A DNA stretch of 64,000 nucleotides from Hericium rajendrae (Eukaryota; Basidiomycota; Agaricomycetes; Russulales; Hericiaceae), in assembly GCA_033439255.1 (NCBI GenBank), contig CM065890.1, forward strand, positions 248,001 through 312,000. Direction: 5' to 3'. The notes beneath the pieces were generated by a model. That model was not told where the DNA came from and searched no databases. It worked only from the letters and a program-made list of their open reading frames with translations. The position numbers were made by a program, and so were the translations under genes. This document shows positions 1 through 64,000 of the stretch, piece after piece; within the stretch, counting starts at the first letter, position 1, and every line of letters begins with the position of its first letter.

Positions 1-850
1 ACGCAACAGGTTGAAGCAAGCAGGGACCGGTGTACGGCTATGGCCACGAATACAACAAGACGGGGCTGAGTGCCAGCGCAGACTGGAACGCGGCGCGCAG
101 GCTGGGCTCCGCCCAGCAGCATGCAGGCGCCGATCACGAAGGTCTTTTCCTAGTGACGCAGTCGCCGCTCAGCGCGGGCCACTGGATCCTGGATTTTCAG
201 CCGCAAAAGTGACTTCCCTGCGGATACAGGTGAGTGTCGATAGATCTCAGCTAAATTTCAGGGAATATGACTTACCAGAGCACAGCAACCGCATCTCTCA
301 CTCCCAGAACAAGCACCGCGTTCTCGCGCACATGCTGGGCTTCGCCCAGCAGCGCGAAGGCGTCGTCAACGCCAACGATGCCTCGATCACGAAGATCTTA
401 TCCTAGTGATGCAGTCGCCGCTGGGCGCGGGCCACTGGAATCCTGGAATCTGGGGGACGAGAACCGGGTTTCCTACAAGCACAGGTGAGTACCAATAAGC
501 TTGGCTATTTGAAAGGAAACTGGCTTGCCAGCATGTATACATCGTATTTCTCAGTCGCAGACACCCAGCGCGACGTAGCGTGCATCCTGGGCTCCGCCCA
601 GCAGCGCGCAGACGCTGTCAGCGCCAGCGCAGCCCCGACCACGAAGGTCCTAACCTAGGGACGCGGTCGCCGCTTGGCGCGGGCCCCGGAACCCTGGGAT
701 TTCGGCGATGAAGACTGGGCTTTCTGCAAGCACAGGTGAGCCCCGAATCTCGATCAATTACTGTACAGATCGACTTACACGCAGAGCCCAAGATCTCGCG
801 CTGTGTCCTCTACGAAGGCGTCCAGCGGGTTGCGCCCGCCTCCCGAGGAG
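1..850 (+). repeat. Array A: degenerate ~250 bp exon/intron-like repeat units
   Basis: Three to four diverged units follow one another. Splice-donor-like GTGAGT/GTGAGC sites recur at 230, 485 and 735 (spacing 255 and 250), each preceded by ACAG and the first two followed about 50 bases later by a CCAG acceptor-like site. Each unit also holds a GGGC-TNC-GCCC stem-loop (101-117, 334-350, 587-601; a weaker one near 825-839) and a GC box resembling GGCGCGGGCC followed by a CCTGG block. Short open stretches share a weak peptide motif (DAVAAxRGPL), but no long reading frame survives. The same family lies inverted at 3430-5180. It may be a decayed multi-exon gene, a non-coding transcript locus or a satellite; the sequence does not decide. 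It runs off the left window edge. Confidence 0.7.
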
Positions 851-2967
851 AGCGACGAGAGCGTCGAGGTGACGCTGAATTCGAGGGCCTAGTCCTGTAC
901 ACATGCTATTGCATCGTGGAGACCCACGATGATCATTTGCATGCATGCGACAGTTGAAGACTCCGGTGGCTGTTTATGCATGAGCTCAAGAACATAGTAA
1001 GCATGAGGACTCTGTGACAAGGATAGATACTTACAAATATTATCAGGCTGTTTGAGGGCATTTAGAGAGGCAAGGCGGGGGTTCGAATGGAATCGTGTTC
1101 GACCGCAGAAGTGCGAGGGATGCTAAAAGCTCGTCGGAGCCTCGGAAGGGTTGAGGATCTCCCGCAGCAACGTAACTGCAGTTCCTTGAAACACAGACCA
1201 TCTTCGCAATCTTCCACACTCATAAATAGAACTCTTGGCCTTTAGTCACAGACAGCGGGATTGAGTAAAATGAGCTGATCCCCAGTTGCTGTGTGAATTC
1301 TGTTTCTGCACGTACTGTCCCTCTGAGATGAGAAATATTCCTCAAGTCCAGTTCAGCTTCATGAAATAATCCCTGATGCTAGCTGGATATCTTCTCTGGC
1401 TCAAATTGTTTTCTTCAGAGTCTTGGCTCCCCTCCGGTATAAGAATCTCATATGATGGCAGGTCAGAGTCCTGCCGAAATTCACTGATCTGATGGTGTCC
1501 ACCGGCTGTCGGACACCACGGGCATCAGTCTCATTTTTGCCGGTGGAGTACGAGTCCCGAGACGGAAGGCATGGCCATGGCAGACACCAGATGCAGCCTT
1601 GAATCGAATGGTGTCTGCTGCATGAAAGCAACATAAGAAAATAGATTTGTTCTGTAGAAACTTCCTGATGCTGCAGTCAGCCTCTGCATCAAGCTGAAGG
1701 ATGAAATTAAATGGCTGAGCCATATTCTATAGCAGGAATGACCACTTCGGAGGGCACTTGCAGCGGTAAGCAGGGAAGCGACGCTTGGCACCGAATCGGT
1801 ACGCCGGTACGAACGTGATTTGAATGCTGCGCGGTGGCTGCATCTAGTCTCAAAAATAAATGTAACTAACATATCTCAACTAGGGTAATGCTCTACAAGG
1901 CAGACAAAGTAAGAGTTACAATCGACTGGAGTGCAGAGAGGTGCTGAACGGGTGCATGTCGAGATCACTGGCGGTGATGTAAAGGCACACTGCAGCCGCG
2001 GTAAATCCGATCGTTCTCATAGTCAAGTCTAATCATTAGTCTCCTACTCGAAACAAGTTCTGTTCGTCTACAAAGACATATCTGCAAAAACTCTTATATC
2101 ATTTGACATGTATGGTGGTGGCCTTTGCGAGACTGAGGGCTTAAATATTGACAGTCTGTTTCCGTCTTTTCACACAACTTCGCCGACATTCAGGCCTTCG
2201 GTAAGCTTCAAGACCCAAACTTCTTACCTGTCTCCAGAGACGCCAGGCCTGGTACCATGTTGCATACAAAATAGTGGAAATAATATTTTCTAGACTACAC
2301 AAGTAGCAATGTACCCTATGCAAGAATCGACAAGCGTACTTACCGGGGAACATATTGCATTGCCCAGGAAGGTATGAATCTGATCGGAGGCCGGAGGCCA
2401 CGAAACGCACACGTAACGAGGGGAAATGGGACTTACCGTGGATCGAGGCCCCGGCAGAATGCGCGGAGGAAGAGGTGATCCTCCGCGTGGTCGGGTGTAT
2501 AAGACCTGCCTCCGGTGCCCACCTAGTTCCCTTCGCTTCCGCTCCCCCGAGTCCCCCCAAATCTGCTCCCCCGACGTTGGAGGTCATGTCCCGCATGCAG
2601 GTCCCCGGATCGATGGCAGCGGTGATGTCGCGCACACATGCTCGGACACGACACCCGAAACCAGTTCCTTCAGGCTCACCCCCTGCTCGCTCGATGCGCG
2701 CATCGCATCGTCACTACCCAGGCCGCTAGCAGCAGCCGGTGGCTTGCATGGATGTGACACCTCACGGTCCCCTGTAGGTGTTCAAAGGACCTCTCGACGT
2801 CGCTCTGATCGCTCACCTGCAATCTTCGTCCAGGTATTCTGCGCATTCCGCATTCCTCGAGGCCTGTGCCCTCGCAGCAAACGGTGGCGCGGACGTGAAA
2901 GCCGACACCACACCGTTGGACGCGGACAACGGCACCTGTCCTTGCCACGAAGCGCAGCGCAAACGCG
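851..2967. other. No convincing gene; spacer between repeat arrays
   Basis: Open frames here are short, overlap on both strands and resemble no family I know. Minus-strand donor-like GGTAAGT/GGTGAGC strings occur near 2340, 2430 and 2815, so the minus-strand repeat locus to the right may extend into 2.2-2.9 kb. 900-2100 is AT-richer and shows nothing further. Confidence 0.5.
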
Positions 2968-3273
2968 TACTTACCGAAGAAGCCGTGTTGTGGGCCGTTG
3001 GCTGACGCAGCGTCGCCTGCGCCGTACGAAAGGGAGAAGGATGGCGGGCAGCGACGGGACCAGATATGGCGGTCATTGAGCAGAGGACTGACGGAGGGGA
3101 ATGAAGCGCGGCACAAGCCGTACGTACCAAAGAAGCCGTGTTGTGGGCCGTTGGCTGGCGCGATATCGTCTGCGCGGTGCGAAAGGGAGAAGGGTGGCGA
3201 GCAGCGACGGGACCAGATACGGTGGTCATTGAGCAGCGGACTGATGGAGGGGATATGAAACAGGGAAACCGGG
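2968..3273 (-). repeat. 153 bp direct tandem repeat, exon plus intron unit
   Basis: Two near-identical copies start at about 2968 and 3121, period 153. Read on the minus strand, each copy has an acceptor-like CAG (ATCAG or GTCAG), an exon-like block of 113 bases ending CTTCTTCG or CTTCTTTG, and a donor (GTAAGT at 2974, GTACGT in the other copy), leaving an intron-like remainder of 40 bases. The repeat is open across both copies in one minus frame (period is 51 codons), but the 113-base block is not a multiple of three, so splicing would shift frame between copies. This sits directly downstream of array B on the same strand. Confidence 0.7.
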
Positions 3274-3429
3274 AAGCCATTCGTTGGTGAGTGTTGAGCG
3301 GGGATCTGTTTTTGCATTCGAGACCTTACCTTGTCATTCGTCTCGCAGACCTTGCGACAGCATCGGCGTCGACGCTGACGTCGTGTACGCGGCACCAGAG
3401 CCAGGCGCGGCTGCATCCTGGGATGTTAT

Positions 3430-5180
3430 GTTGCCTGTACGGCGCTGTTAGGTGAGTATTTCACTGTCGAACTAGCTGAGCAAAACTGTAACTCACCAAG
3501 CCTTCAGGAAACCCGTTTTGAGGTGCCAATTTCCCAGAATTCAATGCCCCGCGGCGAGCGGCAATGCGTGCCATTAGGACAAGGACTGCGAAGGCAGCGT
3601 CAACGGCCATAGGCCGTTGACGTTGCCGGACGACGGTTGCAATCGTGCGCATGTTTCTGCGCTTGCTGGTGAGTGATCTTATCGTGGAATAGCGGGGGCG
3701 GACTGTACTCATCGTGAACTGTCGGAAGTTTCGCGCTTGAATTTCCAGGATCCAGGGCCCGCGCCGGGCGGCGTGCGCGTCCCTTGAACGAAAGATGCGA
3801 AGTCGGCGTCGAGGGGATACCGTCGACTCTCACTTCGCGGGCGGCGGGAGTCGGGCGAAGCCCGACGTACGCCCTGTGATGTGCTCAAGCTCTGCAATGC
3901 GATTTCAGTGCGTTAACAAGTCAGTTCGACTTGAAATTAGTCGATGTCAACTCAAGACTCACCGTGATGTCTAGAAACCCGTTTTATCAGCCCGGATTTT
4001 CAATCCCCAATGCCCCGGGACGAGCAGCCTGCTCGTTCGTAGACTCAGTCTCACGAAATGAGCGTCGACGGTTCCCCGTCGACGCTCACATTGCCGACGT
4101 CGGGCACAGTCTCTCGGACGCGTTGGCAGAGTGTCCCACGATGCCCATATGCCTGCACCTCGCATTTTTCGTGCCCTGGTAAGTCATTTTACATTCAAAT
4201 TAGCCGAGACAAAGACGGACTCACCGTGACCCTTAGAAAACCGCCTTTTCGCGTCCAAATTTCCAGGATTCAGGGCCCGCGCCGAGCGGCATGCGCATCC
4301 CTAGAGTAAAGCTTTCGGAGTAAGCGTCGACGCTCGCGCCCTGCATTGCGTGCATCGGGCGCAGCCCGATGTACGCCCTCTACGCCTTCGCTATACACAT
4401 TGCGTGAGGTCTGGGAACTTGCTGGTAAGTCAGTTCGTCTGGAATTTAGCCGAGTCGAACTCACGCTTACCGTGACGCCCAGAAAGCAACTTTCGTCGGC
4501 ATTTTTCCGACCTTCAAAGCCCCGCGGCGAGCGGCATCAACGTCCCTAGGGCGAATTTCACGATGTCGCGGTCGTCATCGACGGTTCGTCGATGCCGACT
4601 TCGCACGCGGGCGCCGGGCGCAGCCCGGTGCCCGCCTTTGCTTCACCCTCACGTCGCGCTGTATCGTCTTTCGTAAGTCTTTTGCATTGGGATCAGCCGA
4701 GTTAAAATGAGACTTACCAGGCGCTTAAAGATTGCTTTTGCTCGCCCGTTTTTCCAAGGTTCAAAGCCCCGCGGCGAGCGGCGGGCGTGCCCATAGAACG
4801 AATCTGTCGAGCTGAGTGTCGACGGGTTGCCGTCGACGCTCGCACTGTCGGAGGCGGAAGGCGGGCGCAGCCCGCCGCACGCCTTACCTGATGTGCGAAA
4901 GCTTTTCTGCACGCTCGTAAGTCATCTTTATCGTTACTCGCTAATGTGCTTTCGGGACTCACCTGATGTCCCAGAATATCGGTATTTTGCTCCTGAAATT
5001 ACGAGATTCAAAGCCCCGCGGCGAGCGTAATACATGCCGATAGGAAAGCGGTGGTGTTGAAACGGGCGCAGCGCGCCATGTTGCAGTCGGCACTGGAGTT
5101 GTGCATCTCTTCTGGATGATATCGTAAGTATTTTCCACGTTATATCCCGCGGATATACTCGTGCTCACCTGTCTATCCTC
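3430..5180 (-). repeat. Array B: ~245 bp exon/intron-like repeat units, inverted relative to array A
   Basis: About seven units. On the minus strand, donor-like sites (GTGAGT, GTAAGT, GTAAGC) lie opposite plus positions 4957, 4712, 4466, 4219, 3957 and 3491, with a decayed one at 3706; typical spacing is 245-262. Each intron-like segment is about 50 bases with a CTAA/CTGAT-like element and ends in TTACCAG or similar. Units contain two stem-loops: H1, GGGC-TNC-GCCC (3850-3866, 4353-4371, 4609-4633, 4860-4876), and H2, an inverted repeat of 8-12 bp (3598-3622, 4060-4087, 4576-4594, 4814-4841; a bare palindrome at 4323-4334). Stem sequences differ between units yet stay paired. A box CGCTCGCCGCGGGGCTTTGA recurs before each donor. 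Coding potential is unclear. Confidence 0.75.
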
Positions 5181-5589
5181 TGCACAGTGGCTGCAGCCTC
5201 GCATTTCGTCCCCGCCCTCTCGCTATCCCCGCCATCACGGTAGCGTGACTCTTGCGTGCTTTCTCATGCCAGATTGCATGCGGAGCGGTGGCTCGATGGG
5301 CATCGTGACGGGAGCGCTGAAGATGCGGATGACACCGTTCGTGCTATTCGTGCGAGACCGTCCCGTCGCGCATTGGTGGTCGTGTCTGGCAGTGCTCGCA
5401 GTCTTCGGAATTGTCGCGTTGACGGTGAACATGTCGGTAAGTCTTCGAGACGTACGAAGTCGTGCTGAAACTCACGTTATGTGCCTCGCAGCACCCCTTG
5501 TATGCCCTCCGCTTGCCCACGCCGATCCGCACACATCCCCACGACGCCCGCCCGCCTGGTCGTCCGATCGTGTGCGATATTCAGAACAC

Positions 5590-6613
5590 CTCGGTCGCGC
5601 TGATGAACGAGACCAAGAGCGTCATCGTCAAGTTTGACGCGCGCCGGTCACTCGTCGCCTTCATGGCCTGCCCGCGGCCTTCCTGTCGCACTTATCGTGT
5701 CTCCGCCACCTTCATCGCATCGCCGCCATCTCCACCGTGTCCTCGTCGCCTCTATCGCTCCCTCGCCTTCTTTGTAGCATTCCCGTCGTCTTCGCCTCCT
5801 GTCCGTCGACTCTGTCCAAGACTGAACGTCGCCATTGCTGCAATACGCGCTGTTCTGCAAGGTTGGTCAGTTTTTGGAGACATGCGAGGTCGCGTGGACA
5901 CTCACCCTCCGTGACCCGCGTGACCCACTTCCCAAAACCTCCCCATGACGCGCCATCTAACGCCATCCGCTCGCGTCGCGACATCTGGGCCATGCCGGAG
6001 CATCACTCCGAGGGCGTTATCGTAAAGTTAGACGCGCCGCCGGTGGTTCCGTTGCATATGCGCAGTTCGGGCATCCTCTGCGAGCTGCAGCTCTCCGCGG
6101 TTGCGCCCATTCCAGAGTTCACCCTTCCCGCGCCGTTCCCCACATCTCTCCACGTCGCGTCCTCTCCGCCTCCCATCGTGCGCAATTCCGGACACCTGGA
6201 GCGCGACGGAGACGACCACAAGGGCGTCATCGTCAAGCATAGCGTGCTCCGGTCGTTCTCTGCATACGCGTCCATCCACACGCGCCGTTTCCAGCGCTGT
6301 TTTGCGTACTTCCCGTGCATTCTACGTCATCTTCGCGCTGAGTGGCTTGACGCACCTCGGGATTCACGGTACGCCTGGCCAGTGGACTTTAGGCCCCGCG
6401 CCATCCGAAGTCGCGCGCGCTCGACTCCGGCGCGATCTACACCGAGGGCGTCATCGTCAAGTTCGACGCGCGGCGGGATGCAGACGTTGGGCGTATTCTG
6501 GCACTGTTGGCGGCGCGTTCCGCGTCGGAGGCGCGTTTGTGGCCGGAAGAAGGGCGGACTGGACGGGATGGCAGACGGTGGTATTTTCGAGGCAGATGGG
6601 CGCGTCTGTAGAT
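5590..6613 (+). repeat. Array C: four degenerate units with a VIVKFDA-like peptide motif
   Basis: A block close to GGGCGTCATCGTCAAG recurs near 5615, 6013, 6222 and 6443 (spacing about 398, 209 and 221), with a looser shared region before it. Translated in the matching frame the copies give SVIVKFDARR, EGVIVKLDAP, KGVIVKHSV and EGVIVKFDARR. The last copy stays open to a stop near 6611, whereas copies 2 and 3 are in one open frame and copy 4 in another, so either introns or frameshifts intervene. A possible upstream exon (about 5278-5432, with a hydrophobic stretch) ends at GTAAGT near 5432. I do not recognise the protein. It could be a decayed repeat-protein gene. Confidence 0.5.
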
Positions 6614-7066
6614 AGCCGGAGTGCGAGTCTGGCGGGGGAAAGACCTGGAAGCAGCGGGGAAAGTAGTCAGTCGGACTGAGTGAGCTACGCGAAAATCGAG
6701 CAAGTGAATATGCGACGAACCATGGCTGTCGGCTGCCCAAGGGGAGTAAATGTACGAGAGAGACAGCTCAAGGGGAGTAAATGTACGAGGGAGACAGAGT
6801 TTCACATTTGCCCTCGGTATTTTCGAACTGGACTGCGAGCGGCGAGTAGGCGACGAGCAGACTTGCAGGCAGCGGGAACAGATCCACCCAGCGTCCGCCC
6901 TAACCCCAGCCGCGGGTTTCCTTTTGTGGACGTCAATACTTGACGCGCATCGACCAGCAAACCTTCAGCGACCGTTTCTCCGTTTTCCTCTTCTCCTTCT
7001 CTCTTATCTGTCCTGGACGATCTTTAATATTTGCTTCCATACTAGATTTCTTCATTTCTTGTATCG
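6614..7066. other. Upstream region of the 7.1 kb gene with a 31 bp direct repeat
   Basis: Two tandem copies of a 31-base unit containing AAGGGGAGTAAATGTACGAG begin at 6738 and 6769. Further on, 6960-7060 is pyrimidine-rich, as is common just upstream of start codons in fungal genes. No other feature seen. Confidence 0.5.
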
Positions 7067-8303
7067 ATGTCTATCACCGACCGCGTATGCTTAGCTGGTC
7101 TCGACGCTATAGTCCTTCACCTCCACGATTCTGCATTCAAACCACCCACTCGTTCGCTCGCATCCTCAACACGGTCCGGGTTCACATCCAGCAGCTTCAA
7201 GCACCGCTCCAAGTCCGTCATTGGTATCCTGCGCAAGCCGCGAACCCTGGCTGTTGTGCGTCAGAATTTACACGGCATCGCTCGCTTATCTGACCTTGAG
7301 GTTTTAGGACGTCCCTCGTCCGGACCACGAGTCACGAAACAACACTCTCGCTCCTTCAGCACCACCCTCTTTTGCTACGAAAACCTCGAGCTCAGCCCTC
7401 CATTTTGTCCCGCACGCTGGCGACGGCGAGTCGCGCTTCCAGCCCCTGCCTGCCGTGTTGCTCGAAGTGGATAACTTGTTCCTGCCAAACTCGCATCCTC
7501 CGGCCTCGCCCTCGACGTCAGAACGAACGGGCCATGCTGGCACACGTGCGAATCCCGTATCTTCGCTCAATCCCGGAGACTACATCATACCCTCATTGCA
7601 GCATCCTAACAGCCCGTACATGCCCTGGGCCTCTTCCATTCGCAGCCAGATCATGCGTCCGCCCACCCCGACATCGGATCATTCTCGCCCTTCCAGTAAC
7701 TACTCTCGCCCTATGTCCAGCGCAGGCCCTCACGCCCCCGAGTCAAGACGATCATCAGGCCAGGCATCTGTCCGCCCCGCGTCCAAACCAGGCCGAATCA
7801 AATCTCTGCGGCGCTCCCTCAAGAAAAGCCTCGGCGGCCTCGTGCGCCAGCTCACCACGTACACGCGCCGCCGCCCCGACATCGTCATCGCCGCACACTC
7901 CGTGCCCGTGCTCTCCGGCCGCAGCTTCGACACAGACGACTCGCGCTCGCTTCTAACGCCCCCGACGCAGTCCGTTATCTCCATCTCGCCCTCCTCCGAC
8001 TTTGTCCATCTCGCCGAGTGGCTCGACGAGCGCAACCGCGACGCGGGTGCGGATGACGGCGTCATGATGTCCCTCGACGACTACGAGCGGCGCGGCAGCT
8101 GGCTCGCGCTCGTGCCCGACAAGGACAAGTGCTGTGGCTCGGCGTGCGGGCGCGTGTGGTGCGACGTGCATGTTCCGCGCGCGCGCAAGCCATCCATGTC
8201 CCTCCCTGCGTTGCCTGCTGCGCAAGCTTCTGCCTTCCTTTCCCCGTCGTCCATCCCTGCCCGGCCGCCTACTCATATTTCTTTGATTCTTCCGCAATCC
8301 TAG
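7067..8303 (+). CDS. Uncharacterised Ser/Arg-rich basidiomycete protein
   Basis: Two exons give about 394 residues: exon 1 7067-7255 from the first ATG of the open frame, intron 7256-7307 (GTGCGT donor, CTGAC branch-like site, TTTTAG acceptor, 52 bases), exon 2 7308-8303. I prefer this join because it is in phase and removes an in-frame TAG at 7305. The protein is mostly low complexity and rich in Ser, Pro and Arg, with a basic patch (about residues 165-200, RSLRRSLKKSLGG, then YTRRRPD) and a more ordered C-terminal third containing HLAEWLDERNRD and LDDYERRGSWLAL, which looks like the conserved core of a fungal-only family. The last 45 residues include three Cys and a Pro/Ser tail. No signal peptide or membrane segment. 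Function unknown. Confidence 0.65.
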
Positions 8304-8666
8304 ACCATCGTATCTAATCCATTTATCTGGAATTTCTTGCTGTACAGTTTATTATCTATACCACATCCGTTGACGTGACCCCGCATGCATGCATTGACAT
8401 ATTTCTTGGATCACACATATATAGACACCATTGTACTTATCTAACAGCAAACTTCAAAATGTACCATGTTACCCGTTCATAGCAATCATCACGCCTGTAG
8501 CTACAGCTGTAGACCTTTGACAACACCCCTAACATGACAAGATGTTGAGTTGGTGGTGTCTGGACCGGCCCAGCTGCAGCGCTCCAACTATGATGCTCCT
8601 CCCGCTTGCTGCACTTAAACTCTTTCTCTCACCTTTATCCTCGCCAGGACCATCCACATTCCAACG
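8304..8666. other. Intergenic, 3' flank and promoter
   Basis: 363 bases between two plus-strand genes. AT-rich, with a ATATATAG string near 8418-8425; CT-rich just before the next ATG. Nothing else recognised. Confidence 0.4.
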
Positions 8667-9680
8667 ATGACGCCCCCGCCCACCCGCGCAGTGCTCATCG
8701 ACCTCTCCGGCACAATCCAAATAGGCGCGCACGCGACCCCCGGCGCCGCATCCGCCCTCGAGCGCCTGCGCGCCGCACACATCCCCTTCCGCTTCTGCAG
8801 CAACACAAGCAACGAGTCCACCCACGCGCTCCTCGAGCGCCTGCACAACCTCGGCATCGACGTGCGCGAAGGCGAGCTCTGGACGAGCCTCCGCGCCATC
8901 GGCGCCGCGCTGCGCAGCCGCCAGTGCTCGCGGTGCGCACCCCTGTCCCTTTATACCATATCACCCGCAGTCCGGATCTGACACCTCCCACAGCCCGTTC
9001 GTAGTCGCGACCGAGCCCGCGAAGGAGGAAATCCTCGCAAGCATCGGCGCGCCCCCGCCCGCGCCGCACGAGATCCCGCCGAGCATCGGCACGCCCGCGC
9101 CCGCGGACACGCCGCACGCGGACTACGACGCCGTCGTGCTCGCCTACGCGCCCGCGCACTACGACTTCCACACGCTCAACACCGCGTTCCGCGTGCTCAT
9201 GCACGAGCTCCCCGCGCAGGCGGACACCGCGCACGCGCCGCCGCTGCCGCTCTTCGCGACGCACGCGTCGCGCTACGTCCAGGCTGCGGACGGGCGCCTG
9301 TCGCTTGGTCCGGGCCCGTTCGTTGCGGCGCTCGAGATGGGCGCGGGCGTGCGGGCGCAGGTTGTCGGTAAGCCGGAGCGCGCGTTTTTTGAGATGGCGC
9401 TGCGCAGCTTTGAGTTCGCCCCTGGCGCGGAGGGGGGGCGCATCGTGATGGTGGGGGACGATGTGCGGGGGGATCTGGGCGGCGGCGCGGCGGAGTGCGG
9501 GCTCTGGCGGGTTTTGGGTACGTCGTTTCGCGGTTGGTGCAGTGGTGTGGTGCGCTGATAGGGGGTTTAGTGAAAACGGGGAAGTATCGGCGGGGGGACG
9601 AGGCGAGGGAGGGCGTGTTGCCGCCGGATGAGGTGTGCGATTCGTTCGCGGACTTCGTGAACAAGCTGTTGGAGGGATAG
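8667..9680 (+). CDS. HDHD2/LHPP-like HAD-superfamily hydrolase
   Basis: Three exons (8667-8932, 8994-9517, 9571-9680; introns 61 and 53 bases) give 299 residues, slightly longer than animal HDHD2. HAD motif I is present near residue 12 as DLSGT, the form typical of HDHD2/LHPP in which the second Asp is Ser; the nucleophile Asp is kept. Motif II-like CSNTSNES follows near residue 50, then the C2-cap, then VVGKPERAFF (motif III Lys) and GDDVRGDLGG (motif IV acidic residues), and a family-typical VKTGKYR close to the end. This supports a magnesium-dependent phosphatase-type enzyme, substrate unknown. An Ala/Pro-rich insertion (ASIGAPPPAPHE and onward, about residues 100-125) sits between core and cap and is not in animal homologues. 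No targeting signal; cytosolic by inference. Confidence 0.9.
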
Positions 9681-10988
9681 GGATCTACATCACTTCAGTA
9701 AAAATCTGTATCTTCACTTCGAGCCTTTAATTGTATCGATAGACGCAAGTCGACGTTCCCTTGTCCCGGCTGCAGGTCGTCCGGTCAGGGGGAGAGCAGG
9801 CGGGACTCACGAGCGCGGTGATGGTCGCATTGCAGTGCCGGTTCTGTGTACAAGTTTAACCTTTAAAATGCTCTATGCTGTGTTCAACTTGTTGATTCCT
9901 CTACGCAGACACATCCCATGTGGCAAGCACAACATGCTGTGCTTGAAGACATGCGATGATAGGTCTACTTCACTCAGGCTGCTTGGTCCCGATGTTTCGG
10001 TCAAACAAGATCCGGTTAGGTGTGTCCTGCCAGAGGCCATGCTCATTACATGATATAGATTCGGGCTGTCTGTACTAACATTGTAGTTGTGATAACACGG
10101 AGGCTCTTCCCCTCCTGCGCGCTGACAGTGGCTTGGATGGACAGGGTTCTCCCTAAACGCTGTATTACCTGCTAAGTTGAAGCTGTATCGATAGATACAC
10201 GAGGGGAGCCTGGGAGCAAGCGAAAGTCGCCGTAAAACTGCTGCTAATGAAAGCCGTCCTGCGTAATAGTATCAGAATTCGGAATCATACGTCGTCTCGA
10301 GAGTATACCTGTGCCTCTAAAATGCGGGTCTTTTGTTTGAATCGAGGGACAGAGACAGACATTTCGCAGCAATTGCACGATCGCATGCTCAACTGACAGG
10401 CATGCCCAGCCGGCGATCGAACCATGTCCGCATGCTTCGCTGAGAGCTTCTCAGAAACTTTGACAGTTATTCGATACCATAGCCTTCCCGAACATCGGAT
10501 TTGGGCTGTCCTGGAAAAGTCGAAGCAGAGCACGTCACTCACCGGGTCATACTGTCAGGCTATCTTCAAGTTCAACTTGTCTCGAACACCAGGCTACGAT
10601 AATTCTCGAATGTCTTGACCGTCATAGAACATTGACCAGGTCGTCCGCGGAAGTCGAATAAAGTCAAGCAAGCAAGCGCCCAAGGCAAGTCTCGTGAACA
10701 TCTGAAAAGATGCCGCTCTGCTCAGTGCTATGCAGTACAACACTGATTTGAATTGCACCCGAGCGCACCAAATTAGCGGAAACCCGTCATTTGTCGGTGT
10801 GTTTCTCCACAATAATTAATGGATGGTCTGCTGATGGCTTCGTCTTCGCCCTTAAAATCACGGGCAATGCATGTGGTAGGCATTGCTCGTTCTCCGGACG
10901 CCGGGGAAGTAATTTAGTAGTTCAAGGCAGATCAGTCCAAGCACTTCCTCGAGACACCCACATGTGCTGAGCCCAGGCAAGGCTCGCG
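9681..10988. other. 1.3 kb intergenic, no gene recognised
   Basis: Only short unrelated open frames on both strands. No repeat, RNA gene or transposon end could be supported. It contains the promoter of the P450 gene at its right end. Confidence 0.4.
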
Positions 10989-13339
10989 ATGTCGTCCACA
11001 TCTCTATCCGATGCTCTCTCGACCATATACACATTCCTACCCCCAGGATACATTTATTTAGCCCTCTCGAGCAAGTCCTTCTATGTCCATCGCCGGGTTT
11101 TCACTTATCGTCAAACACAGCCTACCTCTTCTGCCGCTTCTTCTACCTCATTGTCCTCTACCCGCGCTACTTCTCGCCCCTCAGATCCGTCCCCGGCCCG
11201 CCGCTGGGCAGCGTCCTGCTCGGGCAGCTCTTGCCCATCGTGCGGTCGGAGGCCGGCATCCTCCAGCGCGAATGGGTAAAAGAGCATGGTCCTGCCGTAC
11301 GCGCAGTCGGGCCCTTCGGCATCGAGCGCCTCATCTTCATGAAGCCGGAGGTAATGCACAAGGTGCTCGTCGCGGACTGGCTTGAGTTTCCGCGGGTGAG
11401 CGCGATGTTGATATTGTAGCGTGCGGAGGTATCTAAGGATGTGGATTGAAGCCGACGTTCATGCGGAACATCCTGGGTATCACTGCTGGGTATGGGTTGT
11501 TGACCGTGACAGGGAACGAGCACAGGCAGATGCGAAAAGCCATGAACCCTGCATTCTCCCTCCCGAACTTGATGGCCCGTGCGTATACGCTTCGTCTCGT
11601 ATGGTCTCCTGAGCACCTAGTCTGAGGAAATCCAGAATACGACTTGTACTATGATTCCATCGAAACGTTCGTGCGCTATCGTCCTGAGTTCGTTTGATCT
11701 CATTTTGATGTTCATAGCCTGCTCGAGATCCTTGACGCTGAGCTGGATCAACAGGCCGATCCTGCAAGCGGCAAAGTCTTCCACATGTACGAGTGGGGTG
11801 TGTACATCTCAGGTTCCCACCTCTTCATCTCATAACACACCGCACCACAGCGAGCAAAGTGACCCTCGACATCATCTGCGAGACCGCCTTCGGCTACCAC
11901 TCCAACTCCCTCCGAGACCCGCACAACGAGCTCACCGAAGCCTACGAAGCCATGCTCAACCTCCAAACAGGTGCGCCCCTTTCAGTCCCCACCCGCATCT
12001 AACGCTCCCCACAGGCGCGAACCTCTCCAAGTTCGCTGCCCTCGTCTCCATCCCCGGCTCCCCCTCCTTCTGCACCTCCGCCCTCGGCTTCCGCCTCCGG
12101 CATTGGCTCGGTCTCTGGAAGCCCCTCGGTATGTACGCGCACGCGCCCCTCCTTCTCTTACTATGGCAGGATCTGACGCACGCCCCAGCGGTAGCCACGA
12201 CCCTCATCGACTCGACCCACCGCATCCGCGCCGTCGCGCGCGATATGCTCACGCAGAAGGTCGCAGAGCTCGCCGGCAACCTCGAGGACGCAGCCGCGAA
12301 GAAGGACATCATGACGCTGCTCGTGCGCGCGCGGCGCGGGGGCGAGAAGGGCGAGAACCAGCTCAGCGACGACGATCTCGTCGAGCAGGTGGTGAGCCAC
12401 GCACCTATACATAATCCCTGGATGCCGGCGCTCACATGGACGGCGTACAGCTGACGTTCCTCGGCGCGGGACACGAGACGACCGCGTCCGGCATCTCCTG
12501 GGTGCGCACTAACCCACACCCCACCCGCCCGCGAAACGACACTGACGCCCGCCCAGACGCTCTGGCTCCTCGCGAACGACCCGCGCGCACAATCCAAGCT
12601 CCGCGCCGAGGTGGCCCCCCTCTTCGCACACACCCCGCGCCCAGACTACCGCACGCTCAAGGACCTCAAGATGCTCGAATGCGTCGTGTGCGTCCCTCCC
12701 CCCGCACCCTCCCCCTCTCCGCTGAGTTCTGACCCGTGCCGGCCGCAGGATGGAGAGCCTGCGCCTGTACCCGCCCGTGCCGATGACCTTCCGCCAGGCC
12801 GCACAGGCCGCGTGGCTCGACGGCGTCTTCGTCCCCAAAGGCACGCTCCTCTACGTCCCCGTGCGCCCTCCCCCTCTCCCGTTCTGAACTCCCATTGAAT
12901 TCCGGCACGCAGATCCGCGTGATCAACACCTGTAAAGAGACCTGGGGCGCGGACGCCGAAGCCTTCGTCCCCGAGCGCTGGCTCGCGCTGCCGGACACCG
13001 TGAACCCGACGTTCTCCTTCCTGTCATTCATCACGGGCCCGCACGGCTGCATCGGCAAGACGATGAGCATCTCCGAGATGAAGGCCGTCATAGCGTGCGC
13101 CCCTCCCTTGCTTTCCTCCGCTCTTCTGTTGACGGGGTGCGATGCGGCAGGGCGCTCGTCGCGCGGTTCGAGTTCGCGCCGGCGTATGAAGGCCAGGTGG
13201 CCAAGCCCACTGCGGCGGTGACGATGAGTGCGTCTCACTTTGGTGTGCTGTCTCCTCGTATTTCTGACTATGTGTATCCGTAGAGCCGTCGGACAACATG
13301 CCGCTGCTCGTCAAGCGCGTTAGGACGCTGTCCGTGTAG
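10989..13339 (+). CDS. Cytochrome P450 monooxygenase
   Basis: An intron-rich P450. Reading through about ten short introns the order is: membrane-proximal FYLIVLYPRYFSPLR and the Pro hinge SVPGPPLG (near 11150-11210), helix C region GNEHRQMRKAMNPAF (11510-11560), I-helix AGHETTA (about 12470), the K-helix ESLRLYPPVP (ExxR, about 12755), the PERW region (about 12975), and the haem loop FITGPHGCIGK with its ligand Cys (about 13030). The stop is at 13337-13339. Haem-dependent monooxygenase of the endoplasmic reticulum, needing a CPR partner; substrate unknown. The N-terminus is uncertain: the ATG at 10989 opens a plausible hydrophobic leader, but I found no in-phase short intron joining it to the SVPGPP exon. 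The lone position gives no pathway context. Confidence 0.85.
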
Positions 13340-13965
13340 ATTAATATGTTTCCGTACCATGTATCATCGATTTACCACGACCTCTAAGTGTGAATGTAAT
13401 GGAGTATGTTTCTGGCTGTGCCTTCTACGAGCAGCTTTGGGACACAACTTGTCGGCTCTACCGAGCCAGCGGCCGATAGAGGAGTTCGCCGTCCCTGTTT
13501 CGAATCTAATTGCACATAGTATTGAACGATTCTTCGGTGTATATTTCTATTCATCCCAATCACAGGACCTGATGTCCCTCCAGACGGTCTCCCAACCGTT
13601 CCCGCCTGAATCTATATACCCCACCCCATCCAAGCAAAATCACGCGCTTGCCACCCGCCACACCGAGCACCACAACCTTCCCGCACGCCACGTTCAAGAA
13701 CGAATGTCCAGGGAAACATAGAATTCCGCAAAACTGATAAAAAAATCATGACACGTCATAAAGTAATACGGTGGGGGTCGTGAAAAGGCGAGCATGTGTA
13801 CACGAACAGGTATGTATTGACCAGACGAGACGAGCGAGAGAGCAGAACACAAACGCACACAAGAGAGAGACACGGCGCACGCGAACGCGGACACAAGATT
13901 AGAGATCGTGTAAACGAGAGTACGATGTATGTCAATGCGAGAAGGGGGCGGGGCATGGGCGCGGA
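13340..13965. other. Intergenic between convergent genes
   Basis: Holds the 3' flanks of the P450 and the FHA-domain gene. A purine-rich GAGAGA/ACACAC stretch lies at 13820-13900 (transcript 3' end of the minus-strand gene). Nothing else seen. Confidence 0.4.
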
Positions 13966-16762
13966 TCACTCTGTTTTGACTCTGTACAGGACGGCGGCGG
14001 CGGCCATGCTGAGCACGATGAAGCCGATGGACACCTGCGTCATGTGCCGCCCGCTCTGGGCCTTCGCCTGCTGCAGCACCGTCAGACGCAGACCGGGGAG
14101 CGCGACAGCACAAGCACATACCGAACTCAGAAATCGATCTTTCGCATGGTGTTCGTGCGTCGCCGAAGAGCTGACCGCCGCGTCGCTTTCAGTGGTCATA
14201 GTCACAGACGACCCCGTCGACGATTTCCGCACGGACGACTCGGGCGTCATTGGGTACTGGCTGGGCATCAGCGGCCGCTCCTTCCCATGGTCCTTTCCCG
14301 CGCCGAGATGCGCATCCGAATCTGAGTCGTCCGGCATCCACGGTGAGCGCGGCCTCGACCGCGGCGGCGAGCTCGGATGCGGGGCTGGTGCCGTAGCATC
14401 CAACAGCGTCGCGCTCTCCGACAAGCTGTTGTACCCGCCCTCGACATCCCCCTCCTTCGACCCTATCGACCGCGAGCGCGACCGGCCGCGCGACGACGCC
14501 GACCGCTTCCGTCTATGCCGCTGCTTCGCAGAGTCGGACGACAGACTGCGTGGACTCGGCGGCGTAACAAGCCCCCCGCCTGGCCGCGCGCTTCCGTTCA
14601 TCTTCAGCGCATGCAATTGCTGCTGCTGCTGCTGCTGGATGTTCGCAAGCCCGGACTCCACCTTCTCCGTCGCCGCGCTGACGCCGCTCTCTACCGTCCG
14701 CATTCGCGTCTCCCACTCGTCGTGCGCCTTGCCCAACCGCGTCCGCTCCTGCGCCCATTCTTCCTGCACGCCGCTCCACTTGCCCTCGACGCCCTTCTTC
14801 CAATCATTGAGCAGATCCGTCAGCGAAGCCCGCTCCTGAGTCTGTGCCTGAGCCTGAGTGTGCGTGGTCTGCACTAGGGACTCCAATGTCGTCACCTTCG
14901 ACTCCAATGTCGAAATGGTGCTCTGGGCAGCGGCATGTTGTGTCTGTAGCGTCCGCGAGAGCTCGAGCGCCGTTTCGAGCTGCAATGAAAGCGCATTCAG
15001 GCGCTCGGTCACATCGTCAGGCACCGTGGGAGGTAGGGGCGATGCGGGACGTTCCGGCTCGCGCTCTGCACGCGGCGGCGATGGCGAGCGTGGCCGTGCT
15101 GATAAGTGAGTGCCGTGCCGGCCGTGGTAGTCGTCGTCGTCCATACCCATGCTCGTCGGCTCGGGCGTCCGCGGCCTACCGAGCTCCGCTCTTCGTCTCC
15201 GCCGCTCCTCTTCCTCCTCCTCGGCCGCCAGCTGCTCCTCGTCCTCTTCCTCCACTCTCTCCAGCTCGTGCGGTGTCACCGTGTTGATACTCCGCGCATC
15301 ATCTTCCTCATCCCCCATGTACTCGCCCTCCTCTCGTCGCCCCCCTCGGATGTGCTCTAGGTCCCGGCGCTCTGCCTCCATCTGCTCCCGCAGTGCCCCA
15401 ACTTCGCGCTTGATCGCATCATGCTCTGCAAGGACACCTTCCAATGCGTGGATCTTCTCGATATGTGTTGCGAGCGACGCCTGTGTCTCCCGCAGTTCAG
15501 CCTGAAGGTCTGCGAGCGCCGCTCGCGGAGGTGCATTCGCATCGGCGGGTGCCGGTGGAGGAGGCTCTCGCACTGGGGGGATTGAATGCGGGAATGGAGG
15601 CATATTTTGTGGCTAAACGGATCTCGCTTTAGAACGGATAGACAGCTAGTGTTCAATAGAATTTACCAAGTTACCGCCCAGGGTGTCCTGGATCTCGTTC
15701 ATCGCACCCGTCAGCAAGTGCAGCTCCGTCCCCGTCTCTCGACTCTTCTGCAGCTCACCCTGCAGACGAGTTAAGATGTAATCGAATGTCAGTCCGCTCT
15801 TGCCTGGCGCACGCATGTTTCCGCCCATACCACCCATCCCAACGAGGCCCTGTTGCAGAGTCGGCCTGCGCTGGGGGCCACCCTGTCCCCCACCAGCGCT
15901 GCCGGGTGGCGCGCCTGCAAAGTTAAATGCGGGGTTGGCGCCATTTGCGCCGCCACTACCTGGCGAGGCGAGCGCCGGCGGGTTCTGGTGCTGGTGCTGC
16001 TCGACGCGTGCCGCAGCCTGGGCATCCTGCTCCGTAATGACGCACACAACGCGCGCCGCGACCTTGTGGTGGATGATGCTCCTGTTGTCTTCGCCGACGA
16101 TGTCGATGCCGAATTCCTGCGATGGCGGGTGAATGGGCAGCTCATCATGGTCGTAGCACCCGACGCACCACAATATCGTCAGTCTTGAGCTCGAACGGAT
16201 CCGACTCCGCGGACTCTGGGCTCAGCCGCTCGCCGTTGATAAAAGTGCCATTCGAACTCTTCACATCCTTGATGTAGATCTGCGTTTTTGCGTATGTAAC
16301 GCGTTAGGCGGTATGGAGGCTTGAAAAAGGGGGCCAGCGCACCTTTCCAGATTCCTCCCACACTTCTGCGTGCTGCCGACTGAGCACCTTGGAGTCAAAG
16401 AAGCCATTGCGTTCGCCAGGAGCAGTCTTTGCGTTCGTCTGACGACCGATCTTCACGTGCTGGTTGGGAGGGAGATGGATGTGTTTTGGGATGAAAGAGT
16501 CGTTGAGGGGGTATAGATAGAGTGCGGGAAGGGGTTGTTGGATGGCGAAGGGAGCGGGCATGGCGGGCGACGGCGCCGACGACGTTGGGGACGATGAGGG
16601 ACGCTGGCGGACAGTGACAAGCCGTTGACTGCCCGCCTTTGTTTGGTTCACGTTTGGCCTCGGCACATGCCGCGCATACTCCTCCAGCTGCTCTCGCACG
16701 CTGCTCAGCGAGAAACTGTCCAGCGATGGCGGCGAGGTGTAGAGCACTGTCGACGACGACAT
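13966..16762 (-). CDS. Tail-anchored FHA-domain coiled-coil protein (SLMAP/Far9-Far10 type)
   Basis: Starts MSSSTVLYTS at 16762. Exons: 16762-16343, 16279-16169, 16116 to about 15634, then from about 15612 down to 13966. The FHA domain spans exons 1-3: VKIGRQTN, the phosphothreonine-binding loop LSRQHAEVWEE and SSNGTFINGERLSPES are all recognisable. After a Gly/Pro linker come long coiled-coil stretches rich in Glu/Gln (including a Gln run near 14625), a basic Ser/Arg segment, and a C-terminal hydrophobic helix VSIGFIVLSMAAAAVLY ending five residues before the stop, i.e. a tail anchor. That order (FHA, coiled coil, C-terminal anchor) is that of SLMAP and yeast Far9/Far10, STRIPAK-complex subunits at the ER/nuclear envelope; the assignment is by architecture. 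A 51-base segment near 14085-14135 has GTATGT and CTGCAG ends and is in frame, so it may be a facultative intron. Confidence 0.82.
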
Positions 16763-17424
16763 CGGCGACGTCCAGGACGAAACAAGAGGGACAAAGCCCG
16801 TAAAAGCTTGCACGACTCCTACACGTTGCCGACTAGCGCCGTAAGAGAACCCGCCACGCCACAGTTCAACAATGCTGCTATTTCCATTCAGTACGTGTAC
16901 ATCGTTTCGATTGTCCTCTCGCTTCTCTAGCAGCATAGTTATTGTACACGGCGCAGATGGCATCAGAGATTTAAGCATATTTCTCATGAAAATCCCCAGG
17001 TTGGAGCAGCGACGATCCTGGTGAGTGTCAACTGATAGTAATCCCCCAGCCCACGTTTTTGTTCGGAGTTCAGTGTAGGCCCAACGTTCGAGGCCTTCCA
17101 TCCCTGGATTCACGGAACTCTACGTGATCATTAATTCCAACAATAACTGTGCACCGTGACGGAAACGCGTCGCGCTCTGAAGCTTAACTGCTTCATTTCA
17201 TTCGTGCTACGTCCTAACATCTTCTGGTCGTACTCATCCTCTTGCTTCATGGATTCTCTACGAATTCAGAACATGGCTCCATGGAAGGAACATGAGAGTT
17301 GCGTTGAAAACAACGGCATTCCTGCAGGCGCAGACGAACTAAAGAATCGTGCAATGGCGGCTCTCTGTCATGTCTGTTTTCAAACCGTTCTTGCATTGTG
17401 TCGCTCTACTTACATTGATTGTAG
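16763..17424. other. Intergenic, divergent promoter region
   Basis: Between the start of the minus-strand FHA gene and a small plus-strand gene. It carries the ACGCGT-containing element listed separately at 17149-17185. A plausible upstream coding exon of the next gene may begin at ATG 17249, but I could not join it in phase. Confidence 0.4.
17149..17185 (+). promoter_or_regulatory. Duplicated promoter element with ACGCGT, copy 1
   Basis: About 37 bases, beginning GTGCACCGTGACGGAAACGC and including CTGAAGCTT, recur at 18310-18345 in the CHK1 promoter with only a few changes. The core ACGCGT (17165-17170) matches the MluI cell-cycle box recognised by MBF in ascomycetes. Role here is inferred. 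Confidence 0.5.
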
Positions 17425-17445
17425 TACGAATCGTTCCCGCTCGCA

Positions 17446-17850
17446 ATGTGGGAGCCTATGGACCAGCTTCTGGCTGAAGACTTCATTTATCCCCAAAAGC
17501 CACACTCCAACCCGCCGCGGATGCACTACGGCCTCGCCGTCAAGGCAGAACATCTGTGTGAATACGCCTTCGAGTGTCGTCTCGTTCCCGCAGAGTGGCG
17601 CGGTGACGAAGATTGCGAATACGTTGTCTTCCAAACAACGGTGAAGGAGCTTGACCGGCTCTGTGGTACCAGGCTATATCTGGAGTTCCCATTGGGCACT
17701 GACTACGATTGGATGGTCGCGCGGTTTACCAACTACACCTGGTATTATGAAGAGCTAAACCTGGAAGAGGAGGAAGAGGTGATGGACATCATTCGGAGAG
17801 AACTTGGTGTCCATGACTCGCCGCGATGGTACCACGGAAGCCGTCCTTGA
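17446..17850 (+). CDS. Small uncharacterised acidic protein (3' exon or whole gene)
   Basis: An open frame of 134 residues from ATG 17446 to the stop before 17851. It is compact and well-ordered in composition: WEPMDQLLAEDF near the start, aromatic-rich middle (DYDWMVARFTNYTWYYEE), then an acidic helix NLEEEEEEVMD-like followed by IIRRELGV. The frame is also open back to an acceptor-like GTAG at 17421-17424 (adding YESFPLA), so an upstream exon is likely. GC and codon use resemble neighbouring real genes. I do not recognise the family; no signal peptide or membrane segment. Confidence 0.5.
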   Translation: MWEPMDQLLAEDFIYPQKPHSNPPRMHYGLAVKAEHLCEYAFECRLVPAEWRGDEDCEYVVFQTTVKELDRLCGTRLYLEFPLGTDYDWMVARFTNYTWYYEELNLEEEEEVMDIIRRELGVHDSPRWYHGSRP

Positions 17851-18306
17851 GCTTGAGTATCTGTGGGTATCCTCCGTAGCTTCTCTTTCCTTCTTAATCT
17901 CCTGTCTTTCGCTCTAGATGAATTTGCTGTCTGTATTTTTATTGGTTGTCATTCCTGTTTATACTCCTGCACTGTATTCCACACGCATCTCATAATTGCG
18001 TCATGGACTTGCTATCTTCCGCCCACGGCTTGTTGCTATGATATTCGGGTCTGAACATTGGCATAGCTCATGTCGACACAAACTTACAGATTTGGCGTAC
18101 ACGAAAGGCTTCACTTCTTCCACCCAGCGCATACTGTTTTCCAAAGTCCTCAGTCTTCACATCTCCCACAAATTTCGGACACCATTATTCTCCCAGTGAT
18201 AGATCTTGCTTATTTGAAATCCAAGAGAGCGGTGTTTAGAGAAACCTTCATGCGGTTCGTAAAAAGCGAAGTAAATGTGGTCGAAAATATAGTCCACGAG
18301 GCGAAC
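17851..18306. other. Intergenic upstream of CHK1
   Basis: AT-rich, no open frame that looks real. Grades into the CHK1 promoter elements at 18307-18345. Confidence 0.4.
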
Positions 18307-18345
18307 CACGTGCACCGTGACGGAACGCGTCGCGCGCTGAAGCTT
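18307..18345 (+). promoter_or_regulatory. CHK1 promoter: CACGTG next to ACGCGT
   Basis: CACGTG at 18307-18312 and ACGCGT at 18325-18330 lie about 130-150 bases upstream of the CHK1 ATG. The ACGCGT part belongs to the element duplicated from or to 17149-17185. A TATATA-like string follows near 18430. ACGCGT is the MBF (G1/S) box in well-studied fungi; use in this species is inferred. Confidence 0.5.
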
Positions 18346-18457
18346 GAAAGCAGCTTCTGCAGTGGCCTGCTTCATCGCTTCGCGACATCTTCAACGAAGA
18401 TCCCAATACCCTACAGACCGAGCTCAATTATATACCCACCCTCCTTGCACGTCGACG

Positions 18458-20354
18458 ATGGAGGGACTCAGATACCCCAAGGTTGCAGGTACGCGTCCAC
18501 GCGCGCCGCGGTATCGCGTTATCATCAGCTCACGCCTTTGTCCCAGGATACCGACTGGTGCAAAAAGTGGGCAATGGTGGTTTTTCCTGGTGAAGCATTG
18601 TCCATATACTGTTCACTGGCTCGCGTTGTAGACTGACGACGCGTACCGCACAGCGTCTTCCAGGCGATCCACGTCGAAGAACACCGGGTCGCGGCATGCA
18701 AGGTCGTCACGCTCACCGAAAGCACCACGCAAGCCGAGCGCAAGACGCTCGATAAGGAGATGCGCGTGCACGCGGCGCTGAAGAATCTGCATGTTCTCGA
18801 GTTCGTCAATGCGGTCATCGTAGAGCCTGGGACGAGCTCGTCGTACTTCCCTGCGATCTACATGCTGCTCGAGTTCGCGGCGGGTGGCGATCTCTTCGAC
18901 AAAATTGGTACGTATCGTTATGTTTGGAAGATATGCCCTCAATTCAAAGCTGGTTCTATATATGACTGTAGCGCCGGACCTTGGCATCGCGGACGATGTA
19001 GCCCATTATTACTTCCGGCAGCTTATCGAAGGCCTGGTGTGTCTTCATCTTCCATCGCCAGTCGAGATATCAGCTCAACTTACGCGCCATAGAACTATAT
19101 CCACGGTGAGGGCGTATGTCACCGCGATCTGAAGCCCGAGAACCTGCTCCTCGACGCAGCGGGTACACTCAAGATATCCGACTTTGGCCTTTGTTCTGTC
19201 TTCAAACTCAAGGAGACGGGACGGACGCGCATGCTGACGGAACGATGTGGCAGTCTTCCCTACGTCGCTCCCGAGGTCAGTTTCCCATCCTGGCTTGAAA
19301 ACTGTCATGCTTATTGTTCCTCGTAGCTCGCCGGCAATTCTGCATATCAAGCGGAGCCCGTAGACGTCTGGGGCGTCGGCATCATCCTCTTCACCATGCT
19401 GGCCGGCAGTAAGTGGCCACTATCCTCCCTTGCAGACTGCATGTAAAAGTTGAGGTCAGACACGCCATGGGACGAACCGACACATCGCAGCTACGAGTAC
19501 CAGCGATACCTCAGCAAGGAGATATTCGACGACGACCCATGGAAGGGCATCGGAGGCAGCTGTCTCTCGCTCATCACGCGGCTGCTCGACATAAACCCTT
19601 CCTCGCGGATGACGCTTGCCGAAGCGTTCTCCCATCCGTGGGTCCTCCGGCAAAGCCAGCTGGACAACCGCGGGCCCGTGGTGCTCGCCGAGCAGCTCAC
19701 GCAATCGCTGCGGGAGAACGGCGATCTAGCCATCGCGAACCCCTCGCTGAACGCGTGCGTCCCGCCATATCATACCTTCCTGTACGTACTCACCTGCCCC
19801 CACAGCGACGTCGACATGGACCAGGACGAGGACGCACAGATGATCTCCGCGACCTCCGGCTCGCAATTCACACAGAAACTCCTCCTCTTCGTCCGTCTTC
19901 CCCTTCCCAACTCCCACACATACTAACCCCATGCCCGCGCAGTCACAAACGCAGCACGGCACGCGCTACAACCCGAGCCTCACGCGCTTCTACGCCGCGC
20001 TCGCGCCCGCGCCGCTGCTCGCGCTCATCGAGCGCGCCTTCGCGGCGCTGCACGTCAAGTTCAAGCACCAGCCGCCCGCGGCGGGCGGCGAGGACCGGCT
20101 CGTGTGCCGTATCGGCGGGTTCGACCACCGCAAGGTGAAGTTCATGGGCTGGGTCGAGGTCGAGCCGTTCGCGGCCTCCGGACTCGGCGCGGGCAGCCTG
20201 TGCATCATGCGGCGCGACGAGGTGCGTGGTGCTTCCTTCGCGAGAAATGCGGCGTGGCGCTGACCATGTGCAGGGCGACCCGATGTCGTGGAGGCGGCTG
20301 TGGAAGCTGCTCATCCAGTCCGCGGAGGTGAAGCCGCACGTCCTGACGAAGTGA
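18458..20354 (+). CDS. chk1: Serine/threonine checkpoint kinase CHK1
   Basis: Begins MEGLRYPKV at 18458, with many short introns. Kinase domain: glycine loop GNGGFS (18570-18590) split by an intron, the VAIK-equivalent AACKVV (about 18690), [11 protein letters not shown] (about 19125), DFGLCSVF (about 19180), [11 protein letters not shown] activation segment (about 19245-19330), and [16 protein letters not shown] linker carries SQ/TQ sites (SGSQFTQ, then SQTQHG near 19940). The C-terminal regulatory KA1-like domain follows: NPSLTRFYA, a [20 protein letters not shown] region, FMGWVEVE, and [13 protein letters not shown] just before the end. This domain pair and the GDP-x-x-WRR ending are characteristic of Chk1. 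Acts in the nucleus downstream of ATR/Rad3 to delay mitosis after DNA damage. Confidence 0.93.
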
Positions 20355-21360
20355 GGTGCTGGCAAGGTCAGGTAGCGGCGTGGCGGGGCGTGCTGTATCT
20401 ATGATTGACAACTTGTATACTTCTATGTCCAGGGGTCGCCGGAACACCTGGTTCTCCCATATCATGTAGCACTAATTTAGAGCAGTACCCTATGGCAGGG
20501 TCTTCTAGTCTGAGGGTGAGGAGGGTGGACTGAAAAGAAGGCATCGTCCGGTGCGTCCTATCTTTGGATTCTTCGGTCCAAGTGTTTCCGCGGCAGCCTC
20601 AGACATCAGCTGCAGTGTATGATCACGAGCTTTCTCGCGACCTCGCATGGAGATGAGGACATCCTCCCTGCTAGCGCACTACGCTGGGAAAGACATCCCC
20701 GTCCGAGGAAACTGACGCGGTAAACGCCATTGCTAGAGCCATTTGGACCATTCGGAATACACTTACACCACGTTTCCGTTTCATTCTATATATACACGTA
20801 AGTCAATGTCGATCCGCCCAGCCCAAAGGTGTCCTTCCTAGCATACCGAAGGCGCAGTCAGAAGAAAGGCGCCATTTTGAAATGACGGCACTAAATTCTG
20901 GGGCACATAAACGTGCTTTCATTCGCCCACCCGAGCCTACTTTAAATTTCCGCGGCCGCTGCGGTCCACAAACCGGCCAAATACTGGCCCGCGCGGCGAG
21001 GCTATGGCGAGGCACGTTCATACATGCGGTCCTTGGAACCGCTCACGTGTAATGCCGCGACTGGTCAGATCATCAATTCCAGGGTGCGTAGCCTGAGGGC
21101 CGCACGGAGGCATCGCGTCGCCTGATCACGCTACATGACGTCCCTTCCTTCCAGCACTCGCCATTGGCGCAAGGAGTGTCGACAGGAACAGTAAGACCCG
21201 AGCCGGGGAGCACGCACGCACGCCCCGCGCACGCACAAAACCGCTGCGCCTGCGCACGGCCGGCCGCTGCTGCAACTGTAATTTGATCCTGAATCGCACG
21301 CAGCGTCCTCCCCAACACGATCCCCCGACTATTTCCTCGACGCGCCCGCAAAGCTGAAGC
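20355..21360. other. 1 kb intergenic, nothing recognised
   Basis: No credible coding exon or repeat. A TATATATAC string near 20788-20796 is the only promoter-like element noted; the right end is the promoter of the DUF3602 gene. Confidence 0.4.
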
Positions 21361-22496
21361 ATGACGACGATTAGCACAAATCGCCAGCCCGCGCCGTCCG
21401 CGTCCGCGAAGAAGCCGACGGTCTCCGACCAGATCAGCGCGCTGAGCACGCGGCTGGGCCTCACCCGCACCCGCTCGCGCGACAGCCAGACTACGGCGGG
21501 CTCGTTGTGGACGGTGGTAGAGCCCCAGGTATTCGGCCAAGGTAGGCAGGCGTCGTAGTTCGAAGAGGAAACCCGCTGGCCCTTATCTATCGCGCTCCGG
21601 GGTGCTTATCTCCCACCCGTGCCTGCTGTGATCGCGACGTTGGCTGGTTCTCGCTCTTATCGCACCGTATGCCTGGGCTGCTTTTCAAATGGTTCATGCT
21701 TGACGATGGGCTGGATGCGTGGATCTCGTTGATGTGCGGGTCGTGGGCGTCAGCCGGCGGGCGGCCAGGGGCGGGATATGAGCAGTTGTCTATGTTTTCT
21801 TCAATGTTTCGCGGCACCGAGCCCTTATCAACCGTGCGCTGACCGTCTTTCTCGCCCATAGACAAGGCGGACTCCATCAATGAACAGAAAGACCGCTCTG
21901 TCTCCCGCGGCCGCGAATTCGTGAGCATCCCGTTTTCCTGTCCCTTTACGTTCACCCATCCTCATGGCTTCGCGCAGAGGTCTTCAGGCCGCGGCGGAGC
22001 AGGTAACATCCGCCCCTCCTCCTCCTCGACTTCCGCCTTGCGCGATCGGCAGTCTGGCCCCGACGACTTCTCTACAACACGCGGACGCGAACCGCGCGCA
22101 CAACCCGACCATGCACGCACAAATGTGTGTATCCCCCTGTCCTCATGCTGCGCCGCATAGCCTAACCTCGGAACACAGTCCGTCTCCATCGGCAGGGGTG
22201 GCGCAGGCAACATCCGCGCTGCGGATGCCGACGCGCCCGCACCACACGATACAGTATACGAGCAGCAGCTCCTCGCGGAGGCCGCACACGCCGCATCGGG
22301 CATCGTGAGTCCCGCTGCATTCCTATATCCGTCTATCGTGCTGAAAACACAGTTTTTATAGCGCTCGTCCGGCAGAGGTGGGGTGGGCAACATGACACGC
22401 TCGCGCTCGCGCAGCCAGAACGGTCGCGTGCCGCCACCACCCGCGAGGGCCGTGAGTGGCGAGGGTACGCTATATGACGTAGAGGAGAACTCGTGA
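21361..22496 (+). CDS. DUF3602-type protein with GRGGxGN repeats
   Basis: Five exons: 21361-21541, about 21862-21918, then after further short introns exons near 21978-22128, 22181-22304 and 22361-22496. Starts MTTISTNRQ. The N-terminal exon has SLWTVVEPQVFGQ. The repeated signature is clear: SSGRGGAGNIRPS, SIGRGGAGNIRAA and SSGRGGVGNMTRS, each starting a new exon. Repeated GRGGxGN motifs define the fungal DUF3602/Par32-like family, small phosphoproteins linked in yeast to rapamycin/nitrogen signalling; the molecular role here is unknown. The first intron (320 bases) is long for this genome. Stop TGA at 22494-22496. Confidence 0.8.
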
Positions 22497-23263
22497 GTGA
22501 CATTGTCTTTCGTATTCCGCGATGTCATCCTGAAGAGCAGACCAGACAGGTTTGAGGACAGCTATTAGGATTCCATCTCGCGGGGTGTCGTGCTGGATGC
22601 GCCTACCGCTGTATTATAGAACAAGTCATTTTCGCTCCTCTCCAATCATGTTACATTATTGTACAAGTACTGCAAGAGATTTATTCGGGTTGCTTCGAAG
22701 TTCGGATAACGGTCCTTCGGACTACGAAAGTTTAGGTGCAGGTCCATACTCGGTGCTACGTCTGAATGGTGAACCAAATCGGAGCATTTCGACGCGGTGA
22801 TCGACTCGACGCGATCGCCAACTCCGGCACCGTGTCTAACACTGCAGCTGCAGATCTTGACCCTTGTCAAGTGGAGGACATGGCGAGCATGGGCTTCATT
22901 GACGCCGCGCTATGACTGGCTGACAGCACCTTTAGTACAGGCTTTCGGACGGTCCTTCTCAGGCTGGGCTTCGGCCAGCACGGTCTTGAGTGGGATGGAC
23001 TGATCAGAAACGGGTTTACGCGAATGTTGTAGAGATAATCATACACTTGTAAGATTCGCATTGCCTGTCGTGTAGCCAAGTGAGAAAGCAATCACAATCA
23101 TTTACACACGTACATAATCCCAAAATGCGTCTTTTACATTCGGCATCTACAGAGATCGACGCCGCCCTCGCTCCGTCAAGCCAAAATACAAACCCCACAA
23201 GGTACACGTACAGATCCACATAAACCCCCAACCATCCAGTCACACACGCAACGACACCCCACT
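22497..23263. other. Intergenic between convergent genes
   Basis: 3' flanks of the DUF3602 gene and the methyltransferase. 23140-23263 (methyltransferase 3' flank) is also found, inverted, at 33912-34010. Confidence 0.5.
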
Positions 23264-24171
23264 TCACGCGAGCTTCTCCCACACTGCAATGCGCTCCCGG
23301 TCGACATGCGTCGGCAGACTCACGGGCGGCACCTCCTCAACGAGCTTCGTCCAGCCCGCGAGCGGCGCGTCGTAGTGCTCGGCCTGCAAGTAGTGCGGCG
23401 GGCCCTGCTCGCCCGGGTCCTGGTCGAGCGGGAACATGAGCGTGATGAGGTACGCGCCGGGCTTCGTTAGCGCGCTGATCTGGCGGCCCCACTCGAGGCG
23501 GCGTGCAGGCGGGATCGCGACGAAGAACCTGGGGGATCATATGAAATGGGAAAGACAGCAAGCGAGGGGGGACGCACGTATAGTCGTAGACAAGGTCGAA
23601 CTTCTTGTCCTCGGGGAGGGCCAGCTTGAAGAAGTCGGCTTCGAGGAAGGTGAGCCTGCTCGCGAGGGCGGGGTCCTCAAGCGAGGCGAGGAGACTAGTA
23701 AAAATCCACGTCAGAGCGGTGCGACCACAAACCGGCAAGCCCTGCGCACGTTCTGCCCGCGTCGAGGGCCGTGGGGGAGATGTCGACCGCGACGGTGTGC
23801 AGCCCCAGGCTCCCGGCGATGAAAATCGCATCGTACCCCTGGCAAGCTGTCCGGTCAGCACGCTCAAGAGAGTAGCGTTTGCGCACATACGCTGCCGCAG
23901 CCCGGTACGAGGGCTCTGCCTTCCTTCGGCAAGGGAAACCGGGCTGATTCGATCAGGGTATGCAGGGGCGGCTGTACGGCCTTCGCATCCCAGGGAGTCA
24001 CCCCGCCTTTCCTGTCGAGTAAATCTAGCGACAACAGACAGCACATACGCGCGATGAAACATACCATGCATCGTCCCAAGCGGAGTCATCTTGTCCGCCT
24101 GCGATGATCTCCTTGAGCTTCTTCATGGTGTCGGGCGGTGCGATAGGGAGCTGATTTTGATTCGTGGCCAT
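23264..24171 (-). CDS. TPMT/HOL-family SAM-dependent thiol methyltransferase
   Basis: Starts MATNQNQLPI at 24171. Introns are short; one splits WDDAW|KGGVTPWD near 24063 and one lies after VPGCGSG (about 23885). Recognisable: the N-terminal TPWD box typical of the TPMT-like thiol/halide methyltransferase family, SAM motif I ALVPGCGSGYDA, an acidic residue after strand 2 (AVDIS), LEADFF, DLVYDYTFF, then AYLITLMFPLDQ, LAGWTKLVEEVP and the C-terminal ERIAVWEKLA. Fungal members methylate thiols or thiocyanate/halides; the substrate here is unknown. Cytosolic by inference. The last coding exon and its 3' flank have a copy 10 kb away at 33.7-34.0 kb, which lacks the catalytic part. Confidence 0.87.
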
Positions 24172-25055
24172 ATTGCTATTCTAGCGGTCGTTGACGTAAG
24201 AGTTAGTGCTGAATGCTCCAGGTTGCACGCGAACTTCTATATGGCTGCACAGGAGGCAATTCCGAATTCACGGTCATGCGAGGACGACGCCATCGTGGTG
24301 AATCGCGATTAGTGAGCGGCGTGACCTACGCGCAGCCTGCCAGCGGTCGCGATGGCTGGATGGGATTACTGACCTTATGTATCAGGCGTGTTGGACGCGA
24401 ATCTTTCTGAGACACCGAGCGTTATTGGACTCGTAGACCTGTACACAAAGAAGCGCTGAACCCACGTAAAAATTGACAACTTAGTGGGGTCGAGACGTCC
24501 CAGTACATAATATTCAACAGCTTACCTTGTGAAGGTTTAAAAGAGACAGTTACCACTGACCTGCTCACAGGAGAACGCGTGAACTGAGCGGATGAAGTGT
24601 CCCAGGCGGCTGAGCCAGATCGTTCAAGCGCGTCAGGGTATCACATGATCGAGCTGCAGCTGCGGTCTCCTCTTTCACCGCCTCGCCCGCCCGCCCAGCA
24701 GCAGCAATGTAAATGTCAAATGTCATAAAAAAAACCGAAGATACTTGTTGGCTATGTACTATATACTGATACAGATGACACTACCAGTCAACAACAGCGA
24801 TTACCGCACTACACGCATTACAACATCTGGTGCACACGGCGGGTGGGCGAGGAGGGGTGTATATAAGCAAACAACAAGATCGCGACACCGGGTATGGTGG
24901 CCACCTATTCAAACAAGACAAACAAGCAAATAAGGCGTCCGAGGAGGATGCGGTAGTGTACGAGGGTCGATGTCCGTTCCTTCGGCGTCGATGGGTTTTC
25001 TTTTCAACTTTACGTATGCGTACAACCTGGGTAGTGGTGTGTGATAGTCTGTCGC
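24172..25055. other. Intergenic, methyltransferase promoter and CCCH gene 3' flank
   Basis: No credible gene. 24640-24660 has TCACATGATC followed by a CAGCTGC-rich stretch. Short open frames on both strands look like chance. Confidence 0.4.
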
Positions 25056-27283
25056 CTAGCCGTCCATGCTGAACAAGTCGTCGTCGTCGCCCGTGACCAC
25101 AGGCCCGCTGAGCGGGCTCAGCGGCGTGCCGTGCAGCCACGCCTTGCTGCCGCTCGGCACGCGCGAGCCCGGCGCCGAAGGCGCCGCGGGCTGCCGCGCC
25201 GCCGCAGCGGCGGAGTACGACGGGCGGGGCACCGCACTCTCGAACGTGCTGTATTGCTGCTGCTGCTGCTGCTGCTGGCCATTGCGCAGGTGCTCCGTGA
25301 TGCCCGACGCGCCAGGCGACATGCCAATCCAGTCGCCAAGAGAACCATGCGCCGCGGCGCTCGTGCCAGGCGCAAACCCAAGTGCGCCGGACGTCGCCGG
25401 GGAAGGAATCACGGGCGGCGGGGGCAGCGCGTGGATGCGCGAGTACCCCGCCGCAAGGCCCTGCGGGAGACTCTGCCCAGGCGCATGCAACGCGTCCTCC
25501 GCGCCAGCGCCGCGCGAGCGCGGGCGCCCAAGCTGGAACGGCTGCCCGCCAAGCGATTCCGCGGTCCCGTCGAACGGCGTGCGCGGCGGCTCGTTGATGC
25601 GCGCGAGCAGGTTCGCGGCGTTCGCGCTGCCGGGAAGCGCGACGGTCGTGCTGTTAGGCGTGTACGCGCCAGGCCGCAGGGTGCCGGCGCGCGGCTTCGC
25701 GGGGTAGTAGTGCTGGTAGTTGCTCGGGAGGAAGGCGGCGGAGGCATTCGAGGGCGAGAGGAACGCGTTGATCGCGTGGTCGTCTGCGAGCGAGCGCCCG
25801 CCGAAGGCAGAGCTCGAGCGCAGCGAGCTCGGCGTGCCGGCGCCGAGACCGACACCTACGCTCGCGCCGGCGCCGGCGGATAGCCCGCCTGTGACCGGCG
25901 TGCCGGCGGTGGGGCCGAGCAGGCCTTGATTGGTGTCGGACCATATGGACTTGATGTCGCCGAGGAGCGAGGGCGCGGGCACGGAGTGCGAGTAGCGGTG
26001 GTGGGGCGTGTCGACGCTCGGACGCGGGCCGGGCGCGGGCGGTGCGGGGGCATGCGGGGCGTTGTTGCGCGAGTAGCGGCGCGAGCGTTCCTCGGGTGTG
26101 AGCAAGTCCGTGAGCGAGCTGGGGATGAACTCCTCGAGATCCTCGTCCTCGACGACGACATCTTCGCCAATGCCACCATGGCGCTGCGATGCCGCCTGCT
26201 GCCAGGTGTGCGTCGCGCCGAGCGACGCTGCGAGGCCCGAGCGCGAGCGGAAGTCAGATGCAGGCTCGGACAGGAAGATGGATTGGCCGCCGGGAGCGGA
26301 GAAGGGCGAACTAGAGAGGTAGGTGGGGTTCTGCGCGGGAGACGTGCCGGGAGAGAAACCATTGATGCGCGCCGGCTGGCCAAGGGATGCGATCGCGCGC
26401 GGTGGAGAGCCGATGGGCCCGAGATCGGCGGCATTGGCGTCCTGAGGCCTGCTGCGCGCGGACGGCGTGCTGACGGGGAGCGGTGCAGGTGAGGGGGCAT
26501 TGCTACCTGCGGGCGTATTTACAGCAGACTGCTCAGTGTCCTTATCCTCGGATGGTGCGGAGGCGGAAGGTGTGCCTTGGGCTGGGGCGGACGCGAGTTT
26601 GTTGCTCTCATCAGGAAGGCCGAAGGACGCAAAGTCGGTATCTTTGAGCGGGGGTGCCGGTGCAGAGGGAGACACGGCGGCCTTCAGAGACATAGGCATG
26701 GGCCGGGACGACGGGCCTGTGAGGATGCGCGTCGGCGCGGTCGACCCTGCAAGTAAAGGGTTGCGCGGCTGGCCGCCGCTACCACTGCCCGCACCCGATG
26801 CTGCGCCTCCCGAACCGTTCTGCGGAGAACTCCTGTGAGCCTTGTTGCCCTTCTGTCCGCCACTCGAATTGGAATTGGAACCATGAGCGGCGGCCTGCGC
26901 AGCCTTTTTATTTTTGCGGTCCATGGCCATGGTCTGGCCGGGGAGGATGTGGGCGAGGGCGCACTTGTGGCCAAACTTGCAGTTGCCCTTTACGAACCAC
27001 GCACAAACATCCTTGTGCTGGCCAGGCTCGGGCAGGGAATGGGAGAAGGGACACGAGGGGCCGGCGGTGCACGAGCCGACCTTGAAAAATTTGCACGGGA
27101 CATGGGAGAGGTCTTTCGCTGGAGCGATGTGAGTGGGGGTTATATGAGCATTAGAAGACGGTAATGCACACCTTTGGAGGGTCCCTTGGACTTCGGGCCC
27201 TTTTCGCGTTCTCTATCCTTGTCACCCCGCTCACGATCCAACTCTCGACCCTCGTGGTCACTATTCTTATCTGGCGCCGGCAT
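25056..27283 (-). CDS. CCCH-type zinc finger protein
   Basis: Two exons: 27283-27172 (MPAPDKNSDH, highly charged, D/E/R/K-rich) and 27118-25056; intron 53 bases with GTGTGC donor. Two CCCH fingers follow the intron directly: CKFFKVGSC-TAGPSC-PFSH and CAWFVKGNC-KFGHKC-ALAH, both C-x7-C-x5-C-x3-H. The remaining ~640 residues are low-complexity Ser/Pro/Gly/Ala with a Gln run near 25245 and no further domain. Tandem N-terminal CCCH fingers with a long disordered tail suggest an RNA-binding regulator of the fungal Lee1/Cps3 kind; that assignment is by architecture only. Shares a 440-base divergent promoter with the MAP kinase gene. Confidence 0.82.
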
Positions 27284-27725
27284 GAGAGGGGATTTCTACT
27301 GGAATTTTGGGATGCAATGAAAGCGTGAGTTGGATAGTCAATGCGGTCAAGACGAAGATGCTGTACGCACAGGACAGGCAGCAGATTGGCGAGTTGGTGC
27401 CCGAAGAGGTAGACGCTGGGGAGGTGGCAGCGACGGCGAGCGGTCCGCTAAAGTCTAACTTGGACTACAAATCAATTCCACGTGAACTTCACGTGCGTGA
27501 TTCCAACTTGATATCGCGAAATGTGGTCGGGAAACCGTCGAAACGGGAGGGGAACGTATGTGTACGAGGTAAGTACAAGATGGTAGACTCTAGAGGTCGA
27601 GGTAACAAAAGTCACAAAAGAAATATTACAATTGTGATAAGTTAGCATGAATCTGAGATCGGATCAGGCGCGTACTCCGCACCGCCATGAACCTCTTTCT
27701 CGACGCCGACGACATCTAGCACACC
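27284..27725. promoter_or_regulatory. Divergent promoter between CCCH gene and MAPK with twin CACGTG
   Basis: 442 bases separate the two divergent start codons. Two CACGTG sites lie at 27479-27484 and 27490-27495, eleven bases apart start to start, about one helical turn. Such E-boxes bind bHLH factors in fungi; which gene they serve cannot be told. Confidence 0.45.
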
Positions 27726-29610
<1,885 letters not shown>

Positions 29611-30327
29611 TTGCGCCGTGTACCTACTAACAGAATTCAACGACCCTAGTGCCGCAGCAAGTGCTGCGCTAATTATTGGTAGAGACTAATGCGTGCATAC
29701 CCTTTTGCGTTCGTGGATGTACATACGAGCGTTGTTTGGTGGAAAGTGTAATTTACCCTGGTTTGAAGGAAGAACGGCGCAAGATGAGGGCTGCGTGCGA
29801 GCTGAATGTTGGGCTGCCGCCAAGACCTCACTCTACCGCACCTGTGATCCCGTTCGACTGAAGCCTGAACGAGCAAGACGTGCATATTGATCAGAGTTCA
29901 TGATACAGTAGTATCTGGCCTATGGGGTGCCGAAATTCAGCACGGTGTGTACTACACTATAACGATATACTTCCTTCATCCTCTGACGGCTAATTTGACA
30001 GCTCCTACGGACTCACCCTTATCTTGACAACAACTCGCGCGAGTCCGAAACCAGGCCTGTTTCCACCTCTGAAGAGGGTACATATGCTCGAGACAAAGAA
30101 AAACGCGAGCAAGGAATCGAAACATGCGCGAAACTGTACAGGCCGTGCAGTGCGGATGACTTCAAAATACTTTAAATGATACAGTATCCCGACGGCTCCG
30201 TAGACTCGAAGTGGTGTTGCAATAAGGACATCCATTGCGATCTCTGGTTAACTTGCTGACCGCTAGGGACGTGTGACTAGCCTGGCATCAAGGACTCGGA
30301 CGAGCTCAGGCCCGAACAGTAGGACTC
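29611..30327. other. Intergenic, no gene recognised
   Basis: 3' flank of the MAPK gene and AT-rich sequence with scattered short frames. Nothing supportable. Confidence 0.4.
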
Positions 30328-30455
30328 CAACGACGCGTTCGATTTATGCTTCTAGTCGAAAGTCATGTCCTTCCCATTCCATCCTACATCTGCCACCTGG
30401 CGCAGAGCCACTCACCACTGCGGCTTCATAGTGCACTCCTGGAGCCTGATCCTGG
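30328..30455 (-). pseudogene. Displaced 3' tail of an F-box gene
   Basis: About 128 bases are strongly similar to 34313-34440, the 3' end of the F-box gene at 34.3-36.3 kb, in the same orientation (for example the shared block CTGCCACCTGGCGCAGAGC and the peptide LQECTMKPQW against IQECAMKPQW). The upstream two kilobases of the gene are absent and a stop follows MKPQW. It is a fragment, not a functional gene. Confidence 0.75.
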
Positions 30456-30730
30456 GACGCTTATCGGCTGCAGCTATGCAAATGGGAGCCATCTTATATA
30501 ATCTACAATAATCTGACATTTCTTTGTGAACCCACGACCAGCTCGAAGCAGCGTTGACCACCGTCCACCAATCATAACGTGCGATAGGGAAAGGGGAAAA
30601 TATGTGGATAGTTACAAACTCACTAAGTACGACGCCTGGTACTACTTTGGCCGACCAACTCGAACTTCCGGAAACCGGAACCGGTATGGTAGACAACAAC
30701 ACTGCGTCCTATAAAAACCCACGGGGACAT

Positions 30731-31669
30731 TCAATGCCCGACACCACTCCGGCGCCGATCGGTGAGGTTTGCCATATGAGCGGTCTCGAGGACTTTGTTC
30801 ATCCATGTCTTGTAGTCGTCCGAGAAGTCCGTATTTGTGTCATTGAAGATTCGAATGACAGCTGACGAGTCAGAGACTTCGCCAGCAGCATCATCCTTCG
30901 CAGATGCAGGGAGAGGGCCATCAGGAACAGCCTGCATTCCCTTGACATCCCATAGCTCGAAGCACGCCCACAGTCCTGCGCAAGTCACAGTCCACACGCT
31001 GGTCTCGCCAAACATCTTCATGGCGAGAGCAGCCTGCCAGGAGACTTGAGGTCGGGTCTTCGTGATCACCTTCGTGCCCGCTTCGATGTTCGCTATAACG
31101 GTCATGGCCTTGAGTTCGGTGATGAGGAGCGGAAAGCATGCGCCGAGCGCCCCGGAGGGTTGTAGCCAGCGCACAAATGACATGTAATCCGGAATGCGGA
31201 CTGTGGTCTCTATCTCCAATTTTTTGAGAGTTGATTTGATACGGTCCGTGATGTGTCTTTTGACATCAGACCACACTACAGACCTAGAGGTCTCGCCGAC
31301 CGTGAATGAGACTTGGTTGTCCGATGACGAAGGATAGCTAAGAGAGAATTGGCTCTCGTTGAGAACGGGGGGTTCGGAAACCGCGTGGAGATCCAATGAT
31401 GCATCGACCTGAAGGTTGGTGGAGGAAGAAAGCATGGAGTGTCCGCCAGCGACTGCAGGAGGTAGCCGTCGCGGACGGCTTGGCGATGATGTGGACTGTG
31501 GCTGAAAGGCCCTGAAAAAACTTTCCTCCACCCCACCAAGTATGTTTTGCATATTACTGTCACTGAGTTCCTCGATGTCCTCGCTTTGTATGGCGTCAAG
31601 GAAACTGGACTCAATGTCGTCCAGGGACTCAAGTATATCCTGTTCTGCAACGACTGAGTAGTCCTCCAT
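30731..31669 (-). CDS. Uncharacterised 312-residue protein
   Basis: Single open exon from ATG 31669 (MEDYSVVAEQD) to 30731. The first ~45 residues are strongly acidic (ESLDDIESSFLDAIQSED), followed by a Ser/Pro/Arg linker and a folded-looking second half with a DVKRHITDRIKSTLKKLEIE helix, DYMSFVRWLQPSGALG, a hydrophobic stretch and an ending DDYKTWMNKVLETAHM. No catalytic motif, signal peptide or clear membrane span. I do not recognise the family. Neighbours are duplication fragments, so it lies in an accessory stretch. Confidence 0.55.
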   Translation of the reverse strand: MEDYSVVAEQDILESLDDIESSFLDAIQSEDIEELSDSNMQNILGGVEESFFRAFQPQSTSSPSRPRRLPPAVAGGHSMLSSSTNLQVDASLDLHAVSEPPVLNESQFSLSYPSSSDNQVSFTVGETSRSVVWSDVKRHITDRIKSTLKKLEIETTVRIPDYMSFVRWLQPSGALGACFPLLITELKAMTVIANIEAGTKVITKTRPQVSWQAALAMKMFGETSVWTVTCAGLWACFELWDVKGMQAVPDGPLPASAKDDAAGEVSDSSAVIRIFNDTNTDFSDDYKTWMNKVLETAHMANLTDRRRSGVGH

Positions 31670-32299
31670 GGATCCTATGTCGTAGTCAGCATACAGCCTA
31701 ATTCGAGATTCAGAGAGGGGGCAGGAAATGAACCTTTCTTGTAATGCTCATGTTTGAGCCAGAACTGTGGCACAGTCGATATAAATTTATTGGGACCAAC
31801 ATCCGACGTCGCCATGAAATTAAGGTGTCGATCCGCGAATTCATGCCAAAAGGATTCATAACCCGGACCCTTCGGACTCTGCTGGCGTCTGATCCACTCG
31901 AGGATTTCGCGCTGCTGAGAGATGTGGAGCTGCTTCTTATCGCGCAGTTCCGCGTCGGGCGAGAACGCGCTGGATAAGCCATGAGCATATGTTTTTAGCG
32001 GTCACTAGGTGATAAGCCCTCACAATACAGATTGCAGCGGCATGGGTATTGGCTTTGCGTGAGCGTCGCAGATACGGAAGATGGAGGGGAGTCTGTGAGG
32101 TCAAGAAAGATTCAATAACAGTGCTCCTGCGCAAGGCGCCTTTTTATGTGCATGAAGAATGTACGTACATGCTCTCTTTCGCGACTCCTGGCCATTGTGA
32201 GAGGCGTTATTGTGACATGCCATGCGCCGTGCATTGTTCCGATTCGAAGCAAGTTCTGCATGCTACTGCATGCGAAGTGAAGATGGTAGACACGACTAT
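31670..32299. other. Intergenic with a possible orphan exon
   Basis: A plus open frame of 77 residues at 31744-31977 (LWHSRYKFIGTNI, then IREFMPKG) looks more protein-like than chance but has no partner exon and I cannot name it. Otherwise nothing. Confidence 0.3.
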
Positions 32300-32474
32300 G
32301 CAGTCAGTATGATCGATGCCTGAAGTAGAACAATAGAGATAGTAGCGATGTTTGGAAACAATGTTACTTTATTCCGAAGATAGGACGACCATGCGGTCAG
32401 TATCGATGCCTGAAGTAGAACAATAGAAATAGTTGTGATGTTTGGAAACAATGGAACTTTATTCCGAAGATAGA
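32300..32474. repeat. Tandem duplication, 90 bp period
   Basis: The block beginning CGATGCCTGAAGTAGAACAA occurs at 32314 and 32404, and the two ~82-base copies differ at only a few positions (each ends TTTATTCCGAAGATAG). No coding content. Confidence 0.8.
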
Positions 32475-32687
32475 CTCGAACGTACGTACCTGTCCGTACT
32501 GTACGACGTACCTATTGTTCTGCGGTCTTATATTTTATCCGAGGCTAACAGATATCAACAAGAAGCCGACGCGTGCTAGACGCGTGTGTGGCGTTCAACC
32601 AGCTTGTTCTGTTACTTATACCCCGCCTCTGTATACAGCGGGTCTCAAGCTCTCGTCGACTTCCCATTTGCACCTTGGCCTGCGACA

Positions 32688-33410
32688 ATGTCGTCTGTAG
32701 ATCCAAACAGGACTGCTCGTCCACTTACTGCACAATCCTCCGTCGATTCAGTGCTCGAATCCGAGTCTTCGTATGCAGACGTGCCTGCTTTACTACGCCC
32801 TTCTGTCCCAGGGTCTCCCAAACCGGTAGGATCTTTAACCTTTCAGTAATCATCGTATAGCTGCTAATTGACGATTGTCTCGCGCAGACTAACGCGGAGC
32901 TCGCAACCGTGCCACCAATGTCGAAGCTCCCTCCAGCTTTGGTTCCGAATTCAAATTCACTTCCCCCAATGCTCGAACTGGGCTTTCCGATCACTCTCGA
33001 GCAGATCGTCGACATATGTGCGCAATGGAATCCTGATAAACCACTCAGCACCTTCGGTCCAGATGGGCGCATTTCCCGCGTCGTGGGGTCGAGAATTGGC
33101 GTTGCTCTGTCGAGGAGGTGCCAATACCCTGTGCAACTATCAACTGTCGTCAATCATCCCGACAGAAACTTTATCACTTTGGGCGACAACTATGACTCCG
33201 GAGGTATCAGGCGGACGTTGAAGCATGACAACATCCGTAAGTTCTTTGTTATCCCCATGTTGATTCCCTTCGTTGACATCGACGTTCGACGCGTACGTAG
33301 GAAAGTTACAGGACATCTTGAGCATCAAAGAACCTCCGATGTGGTACATCAGTACTGGCTTCCCAACTTGGAGGGATTCTGACTTGGAAGGACTGCTCCG
33401 GTATCTGTAG
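32688..33410 (+). CDS. Uncharacterised protein, about 199 residues
   Basis: Three exons: 32688-32825, 32888-33236 and 33301-33410, with introns of 62 and 64 bases (GTAGGA and GTAAGT donors). I prefer splicing at 33237 to reading through, because the spliced frame gives a well-behaved end: NIRKLQDILSIKEPP, MWYISTGFPTWRDSD, LEGLLRYL, stop at 33408-33410. The N-terminal 50 residues are Ser-rich and disordered; the central part (GFPITLEQIVDICAQWNPDK, then VVGSRIGVALSRR) looks folded. No motif tells a function. Accessory context. Confidence 0.55.
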
Positions 33411-33710
33411 GACGTGTTTTCTTTATACTTGTACATCACTGTTTTTATGCCGCTTGCCGCGGTGGAATTTTCTCTTATCCTGGTGCACACAGGAGGCGCA
33501 GACGACCCTGTCTGAGTCTTAATATGATTGCGAGGCTCGATATGTAGGTTCGTTTTCGTCATGATTCATTGATTTCGACGTGGACGATGGGCAAGCAGCA
33601 CGTGCAGTTCACTCGACATTGTCAGTGAGAAGCGTCCGCGACGCCATACCTGAGCATTGTCCGACTGAAAGCGTCCATTAATGTTTTAACTTAGTTCAAC
33701 CTTGCAGCTC
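33411..33710. other. Intergenic, 300 bp
   Basis: Nothing recognised between the unknown gene and the methyltransferase fragment. Confidence 0.4.
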
Positions 33711-34010
33711 AATAGTGCCGCGTATCTCATCACGCTCATGTTCCCGCTCGACCAGGACCCGGGCGAGCAGGGCCCGCCGCACTACCTGCAGCCCGAGCAC
33801 TACGACACGCCGCTCGCGGGGTGGACGAAGCTCGTCGAGGAGGTGCCGCCCGTGAGTCTGCCGACGCATGTCGGCCGGGAGCGCATCGCAGTGTGGGAGA
33901 AGCTCGCGTGAAGTGGGGTGCCGTTGCGTGTGTGACTGGATGGTTGTACTTGTGACTTGTGGATTTTGTTTTCTGGCTTGACGGAGCGAGGGTGGCGTCG
34001 ATCTCGCGCG
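33711..34010 (+). pseudogene. Truncated duplicate of the TPMT-like methyltransferase 3' end
   Basis: Frame AYLITLMFPLDQDPGEQG through RERIAVWEKLA and its stop (to 33911) repeats the last ~65 codons of the methyltransferase at 23264-24171 with about four substitutions, and similarity runs on into the 3' flank, including GGCTTGACGGAGCGAGGG near 33974. It is inverted relative to the parent. SAM-binding motifs are absent and no start codon belongs to it, so it cannot make the enzyme. High identity suggests a recent copy. Confidence 0.85.
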
Positions 34011-34337
34011 TCGGCCACGTCGTTTTTCGTGCGGTGTTGGATGTCCAGCTGCAGCGTGAGCTCGCTTCGGGAACGCGTGACGTGGGGCCGCGCGGGATGC
34101 ACCATGTGGATTCGGACAATAACGTCATTGAAAGTAGAGAAGAAGATACACAGTACGAACACGACGCTTGTATCTGACATAATATTGGCGAGCTCTGAGG
34201 TGCCAGTGCATAAAGTCGATGAAATGTGGGTCACGTAACAGCCTGAGGTAGGGGGAAAGAGCAAGACCATCAAGAGGCGAGGGTCTCAAGAGTTAAGTAT
34301 AATGATAGGAATCCGCCAACGCGTTCGACTTCTGCTT
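34011..34337. other. Intergenic, 3' flank of F-box gene A
   Basis: No gene recognised. A short plus open frame (33957-34238) overlaps the fragment flank and looks like chance. Confidence 0.4.
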
Positions 34338-36319
34338 CTAATGGAAAGTCACGTCCTTCCCATCCCATCCTAGGTCTGCCACCTGGCGCAGAGCTGCCCA
34401 CCATTGCGGCTTCATAGCGCACTCCTGGATGCGTAGCCTCAGGTTGTGTCCCTGCGCGGCCTTACGTGCCTCCAAGTATGCTTGCAATCTAACGTGATTC
34501 AAGTTTTTCGTCGACCCCAGGTTGGCACCAAGATCGACCTGCCAGAAGGTCAGCGTCTTCAAAGCAGGAAGCAGTAACGCGACCATCGGCTGTGCACCTG
34601 CGTCTGCAGTCCGCGGGGGCTGCAGCGCCTGTGCGGCGGCCACACTGCCGGCGCCGGTGACCCAGAGTGACTCGACGGCGGGGGTGCAGTGAAGCACCGA
34701 CGCGACCTTTGGTAGATTCCATGTTGCCCCTAAACTCAACTCGTACTGTGCAGTCTGCACACTGGCAAGCGGCAGCGTGCCCAGGGTTTGCGTGAACGGG
34801 TCGATGGTATGAGTCTGCTCATGGTAGAATGGGCCTTCAACTGTCAACGCCAGCGCGAATCCAGCTGGGCGGGAGGCGGAAGGAAAGGCTACAAGAGATC
34901 GCCATACAACCATTTCGAAAGGGGGGGAGCTCTTGAAGTCCGTTACTCTGAGCGAGAGAGCCTGAATGGGCGGGGACCCTGCGTTCAAGTGCGCATGCAT
35001 GAATGATGCTACTCGCATCCATGCCCCTTCAAACGTATCTTGATCCTCGTCCTCATCAGTGACACAGTGGATGGAGACCTGCGCTGCGGCAGGGATATGG
35101 AGATGCTGGAGGAACATGCCGCATTCGCTAACGCCGTCCTCTATGTCCAAGGATTGGAGGTTGAGAAAATCTAGGACGGTATTGTCTGTCAATGCGTTCT
35201 CCGCACGCGGCGGCAAGCAGTATTTCAGCGAGAGCGTTTTGAGCACCTTCATGTGATGCAGAGCTGAAGACAACTCGAATAACAACTTGTCACTCGATCT
35301 GTCAAGATTGTTGGCCACATCTTTCATTTCCTTCCGACTCCAGGGCGCGATGTGGAGGTGTTCAAGACCGAGAAGCGTCTCTGATACTGGTGTAGTGAGT
35401 GGGGGAAGGTACGTGTATAGGTGCAGACGACGAAGCCGTGGAGCCTGCGAGGAAAGGAAGTCGGCAGGTAGCATTGGAAGTGGAACCACGTTATAAAAAA
35501 CGGGAGAGTCTCTCGGAACGTCCATTTGCATTGACTTGAGCAGCGGCGCGGGAGATCTGAGAAAATCGAACAGAGCCTTCTGAAACTCTCGGGGAAGATT
35601 TGTGAACGTGATGTCAGAAACATGAGATAAGTGTCGCGCAATCAACTCGGCGCCCTTCTCCTTTAGCTCGGCGTCCTCGTCTCTAAGCTCGGCGTCCTTC
35701 TTGCCTAGCCCGGCGTCCTCGTCGCTCAGTTCGCTGTACTCGTCGATCCATTCGCCATCTTCGTCGTCTAGCTCGCCATTCTGGTTGCCTAGCTTTCCGC
35801 CCTGATCGTCATACATCATGCGCGCCAAGTTAACACGCAGCGAAACAGCAGCACTCTTCGAGCGTTCCAGCATGGTTCGCATCCAGCGTGGGCCAAACTC
35901 GTTTGTGACCTGCGATGCCCATAGCGCTGGATGATTGATTGCAGCTGTTCGCCAGAACCTGCAGACGTAAGCCAGATTGAGCCAGCCGGGCTTGAAGCAC
36001 TTGCGCCCGGTTATAGACTCGCTGCCCCAGGATATTGGGTCTACCATGGCGCAGACGGTGAATAATCGGGTGAGAAGCTCCACAGGGAGATTGTTGACAG
36101 GAAAGGCCGCGTGTACGAGTAATTTTGACATTTTAGCTTGATTCGCTGTGAGGTGTGTGTTGGCAGAGTGCCCGTTGGTCGCATCTTGCTGCCGCGATAG
36201 ACGCCGGCTGACGGCGTCCGCCCAATCTTTGTCCTCTTGCACACTATAAATTCTTGGAATGAGCCATCGAGGAGAGAATTTGGGACATTTTGAGGTGCGC
36301 ACCTGTCGCTCGTAGACAT
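34338..36319 (-). CDS. F-box/LRR-like protein A
   Basis: Exon 1 is only 17 bases (36319-36303, ATG TCT ACG AGC GAC AG), intron 36302-36244 (59 bases), exon 2 36243-34338; 640 residues. The same tiny first exon is seen in the two paralogues at 45.6 and 47.9 kb, which fixes the start. F-box core: NNLPVELLTRLFTVCAMVD, FKPGWLNLAYVCRFWR and ALWASQVTNEFGPRWM, the usual Agaricomycete form. The rest is Leu-rich with irregular repeats (LRRLHLYTYLPPLT, LEHLHIAPW, LKTLSLKYCLPP) and ends IQECAMKPQWWAALRQVADL. A unique acidic insert of short repeats (LSDEDAGLGKKDAELRDEDA and onward, about 35730-35640) is absent from the paralogues. Probably an SCF substrate adaptor, target unknown. Confidence 0.85.
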
Positions 36320-37239
36320 GGTCGAGAATAGCAAGTTATCAGGAGATAATACGGGAGGATTCCTGACTGATTTTAACCATAGGTTGGTGAGCTACGATAG
36401 AAGGCGCTGAAACCCCCCAAGCATCGAGTAGGCACAAACCTTTTTTATCTACTGCCAGATGATGAAGCTGTATAACCTTGGCTCTGATCTTCAGTCCCGA
36501 TGACGGCTGGCGCGGGCAAGGATGGAGTGAGAGAGGAAAAGAGAAAGGACGGAAGGAGGTGGACGCTAGAATTCTAGAAGCATCGAGTTGAGCACGTTTT
36601 AAGAGAACAGCTGAGTTGAAATTACATACCCCGCGGGGGACCAATCGGGAACTGGCATTGCCATCGTCGCGGTGTGGACTTCGCAGCATGGACTGACCAT
36701 TTCTACAACAAAATAGGTCCATCGTTTATTGATCGTTTAGCAGCTATTGCAGCACTGCACTCCTAGGCATGTCTAGTGACAAATGATATCAATACGCCAT
36801 AAAAGATTTAGTATGTCATAACAAGCCTAGCTCAATATCTCAATGCACTTTCATATATTGTCTATACTCGTGCGTGTTAATGCCGCTCGAATACCCACCG
36901 TTCAGCACTCCGTCATAGTCCCAGATCCAGAGAACCCTTACACCTCTGTACCAAGACCATGCCGATCGCACGGCAGCCAACGCATGAGGATGATGACTTC
37001 GGAGTCGGTGAGCGACTTTCTCACTTGACATTATATCAGTGCCAGCCTACCAATCAAACAGTGAGTACGAGAGCAATTTGCTAAGTTTCATTGCCCAGGA
37101 CTAACCTCTATCAATGAGTCACGCAAAATGCGAGAGCTCCATCGCATGTTCAATGCTTTGTCACTCATCTTCCGAATCCCGGATCTCGCATGCCACCAGA
37201 CACCCTTCGAGGGCAGGCCGTCAGAGCAAACCCTCGGGT
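36320..37239. other. Intergenic, no gene recognised
   Basis: Promoter side of F-box gene A, then AT-rich sequence. A 127-residue minus open frame at 36339-36722 has no recognisable character and is probably chance. Confidence 0.35.
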
Positions 37240-38035
37240 GACAAAAGGATACTTGACTGAGGTGAGACCAATTGGGCCTTGCAATTTTCTGAAGAAGGCA
37301 CTCCTCAATCTTGCGATCGCCGTTAGGCTATCAGGTTGGGGACTGGTCCACAGCAAGCCGCACCAAGTTCGACATTGAGTCTCCAAGCCCCAATTTTACA
37401 GGATCTTGAATGAAACGATCTCCAGGAAGATGTCTGCGATTAACACAGAGTGAATCCACTGATGGGTCAGGCCGCAATTTCTGAAGATCGTCAGTGCCGC
37501 TGAATTGGCACCGTGGTACATGAGTATCGCTGTGCGACGGCGCCCATAGACGGGATACATACACGTACCTAGCAAGGTGACCGAAATTCTGGTTTTGCAG
37601 AGGAGTTGAACGAACGTGAAAACTGAAACGAGCATAATTATACTGGTGTCGCGACGAATTAGACGTGAGAAGCACTACGGAAAACTTTTTATTGAGAAAA
37701 CGATACCAGACAGAGGCAGTACCTATCGGACCCTAAGGTCTTCTCAAGAAGTAACTTCTCCAATCTCGCGATCGCCATCAGGCCATCAGCACAAGTCGAG
37801 CGAGCCATACCATGGCTGAACACCAGATCCACGAGCGGCAGTCTTACGGCACCTTGAAGCGGCCAGGTTTCTCGAAATCGCCAATGCCGCAGAGTTGGCA
37901 TGGCGCTGGGCACTAAATAAGTACAGGAGTCTATCGCCTCTGTGCGGCGGCAATAGTAACGAGATGCGCACCTGTAGTGACCAAAAGTCGAGCTTCTGTG
38001 GACGAGCTGAACGAGCATGAAAAGTAGTGACACGA
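37240..38035 (-). pseudogene. Two diverged tandem copies of an unknown sequence, possible gene remnants
   Basis: 37250-37630 and 37715-38035 are related, offset about 450 bases (for example CAATCTTGCGATCGCC at 37308 against CAATCTCGCGATCGCC at 37761, and matching ATGCTCGTT-like ends). On the minus strand both begin with a hydrophobic MLV(S/Q)-type peptide and later share MAIARL or TAIARL. Frames are broken in each. They resemble decayed exons of a small membrane protein, but I cannot name it. Confidence 0.45.
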
Positions 38036-38201
38036 CCATAACTTATACTTACCGTTTGACTGGATCACGATGAACGTTGAGCGTAACTTCGAAGCTTCAA
38101 ACTTGAAGCGCCCATCTATAGATTACCAAAAGCGGTTACGTACAGACTTCACTCCTTCCGTCAACTTCAAAGCAACAAAGTTTGAAGCCGGTAAGCATAC
38201 C

Positions 38202-40315
38202 ATGGCTCCTCGACCACCTTCACTACCGCACGCCGCCAAGCGACGAAAAGTATCTACCAATACCTCCGCACAGACCGAAGTCGCATCTTTAGAGTCCAAA
38301 ATCTCAGAAGCCATCGCCGCCAATACCTCCCTGAACCCCCTCGCCGATCTCCTCGACCTCACGCAGACGTCGATCGAGCCAAGTACGGTTCACAGATGCA
38401 TTTACGCGCTATATCGCGTCTTCGTATCCCTGATCAGCAAGGGCGCGTTGGAGCCGCAGGCGGACGAGGAGGCGAAGGTCGTGCGGCAGTGGATCCTGGA
38501 GAGGTTGGACGAAACTACCGCATTTTTACTCGGGCTGTTGCAGGACGAAGAACCGTCGCTCAGAGTGCGTTGCTATCTTCTTTATCTTTCCATGCTTTAT
38601 TGAGTCCTGAAAAACAGACATCTGCCCTGAGCATCCTCTTTTCCCTGCTGAAGCACCTGTCTGGCTCGCTCAGCAAGCCCTCACATCCTCAATTCCACGT
38701 TTCGTTCTTCAAGAAAATTATACATGCGCTGCTGCTCGGCACACCCTCAACACGGGGACACAAGGGTAAGCGCACAGCGGACGACGAGGCCGGCATGCCT
38801 CTGCATGCGGACGTGCGGGATCTCTTCATTGGCACACATCTCAGCGTCCATGACGATATCCGGTGGTTCTTCCTGCGCGACTCACAGTATGTTCTTCCCT
38901 GCTCGATCTGCTTCCCCTTATTTATCCTTACAGACCGATTCTCGCGAATCACCCACCCAAAAAATATCCGCATGTCCGCGAAAACATGCTCTCGCTCCTC
39001 GAGCGCCTGACGACCTTCCCCACCGATGCCTCCGAGCTCAACGCATGGTGGGTCGAGCCCCTCGGCGCGAAGCCGCCCAAGCCCAAGAAGTCCAAGAACG
39101 CGGACGCCGCCTCCGAGGAGGAGAACGAGGAGGATGAGGAAGAAGACGACTGGCGCAAGTTCTTCGACGAGAAGGATGCCAAGGATACGGACAAGGACAA
39201 GGCGAAGGGGCCGTCGGCGCGGCTGCACCAGCTGACCGTGCACCAGTCTCTGCATTCCCTAGCGTCGCACCGCGCGGTGTTCACGCGTCTCTGGCTGACG
39301 CTGCTCCCGCAATTGTCGAGCGGCGATGACGGCAGCGCGTTTTCGATGCGGGCGCTGAACATCATGCATCGTGGGGTCATGCCGCATCTGACGCGGGCGG
39401 TCATGCTCAACGATTGGGTCGGCTCCTGTGTCGATTTTGGTACGTCAGCAGAAAACTGCTAGAAGGCATCTTCGTTGAAGTCATCGGCCTATAGGCGGCG
39501 CGGTCGGGTTGCTTGCGTTAAACACCTTCTTCATCCTCATGTCAGAGTACAACCTGTAAGTATGCTCTACTCAACGCCCCTCATTCTTGACTGACGTTCC
39601 GCAGCGACTACCCCTCCTTCTACACCCGCCTATATGCGTTCCTCGACAAGGACGTTCTGCACCTCAAACACCGCGCGCGCTTCTTCCGCCTCACAGACCT
39701 CTTCCTCAGCTCTTCGTCCGTACCTTTCCCTCCTACGCATAGCCTCGACTGACCTAAAACAACCAGCCACCTCCCCGCAACGCTCCTCGCGTCCTTCATC
39801 AAGCGCCTCGCGCGCCTCTCGCTCACCGCGCCGCCCGCAAGCATCGTAATCCTCATCCCCTTCACCTACAACATCCTCAAGCGGCACCCCGCGCTCATGG
39901 TCATGATCCACCGCGACGCGCTCGCCCCCGGCTTCGAAGGTAAACTCCTTCCCCCTCCCCTTTCCGCGCCTGCACACCAGCTGACTGAAAACAGACCCAT
40001 TCCTCCCCGCCGAGCCGAACCCGAACCTCACGCACGCGCTCGACTCGTCGCTCTGGGAGCTGTACACGCACCGGCAGCACTACCACGCGGGCGTGTCGAC
40101 GCTCGCGCGCATCTTCGAGGAGGCGTTCACGAAGCCGGCCTATCCCCTCGAGGACTTCCTCGACCACACGTATGCGACGGTCAGTCCTCTCCTTGCTCCC
40201 GTCCCATTTTCCCTCGACGGCTGACGTGCTGTAATAGCTGTTCGACGCGGAGGCCGGGCGCCGCATTAAGAAGGAGCCCGCGGTCGCGCTCGAGCTGCCG
40301 AAGCACCTCTTCCCA

Positions 40316-40348
<33 letters not shown>

Positions 40349-40390
40349 GCGGAGAACGACGTCCTGGGCGAGCTGTGGAGCTTCGCGTGA
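38202..40390 (+). CDS. NOC4: Nucleolar complex protein 4 (Noc4), ribosome biogenesis
   Basis: Start MAPRPPSLPHAAKRRKV at 38202 with a basic nuclear-type patch KRRK. About ten exons. Recognisable: SALSILFSLLKHLS, FKKIIHALLL, WVEPLGAKPPKPKK followed by an acidic segment, then the conserved CBF/Noc domain: FTRLWLTLLP, ALNIMHRGVMPHLTRAV, LALNTFFILMSEYNLDYPSFYTRLYAFLD, KHRARFFRLTDLFLSS, HLPATLLASFIKRLARL, ILKRHPALMVMIHR and LDSSLWELYTHRQHYHAGV. Ends with an Asp-Ala run encoded by a GACGCC repeat (40318-40350). Noc4 works with Nop14 in small-subunit processing in the nucleolus. Convergent with the eIF2 alpha gene, 117 bases between stops. Confidence 0.95.
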
Positions 40391-40507
40391 CCCTTGCCGT
40401 AGATCTAAAAGTACTTTATTTGTGTAAATTCCGTGAAGTAATTGCTACAACGACATCACTGCAACGCTACAGTATACTCGCACAGGCGTGGATGTGCACG
40501 CAGATGG

Positions 40508-41809
40508 TCAGACGATCGCCTCCTCCTCGTCCTCGTCGCCGGACACTTCGGCGTTTTCTTGCCCTGCTTTGGCCATGAGCTGCGCAAGGTCCTGCTCGTC
40601 TGTTTCTGAGACCGCTTTCGGCTGGAGTAGGTGCGTTATATGAGCGATCTGGATTAGAGATGGTGTTTTTGTGTCATACCTTCATTTTGATGACCAGCGC
40701 CCCGCCCTGGTCTTCAATTGTGCTCTGAATCGACTCGATCGCGCGCTCGAGCCTCTCCACCGCCGCATACTGTCACTCCAGTTAATCTCCGCAGACACGC
40801 AGCGCAAAGAGCAAGCGCACCTTGTCCGTCGCATTCGTGCTCAGCACGTACAGCGGCGGCGCGACGAGCTTCGCCTTGATCGGGACCGCCTCGCTGCTCG
40901 CCCGCTCGCCCGCGCGGAGCGCCTTCTTGATCGCGTCGATCCCAGACGGCGTGTAGCACGTCAGCTCGATGTCCGCGCGCAGCTTGATCGGCTGCGGCGT
41001 CAGCCGCCGCGCGATGGTGTTCATCAGCAGTGTATACGTCGACGGCGGGATCGGGCCCGGCAGCGAGCCGAACACCGCCTCGGGCTCTCTGCGCGCGTTC
41101 TATTCAGTACGACGTGCGGGAGGGAAGGGGGAAGGAAAGACGCACGTCAGCGCGCGCTTGAACGCCTCGTACGGGTGCCCGTACTTCTTCCCGAGCGGCC
41201 ACGCGATCGTCTCGTACAGCTTCTCGAGGCGCTCCTCCTCGCTCGACCCGCCGCCGGGCGCCTCCTCCTCCGCGCCCTCCTTCTTCTCCGCTTCCGCGCC
41301 CTCCTCCTTCGCGGCGCCCTCCTCCTTCTTCGCGGACGCCTCTGCGTCGAAGGACGGCAGGCGCGAGGCGACGTGCCGCATGATCGAGCCGACCGTCTTC
41401 GACTTCATGTAGCGCTCCTCGCACTTCGTGATGTCCTCCGGCGACACGCGGCGCTTCGACAGATCAATATACCCTGTGCATCTCATCAGCTAGACTACAG
41501 AAAATACGAACCGCGCGGCGCGGCGCACCTTTCTCCTTGTCCACACGCAGCACGACGACGACTTCGTTCCGCCCGACGCGGATGAGCTTCTGGATCGAGC
41601 GTATGCGCCGCCGGGAGAGCTCAGACAGCAGGATCATGCCCTCGATGTTGTCGTACTCCAGCTGCGCACCGAGCAGCGGTCAGCACCGGGATAGAGCAGA
41701 GCAGGGAAAATCGCACCAGCTTCACGTATGCGCCCATCTCGGCGATCTGCCGGACCTGCACCATGACGAGCTCGTCGACTTCGGGGTATCGTTGTTCGTA
41801 ATACCGCAT
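40508..41809 (-). CDS. SUI2: Translation initiation factor eIF2 alpha subunit
   Basis: Start [16 protein letters not shown] at 41809, five exons or so with GTGCGA/GTGCGC-type donors. The S1-type domain is intact: [19 protein letters not shown] and [16 protein letters not shown], which contains the regulatory serine (Ser47 here counting Met; the Ser51 equivalent) phosphorylated by Gcn2. [63 protein letters not shown] and [17 protein letters not shown] follow, and an acidic C-terminus [16 protein letters not shown]. Between [11 protein letters not shown] and [11 protein letters not shown] lies a Lys/Glu/Ala-rich insertion of about 40 residues that animal and yeast homologues lack. Part of the eIF2 GTPase that delivers initiator tRNA. 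Confidence 0.95.
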
Positions 41810-42041
41810 TTTTGTGTTCGTGGGGGTGGAGGGGGTCGGAGTGGAGGTGAGGGTAAGGGAGTCAGGCTAATGAGATCGTGCGTGACAGCGCGTCACACAG
41901 CAATTACTGAAGTGTCACGGGTCAGAGTATTTTCCATGAAATCAGTTCCTCATGCATCGTTTTCGAAATGAAAGTTACACAAAGAATGATAAAATATACG
42001 GTGACAGTAATACATAGATAGGGCAGCGAATGAGGTCGCGA

Positions 42042-43222
42042 TTATCTGCTGGTCGACTCCTCCGACCCGTCTCCGTCTCCGTTCTCGTCCTCAGATTCTG
42101 GCGGATCTTCGAGTTGATGGTTTGGATTCGCTACCAGCAGATCTTCTTGCTCGTCATCTAGCATAGGCTTGAGCATCTCAGCGTTAATCTAGAGCGGATG
42201 ATTCTCACCGCGATGTTCACGAGATTGTTCATAGCTCGTTTCTAGGTCTTGGAGGATCTTTTCTTGCATGGCGGCGACTTCTTCAGCCGTCTTGCATGTG
42301 CGGTAACTCTCGAAAAATGACCTTGATGGCCTTAATTTCTGCGAGGCACTAGACGGAGCAGAAAATGAACCTACTTGTTAACTTTCCACAGTGCACTGCC
42401 CCATCCAAAGCCTTCGAGTAAGCGTTCCGCGTACTCGTCAAACCCTGTGAGATAGAATGCTGCAGCAAGCGCTTCGACGCAGTTCAGTCGCCACGGTTTG
42501 CCGTAGTTCGTCGGGTTCGTCGCAATTAGATAAGGCACTATGCGTCATATCACATATGAACAAACCTCCGAGAATTCAACGAAGAGGACAACGTACGCAA
42601 TCGTTCATGTGGGCTTGCTATCTTCCCGAATGGGATATCATCGAGTCGGGCCCATGAGCATTCGACCACTGCAAGACCGCACTGCAGGACGATATCCCTA
42701 TCGGAGGGCGAAATCACCTGCGTGGCACGCGGCCTTCAAGGTTCTGAGATGCTGTTCCACGATGACGTTTGAAAAGACGCACGAGAGCACGACGCCCCGG
42801 AAGCGCGTACCTACCTTGAGTTCCTTGATCAGACCAAGTCGCGCCAGCTTCTTCCCTGAGCACCGGCGCGGGTCGCAGTGGTCAAAGTCCTGCATGAAGC
42901 TTCAGACAGCAGCCAACGATGCCTGACTAGGTTACTTACCCACATCGCGACGGGAACCTGGATCACGACCTCTGCGAGGTTCCTCAATCCTTTGTAGCAT
43001 GCAAAGATAAAATGACTTACTGGACCCTTCTTCTTCGTCAGAGCCCTCGCCTTCACTTTCATCCTCAACGCAGTCCACCGCACTGTCGGGCCTACTCTCG
43101 TCGGGTAGGCTCCCTGTTTGTTGTCTCTTTCCCCGGTGCGATCCTGCGGAATGCTTGCCGCCGCGGTGGCTGGTGCCATGGGATTTGGAGCGTTGGCCGC
43201 CGGTCGGTTTTCCCTTGGCCAT
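42042..43222 (-). CDS. TSR3: 18S rRNA aminocarboxypropyltransferase Tsr3
   Basis: Start MAKGKPTGGQRSKSHG at 43222. The N-terminal ~70 residues are basic then acidic and disordered; the catalytic part begins IQVPVAMWDFDHCDPRRCSG, GKKLARLGLIKELKVG, FRGVVLS, continues GLAVVECSWARLDDIPF, ERLRTYLIATNPTNYGKPWRLN, CVEALAAAFYLTGFDEYAERLL, FGWGSALWKVNK, and ends SYRTCKTAEEVAAMQ with an acidic tail. The last two introns are both 53 bases and end in an unusual AAG acceptor (intron after VNK, and the one before PMLDDEQED); they restore the frame exactly. Tsr3 transfers the acp group from SAM to a hypermodified 18S pseudouridine in the cytosol, completing small-subunit maturation. Confidence 0.95.
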
Positions 43223-43348
43223 AATTTTTCGTTGGAATTCAAAGAGCCTGTGTAGAAGGGGGATCCGGGATGTCGATTCGTATCGTAGTAGGATGTCAAG
43301 TTGTTAGAAGTTTAGAACCTAAGAAGTGGCGATCTAAACTCAATGATG

Positions 43349-43501
43349 TACTGTACCAATACAGTCGTAGGCTCATAAACTTTGGCTGTGACAAGATTTT
43401 GAAAATCCCAAAAATCTGAAAGAATATTCTGGGCACATAAAAAATAGGCTCACAGGTCCTTGTGACCTGTGACCTGAGCCTTCGACTGTATTGGTACAGT
43501 A
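43349..43501. mobile_element. MITE with 27 bp inverted repeats and TA flanks
   Basis: TACTGTACCAATACAGTCG plus eight further bases (43349-43375) is matched in inverse at 43475-43501, 26 of 27 positions. If the outer TA is taken as the target duplication, the element starts CTGTACCAATACAG and is 149 bases long without coding capacity. TA duplication and CTGTA-type ends suit a Tc1/mariner/pogo-type non-autonomous element. It lies between the divergent TSR3 and AsnRS start codons, 127 bases from the former and 155 from the latter. Confidence 0.8.
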
Positions 43502-43656
43502 TTATCTTATCAGCCTTGGTGTAACGAGATCTAATCTCCCGATTCCAGCAAGGTCAATTTCCAAGTCTACGAACTGTTTTACAGTCTACAAAGTCTTCGA
43601 TTCTTATCCCGACATCCACTGCATCCAAGTCGAAGGTAGGCACTGGAGGTTTGTCA

Positions 43657-45210
43657 ATGCTGCGCCGCTGCTTTTCGTCAAGCGCCGCGCGCAGACTGGG
43701 ACCGACCATCCGACACGTCCTCGCGAGCCAGCCTTCGACCGCGCCCGTACAGGTGCAAGGATGGGTCAAGTCCGTGCGCGTGCAGAAGCGCGTTGCGTTC
43801 GCCATGGTGCAGGATGGCACGTCTGCAGAGAGCTTGCAGGTTGTTTTCAGGAACCCCGCACTTGCGGACAGGTCAGCACCGCATTCTAGATCCGCTTTGA
43901 CGGCGAATGAGACCTTCCGTTGGCAGATTGACCAATGGCGCAGGGGTGCGCCTCACGGGGACGTTGAGCGAGAGCTTGGGCGCAGGGCAGAAGGTAGAGC
44001 TGGTCGCAGAGAGCGTGGACATACTGGGAGAATGCGACCCCGCAGTGCGTTGCAGCTTCACCCGCCAAAACCTGCCAGTCATTGAAGTGCATTGCAGACA
44101 TATCCCATTCAGAAGCAGAGTCTCTCTACTGAGTATCTGCGAGACCATGCACATCTTCGATCGCGAACAGACGCGTCTGCAGCCGTCCTGCGCCTCCGAG
44201 ACCAGGCCATGCAGTCGCTGAGCAGCTGGTTTTCGGTGCGTGTCCTGGCCTGTCCTCCTTTTCACTCATTCCTCATCATGCCGCAGCAAAACGACTTCAC
44301 ATACTCACATACCCCCATCCTCACCTCGCTCGACACAGAAGGCGCCGGCGAGACCTTCCGCATCGCACCCGTCAAGCCCTCCATGGGCACCGGCCCGCCC
44401 GAAGAATTCTTCGCGCAGCCCGCCTACCTCACCGTCTCGTCCCAACTGCACCTCGAAGCCCTCGCGACCTCGCTCTCGCGCGTCTGGACACTCTCGCCGT
44501 GCTTCCGCGCCGAGCGCTCCCAGACCGCGCGGCACCTCGCCGAGTTCTGGATGCTCGAGGCCGAGTGGGCGTTCACCGCGCAGGTGAATGACGTGTGCGA
44601 CGTCGTCGAGGACGCGCTCAAAGCCGTCCTGCGCGCCGAGTCTGCCGACCGGCGCCTGCTATGGCGCGATGGCGACGCCGCGCGGCGCGCGCTGCTCGAG
44701 GGCGCCGCGGCGGACGCGCGCTGGGCGCGCCTGAGCTACGCCGACGCCGTGCGCGCGCTGGAGGCACAGCACGCGCGGACGGGGCAGTTCGCGTTCGCGC
44801 CGGGCTGGGGCCGCGCGCTGCAGAGCGAGCACGAGCGCTGGCTCGCCGAGGAGCTCGTGCGCGGGCCGGTATTCGTCGTGGACTACCCCGCCACGCTGAA
44901 GCCGTTCTACATGCGGCTGAACGACGACGGGGAGACGGTCGCGTGCTTTGACCTGCTCATTCCGTATCTGGGCGAGCTGGTCGGTGGCTCATTGAGGGAG
45001 GAGCGGCTGCCGCTGCTGGAGGCCGCGCTCGACCGGCACGGGCTGAGCAGGGAGGCGTACGGCTGGTATTTGGATCTAAGACGGTATGGTGGCGTGCCGC
45101 ACGGTGGGTTCGGGATGGGCTTTGAGCGGCTGATAAGCTGGCTGAGCGGAGTAGACAATGTGCGCGAGTGCATTGGGATGCCGCGATGGACGGGGAGAAT
45201 GTTATTGTGA
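43657..45210 (+). CDS. SLM5: Asparaginyl-tRNA synthetase, mitochondrial
   Basis: ATG at 43657 opens MLRRCFSSSAARRLGP, an Arg/Ser-rich mitochondrial targeting-type leader without acidic residues. OB-fold anticodon-binding region: VQVQGWVKSVRVQKRVAFAM, DGTSAESLQVVF. After short introns the class II catalytic domain: YLRDHAHLRSRTDASAAVLR, SWFSQNDFTYSHTPILTSLD, EGAGETFRI, FAQPAYLTVSSQLHLEAL, motif 2 CFRAERSQTARHLAEFWMLE, PVFVVDYPATLKPFYMR, and motif 3 GGFGMGFERL near the end. These match AsnRS rather than AspRS (HLAEFWMLEAE, FVVDYP). Charges tRNA-Asn in mitochondria. A long GC-rich second half is in one exon. The usual cytosolic isoform is not in this window. Confidence 0.92.
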
Positions 45211-45653
45211 CTGAGTATCTTTTCCCCACATATTAATGTCACCTGTCGCCAGACATGCCCGAACTCGCCACTGGAGCTATTGTTCTTCGTGACGATGCGC
45301 GTCAGTCGCTGCTACCGTCTAAATTATGGCTCCGCAAACCGAAGACAATGGTTTCCGAGAGCAATTGATTTAAACTCAGCTGATCCCTTCAAATGTGTTC
45401 GATCGGTAATTGCTCTCACCTCTTTAACCTCGTCCTCCCTCCCTCCATTCGTCCAATCTCGCAGCCCTCAATCTGACGTTACAATCGACGATCCAGAGGT
45501 CAAAGCGATACAGCTTTTAGCATTTGTCACTAGACAATAGAGCAATAGAGGTCCGTTTCTCCTCGACGTTCATATCGCGATTTACTAACCCATGGTTGAA
45601 ATCAGCCAGGCCGTCATCCGAGTTCTCTGCCTGATATTTCAAAGTTCTGGAAC
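45211..45653. other. Intergenic, promoter of F-box gene B
   Basis: The final ~200 bases resemble the promoter of F-box gene C (both contain GAAATCAG followed by a TCATC and GAGTTCTCTGC), showing that the tandem duplication included upstream sequence. Confidence 0.55.
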
Positions 45654-47434
45654 ATGCCTACGAGCAACCAGTATGCAAATACAGTTGCTCTCGATGTCAT
45701 TGCCACCGCTCACTCTTCAATTTTCTTTGCAGTGTCAAAGCGGACAATAGCCTGGTCGTACGTGCCAGTCGTCTATCCGTTGCCACCCTCCGAAATGGAC
45801 AGCCGCCTGTCAGCAAGATCCCTCCGGAACTTCTTACCGGAATATTCTCCTCTTGCGCCACCGCAGACCCCATAGGTTGGGTCGCGCCCTCTCCCGAATC
45901 TCAAGTTCCGCGGCGCTTCAACCCCGGCTGGCTGAACCTCACTCACGTGTGCAGCTTCTGGCGAAATGCTGCGCTTCATTATCCAGCACTGTGGGCACCC
46001 TATGCAACGAACGAGTTCGGCCTGCAGTGGATGGAGGCCATTTTGCGGCGTTCAATGCGTATGTCTGTCTTGCTGCGCTTCGACTTGACCCGCGCGACGC
46101 CTGCCAACGTGGCATTGCTGGGCAAACACATGTCCCACATCTCCGACATCACGTTCACCGGCCAAGTAAAGACAATGACGGCTCTGTTCAACGTCCTCAC
46201 ATCCCCCGCGCCGATGCTAGATGCAGTGCGAATGGAAACTGGAACGATATCCGTCGAATATATTCACCGATTGTGGCATAACCTCGACATCTCGATTCCA
46301 GTGCTCTCCGCAGATGTATTCTCCTTGCAGGCTCCACGGCTTCGTCAACTCAGCCTTGTCAACTACCTCCCTCCACTCACCGTGCCTGTCTTTCAGACGC
46401 TGCTCGGCGTCGAGCATCTGAGTATCACGACCTGGACCTCGACGGAGCGGAGCCTCGTTGACAGCGCTGATGCCGCATCGACGGCCAAGTTGTGCGCAGT
46501 TTTGCAGCAGATGAAACAGCTCAGAACGCTCGAGCTGCGACACTGCCTGCCGCCGCGGCGTGGGCATAACGGGTCGACAACCAATCATATCATTGATCTT
46601 CCTCACCTTCGATCCCTGGACATCGACGACGGCGCCCCAGAATGCGGCATCTTCCTTCGGCGCCTTCGTATCCCGACCACAGCGCAGCTCTCCATCCATT
46701 GTAAATTCGGGTTCCATGGGTTTCAAGAGGAATGGTTCGCCCTGACATCGTTCCTGCAAACGCATCTGGGTGCCGAGAGCCCGCCGATTCAGGCGCTCTC
46801 ACTCGCGCTCCCGGACTTCGACACCCACAGCGACTGCATCTCTATGAAAGTGGTTGCGTGGCGGTCGCTCGTCACCTTCCCCACAAACTCTCCCCCGCCT
46901 GGCTTCGCGATCTCGTTCACCCTTGATATTCCCACGGGCGACCACAGAGTGCTACCGAGCCACAGCACAGTTATGCGGGCCCTGGACGCCCTGTCGCTGG
47001 CCAGCGTGCAGGCCGCACAGTACACTTTGCAAAGGGAGGGTCCGGAGGATGTACGGCAGGTCAAGGCGGCGATGCGCTGCACCCCCAAAGTCGAGTCGCT
47101 CTGGGTTACCGGTCCAGGCAGTGCAGCCGTCGCGGATGCGCTACGGCCCCAGCGAACGGCAGGTGATAGTGTGCCGCCCACACACACGTTGTGGTTGCCT
47201 TCTCTGCGGATGCTAGGTTTCAAGAAAGTCAATCTGGGTGCGAAGAGAAGTTCGCAGCTCAAGCATGACTACCGCAGGCTGCGAGGGGGCTTGCAGGCGC
47301 GCAAGGACTTGGAGGGACGTACCCTTAAGTTAGGTATCCAGAACTGCGCCATGAAACCAAGGTGGTTGGAGCGCTTGCGCGAGGTGGCGGACGTAGAATG
47401 GGATGGGAACAATAGGAGTTTCTCTAACGAGTAG
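45654..47434 (+). CDS. F-box/LRR-like protein B
   Basis: Exon 1 45654-45670 (17 bases, MPTSNH), intron 45671-45732 (62 bases, GTATGC donor), exon 2 45733-47434; 572 residues. F-box: SKIPPELLTGIFSSCAT, FNPGWLNLTHVCSFWRNA, ALWAPYATNEFGLQWMEAIL. Irregular Leu-rich repeats follow (LRQLSLVNYLPPLTVP, VEHLSITTW, LRTLELRHCLPPR, IQALSLALPDF) and the family-typical end AMKPRWLERLREVADVEWDG. Nearest relative in the window is gene C just downstream, same strand, sharing intron position and promoter segments, so they are a tandem pair. Likely an SCF adaptor, target unknown. Confidence 0.85.
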
Positions 47435-47911
47435 ACGGGGAATCGAGCGGTGGAGATTCGAGTTGCTGCTAAGCTGAGTATCACGCATGATTCAATTCTT
47501 TTTCTTCATTCTACATGTCGAAGGTTTGTACCCTCTATGACCATCCACAGATCCGGAGCGTGGCCGTGTTCTGCAGATAAATTTACTGTACTTGAGTAGA
47601 GCCGAGCTGTGTGAGATAAATCGATTAAGTGGGCGCTTAGCTTCATCGCCCAGTGCCCACGCTGCGCTCATGCTGCGACGTCCTTCCGTCCACTCTTACA
47701 TTACCGTTCGATCTGTCATTTCAGCCGAAGAGCCCACCACGAAACAGCTTTTATCGCTTTCATTAGATAAAAGAGATCCGTGTCTGCCACTCGATGTCTA
47801 GGGTATCCATAATCAAAAGCTGTGTATCGTAGTTCACTTTGAAGAGCCTACGTTTGAAATCAGTCAGATCATCATTTGAGTTCTCTGCGTGGCACTTGGA
47901 AGTTCTGGAAA
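47435..47911. other. Intergenic between tandem F-box genes
   Basis: 3' flank of gene B and the duplicated promoter of gene C. No other feature. Confidence 0.45.
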
Positions 47912-49731
47912 ATGTCTGGTACGAGCAGCAGGTATGTATCATCAGTCCTTTTGACGTCTTCCCCCGATGGCTCACTCCGCGACATGTATACAGTACCGAA
48001 GCGAACAATCATTTGTTGGACGTTGGAGATGCGGTCAACGGACATCCCCCCAAGCCACCATCTGTAGCCATCCTCTGTAATGGACAGGTGCCTGTCAACA
48101 ACCTTCCTCCGGAGCTTCTCATCGGAATATTCTCCTTCTGTACTACGTTAGACCCCGTACGTTGGGTCAAGCCTTCTTCCGAATCTCAAGCTTCAATGCG
48201 CTTCAAGCCTGGTTGGCTCAACCTGACTTACGTTTGTGGCCATTGGCGAATTTTAGCGCTGAACCATCCGGCGCTGTGGTCATCCTATGCAACGAACGAG
48301 TTTGGTCTGCAGTGGATGGAGACCATCTTGGAACGCTCGATGCATATGCCTGTTTCGCTGCACTTCAACTTGGGCAGCGCGACGGCTGGCGCAATGGAAT
48401 TAATGGCCAAACATATGTTCCACGTCTCTGACATCACGCTCACCGGTCGCATGGAGTCACGGACAGCTCTTTTCAACGTTCTCGCATCCCCTGCGCCGAT
48501 GCTAGATACGATGCGAATGGAGACGGAGATGATACTACCCGAACTGGTATGCCAATCCTGGAATAATCCTGCGATCTGGATGCCAGAGCTCCCCGGAGAT
48601 ACATTTTCCTCGCAGGCTCCGCGGCTTCGTCAACTTTTGCTTGTCGACTTCTTTCCTCCACTCACTGTGCCGGTTTCACCGATATTACTTGGTATTGAGC
48701 ATCTGAGCATCACATCATGGAGCTTGAAATTCCTCAAATACAAGTTCGTGACCCACTTTCACGGCGGCTCAAATGCTGCATCGTGCTCTAAGTTGTTCAT
48801 TTTCTTGCAGCACATGAAACAGCTCAGAACGCTTGCGCTGAAATCCTCCCTGCCGCGTGTGGATAGCGCATCGACGGACAATACCATCATTGATCTTCCC
48901 TTCCTTCAATTCTTGGAGATTGATGATAATGTTCCAGAATGCAGCATCTTCCTCCAGCACATACGCATCCCTGCCACAACACAGCTGTCCATCCGTTGCG
49001 ATTGCATGGGCGACAGCCCTGCATGGACTGCAGTTACATCCTTCCTACGAGTGCATATGGACGCCGGGAGTCCACCGATCCAGGCACTCTCGCTCTCGCT
49101 CCCGGATTTCCGAACCCGCAGTCTCTGGACCTCTTTGAAAGTGGTCGCATGGCGGTCGATCGTCGCATTTCCTACAGATTCTGCCTTACCTGGCTTCGCA
49201 ATCGCGTTCTCCGTCACTGATCCCAACCGCGTCCCCAGGCGACGAAGCATGACCGCCCCGTTCACGGAGGTCCTGAACACTCTTCCGCTCGCTAGCGTAC
49301 AGACCGCGCAGTATGAGTTGCCATTGGGGGAAACATTGGATCTATTGCAGACCCTAGGTGTGATGCGCTGCACCCCCGAAGTCGAGTCGCTCTGGGTTAC
49401 AGGCCCCGGCAGTGCGGTCGTTGCGAAGGCGCTACAGCATAAGCAGACGGCATCCCAGATTGCGCCCCCAGCGCCCACGTTGGTGGTTCCTTCCCTGCGG
49501 ATACTTGGCTTCACGAAGGTCAATCTGGGTGCTAAGAGGAACACGCAGCTCGAACCTGACCACGGCAAGCTGCGAGCGAAGCTGCGAGCGGTCTTGCAAG
49601 CGCGCAAGGACATGTATGGACGCACCCTGAAGTTGTGTATACAGAAATGCACCATTACTCCGGAGTGGTTGGACAGGTTTGGGCGAGATGGCGGATGTGG
49701 AATGGGATGGGAAGAACATGAGTTTTCCTGA
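47912..49731 (+). CDS. F-box/LRR-like protein C with shifted C-terminus
   Basis: Exon 1 47912-47931 (20 bases, MSGTSS), intron 47932-47993 (62 bases, GTATGT to TACAG), exon 2 47994-49731; 585 residues. F-box VNNLPPELLIGIFSFCTTLD, FKPGWLNLTYVCGHWR, ALWSSYATNEFGLQWMETIL; Leu-rich region as in B (LRQLLLVDFFPPLTVP, IEHLSITSW, LRTLALKSSLPR, IQALSLSLPDF). Near the 3' end one extra base relative to B (around 49676-49680) shifts the frame: the predicted ending RDGGCGMGWEEHEFS replaces a family-type ADVEWDG ending that is still readable in the next frame up to a stop near 49738. The change affects only the last ~17 codons, so the protein may still work. Confidence 0.83.
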
Positions 49732-51976
49732 TGAGTAGACGGGACGTTCGTTGGTCGAGATTCAGCTCACTGCTGATGCCAGGAGGGCGGCAACGTCATT
49801 TCACAACTACTGAAGCAGCCAGCAATCTCCATTTACATCTTCATCCACAAATCCGTAGCGTGTACTTGTCCTGCATTCAAGCTCACTGTACATTTATGCC
49901 CTTGCTTGTCAGTCCCGCGCTTTCTTGCTACATAATCTAGCTAATCCAGAGGTTGCATTTGCTTGCATGAAGTGATCCCATCTTCTTCGGGGCCATGTAT
50001 TTATCTGATACTAGCTTAACGCTGCATCTTCGCAATACGACTTTCCTTACTCGTGAGCTGGCCATGTGCGTCCCTCCTATATGTGGCGCCCAGTCATTCG
50101 AGTGACTCATGACCTAAAGTCGTTGAGAACCTTGATCAATTCTGAACAACTTAGAGCTTCCTAGATTCCAGGTAACAGGTCCCAGGCCGGACAGAAGCCA
50201 GCTGCCACTACTACGGCCCCATGCGCTGGGCCTTCGACGGCGCTGCGAACAGCGATCCGAGTGTGGAACAAGTCCGTGTCTTTTTCTGGCGAGCAATACA
50301 TCAGTTTTTCAAACAAGCTTTCCGCCCTGTCCGGACGGGACAGCACAGGCATGGCAACGCTGACAGGTCATGGAAGAGCGGCATATGAATGCCGTCAGTT
50401 CGCGACTTTTGGGCATGAGTCCACTCAAAAGAACATCGTCGAAGACGCCATAAGGTAAGTAGTTCACCAAAGATTACCGTCACGCGTCTATCCATGCGCT
50501 CCATCGTCATAATGATAGAAGCAGTTATTCGGTACCGCGCCGCCACTTCATAGAAGCAATAGCTTCTAGAAATTGTGGTATGTCCTTCGTCTTCGTGCAT
50601 TGTCCAGGTTTGGTACCCGTATAGAAGCGAATGATGGCCATTGAGGATACTTACTTGGGGTTTTAAGTTAGTAACGAGGGCAGTCTTCCCGAAGACACTC
50701 GGACCCGCGCACTCCCCCTGAACTTTACGACTGGAGATCCGGATAGAGAACTTTGCCATTCGGCTCGAGTTGAAACGTGGATGGTCTTCATTTCTATCTG
50801 GGCGTATCCGCGAGAAATACTTGCCGACGATAGGACGTTTGTATATCTTCTGAGAGTCCTCGGGGGTGGCAAGACATTGAGGCTCGCACGGCGATCGAGA
50901 TGGCGATAAGGAATTCTGGTACACTTCCGATGTCTCTGTCTCAACTGGATGCCGGAGGTCCTGTCAGCAGTTCCGGTCATTGGGAAAACTGCAGGAGCAT
51001 AGACCCGTGTATTTGGCACGATCTGGAGCCTGGAAGGACCAGAAGGTATCGATGGCCCGTCTCATTATGGTCCTTGGCCCATTGTCAGACGCGACTCATG
51101 GTTGAGTGAGTACTTCGGTGGGTATGAAGCAGGCATGGTTCCGAAAGTCAAGACGAAATGACGAAGGCATTTCGAGGTGTGAAAAATGCCACTATCACCA
51201 GTGCCTTAGCAAATCATCCGGAGCTGCTAAGATGAAGCCATCATGAAAGAGTCGAATAAGATGTCTCAAAGACCACTCACTAGATCTGTGCTGGCATATA
51301 GCTAGCAATGCAGTTATAATATAATGTTTGCCACGCCGCGAATTTAAAGCCTGAGGTACGGAACGAATCAATGATACAGAGCGCGCATGTTGTAGGCTGC
51401 AAACTTGGAACTCAAGGCCGCCGCGCCGCCGCGGCACTGGACATCATGAAGCCACTCACCTTGAACCACTTCGATCTAAACGCCAATGACAAACTAACGG
51501 TCGTATCGTTCGCCAAAAGGTCAAGCAAGGTAGGTTTCCTTCGCTGGGCTTGTCAGAGACGATGTGCACAAGCTGAAAAGAGCGTAATGCGAAGGCCGCC
51601 TACATAGATAAGAGTTAAATAGAGCATGTGTCGGAATCTAGCCGACGTCGACGACGCATCACGAGAATTCACCGTTCGTCGCCGTCGAGTCCAACGCCAG
51701 CACCGCCTACAGGACTGTAGATTGACAAGAGCATTTGCGCGTGCTGGCTGCCAGTGGTTTGATGTTTTGTATGTAGCGCTGGGTCTTGCGAACCCCATCG
51801 GTAAGATGACCCGGAATCAGAACTCCGTCATCTGCTGATTGGAGTCGACCGATCCCTGGTCTAGCCCTTTTGTCGCTCGCAACGCAACAAGCGGTGTCGA
51901 CGTCCTCAATAAATCTCCATTGTCCTGAGACGGTCGAGTATCGCCCAGCCAACTACCATTCTGCTTCAAGTTCGCC
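49732..51976. other. 2.2 kb with no assigned gene; two candidate orphan exons
   Basis: A plus open stretch of about 90 codons (50180-50458: IRVWNKSVSFSGEQYIS, MATLTGHGRAAYECRQF) ends exactly at GTAAGT. A minus open stretch (about 50945-50660: EDSQKIYKRPIVGKYFSRI, SVFGKTALVTNLKPQ) also ends at GTAAGT. Neither can be joined to a full gene by eye and neither is familiar. The rest looks non-coding. Confidence 0.3.
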
Positions 51977-53379
51977 ATGTCTGATATCCTCGATCCGAGC
52001 ACCGTGTCGCCGGAGTTCGTCAAGGAAGGTGCAGACTGGCTCGCCGTATTCAATCCGAATGTTCCTCGTGTAATGGACGTGAAGCTGCAGTCGAAATTCG
52101 TCCACGACAAGTACGTTCTGGAATTAGGATCATCGTGAGGAGTACGATTGAACGGCGCTTTCTTTATTTCACAGGGTAGTTTGCAGCGCGAAACTGTCTC
52201 CCGACGGCAGAACGCTGGCTGTAGGATTGGACGGAGGGATTCGTCTCTATGACGTTGCAACAGAGCAGAGGGTGGTGTATGTTCCTCACCATTTGGCTGC
52301 ATTGTCCCTCATGCTTATCGAATAATAGTCTAGTATCTGAGAATGCAGCCGGCGAAACAGGCAGGAACTATGTTCGCAGCGTAGCCTGGAGCCCAGACGG
52401 AAGGTTACTTGCCTCAGGCTCGGAAGACAAGCTAGTTCGCGTAAGTTACTCCAGCTTCCCACTCGTCGAGAACGAATGCGTCTCATTCCACTTCCGACAG
52501 GTATGGTCGTTCGCAAACCGCGAGCTCATACATACCTTCTCCGGCCACCAGCGCGAAGTTTACGCGCTCGACTTCACGCCCGACTCTAATACCCTCATCT
52601 CCGCGTCGGGCGACCGCACTCTGCGCCTCTGGGACGTCTCGCCGTCCGCGCCTTCTGAGCAGACCGGGGAACGCGTGCTTGCGGTCGAAGATGACCGCAG
52701 CAACCCAAATGCAGCAATCACCACGGTGGCTGCATCCCCCGATGGGAAGCACGTAGCATCCGGCGCCCTCGATGGCACCGTGCGCGTATGGGATATCAGC
52801 GCCGACGAGGGCAAGGGCAAGGCCGTGGTTAGATGGCAGGCGCACGAGCAGGGCGTGTACAGCCTGCGGTTCGTTCTGCAGGGCAAAGGCCTCGTCACCG
52901 GCAGCTTGGATCAGACACTCAAGCGATGGGAGTTGGGCTTTATGAGTGGCGCGGAAAATTCTTGCGTGAAGACATTGGTGGGGCACAAGGTGCGTCCCTG
53001 GCGTTGATGTGACGACGCGCCGCGCTGTAATGATGGCTGCAGGACTGCGTGCTCGGAGTTGCGACCCTGCAAGAAGGACAAGTGTTGCGTGCCGCATCTG
53101 CATCAAGGGATGGAACTGTAAGGCTGTGGGATTTGAAGACCGGGCAGACGTTGTTCTTGGTCCAAGGTCATAGAAGTACTGGTGCGATACGACTTTTGCC
53201 TTGATCTCCTGGGGATGACGCTCAATTATCTGTCCAGTGACTTCCGTCGATCTCAACTCAGATAGTTCATTATTGGTATCAGGCAGCGGTGACGGAGAGG
53301 CGCGGATCTGTGAGTGCTCAGCATGCCCCTTCAAAACAGTCACTGACGCCGTCTTGCAGGGAAATATTCAATCTTCTGA
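51977..53379 (+). CDS. Tup1-like WD40 protein lacking the Tup1 N-terminus
   Basis: ATG 51977 opens MSDILDPSTVSPEFVKEG, ADWLAVFNPNVPRVMDV, which corresponds to the segment just before the propeller in Tup1, not to its start. WD repeats follow across short introns: [128 protein letters not shown]; a sixth, LRAASASRDGTVRLWD; and VTSVDLNSDSSLLVSGSGDG-EARIW. The last intron (53310-53359) leads to KYSIF and stop 53377-53379. That is a seven-bladed propeller of Tup1 type. The Gln-rich tetramerisation/Ssn6-binding region of Tup1 is not found in the 1 kb upstream, so this is either a WD40-only paralogue or a truncated copy. Likely nuclear co-repressor relative. Confidence 0.8.
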
Positions 53380-53695
53380 GCCGCTGGTGTTATATTTCAT
53401 TGGAAGGATCAAGGGCGCGATTGGTGACATACCATTTGTTGTTTGTGTGGACTATTCATCTCGTTCGAACGATCATCACTATCCTGTTATTCTCATACTT
53501 CATCTACAGCTACTGCCCGTATATGCCCGACTTGGATCCTACAGTTTGCAACGTATTACACGGACACCTCGCCCAGCATCTGATGTTGTTTATGATTGGG
53601 TTAGGCTTCTTATCGGATCGGATGACGCTCGGATCCACTCATCGGTTATACCATATGCTGACATCCTCGCAGCGTCTCCACCGTGTTCTTGCGAT
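53380..53695. other. Short intergenic between convergent genes
   Basis: 316 bases of 3' flank for both genes; nothing recognised. Confidence 0.4.
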
Positions 53696-55159
53696 TTACG
53701 CGCTCTGCAGATAGTGGTTCAGGCCGGTTCGCTCACCATTCTTCTCGATGTTTCTGTTGCTGTTCCTGCTGACCTCCGCCAGCGCGCCCTTCCCGGCCTC
53801 CCGCCGCACGCGGTTGATGATGCTCAGCGTCTTGAGCGAGATCCCCTCCTCCCCCGCCCCGAGCCCGAGCCCGCCGCCCGCAACGCGCTTCTGCGTGCGC
53901 AGCGCGTCGACCTCCCGGCGGATGTCCTCATTGTGCGAGACGACGCGGTGCTCGTCGAAAGCGGGGATTACGAGACGCCGGATGCGCCGTGCGCCGAAGG
54001 GCGTATCGACCGTCTCGGAAGGCGTCGAGTGCGCGCTGGAGCAGAACGAGAGCGCAGGAGTCGCGGGACTGGACGCGAATGCCGACTTCTCCTTCAGCCG
54101 GGCGAGGTATTCCTCGATAAGGTCCTTCTTGGGGTTCTGGGTGCTTCCGGGCTTGCGCTCAGTTGGCGTCATATGGAAGACAGGCTCGAGAGCCTTCATT
54201 GTGGCCGGAGTAACAGTGGGCGAACTCGGCATCTTGGCAGGCGAGAAGTTGTCTTTATCAACCTTGATAGCAGCCGCAGGCTGCTTCTTCGCAAGCTTGC
54301 AGTCCTGGCTGGACTTCGCGGCGGCCGCCTTCACAACTCCTTCTAGACGACTGGCCTTCGCAACTCTCGCAGCCTGGGAATGCGTCGGTCAAATATACAA
54401 ATTCAGGACGGCCGTCGCAATGCTTACGGGGATACGGCCCCGGCTTTCAAACTTGTCCGAGCGGGGCTGCTCGCGAGGCGCGGGCGAGGGACTCGGAGAC
54501 GTCGCAGCAGTCAAAGGGGAAGAGTGCTTCGCGTCGCTGGAACTGCTGGACGACGAAGAAGACGCCGTACGGGGTGAGCTCGGCACCCTGGCGGACGAGC
54601 TCTTCAAAATTGGCACTTTGGTCAGACGGACGACGGGAAGCCTGGCTGGCGCCTGGCTCCGGACTGTGGGTTTTGGGGTCAGCTTCTGAATTACGACGGG
54701 TGCTCGAGGAGGGGCTGTGGATCTGATGGGGATCTGCAATGTCTGCTTGGCTGGATGAACGGCTGACACGTCTTCACGGGGTGGTTTGGTCTGACGGGGC
54801 GCGCGTGGCGATGGACGCAGCGCCGAGGGCGTGGGCTGGGGAAGAGCAGTCTTGAGATTCTCCTTCAGTAGTTTCTTGCCTTGAGGCTGGACTGGGCGGA
54901 AAGCGGGGCGGACGACGTGATCTCCAGACCGTTGTTTGCTGGCCACAACTGGAACCTGTCGCGGGCGAGCTACGATCTTCGGTTTCGGGAGGTTGGACAC
55001 GCCAGTGGCTGCCACAAGCTTGCGAGCCTTGGTGGAGGACTCGAGTGGGATTGCTGTCTTCGCATTGTTCTTGACGACAGATTCGGCGGGCTTGTTCCAG
55101 CGCCGCCTGCTATTCAGCGAAGTGATGACGAAGGGGAAGTCGGTTCGGTTTGCAGACAT
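53696..55159 (-). CDS. Basic, Pro/Ser-rich unknown protein, 469 residues
   Basis: Exon 1 55159-54428, intron 54427-54374 (54 bases, GTAAGC to CCCAG), exon 2 54373-53696; in phase. Starts MSANRTDFPFVITSLNSRRR. Residues up to ~245 are Lys/Arg/Pro/Ser-rich and disordered with a Ser run and several SP sites (SSPRTAS, ATSPSPSP); exon 2 contains TPTERKPGS, a helix KKDLIEEYLARLKEK, TPSETVDTPFGARRIRRLV and a helix HNEDIRREVDALRTQKR. Basic charge plus SP/TP sites would suit a chromatin, spindle or septum protein under CDK control, but no domain is recognisable. Its upstream region has ACGCGT next to CACGTG, as in CHK1 and the kinesin gene. Confidence 0.65.
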
Positions 55160-55788
55160 GATGCTGAAAATGCTGGTAAGGCTTATGTACTTGATGGATG
55201 CTGATGCGCTGATGCGCTTGGGCAAGAGTCAAGTAACGAGAAAGCAGAAAGGCTGACATGGAGAGATTATATGTTCTTGATCTGTTGGCTGACCGGTGGG
55301 CTGACAGGACGTACCGCGATCGTCTGCTTTCCTGAGACTGCCATCACTTGAAACCCAACCGTCAAGTATCATGGGGGGTGGAAAAGCAGACGAGGATAGT
55401 TTATGAACTACACAGCGTCGTCCATGGCACCGGGGAAGGGAGCGATGAACAACAGCGGCGACGCGACGCGCGCGCCTTCGCCGCTACGCGTGTTCACGTG
55501 AGATGAATGTCGCGGTCATGCTCTTGCAATTTATTATATGGATGCACGACATTGGCTACAGTGGATCTCCTACTAGTCGTTTCCGCTATCTTCGAAATAC
55601 ACATATAAAGCATGAAATGTCAACAACACAAAGCATCAAGGAAATCATAAGTTTCATCAGCCAACCGGTCCTGCAGGACTCTAATTATATCTAGATTCTA
55701 GGAGAAGCCGTGTCCTTGAGCTGGTCCTGTCTAATTTCAGTCTACAACTCATGCTCTTCCATTACTAGAGGACTTCCGGTTTAGCTTC
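55160..55788. other. Intergenic, shared promoter/3' flank
   Basis: Promoter of the 469-residue protein and 3' flank of the ferric reductase. 55456-55500 is CG-rich with ACGCGACGCGCGCGCC and the ACGCGT/CACGTG pair. Confidence 0.45.
55486..55500 (-). promoter_or_regulatory. ACGCGT/CACGTG pair upstream of the 469-residue protein gene
   Basis: ACGCGT at 55486-55491 and CACGTG at 55495-55500, about 330 bases upstream of the ATG at 55159. Both motifs are palindromic, so orientation is nominal. Confidence 0.4.
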
Positions 55789-58252
55789 TCACATGGCTGT
55801 AGCAAAGAACGAACGTACCGCCAGGCCGAAGGTCTCGACGAATAATTCGACACTGGGTCCACCCTTCATGATGTTAGCCAGCGCAGATCGCGACCGTAAC
55901 GCTGTTCGGACAGCGTTCGTCAGGCCAACGGGACCGCATACTGTAAAAAAATATATGGTCAATAGCTGTGAGGACAAAGCCTAACATCCCGACTTACCGT
56001 TGACAGACAGGGTCCCTTGCGCCAATGACGACGCCTCGTCGAGCAATTGCTGAACATCGGGACGCCCCTTCTCCACCTTTGTGAAAGGGAGACGTGTTGT
56101 CTTCTCCACCGAATTTTCGTCGTCGTCATCCTCTCCTCCAACAGACGAGGCCTCGCTGCCTGTCAGATCCTCCAATGGCAGTGTTGCGTGCGATGTCACG
56201 AAGATACGGACGTCGGCTGAGAGCGATGAAGGCACATTCTCTAGTGCTTTTTTCAGGTCACTACGTACCAAGTTGATGTGGTCTGCATGCTCGTTGAGAA
56301 ATTGTATACGGAAAACATGCAAGGAGGTCTTACCTAAGTGTCGAATGACCCAGATGAACGTAACGCTCCGGCACACCGTGGGGTCGTGGCGACAACGGCT
56401 GGTTGCTCTATTAGTTAAAGTGTCAAATCCAAATTATTTGAGGCACTCACTGCACAAGGTCGACGAACAAGGGACATGTGAAAGTTACGCCCGAGCCACC
56501 TACGAAGTCGAGATAAGAGAGAATAAGAGGTCATATCAAATAGCTGCACACCAGTGATCAGCACAACGCTGTCGAATCCACGCAGATTAGGGGGGATCCC
56601 GTACGGGCCGTCCAAGAATACCTTCAGCGGGCCCTTCGACGCAGCAATATCATGCAGACGCTTGGTGAACCCCTTCCGAGTGTGGACCACGAAGGTCATC
56701 TCTTTCCCATTAGACGGTACGACCTCCACATTCCCGGCCTTCTCCCCATCGGTCTTTTCTGTAGCTTCGGGCTTGGCTCCCTCGTGACTAATGTCCGCAT
56801 TTACAATCGTGAAAGGATGGTGCTCGAACGGGTGCGCCGAGACGCCAGGCATCGTGAGGTAGACATGCTGGCCGGGTGACCAGTGCATGAACTTGGGACG
56901 GCGCAACGTGAGACGCACGAAGCCCGGCGCAGCCACCTCCGCGGTCGCGTCGAAGGTGCCAAGACCCGACTTCAGCCCGAAGTAAGAGTAGTTGAAGACC
57001 AGCACGCGGACCCAGCGGATGACGCGGTCGGTGCCCCAGAAGATAAACGCCGAATAGATGTATCGGTTCTTTCTGGAAAGCAGTCAGTGGCGAATCATGG
57101 CGGCGTAGAGAAAGCATTACTAACCCGAAAGGACGGGTGTGGAAATAAGCACCCATCAAAAATATGCTTCAGAATGGTGAGCAATTACGAAGACAGCCAT
57201 GCACAGAAAAATAACCCACAATGCCAAAAAGAAGTGAATAATGAGGAAAATCTCATATTCCATTCGGCGTGCGGGTCGGACGGTCAGGATACACAAGAGG
57301 GTCAGAGAGGTTAGAGCGAAGATACCGCATCTTGCAATATATTCGTGGATCGACAATTCGCCACTCAAGCTATATAAAAATAAGCAATCATGTCAAGATA
57401 AACTTCAGAAAAGTGCGCACCCAATCGAGAGCTATAAGATAACGAGAGAGTCAGATGCGCTGGTCTTTTAATCGAGTCCAGTGACGTACCCTTCCACCCG
57501 CATGGATCCACAGAAGGAGACAAAGGGAGCGTGAGAACATGCGATGCAAGAAGTTGAGCTGTCACATGTATCAGCCAAGGAGAAGGACATTTAGACAAGC
57601 ATCGACGGACGGACCTTTTCACCGCTGATACCGGTGATCACTAGCGCAAAATCAGTCGACGTGATGAGAATTCGCGAAGAAGCTGGTACGCACATGAAAT
57701 GATGTTGTTCTTCATTCCAAGGGCGACGATGAGAGACGTCTGTGCAGCGGCGATATCCCCTGCCCGGTTGGCATAATATGTGGGATCCCACTTGACGCCG
57801 GTTGTGGCGTCCGCTGGAATATACTTCAGATATCGCACTTACTTCGCCAAAATGTAGAACTTACAGTAAGTCAACGACCACAGGAGCAAAATTGTTATGT
57901 AGATAGCAGCGACTGCAGCATCGGCGATGTTGATCGAGAACCCAAAACCCAAAGGAATGACGGTACGGAAGGCGATCATTCGGAAGGCATTGACAGCCGC
58001 AATAGGTAGTCGGCGGTACGAGACAGCACCAGTCGAAGACGGCGCCTTCCCTTCCTCATCACTTCGCCTCGTGCCTGCCTTTCGCCGAGACGCAATGAAA
58101 AGGGAAACGACGTTGCTGATACCGACAAGGAAGATGAATACGGCCACGAAGTACCAAACTTGCCGGGGGAAATATGTCGCTCGCCAGATACGGCGAATCT
58201 TGTCGGGAGGGGTGGGCTTGGGCGCAGCCGCGAGGACACTTGGCGAGCTCAT
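55789..58252 (-). CDS. Ferric reductase-like transmembrane NADPH oxidoreductase
   Basis: Starts MSSPSVLAAAPKPTPPDK at 58252; around a dozen short introns. Membrane part: YFVAVFIFLVGISNVVSLFI, IAFRTVIPLGFGFSIN, AAIYITILLLWSLTY, LNFLHRMFSRSLCLLLWIHA and YEIFLIIHFFLAL, with paired haem-ligand-type His residues (LHR, IHA, IHE, IIHFF). FAD domain: FMHWSPGQHVYLTMPG, HPFEHHPFTIVN. NAD(P) domain: KVFLDGPYGIPP, VVLITGGSGVTF-type region, and VCGPVGLTNAVRTAL. Reduces Fe(III) (or Cu(II)) at the plasma membrane before uptake. The ending FVETFGLAVRSFFATAM replaces the usual ETF-aromatic stop seen in this family, either a short extension or an undetected last intron. Iron-type GATA sites lie upstream. Confidence 0.9.
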
Positions 58253-58591
58253 CGCTGTTAGGACCAAGGTGAGGACTGGGGGGGACTCGATGTCAGGAAC
58301 GAGTAGCAAAGAGAGCGTGAATCACGCGCATGGCTTTATAACGGCTTGGAGCAGGAACACGAAGAAGAGACGACTGCCGAGAGCAAAAGCAGGAACCAAT
58401 GACCGGGGAAAAATGGGACAAACGTCCGTTCCGTCAAAGCGCGTGGTCACTATTGGACGGAACCGGAGAACCAGCGAGTGCCAACAGGTTCCAACGTTAT
58501 TCTAGCAGTGTCATAACCAGGAAAAGACCGGGCTGGGTGTGCTTGCCCGCTGCTCAGGGAGAAGAAGTCGGCAAGTGCAACGTGGTCGCTT

Positions 58592-58600
58592 ATCTGATAA
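58592..58600 (+). promoter_or_regulatory. GATA-type iron regulatory site (palindromic)
   Basis: CTTATCTGATAAG around 58590-58602 contains ATCTGATAA on the plus strand and ATCAGATAA on the minus strand; both fit ATCWGATAA, the site of fungal SRE/Urbs1-type iron GATA repressors. 340 bases upstream of the ferric reductase ATG. Confidence 0.6.
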
Positions 58601-58859
58601 GGGCCGATCACGTCGCCTTGTCAGCGCAAGTCCGCACGATCGCTAGAATCGGCATTGCCACACACCTGTCTCGCGTCAACTATTGAACGAAGAGCGACTG
58701 AAGAGCAACATGTGATAGGATTTTCCATGTCCAAAGAAGAGCGGGAGGGCGTGGCTCACCGTTTGTTTTGGAGAAAGCTCGGGCATGACGGACTTGGACC
58801 ATAGGCGCCAAGATGAAAAACTATCTGATATGATCGGGGGTGGTAATCAGTGGAAAATC

Positions 58860-58868
58860 TTATCAGAT
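58860..58868 (-). promoter_or_regulatory. GATA-type iron regulatory site
   Basis: TTATCAGAT here reads ATCTGATAA on the minus strand, again ATCWGATAA. A further partial match, ATCTGATAT, lies at about 58823. About 610 bases upstream of the ferric reductase ATG. Confidence 0.5.
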
Positions 58869-60031
58869 TGAGGAGCATCAAACCTCCAGTAAGCGCTTGC
58901 TCTGTTCCTTGTGCTTCCAATCATCTTCTCTTCTGAGGGCCCGATTCGCTCCGCCGGAAGGTATAGAGCAATATTCTAAAACAGTTGAAAAAGAGCGTTG
59001 AAGCCTCGTGCAAAGGAGGTCAAGTCCGCGGTCGGAACTCAGCAGCTGTATTCGAAGTCTTGTACGCCTTCTGCACCTTGTGGGATCCTAGAATTAGAAA
59101 ATATGAGAAGCAGGTTCTAATCTTCCTCGCGCGAGCTGGTTCTTACAGACATATGGTCTTGGCGAGCTGAGCACGAGGTAATGGGCGGCGAGACCTTCCT
59201 CGAAGGAGATATGATAACGCGCAACGTCGAAATGATGAGCACGAAGTGCCAGCGCAAACATCGAAGGCACCCGATATCCGACGTGAATCCGGACCCTTCT
59301 CAGTTTGAATGGAGCCCTCGGCCATGAGATGTGTTCTAATGTGCCTGGAATACATATGTAGTTCAATTTCACCGATCACAGCTGGATGGCCACGTACAAG
59401 ATTTAAGGAGACAGATGATGATTTCACAGGTAGGATTCAACGGAAGTATTTTACCATTGAGCAGGCCCTAGGCACAATCCTGTAGACGAGGCTTGGGCGC
59501 CTAACAGGGCAGTCGTTTTCAAACGAGGCACTCGGCATAGCACTGCTGAGGACGATGCTCACATCGTCCCAACATCGTCCGATGGAAAATCTGGAACGGG
59601 ATTCCGTTGTCGGATCATTCATTTCTACGTACGGTCGGGCCTCAAAGGAGCACTTTTGGTATGCTGACGCCCGGTCTTGGATTTATTGGTTTCATGACAT
59701 GCCAAGACACACATTAAGTGACGCTGTCAAGACCGCTAGCTGGCCGTTTTATCTGCTAACACCGTCATCGAGATGCAGAATCTTGCGAATAGGCATTAAC
59801 TCACCATTAATCATACGATCACCCTCATCAGCGAGATGGATCAATGGCCCGATGTCAATTCGCCTGGCGATGGTCGACTCGGACTCTGGTCAACATACTA
59901 TGTAACATAGGCGTCGGAGACGAGGAGCATTTCTGTAGTTGTGACCAGTGATCATGTAATCGTGTGACAGTGACAAAATCTCCGTTCCGCGTCACCGAAG
60001 TCCTCGAAAGCATCTCTCGAGTGCAGCAGCC

Positions 60032-60530
60032 ATGTTCCCTACGCTTGCACGTCTCTCAAAGGCCTCCAGACGAGCGCTCACGCCGAAACGCGGAAATAAG
60101 GACTTCTACAAAGGTGCGCACAGGATACTTCGCCCCCTTGGCCACCGTTCACTGACTGGTTCTCATGCGCAGGAACACGGCAGGCGTTCCTCCCTGGTGG
60201 TCCTCGTACCGGTGCACCAGGTAGACATGTCGTCGGCGGAAAGGCGAAGTACCGTCTCCTTGACGAGAAAGTTCGCTTCTTCGTCGCGCCGCCCATAGAG
60301 GAGATCAACAACTCCCCGGTACGTCGTCCGCGTGTCACATCCGTTCAGCAATGCTCATGGTACTATAGCTCAAGGCATATGTCGATCGCAACTTCAGCCT
60401 GTCGAATGCGCAGAAGAAAGAGGTGTTTGGGAAGTTGCCTCCAGGAGGCATTACGCCTGAGTACTATCTCGCGAAAGTAGCGAAGCAGCCGGAAGAACTG
60501 GAGGAGATTCCGTCCTCAAGCACTCTATAG
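60032..60530 (+). CDS. MRPL27: Mitochondrial large-subunit ribosomal protein mL41 (MRPL27)
   Basis: Three exons from ATG 60032 (MFPTLARLSKASRRALTP, an Arg/Lys/Ser mitochondrial leader) to stop 60528-60530. Exon joins: YKG across the intron beginning about 60116, and NNSP|LKAYVD. The body is family-typical: PKRGNKDFYKGTRQAFLPGG, TGAPGRHVVGGKAKYRLLDE, VRFFVAPPIEEINNSPLKAY, and a C-terminal GKLPPGGITPEYYL. About 130 residues, the usual fungal size. Acts in the mitochondrial ribosome. Confidence 0.9.
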
Positions 60531-60968
60531 CGACGCTCGGCCGCTATCTACCATCTGTACATTATATCCCATATATTCTGCATCTTTGTCCTCAGCCCAT
60601 TTCCTATGGGCATTTCGTCTAATGGATCTCTTACCTGGGCTTTGACGACAAGCTGTCTCTAAAATTGTCCTCTTGAATTGTAGCGCGGAATCACGAGGTC
60701 TTCTGTTTCGTCCTTTACTCGATAACAAAACTGAAGTCTCGCTCGAGTTGTTGAGTATCCACTGTGCCTGTCGTCGTGCGAGATACTCCTACCAACGATG
60801 TCTGCGGTTTCTCTGCCGTTGGGCGCTTATTTGCTGAAATATACGGTCATGTGATTGGGGCGCGACGCGCAGAGCGTTGACTTCGCAGGAAACAGCTTCA
60901 TCCTCTACTGCAACTGCACCTACGCTCCTTCCTTGCATTCCCAGTAATACTCCGATATATAGCACTCC
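60531..60968. other. Intergenic, promoter of the Sos7-like gene
   Basis: Contains GGGGCGCGACGCGCAGAGCG near 60858-60877, which includes ACGCGC, one base from the ACGCGT box. Nothing else. Confidence 0.4.
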
Positions 60969-62214
60969 ATGGCGATGTCTCACGAAATCGAACAACATCA
61001 GATCAACCTCGACAAAGCCAAGCAGCTCCAAGCGTCTCTCGACAATGCAGGGTTACACATCCTCCACTCCCGCGAGCAATTCTACTCCAAAACCATCGAG
61101 GGCCTCGAAGATCGGCCCAGCGCGCGCGCCGAGGGTTCATCTGCTGGCTACCTCAGACATCCCGCAGGCATATCAGGCGACGTCGCAGCGCAGTTGGTAC
61201 GCCCCCATCTCATCCAAACGCACGTGAGTTTTGCTGATCGGACGTGCAGTCGTTCCTCCGCAAGCTCAAGTTCCAATATCTCGAGCAGAACGCGAAGGAT
61301 AAGTATGTGAAGACGATCGTGAATGACGAGGCGCCCGCCATCACGGCGGACGACAATCTCGCGCTGCGGGCTGCGAACGAGCGCAAGAAGGAGACGCTGA
61401 AGGCTGCAAAGCTGCAGCTCGCGGAGAAATACGACGATGTCCGGCGCCTCGGACCACTCGTCGAACACGGTACGCTCCTCATTCTGATCTCATACACAAT
61501 GCACAGAGAGTAATGGATCGCAGACTACACGAAGGCCAAGAACCTGACGAGCGAGGCCGTCTCGCTGACGCAGAGCATCCTCGATGCGCGGCTCGCGATC
61601 ACGCGCCTAAGGCAGGCGCACCCGCAGCCGCGGCTGACGGTGCGCATGGCGGAGGAACAGCTCGCAGCGCAGGTCGAGGCGATGCAGACGCTGGAGGACG
61701 AGTTGCAGGAGGCGAACGAGCGTGTCGCGCGCGTGAAGGAGAGCGTGAAGCTCGGCGCGACGGAGGTGGAGCGGCTCCGGATCGAGCGCGCGGAGGTGGA
61801 GAGGAAGATGCAACTCGTGGGCAACGAGACGGGGGATGGGCGGGTAGTTGGACTGTATGACTGGTGTGTCTGTTCGTTGCGATGGTCCTGGTAGGCGCTC
61901 ATTGCGAGGATAACAGGTACACTGCACGGCTAGCGCTCGACAAGGCCCTCCTTCACCTGCACTCCTCGCATTCCGTGTCGGAGAACGAGCTGCGGCTGAC
62001 GTACGATCTCCCTGTTCGCCGGTCGCTAGGAGCCACGCGCAGAATAACCGTCGTCTTGTTGTTCTTGCCTAATACGAGGCAGTTGGCGGACGCTCGCATA
62101 GAAGGCTTGGATGAAGTCGATATGGGCGCGGTCATTATGGCTCATGCACAAGCAAATGATGTACCGAGCCTAATATCGGCGATACTGGCGAGAGCGAGAA
62201 CGGTCCTCCAGTGA
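60969..62214 (+). CDS. Sos7-like kinetochore protein
   Basis: ATG 60969 (MAMSHEIEQHQINLDKAKQL; a second ATG two codons on is equally possible). Four exons or so; stop at 62212-62214. The signature segment is FLRKLKFQYLEQNAKDKYVK followed by TIVNDEAPAITADDN, the Sos7 coiled-coil domain that carries an L-K-F-x-Y-L-E-Q core. Long heptad-rich coiled coil follows (RKKETLKAAKLQLAEKYDDV, then LRQAHPQPRLTVRMAEEQL through VERLRIERAEVERKMQL). A globular C-terminal part with ADARIEGLDEVDMGAVIMAH ends the protein. In fission yeast Sos7 links Spc7/KNL1 to Mis12 at the kinetochore. Family call rests on the core motif and architecture. Confidence 0.75.
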
Positions 62215-62873
62215 TTTCCTCTCATCTACTCTGCATCTCACCGGCCGCGATATTGTCTTGTATATCCCATGCATTTTGTAGCCTCTACACTGTAAAATAC
62301 TGATGCCTCTCATATGACCGTACCTCATGATTCGCTTCTGTCTACTCTGTACTTCGTGCTTCCTTGGTGCTTACTTGACTGAAACTTTATTTACCGTGTC
62401 CCTAGCCCCAAGATCGTCTTACCCTTCAGGACATCCAGACAGTGAATAGTAAAGTTCAAAAATTATTATAAAATGTCATCACTCTATTACCATTCCGCAA
62501 TACAAGGGAACACAAAGTGAACGACAGTGCTGCAGAATCTGTGAGAAATGATAGTCAATCTTTGCCCCGTTTCCCCTAACCATCGTCCATTGTAATCGGA
62601 TGATGTAGTGAATATAGAGGCAAGCAAATCACACGGCACACAAAAAGCTTGCAACGGATATCATGAAGACATCATGATACGGAACGTCGCAAGGCAACAA
62701 TGGACATATCACTAAACCAGCAAACGTCAGAGCGTATCGACGGTAACAAGAAAAGATGACGCACTGCAATATATACTTCTCCTCTAAAAATCTCCTCGAC
62801 GTTGGTGAGGCTGAAAGTCGACGTCGAGAAAGAAAAGAGGCTCGAAGAAAATAAATAGTTTTCAACTCACGGC
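62215..62873. other. Intergenic, nothing recognised
   Basis: AT-rich spacer between the Sos7-like gene and the kinesin promoter. Confidence 0.4.
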
Positions 62874-62891
62874 CACGTGATCGCGACGCGT
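62874..62891 (+). promoter_or_regulatory. Kinesin promoter: CACGTG next to ACGCGT
   Basis: CACGTG at 62874-62879 and ACGCGT at 62886-62891, 116-133 bases before the kinesin ATG. Same pair as in the CHK1 promoter. Confidence 0.45.
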
Positions 62892-63006
62892 CGATTTAAA
62901 AGTCCGCTTCGCGGGTGTTTGGCTCCGTGGCTCTGTGCCGCCGCTTCAACTTCAACCGACCCAACGACGAGCCCCCTCCTTCGATGCGCCAACCCTGCTA
63001 GCTCTC

Positions 63007-64000
63007 ATGGCGAACTCCCACAAAGTCAAGATTGCTGCGCGGCTGCGCCCGAGGCTCAAGAACGAGCTCGACGACGAGGGCGTGCGGATCGTCCGTAGCG
63101 ACGACGGCCCTTCCTGCATCTGCGTGACCAACCCGCGCGATGCATCACAAGTGTTTCGATTTCCGTGCGTGTTAGTTCTGTTTTGAGTAGACTTGAGCTG
63201 ATGGAACTGCAGATTCACTTCATGCTATGACCATAATTCGACCCAGGAAGATATCTTTTCCACAGACGTACAGCCCCTAATCGACGTTGTGTACAGCGGC
63301 GTGGTGCGTTTCCCGCCTGGTCAATCACATTCTCCTCGCATGAAATCTCATGTTCGCCTTCGAATTTAGACCGTTACTATCTTTGCCTATGGCGTCACGT
63401 CTTCAGGTAAAACACACACTATGCAAGGCACCAAGGCCGAACCAGGAGTCATCCCGCGGGTCGTCCGGGTAAGACTTAACACTTGTTACACCCATGGCGC
63501 ATTTTCTCATGAGACCATGATTGTTTGCGTAGGCATTCTTTGACCGTAAATCATCTCTAGAGCGAGAGCGAGAGCAGGAGAAAATCAGTATTTCCGCGTC
63601 CTATATGGAAATATATAAGGATGAAGTGTATGATCTCCTAGTCGCCCGCGACAATGTACGGATCTTATATCAATCTGCAGGACAAATTACTCACTTATTC
63701 TTTCAGGCGCCGAAACTCCCTGTTCGTGAGAACGATGCCGGCCAAGTTTTCGTCGCCAACCTGTCGTCGGTCCCTATCGAGTCGGCAGCCGAGTTCGACC
63801 ACCTGTTCTCGTACGTGAAGAGTCAAAAGTCTCATGGAACTCGAGATAACTGATTTGTGGCTATAGGATAGCCAACAAGCAGCGATCTGTTGGTGCGACG
63901 CTTCTTAACAGAGCATCTTCGCGGTCCCATGCTATCGTGACACTCGATGTGAAGATGACCAATTTGCAGGAGAACCGGAGTATGTCATTTCATTCTCCAA
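63007..64000 (+). CDS. Kinesin motor protein (5' part, cut by window end)
   Basis: ATG 63007, [20 protein letters not shown]. Exons are joined at [62 protein letters not shown] and [16 protein letters not shown]. Motor features in order: RLRP near residue 13, the P-loop [13 protein letters not shown] (about 63390-63425), [17 protein letters not shown], and switch [16 protein letters not shown] near 63910-63945. Switch II would lie beyond the window. The P-loop differs from the standard GQTGSGKT but keeps the catalytic GxTxSGKT. A motor placed at the N-terminus implies a plus-end type; a KIF22-like mitotic class is possible but cannot be settled from this part. Confidence 0.88.

What the first reader, a model, noticed from the sequence alone, without database searches (positions are those of the whole stretch)
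1..5180. Inverted pair of exon/intron-like repeat arrays with covarying stem-loops
Units of about 250 bp at 1-850 (plus) and 3430-5180 (minus) are the same family facing each other. Every unit keeps a donor, a ~50 base intron-like segment and an acceptor, plus stem-loop H1 whose stems change together: GCTGGGC/GCCCAGC, GTCGGGC/GCCCGAC, CATCGGGC/GCCCGATG, GGCGGGC/GCCCGCC, always with a TNC loop in the transcript direction. H2 does the same (CGTCAACGGCC, GAGCGTCGACGG, CATCGACG with their complements). Coding frames are poor while base pairing is kept, which points to selection on structure: a spliced non-coding RNA, circular RNAs or a satellite with a structural role. I do not know this as a described system.
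Basis: partly seen in the sequence, partly recalled or inferred. Interest (0 to 1): 0.75.

Follow-up and report, generated by a model that had tools for sequence, protein, structure and literature searches.

The report
Noncoding hairpin-exon arrays in a fungus
The window starts with two back-to-back rows of repeated exon-and-intron units that keep splice signals and RNA-like hairpins but no sign of a protein code, and relatives of these rows ride inside giant jumping genes of the same fungus, so they look like spliced noncoding RNA loci linked to mobile DNA; whether they are transcribed is untested.

Summary
In detail: about four units on one strand and eight on the other, one family, inverted; no hits in shuffled DNA. 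Hairpins H1 and H2 covary. The arrays then run outward. No coding signal. No Rfam match.
New link: units plus an 18-bp motif (382 genomic places, control 3) also occur in giant transposons (from 32 kb) with KDZ and TET/JBP domains, CA..TG ends and 7-bp target duplications, perfect in 6 of 7 copies examined. The window locus has no listed transposase and other ends, so descent from such an element is inferred. Best reading: spliced, structured noncoding RNA genes tied to giant fungal transposons. Transcription and function are untested.

The parts
1..905 (-). left array: about four hairpin exon units (transcription inferred leftwards, out of the window)
   Evidence: profile hits 122-210, 230-473, 485-724, 736-899; introns on - strand at about 528-473 and 275-218, and a doubtful one (GC donor, 76 nt) at 799-724
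3359..5187 (+). right array: eight unit hits, two of them weak (transcription inferred rightwards)
   Evidence: profile hits on the complementary strand 3359-5167; introns on + strand at about 3452-3507, 4179-4236, 4425-4482, 4917-4974, 5124-5187; the remaining units did not match the intron pattern
2416..2578 (+). Box P: conserved promoter-like block (GC-rich dyad CGGAGGA..TCCTCCG, TATAA at about 2498, pyrimidine-rich stretch) reading into the right array
   Evidence: alignment of six copies from five loci, profile hit E 1e-34, window copy included in the profile
4353..4371 (+). example of hairpin H1 (CATCGGGC GCA GCCCGATG); GNA loop on the inferred transcript strand
4059..4088 (+). example of hairpin H2 (TGAGCGTCGACGG TTCC CCGTCGACGCTCA)
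5437..5491 (+). intron-like segment after the right array, before the stretch with motif A
5618..6461 (+). four copies of motif A (core GGCGTCATCGTCAAG) at 5618, 6013, 6223, 6447 with 1, 2, 0 and 0 mismatches, downstream of the right array; the left counterpart lies outside the window at C13:247579-247596 (-)
906..2415 (.). central spacer left of Box P; no Box P hit for the left array, one TATAAG on the - strand near 2098 (unproven)
6914..9490 (+). segment with a direct 92.5% copy at C13:243092-245689 on the other side of the locus; about 9.2 kb lies between the two copies

Best explanation
The two arrays are the exon bodies of a divergent pair of spliced, structured noncoding RNA transcription units. 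Shown: repeated exons of about 190 nt with covarying hairpins H1 and H2, separated by introns of about 57 nt whose donor, branch motif and acceptor are kept best on one strand; a TATA-box promoter-like block (Box P) upstream of one array at most array loci held; an 18-bp motif A repeated downstream; related exon units plus motif A inside recently mobile giant transposons with KDZ and TET/JBP domains. Inferred: RNA polymerase II transcription from Box P, splicing, and an RNA-level role of the hairpin exons. Most likely role (inferred, weak): the RNA serves the mobile element or its derivatives, for instance by keeping its ends transcribed and well spliced so that they escape RNA silencing, or as a bound scaffold at element ends. 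The window copy is a relative without a listed transposase, probably an old derivative.
For: Intron ends do not covary, as expected of independent signals. Box P: 14 genomic places, plus the window, two C11 loci and C4:530k by profile, with near-constant dyad-TATA spacing in six copies; in the 14 places it points towards the nearest array cores listed. Noncoding: 458 substitutions over a C1 array without a consistent codon phase (169/160/129 in all), 29 of 38 indels not multiples of 3; 54 exon lengths with remainders 1, 0, 2 in 22, 18, 14. Ten frames without Pfam match at E 1; one 159-aa query without protein relative. Covariation. Folding z mean -2.7, 34 of 48 at -2 or lower. H1 loop GNA on the transcript strand in 46 of 48 (that GNA loops are stable is recalled). 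Intron pattern in seven array regions: 30 on the transcript strand, 23 on the other, background 0.04-0.11 per kb. Mobile link.
Against: No expression data. Exons with an open frame: 28 of 54 against 23 expected on the transcript strand, 34 against 21 on the other. The best spliced frame exceeds all eight shuffles in 4 of 6 loci (207, 259, 262, 253 aa), there outside the arrays; the other strand reaches 309 aa. The left array of the window, locus L042 and the giant copies L059/L060 have no Box P hit. Apart from units and motif A the right 12 kb of a giant element shares no DNA with the window locus.
Confidence: 0.55

Rival explanations
1. Small-RNA source: hairpin exons and inverted arrays make double-stranded RNA that feeds an RNA-interference pathway, against or on behalf of the giant transposons. 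In Cryptococcus stalled spliceosomes can trigger siRNA production (PMC6643885, passages read, citing Dumesic 2013), so intron-rich noncoding transcripts could be read as a signal.
For: Inverted array pairs and hairpins; homologous units in recently mobile transposons.
Against: Hairpins are short (stems of about 7-14 bp) and arrays diverged; splice signals are well kept, not poor. No small-RNA data.
Confidence: 0.15
2. DNA-level subterminal repeats: palindromes, inverted arrays and motif A are sites for a transposase or a replication factor, and introns are incidental.
For: Inverted symmetrical layout at several loci; motif A repeated in otherwise mostly unlike DNA; no strong strand bias of folding.
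Against: Stem sequences change while pairing stays, unlike a sequence-read binding site; branch-to-acceptor spacing and TATA block point to transcription. Motif A itself may well be such a site.
Confidence: 0.15
3. Decayed or fast-evolving protein-coding gene with duplicated exons.
For: Exon/intron layout; exons open in one frame a little above shuffles; GC-rich open stretches; spliced frames above shuffles in 4 of 6 loci, outside the arrays.
Against: No consistent codon phase in substitutions, mostly out-of-frame indels, exon lengths not multiples of 3, no Pfam hit in ten frames, no homologue of the one frame searched. A pseudogene should lose splice signals as fast as frames.
Confidence: 0.07
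4. No selection: hairpins are kept by mutation (palindrome correction by template switching) and similarity among units by gene conversion and recent duplication.
For: Very short perfect palindromes can be corrected mechanistically (recalled); tandem 12-13 kb copies show recent duplication.
Against: Does not explain conservation of donor, branch motif, acceptor spacing and promoter-like block among units with a mean column identity of 62%.
Confidence: 0.08

Closest known systems
KDZ superfamily DNA transposons, Kyakuja branch with TET/JBP (PMC12730594, passages and section 3.2.1 read)
   Same: The giant elements that carry related units have a KDZ transposase domain match, a TET/JBP match, 5'-CA..TG-3' ends and 7-bp target duplications.
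   Different: Longer than the 9-11 kb KDZ elements reported in Cryptococcus (PMC12810828, passages read); inverted repeats of about 334 bp just inside the ends, where the two Laccaria Kyakuja families are said to have none; noncoding exon array as cargo. Transposase phylogeny not done; the KDZ matches cover positions 76-217 of 217 with one or two stop codons read through. The window locus shows none of these features.
Introner-like elements / stwintrons of fungi (PMC4457414, PMC8469720; search listing with start of abstract only)
   Same: Repeated short spliceosomal introns.
   Different: Here the repeated unit is exon plus intron in tandem in a locus without coding signal; the covarying hairpins lie in exons.
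Satellite or tandem-repeat noncoding RNA
   Same: Tandem repeats, no protein.
   Different: Short arrays, dispersed, promoter-like block, kept splice signals.

Membership tests
KDZ transposon (the giant element carrying related units) | KDZ transposase domain PF18758 | tested here: met
   a listed match over cut-off in 15 of 15 element intervals, with stop codons read through; same offset of 6431-6432 bp in the four copies compared by hand
Kyakuja (giant element) | 7-bp target site duplication | tested here: met
   7 of 7 letters in six copies, 6 of 7 letters in the seventh; seven copies examined
Kyakuja (giant element) | 5'-CA..TG-3' termini | tested here: met
   seven of seven copies examined
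Kyakuja (giant element) | no terminal inverted repeats (as stated for two Laccaria families) | tested here: not met
   334-bp inverted repeat at 96-98% in the paired intervals, ending 12 bp inside the ends; so filed as KDZ, Kyakuja-like only
KDZ transposon (the window locus) | KDZ transposase within the locus | tested here: not met
   nearest listed match C13:195292, outside (its list is cut, so a weak match could be missing)
KDZ transposon (the window locus) | terminal repeats like those of the giant element | tested here: not met
   no similarity to a 600-base piece holding the right end of the C2 element
Long noncoding RNA gene | transcribed and spliced | not testable with these tools
   no RNA data
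Long noncoding RNA gene | no coding constraint | tested here: met
   with the reservations given under evidence against
Introner-like element | near-identical introns in many unrelated coding genes | not tested
   coding genes were not surveyed
Known RNA family | match to an Rfam model | tested here: not met
   window 1-8000 and L021 searched at E 1: one match of E 0.6 below gathering, at 7163-7256, outside the arrays

The most novel reading that the evidence does not exclude
A new kind of RNA module: arrays of spliced, hairpin-bearing noncoding exons that travel as cargo of giant TET/JBP-carrying KDZ transposons and also persist as promoter-driven, tandemly amplified loci, acting as a transposon-borne RNA that controls silencing or mobility.
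Probability: 0.2. Interest if true: 0.85.

Novelty: new variant of a known kind. Interest (0 to 1): 0.62.

Why it matters
If transcribed, this would be a sizeable noncoding RNA family in a probable mushroom-type fungus in which the kept features are exon hairpins and splice signals, and it would be noncoding cargo of giant transposons, where to my knowledge (recalled) mainly protein cargo is described. The prediction is sharp (strand, introns, start region) and can be settled with strand-specific RNA-seq.

Tried and rejected
Rejected: protein-coding repeat; intron ends as a stem; known RNA families; inverted host duplication as the cause of the inverted arrays (the copies at C13:234-237 kb and 243-246 kb have another centre or orientation). 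Led nowhere: exact 18-mer scan of viral contigs gave five contigs with one match each, not followed; a plasmid search found nothing; covariance model R1 was built but never used, since the own genome is not searchable by model. Papers: one search returned none; in searches none of the listed titles and abstract starts describes such arrays, but only 15 of 168, 15 of 53, 10 of 10, 5 of 5, 20 of 36 and 8 of 12 papers were listed, open-licence papers only. Rows dropped: 60 full-length distinct units, 55 after removing those over 93% alike; 48 of 55 in the alignment used for pair counts, loops and folding (seven divergent ones left out); 54 of 55; 35 of 48 in the model alignment.

After the filing check I corrected: unit counts on the minus strand, the H1 loop count (46, not 42, of 48), the number of Box P loci aligned, and added results against the reading. 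One search was a filing attempt with wrong field format.
Full report
Setting. The window is C13:248001-312000 of a 46.8-Mb, 19-contig genome.

The observation. A profile built from units finds them in the window on both strands and in the other array loci held, with no hit in shuffled DNA. The core GCCGCTCGGCGCGGGCC (up to 2 mismatches) has 224 places in the genome against 42 for the reversed control. On C4 a + core and a - core about 4 kb apart occur four times at a spacing of 12.8-13.0 kb (listed places), and at C8 and C11 similar pairs are listed. On C1 six Box P places lie 11.6-13.7 kb apart, and the arrays held there all run in one direction. So the inverted pair is a recurring but not a universal layout.

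Hairpins. On 48 units H1 pairs in 96% and H2 in 86% of cells, with changes on both sides in 3 of 7 and 8 of 10 pairs; double-change cells are 52 against 17.9 +- 3.2 when shuffled. Relatedness inflates this, but the slid controls fall far below. H3 is kept only in its inner part. Single-strand folding is on average better than dinucleotide shuffles on both strands (mean z -2.7 and -2.5).

Strand and introns. The ends of the intron-like segment, GTRAGY and RCTYAC, are complementary but vary about independently, so they look like signals and not a stem. Branch letters also fit this direction better. A block of about 160 bp with a GC-rich dyad, a TATA box and a pyrimidine-rich stretch is conserved in six copies from five loci and points into an array in the proposed direction at the places compared. 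The arrays of the window would then be transcribed outward, left one leftwards, right one rightwards, followed by further introns and the stretch with motif A. Only the right array has a Box P hit.

Coding. Two diverged copies of the C1 array differ by 458 substitutions, 169/160/129 over the three phases, and by 38 indels, 29 of them not multiples of three. Exon lengths leave remainder 1, 0, 2 in 22, 18 and 14 of 54. The best spliced frame in six loci is 144-262 aa; four of the six exceed all eight block shuffles and these four lie outside the arrays, the other two lie in or partly in an array and do not exceed the shuffles; the opposite strand gives 89-309 aa. Ten frames gave no Pfam match and the one frame searched has no protein relative. 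Against this, exons with an open frame are somewhat more frequent than in simple shuffles, 28 against 23 and 34 against 21 on the two strands.

Mobile link. Motif A (GAGGGCGTCATCGTCAAG, up to 2 mismatches) has 382 places against 3 for the reversed pattern. Copies with constant spacing led to C2:306501 and C3:879001, 98.5% alike over 4.9 kb, each with four array units. A 2-kb flank has 15 full-length matches at 99-100%, itself included, and the right end is the same in 12 other copies matched from the start of the query plus three partial ones. Pairing ends by position and strand, which I did by hand, gives 13 intervals with both ends, 32 to 84 kb long, the long ones probably with insertions; two more intervals lack a clean right end. 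Seven copies were examined at both ends: CA..TG termini in all seven, 7-bp target duplication perfect in six and 6 of 7 letters in one. All 15 intervals hold a listed KDZ match and a TET/JBP match, one of these below cut-off. 25 of the 100 listed motif A places (of 382) lie in these intervals, which make up 1.4% of the genome. Array units were seen by sequence in two copies only.

What the window locus is. It shares units and motif A with the giant elements but not their end sequence and, for the right 12 kb compared, no other DNA; no KDZ match is listed in it (list cut). It lies between direct copies of a segment (C13:243092-245689 and window 6914-9490, 92.5%), with about 9.2 kb between. It may be an old derivative of such a transposon, or the transposon may have picked up a host module; the data do not decide.

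Verdict. Real, without coding signal, structured and probably spliced, most likely on the strand opposite to the one assumed; tied to giant KDZ transposons. Whether it is transcribed, and what the RNA does, needs RNA data.

Noticed in passing
genome-wide; window 5618, 6013, 6223, 6447: An 18-bp motif (GAGGGCGTCATCGTCAAG, up to 2 mismatches) has 382 places in mostly unlike DNA, many of them near arrays; its function is unknown.
   Followed up: partly
C2:275773-313562 and 12 other intervals with both ends: Recently mobile giant KDZ transposon (32 kb and more) with TET/JBP match, near-terminal inverted repeats and 7-bp target duplications; an F-box-like frame (just below cut-off) lies next to the array, and by eye one copy interrupts an aspartyl protease-like frame.
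   Followed up: partly
window 6914-9490 and 8808-12089: Segment with phosphatase- and P450-like frames (named by eye) has a direct copy at C13:243092-245689 (92.5%) and inverted copies at C13:234-237 kb (up to 92.6%).
   Followed up: partly
C1:4.92-5.00 Mb, C4:3.15-3.19 Mb, C8:2.08-2.11 Mb: Array or motif A loci recur in tandem at about 11.6-13.7 kb; three of four C4 Box P copies are identical.
   Followed up: partly
window 2949-3259: 153-bp tandem duplication (two copies, 86%) between Box P and the right array.
   Followed up: no
window 34338-36302 and 47839-49731: Long frames with F-box-like matches, the second over the curated cut-off, the first below.
   Followed up: no
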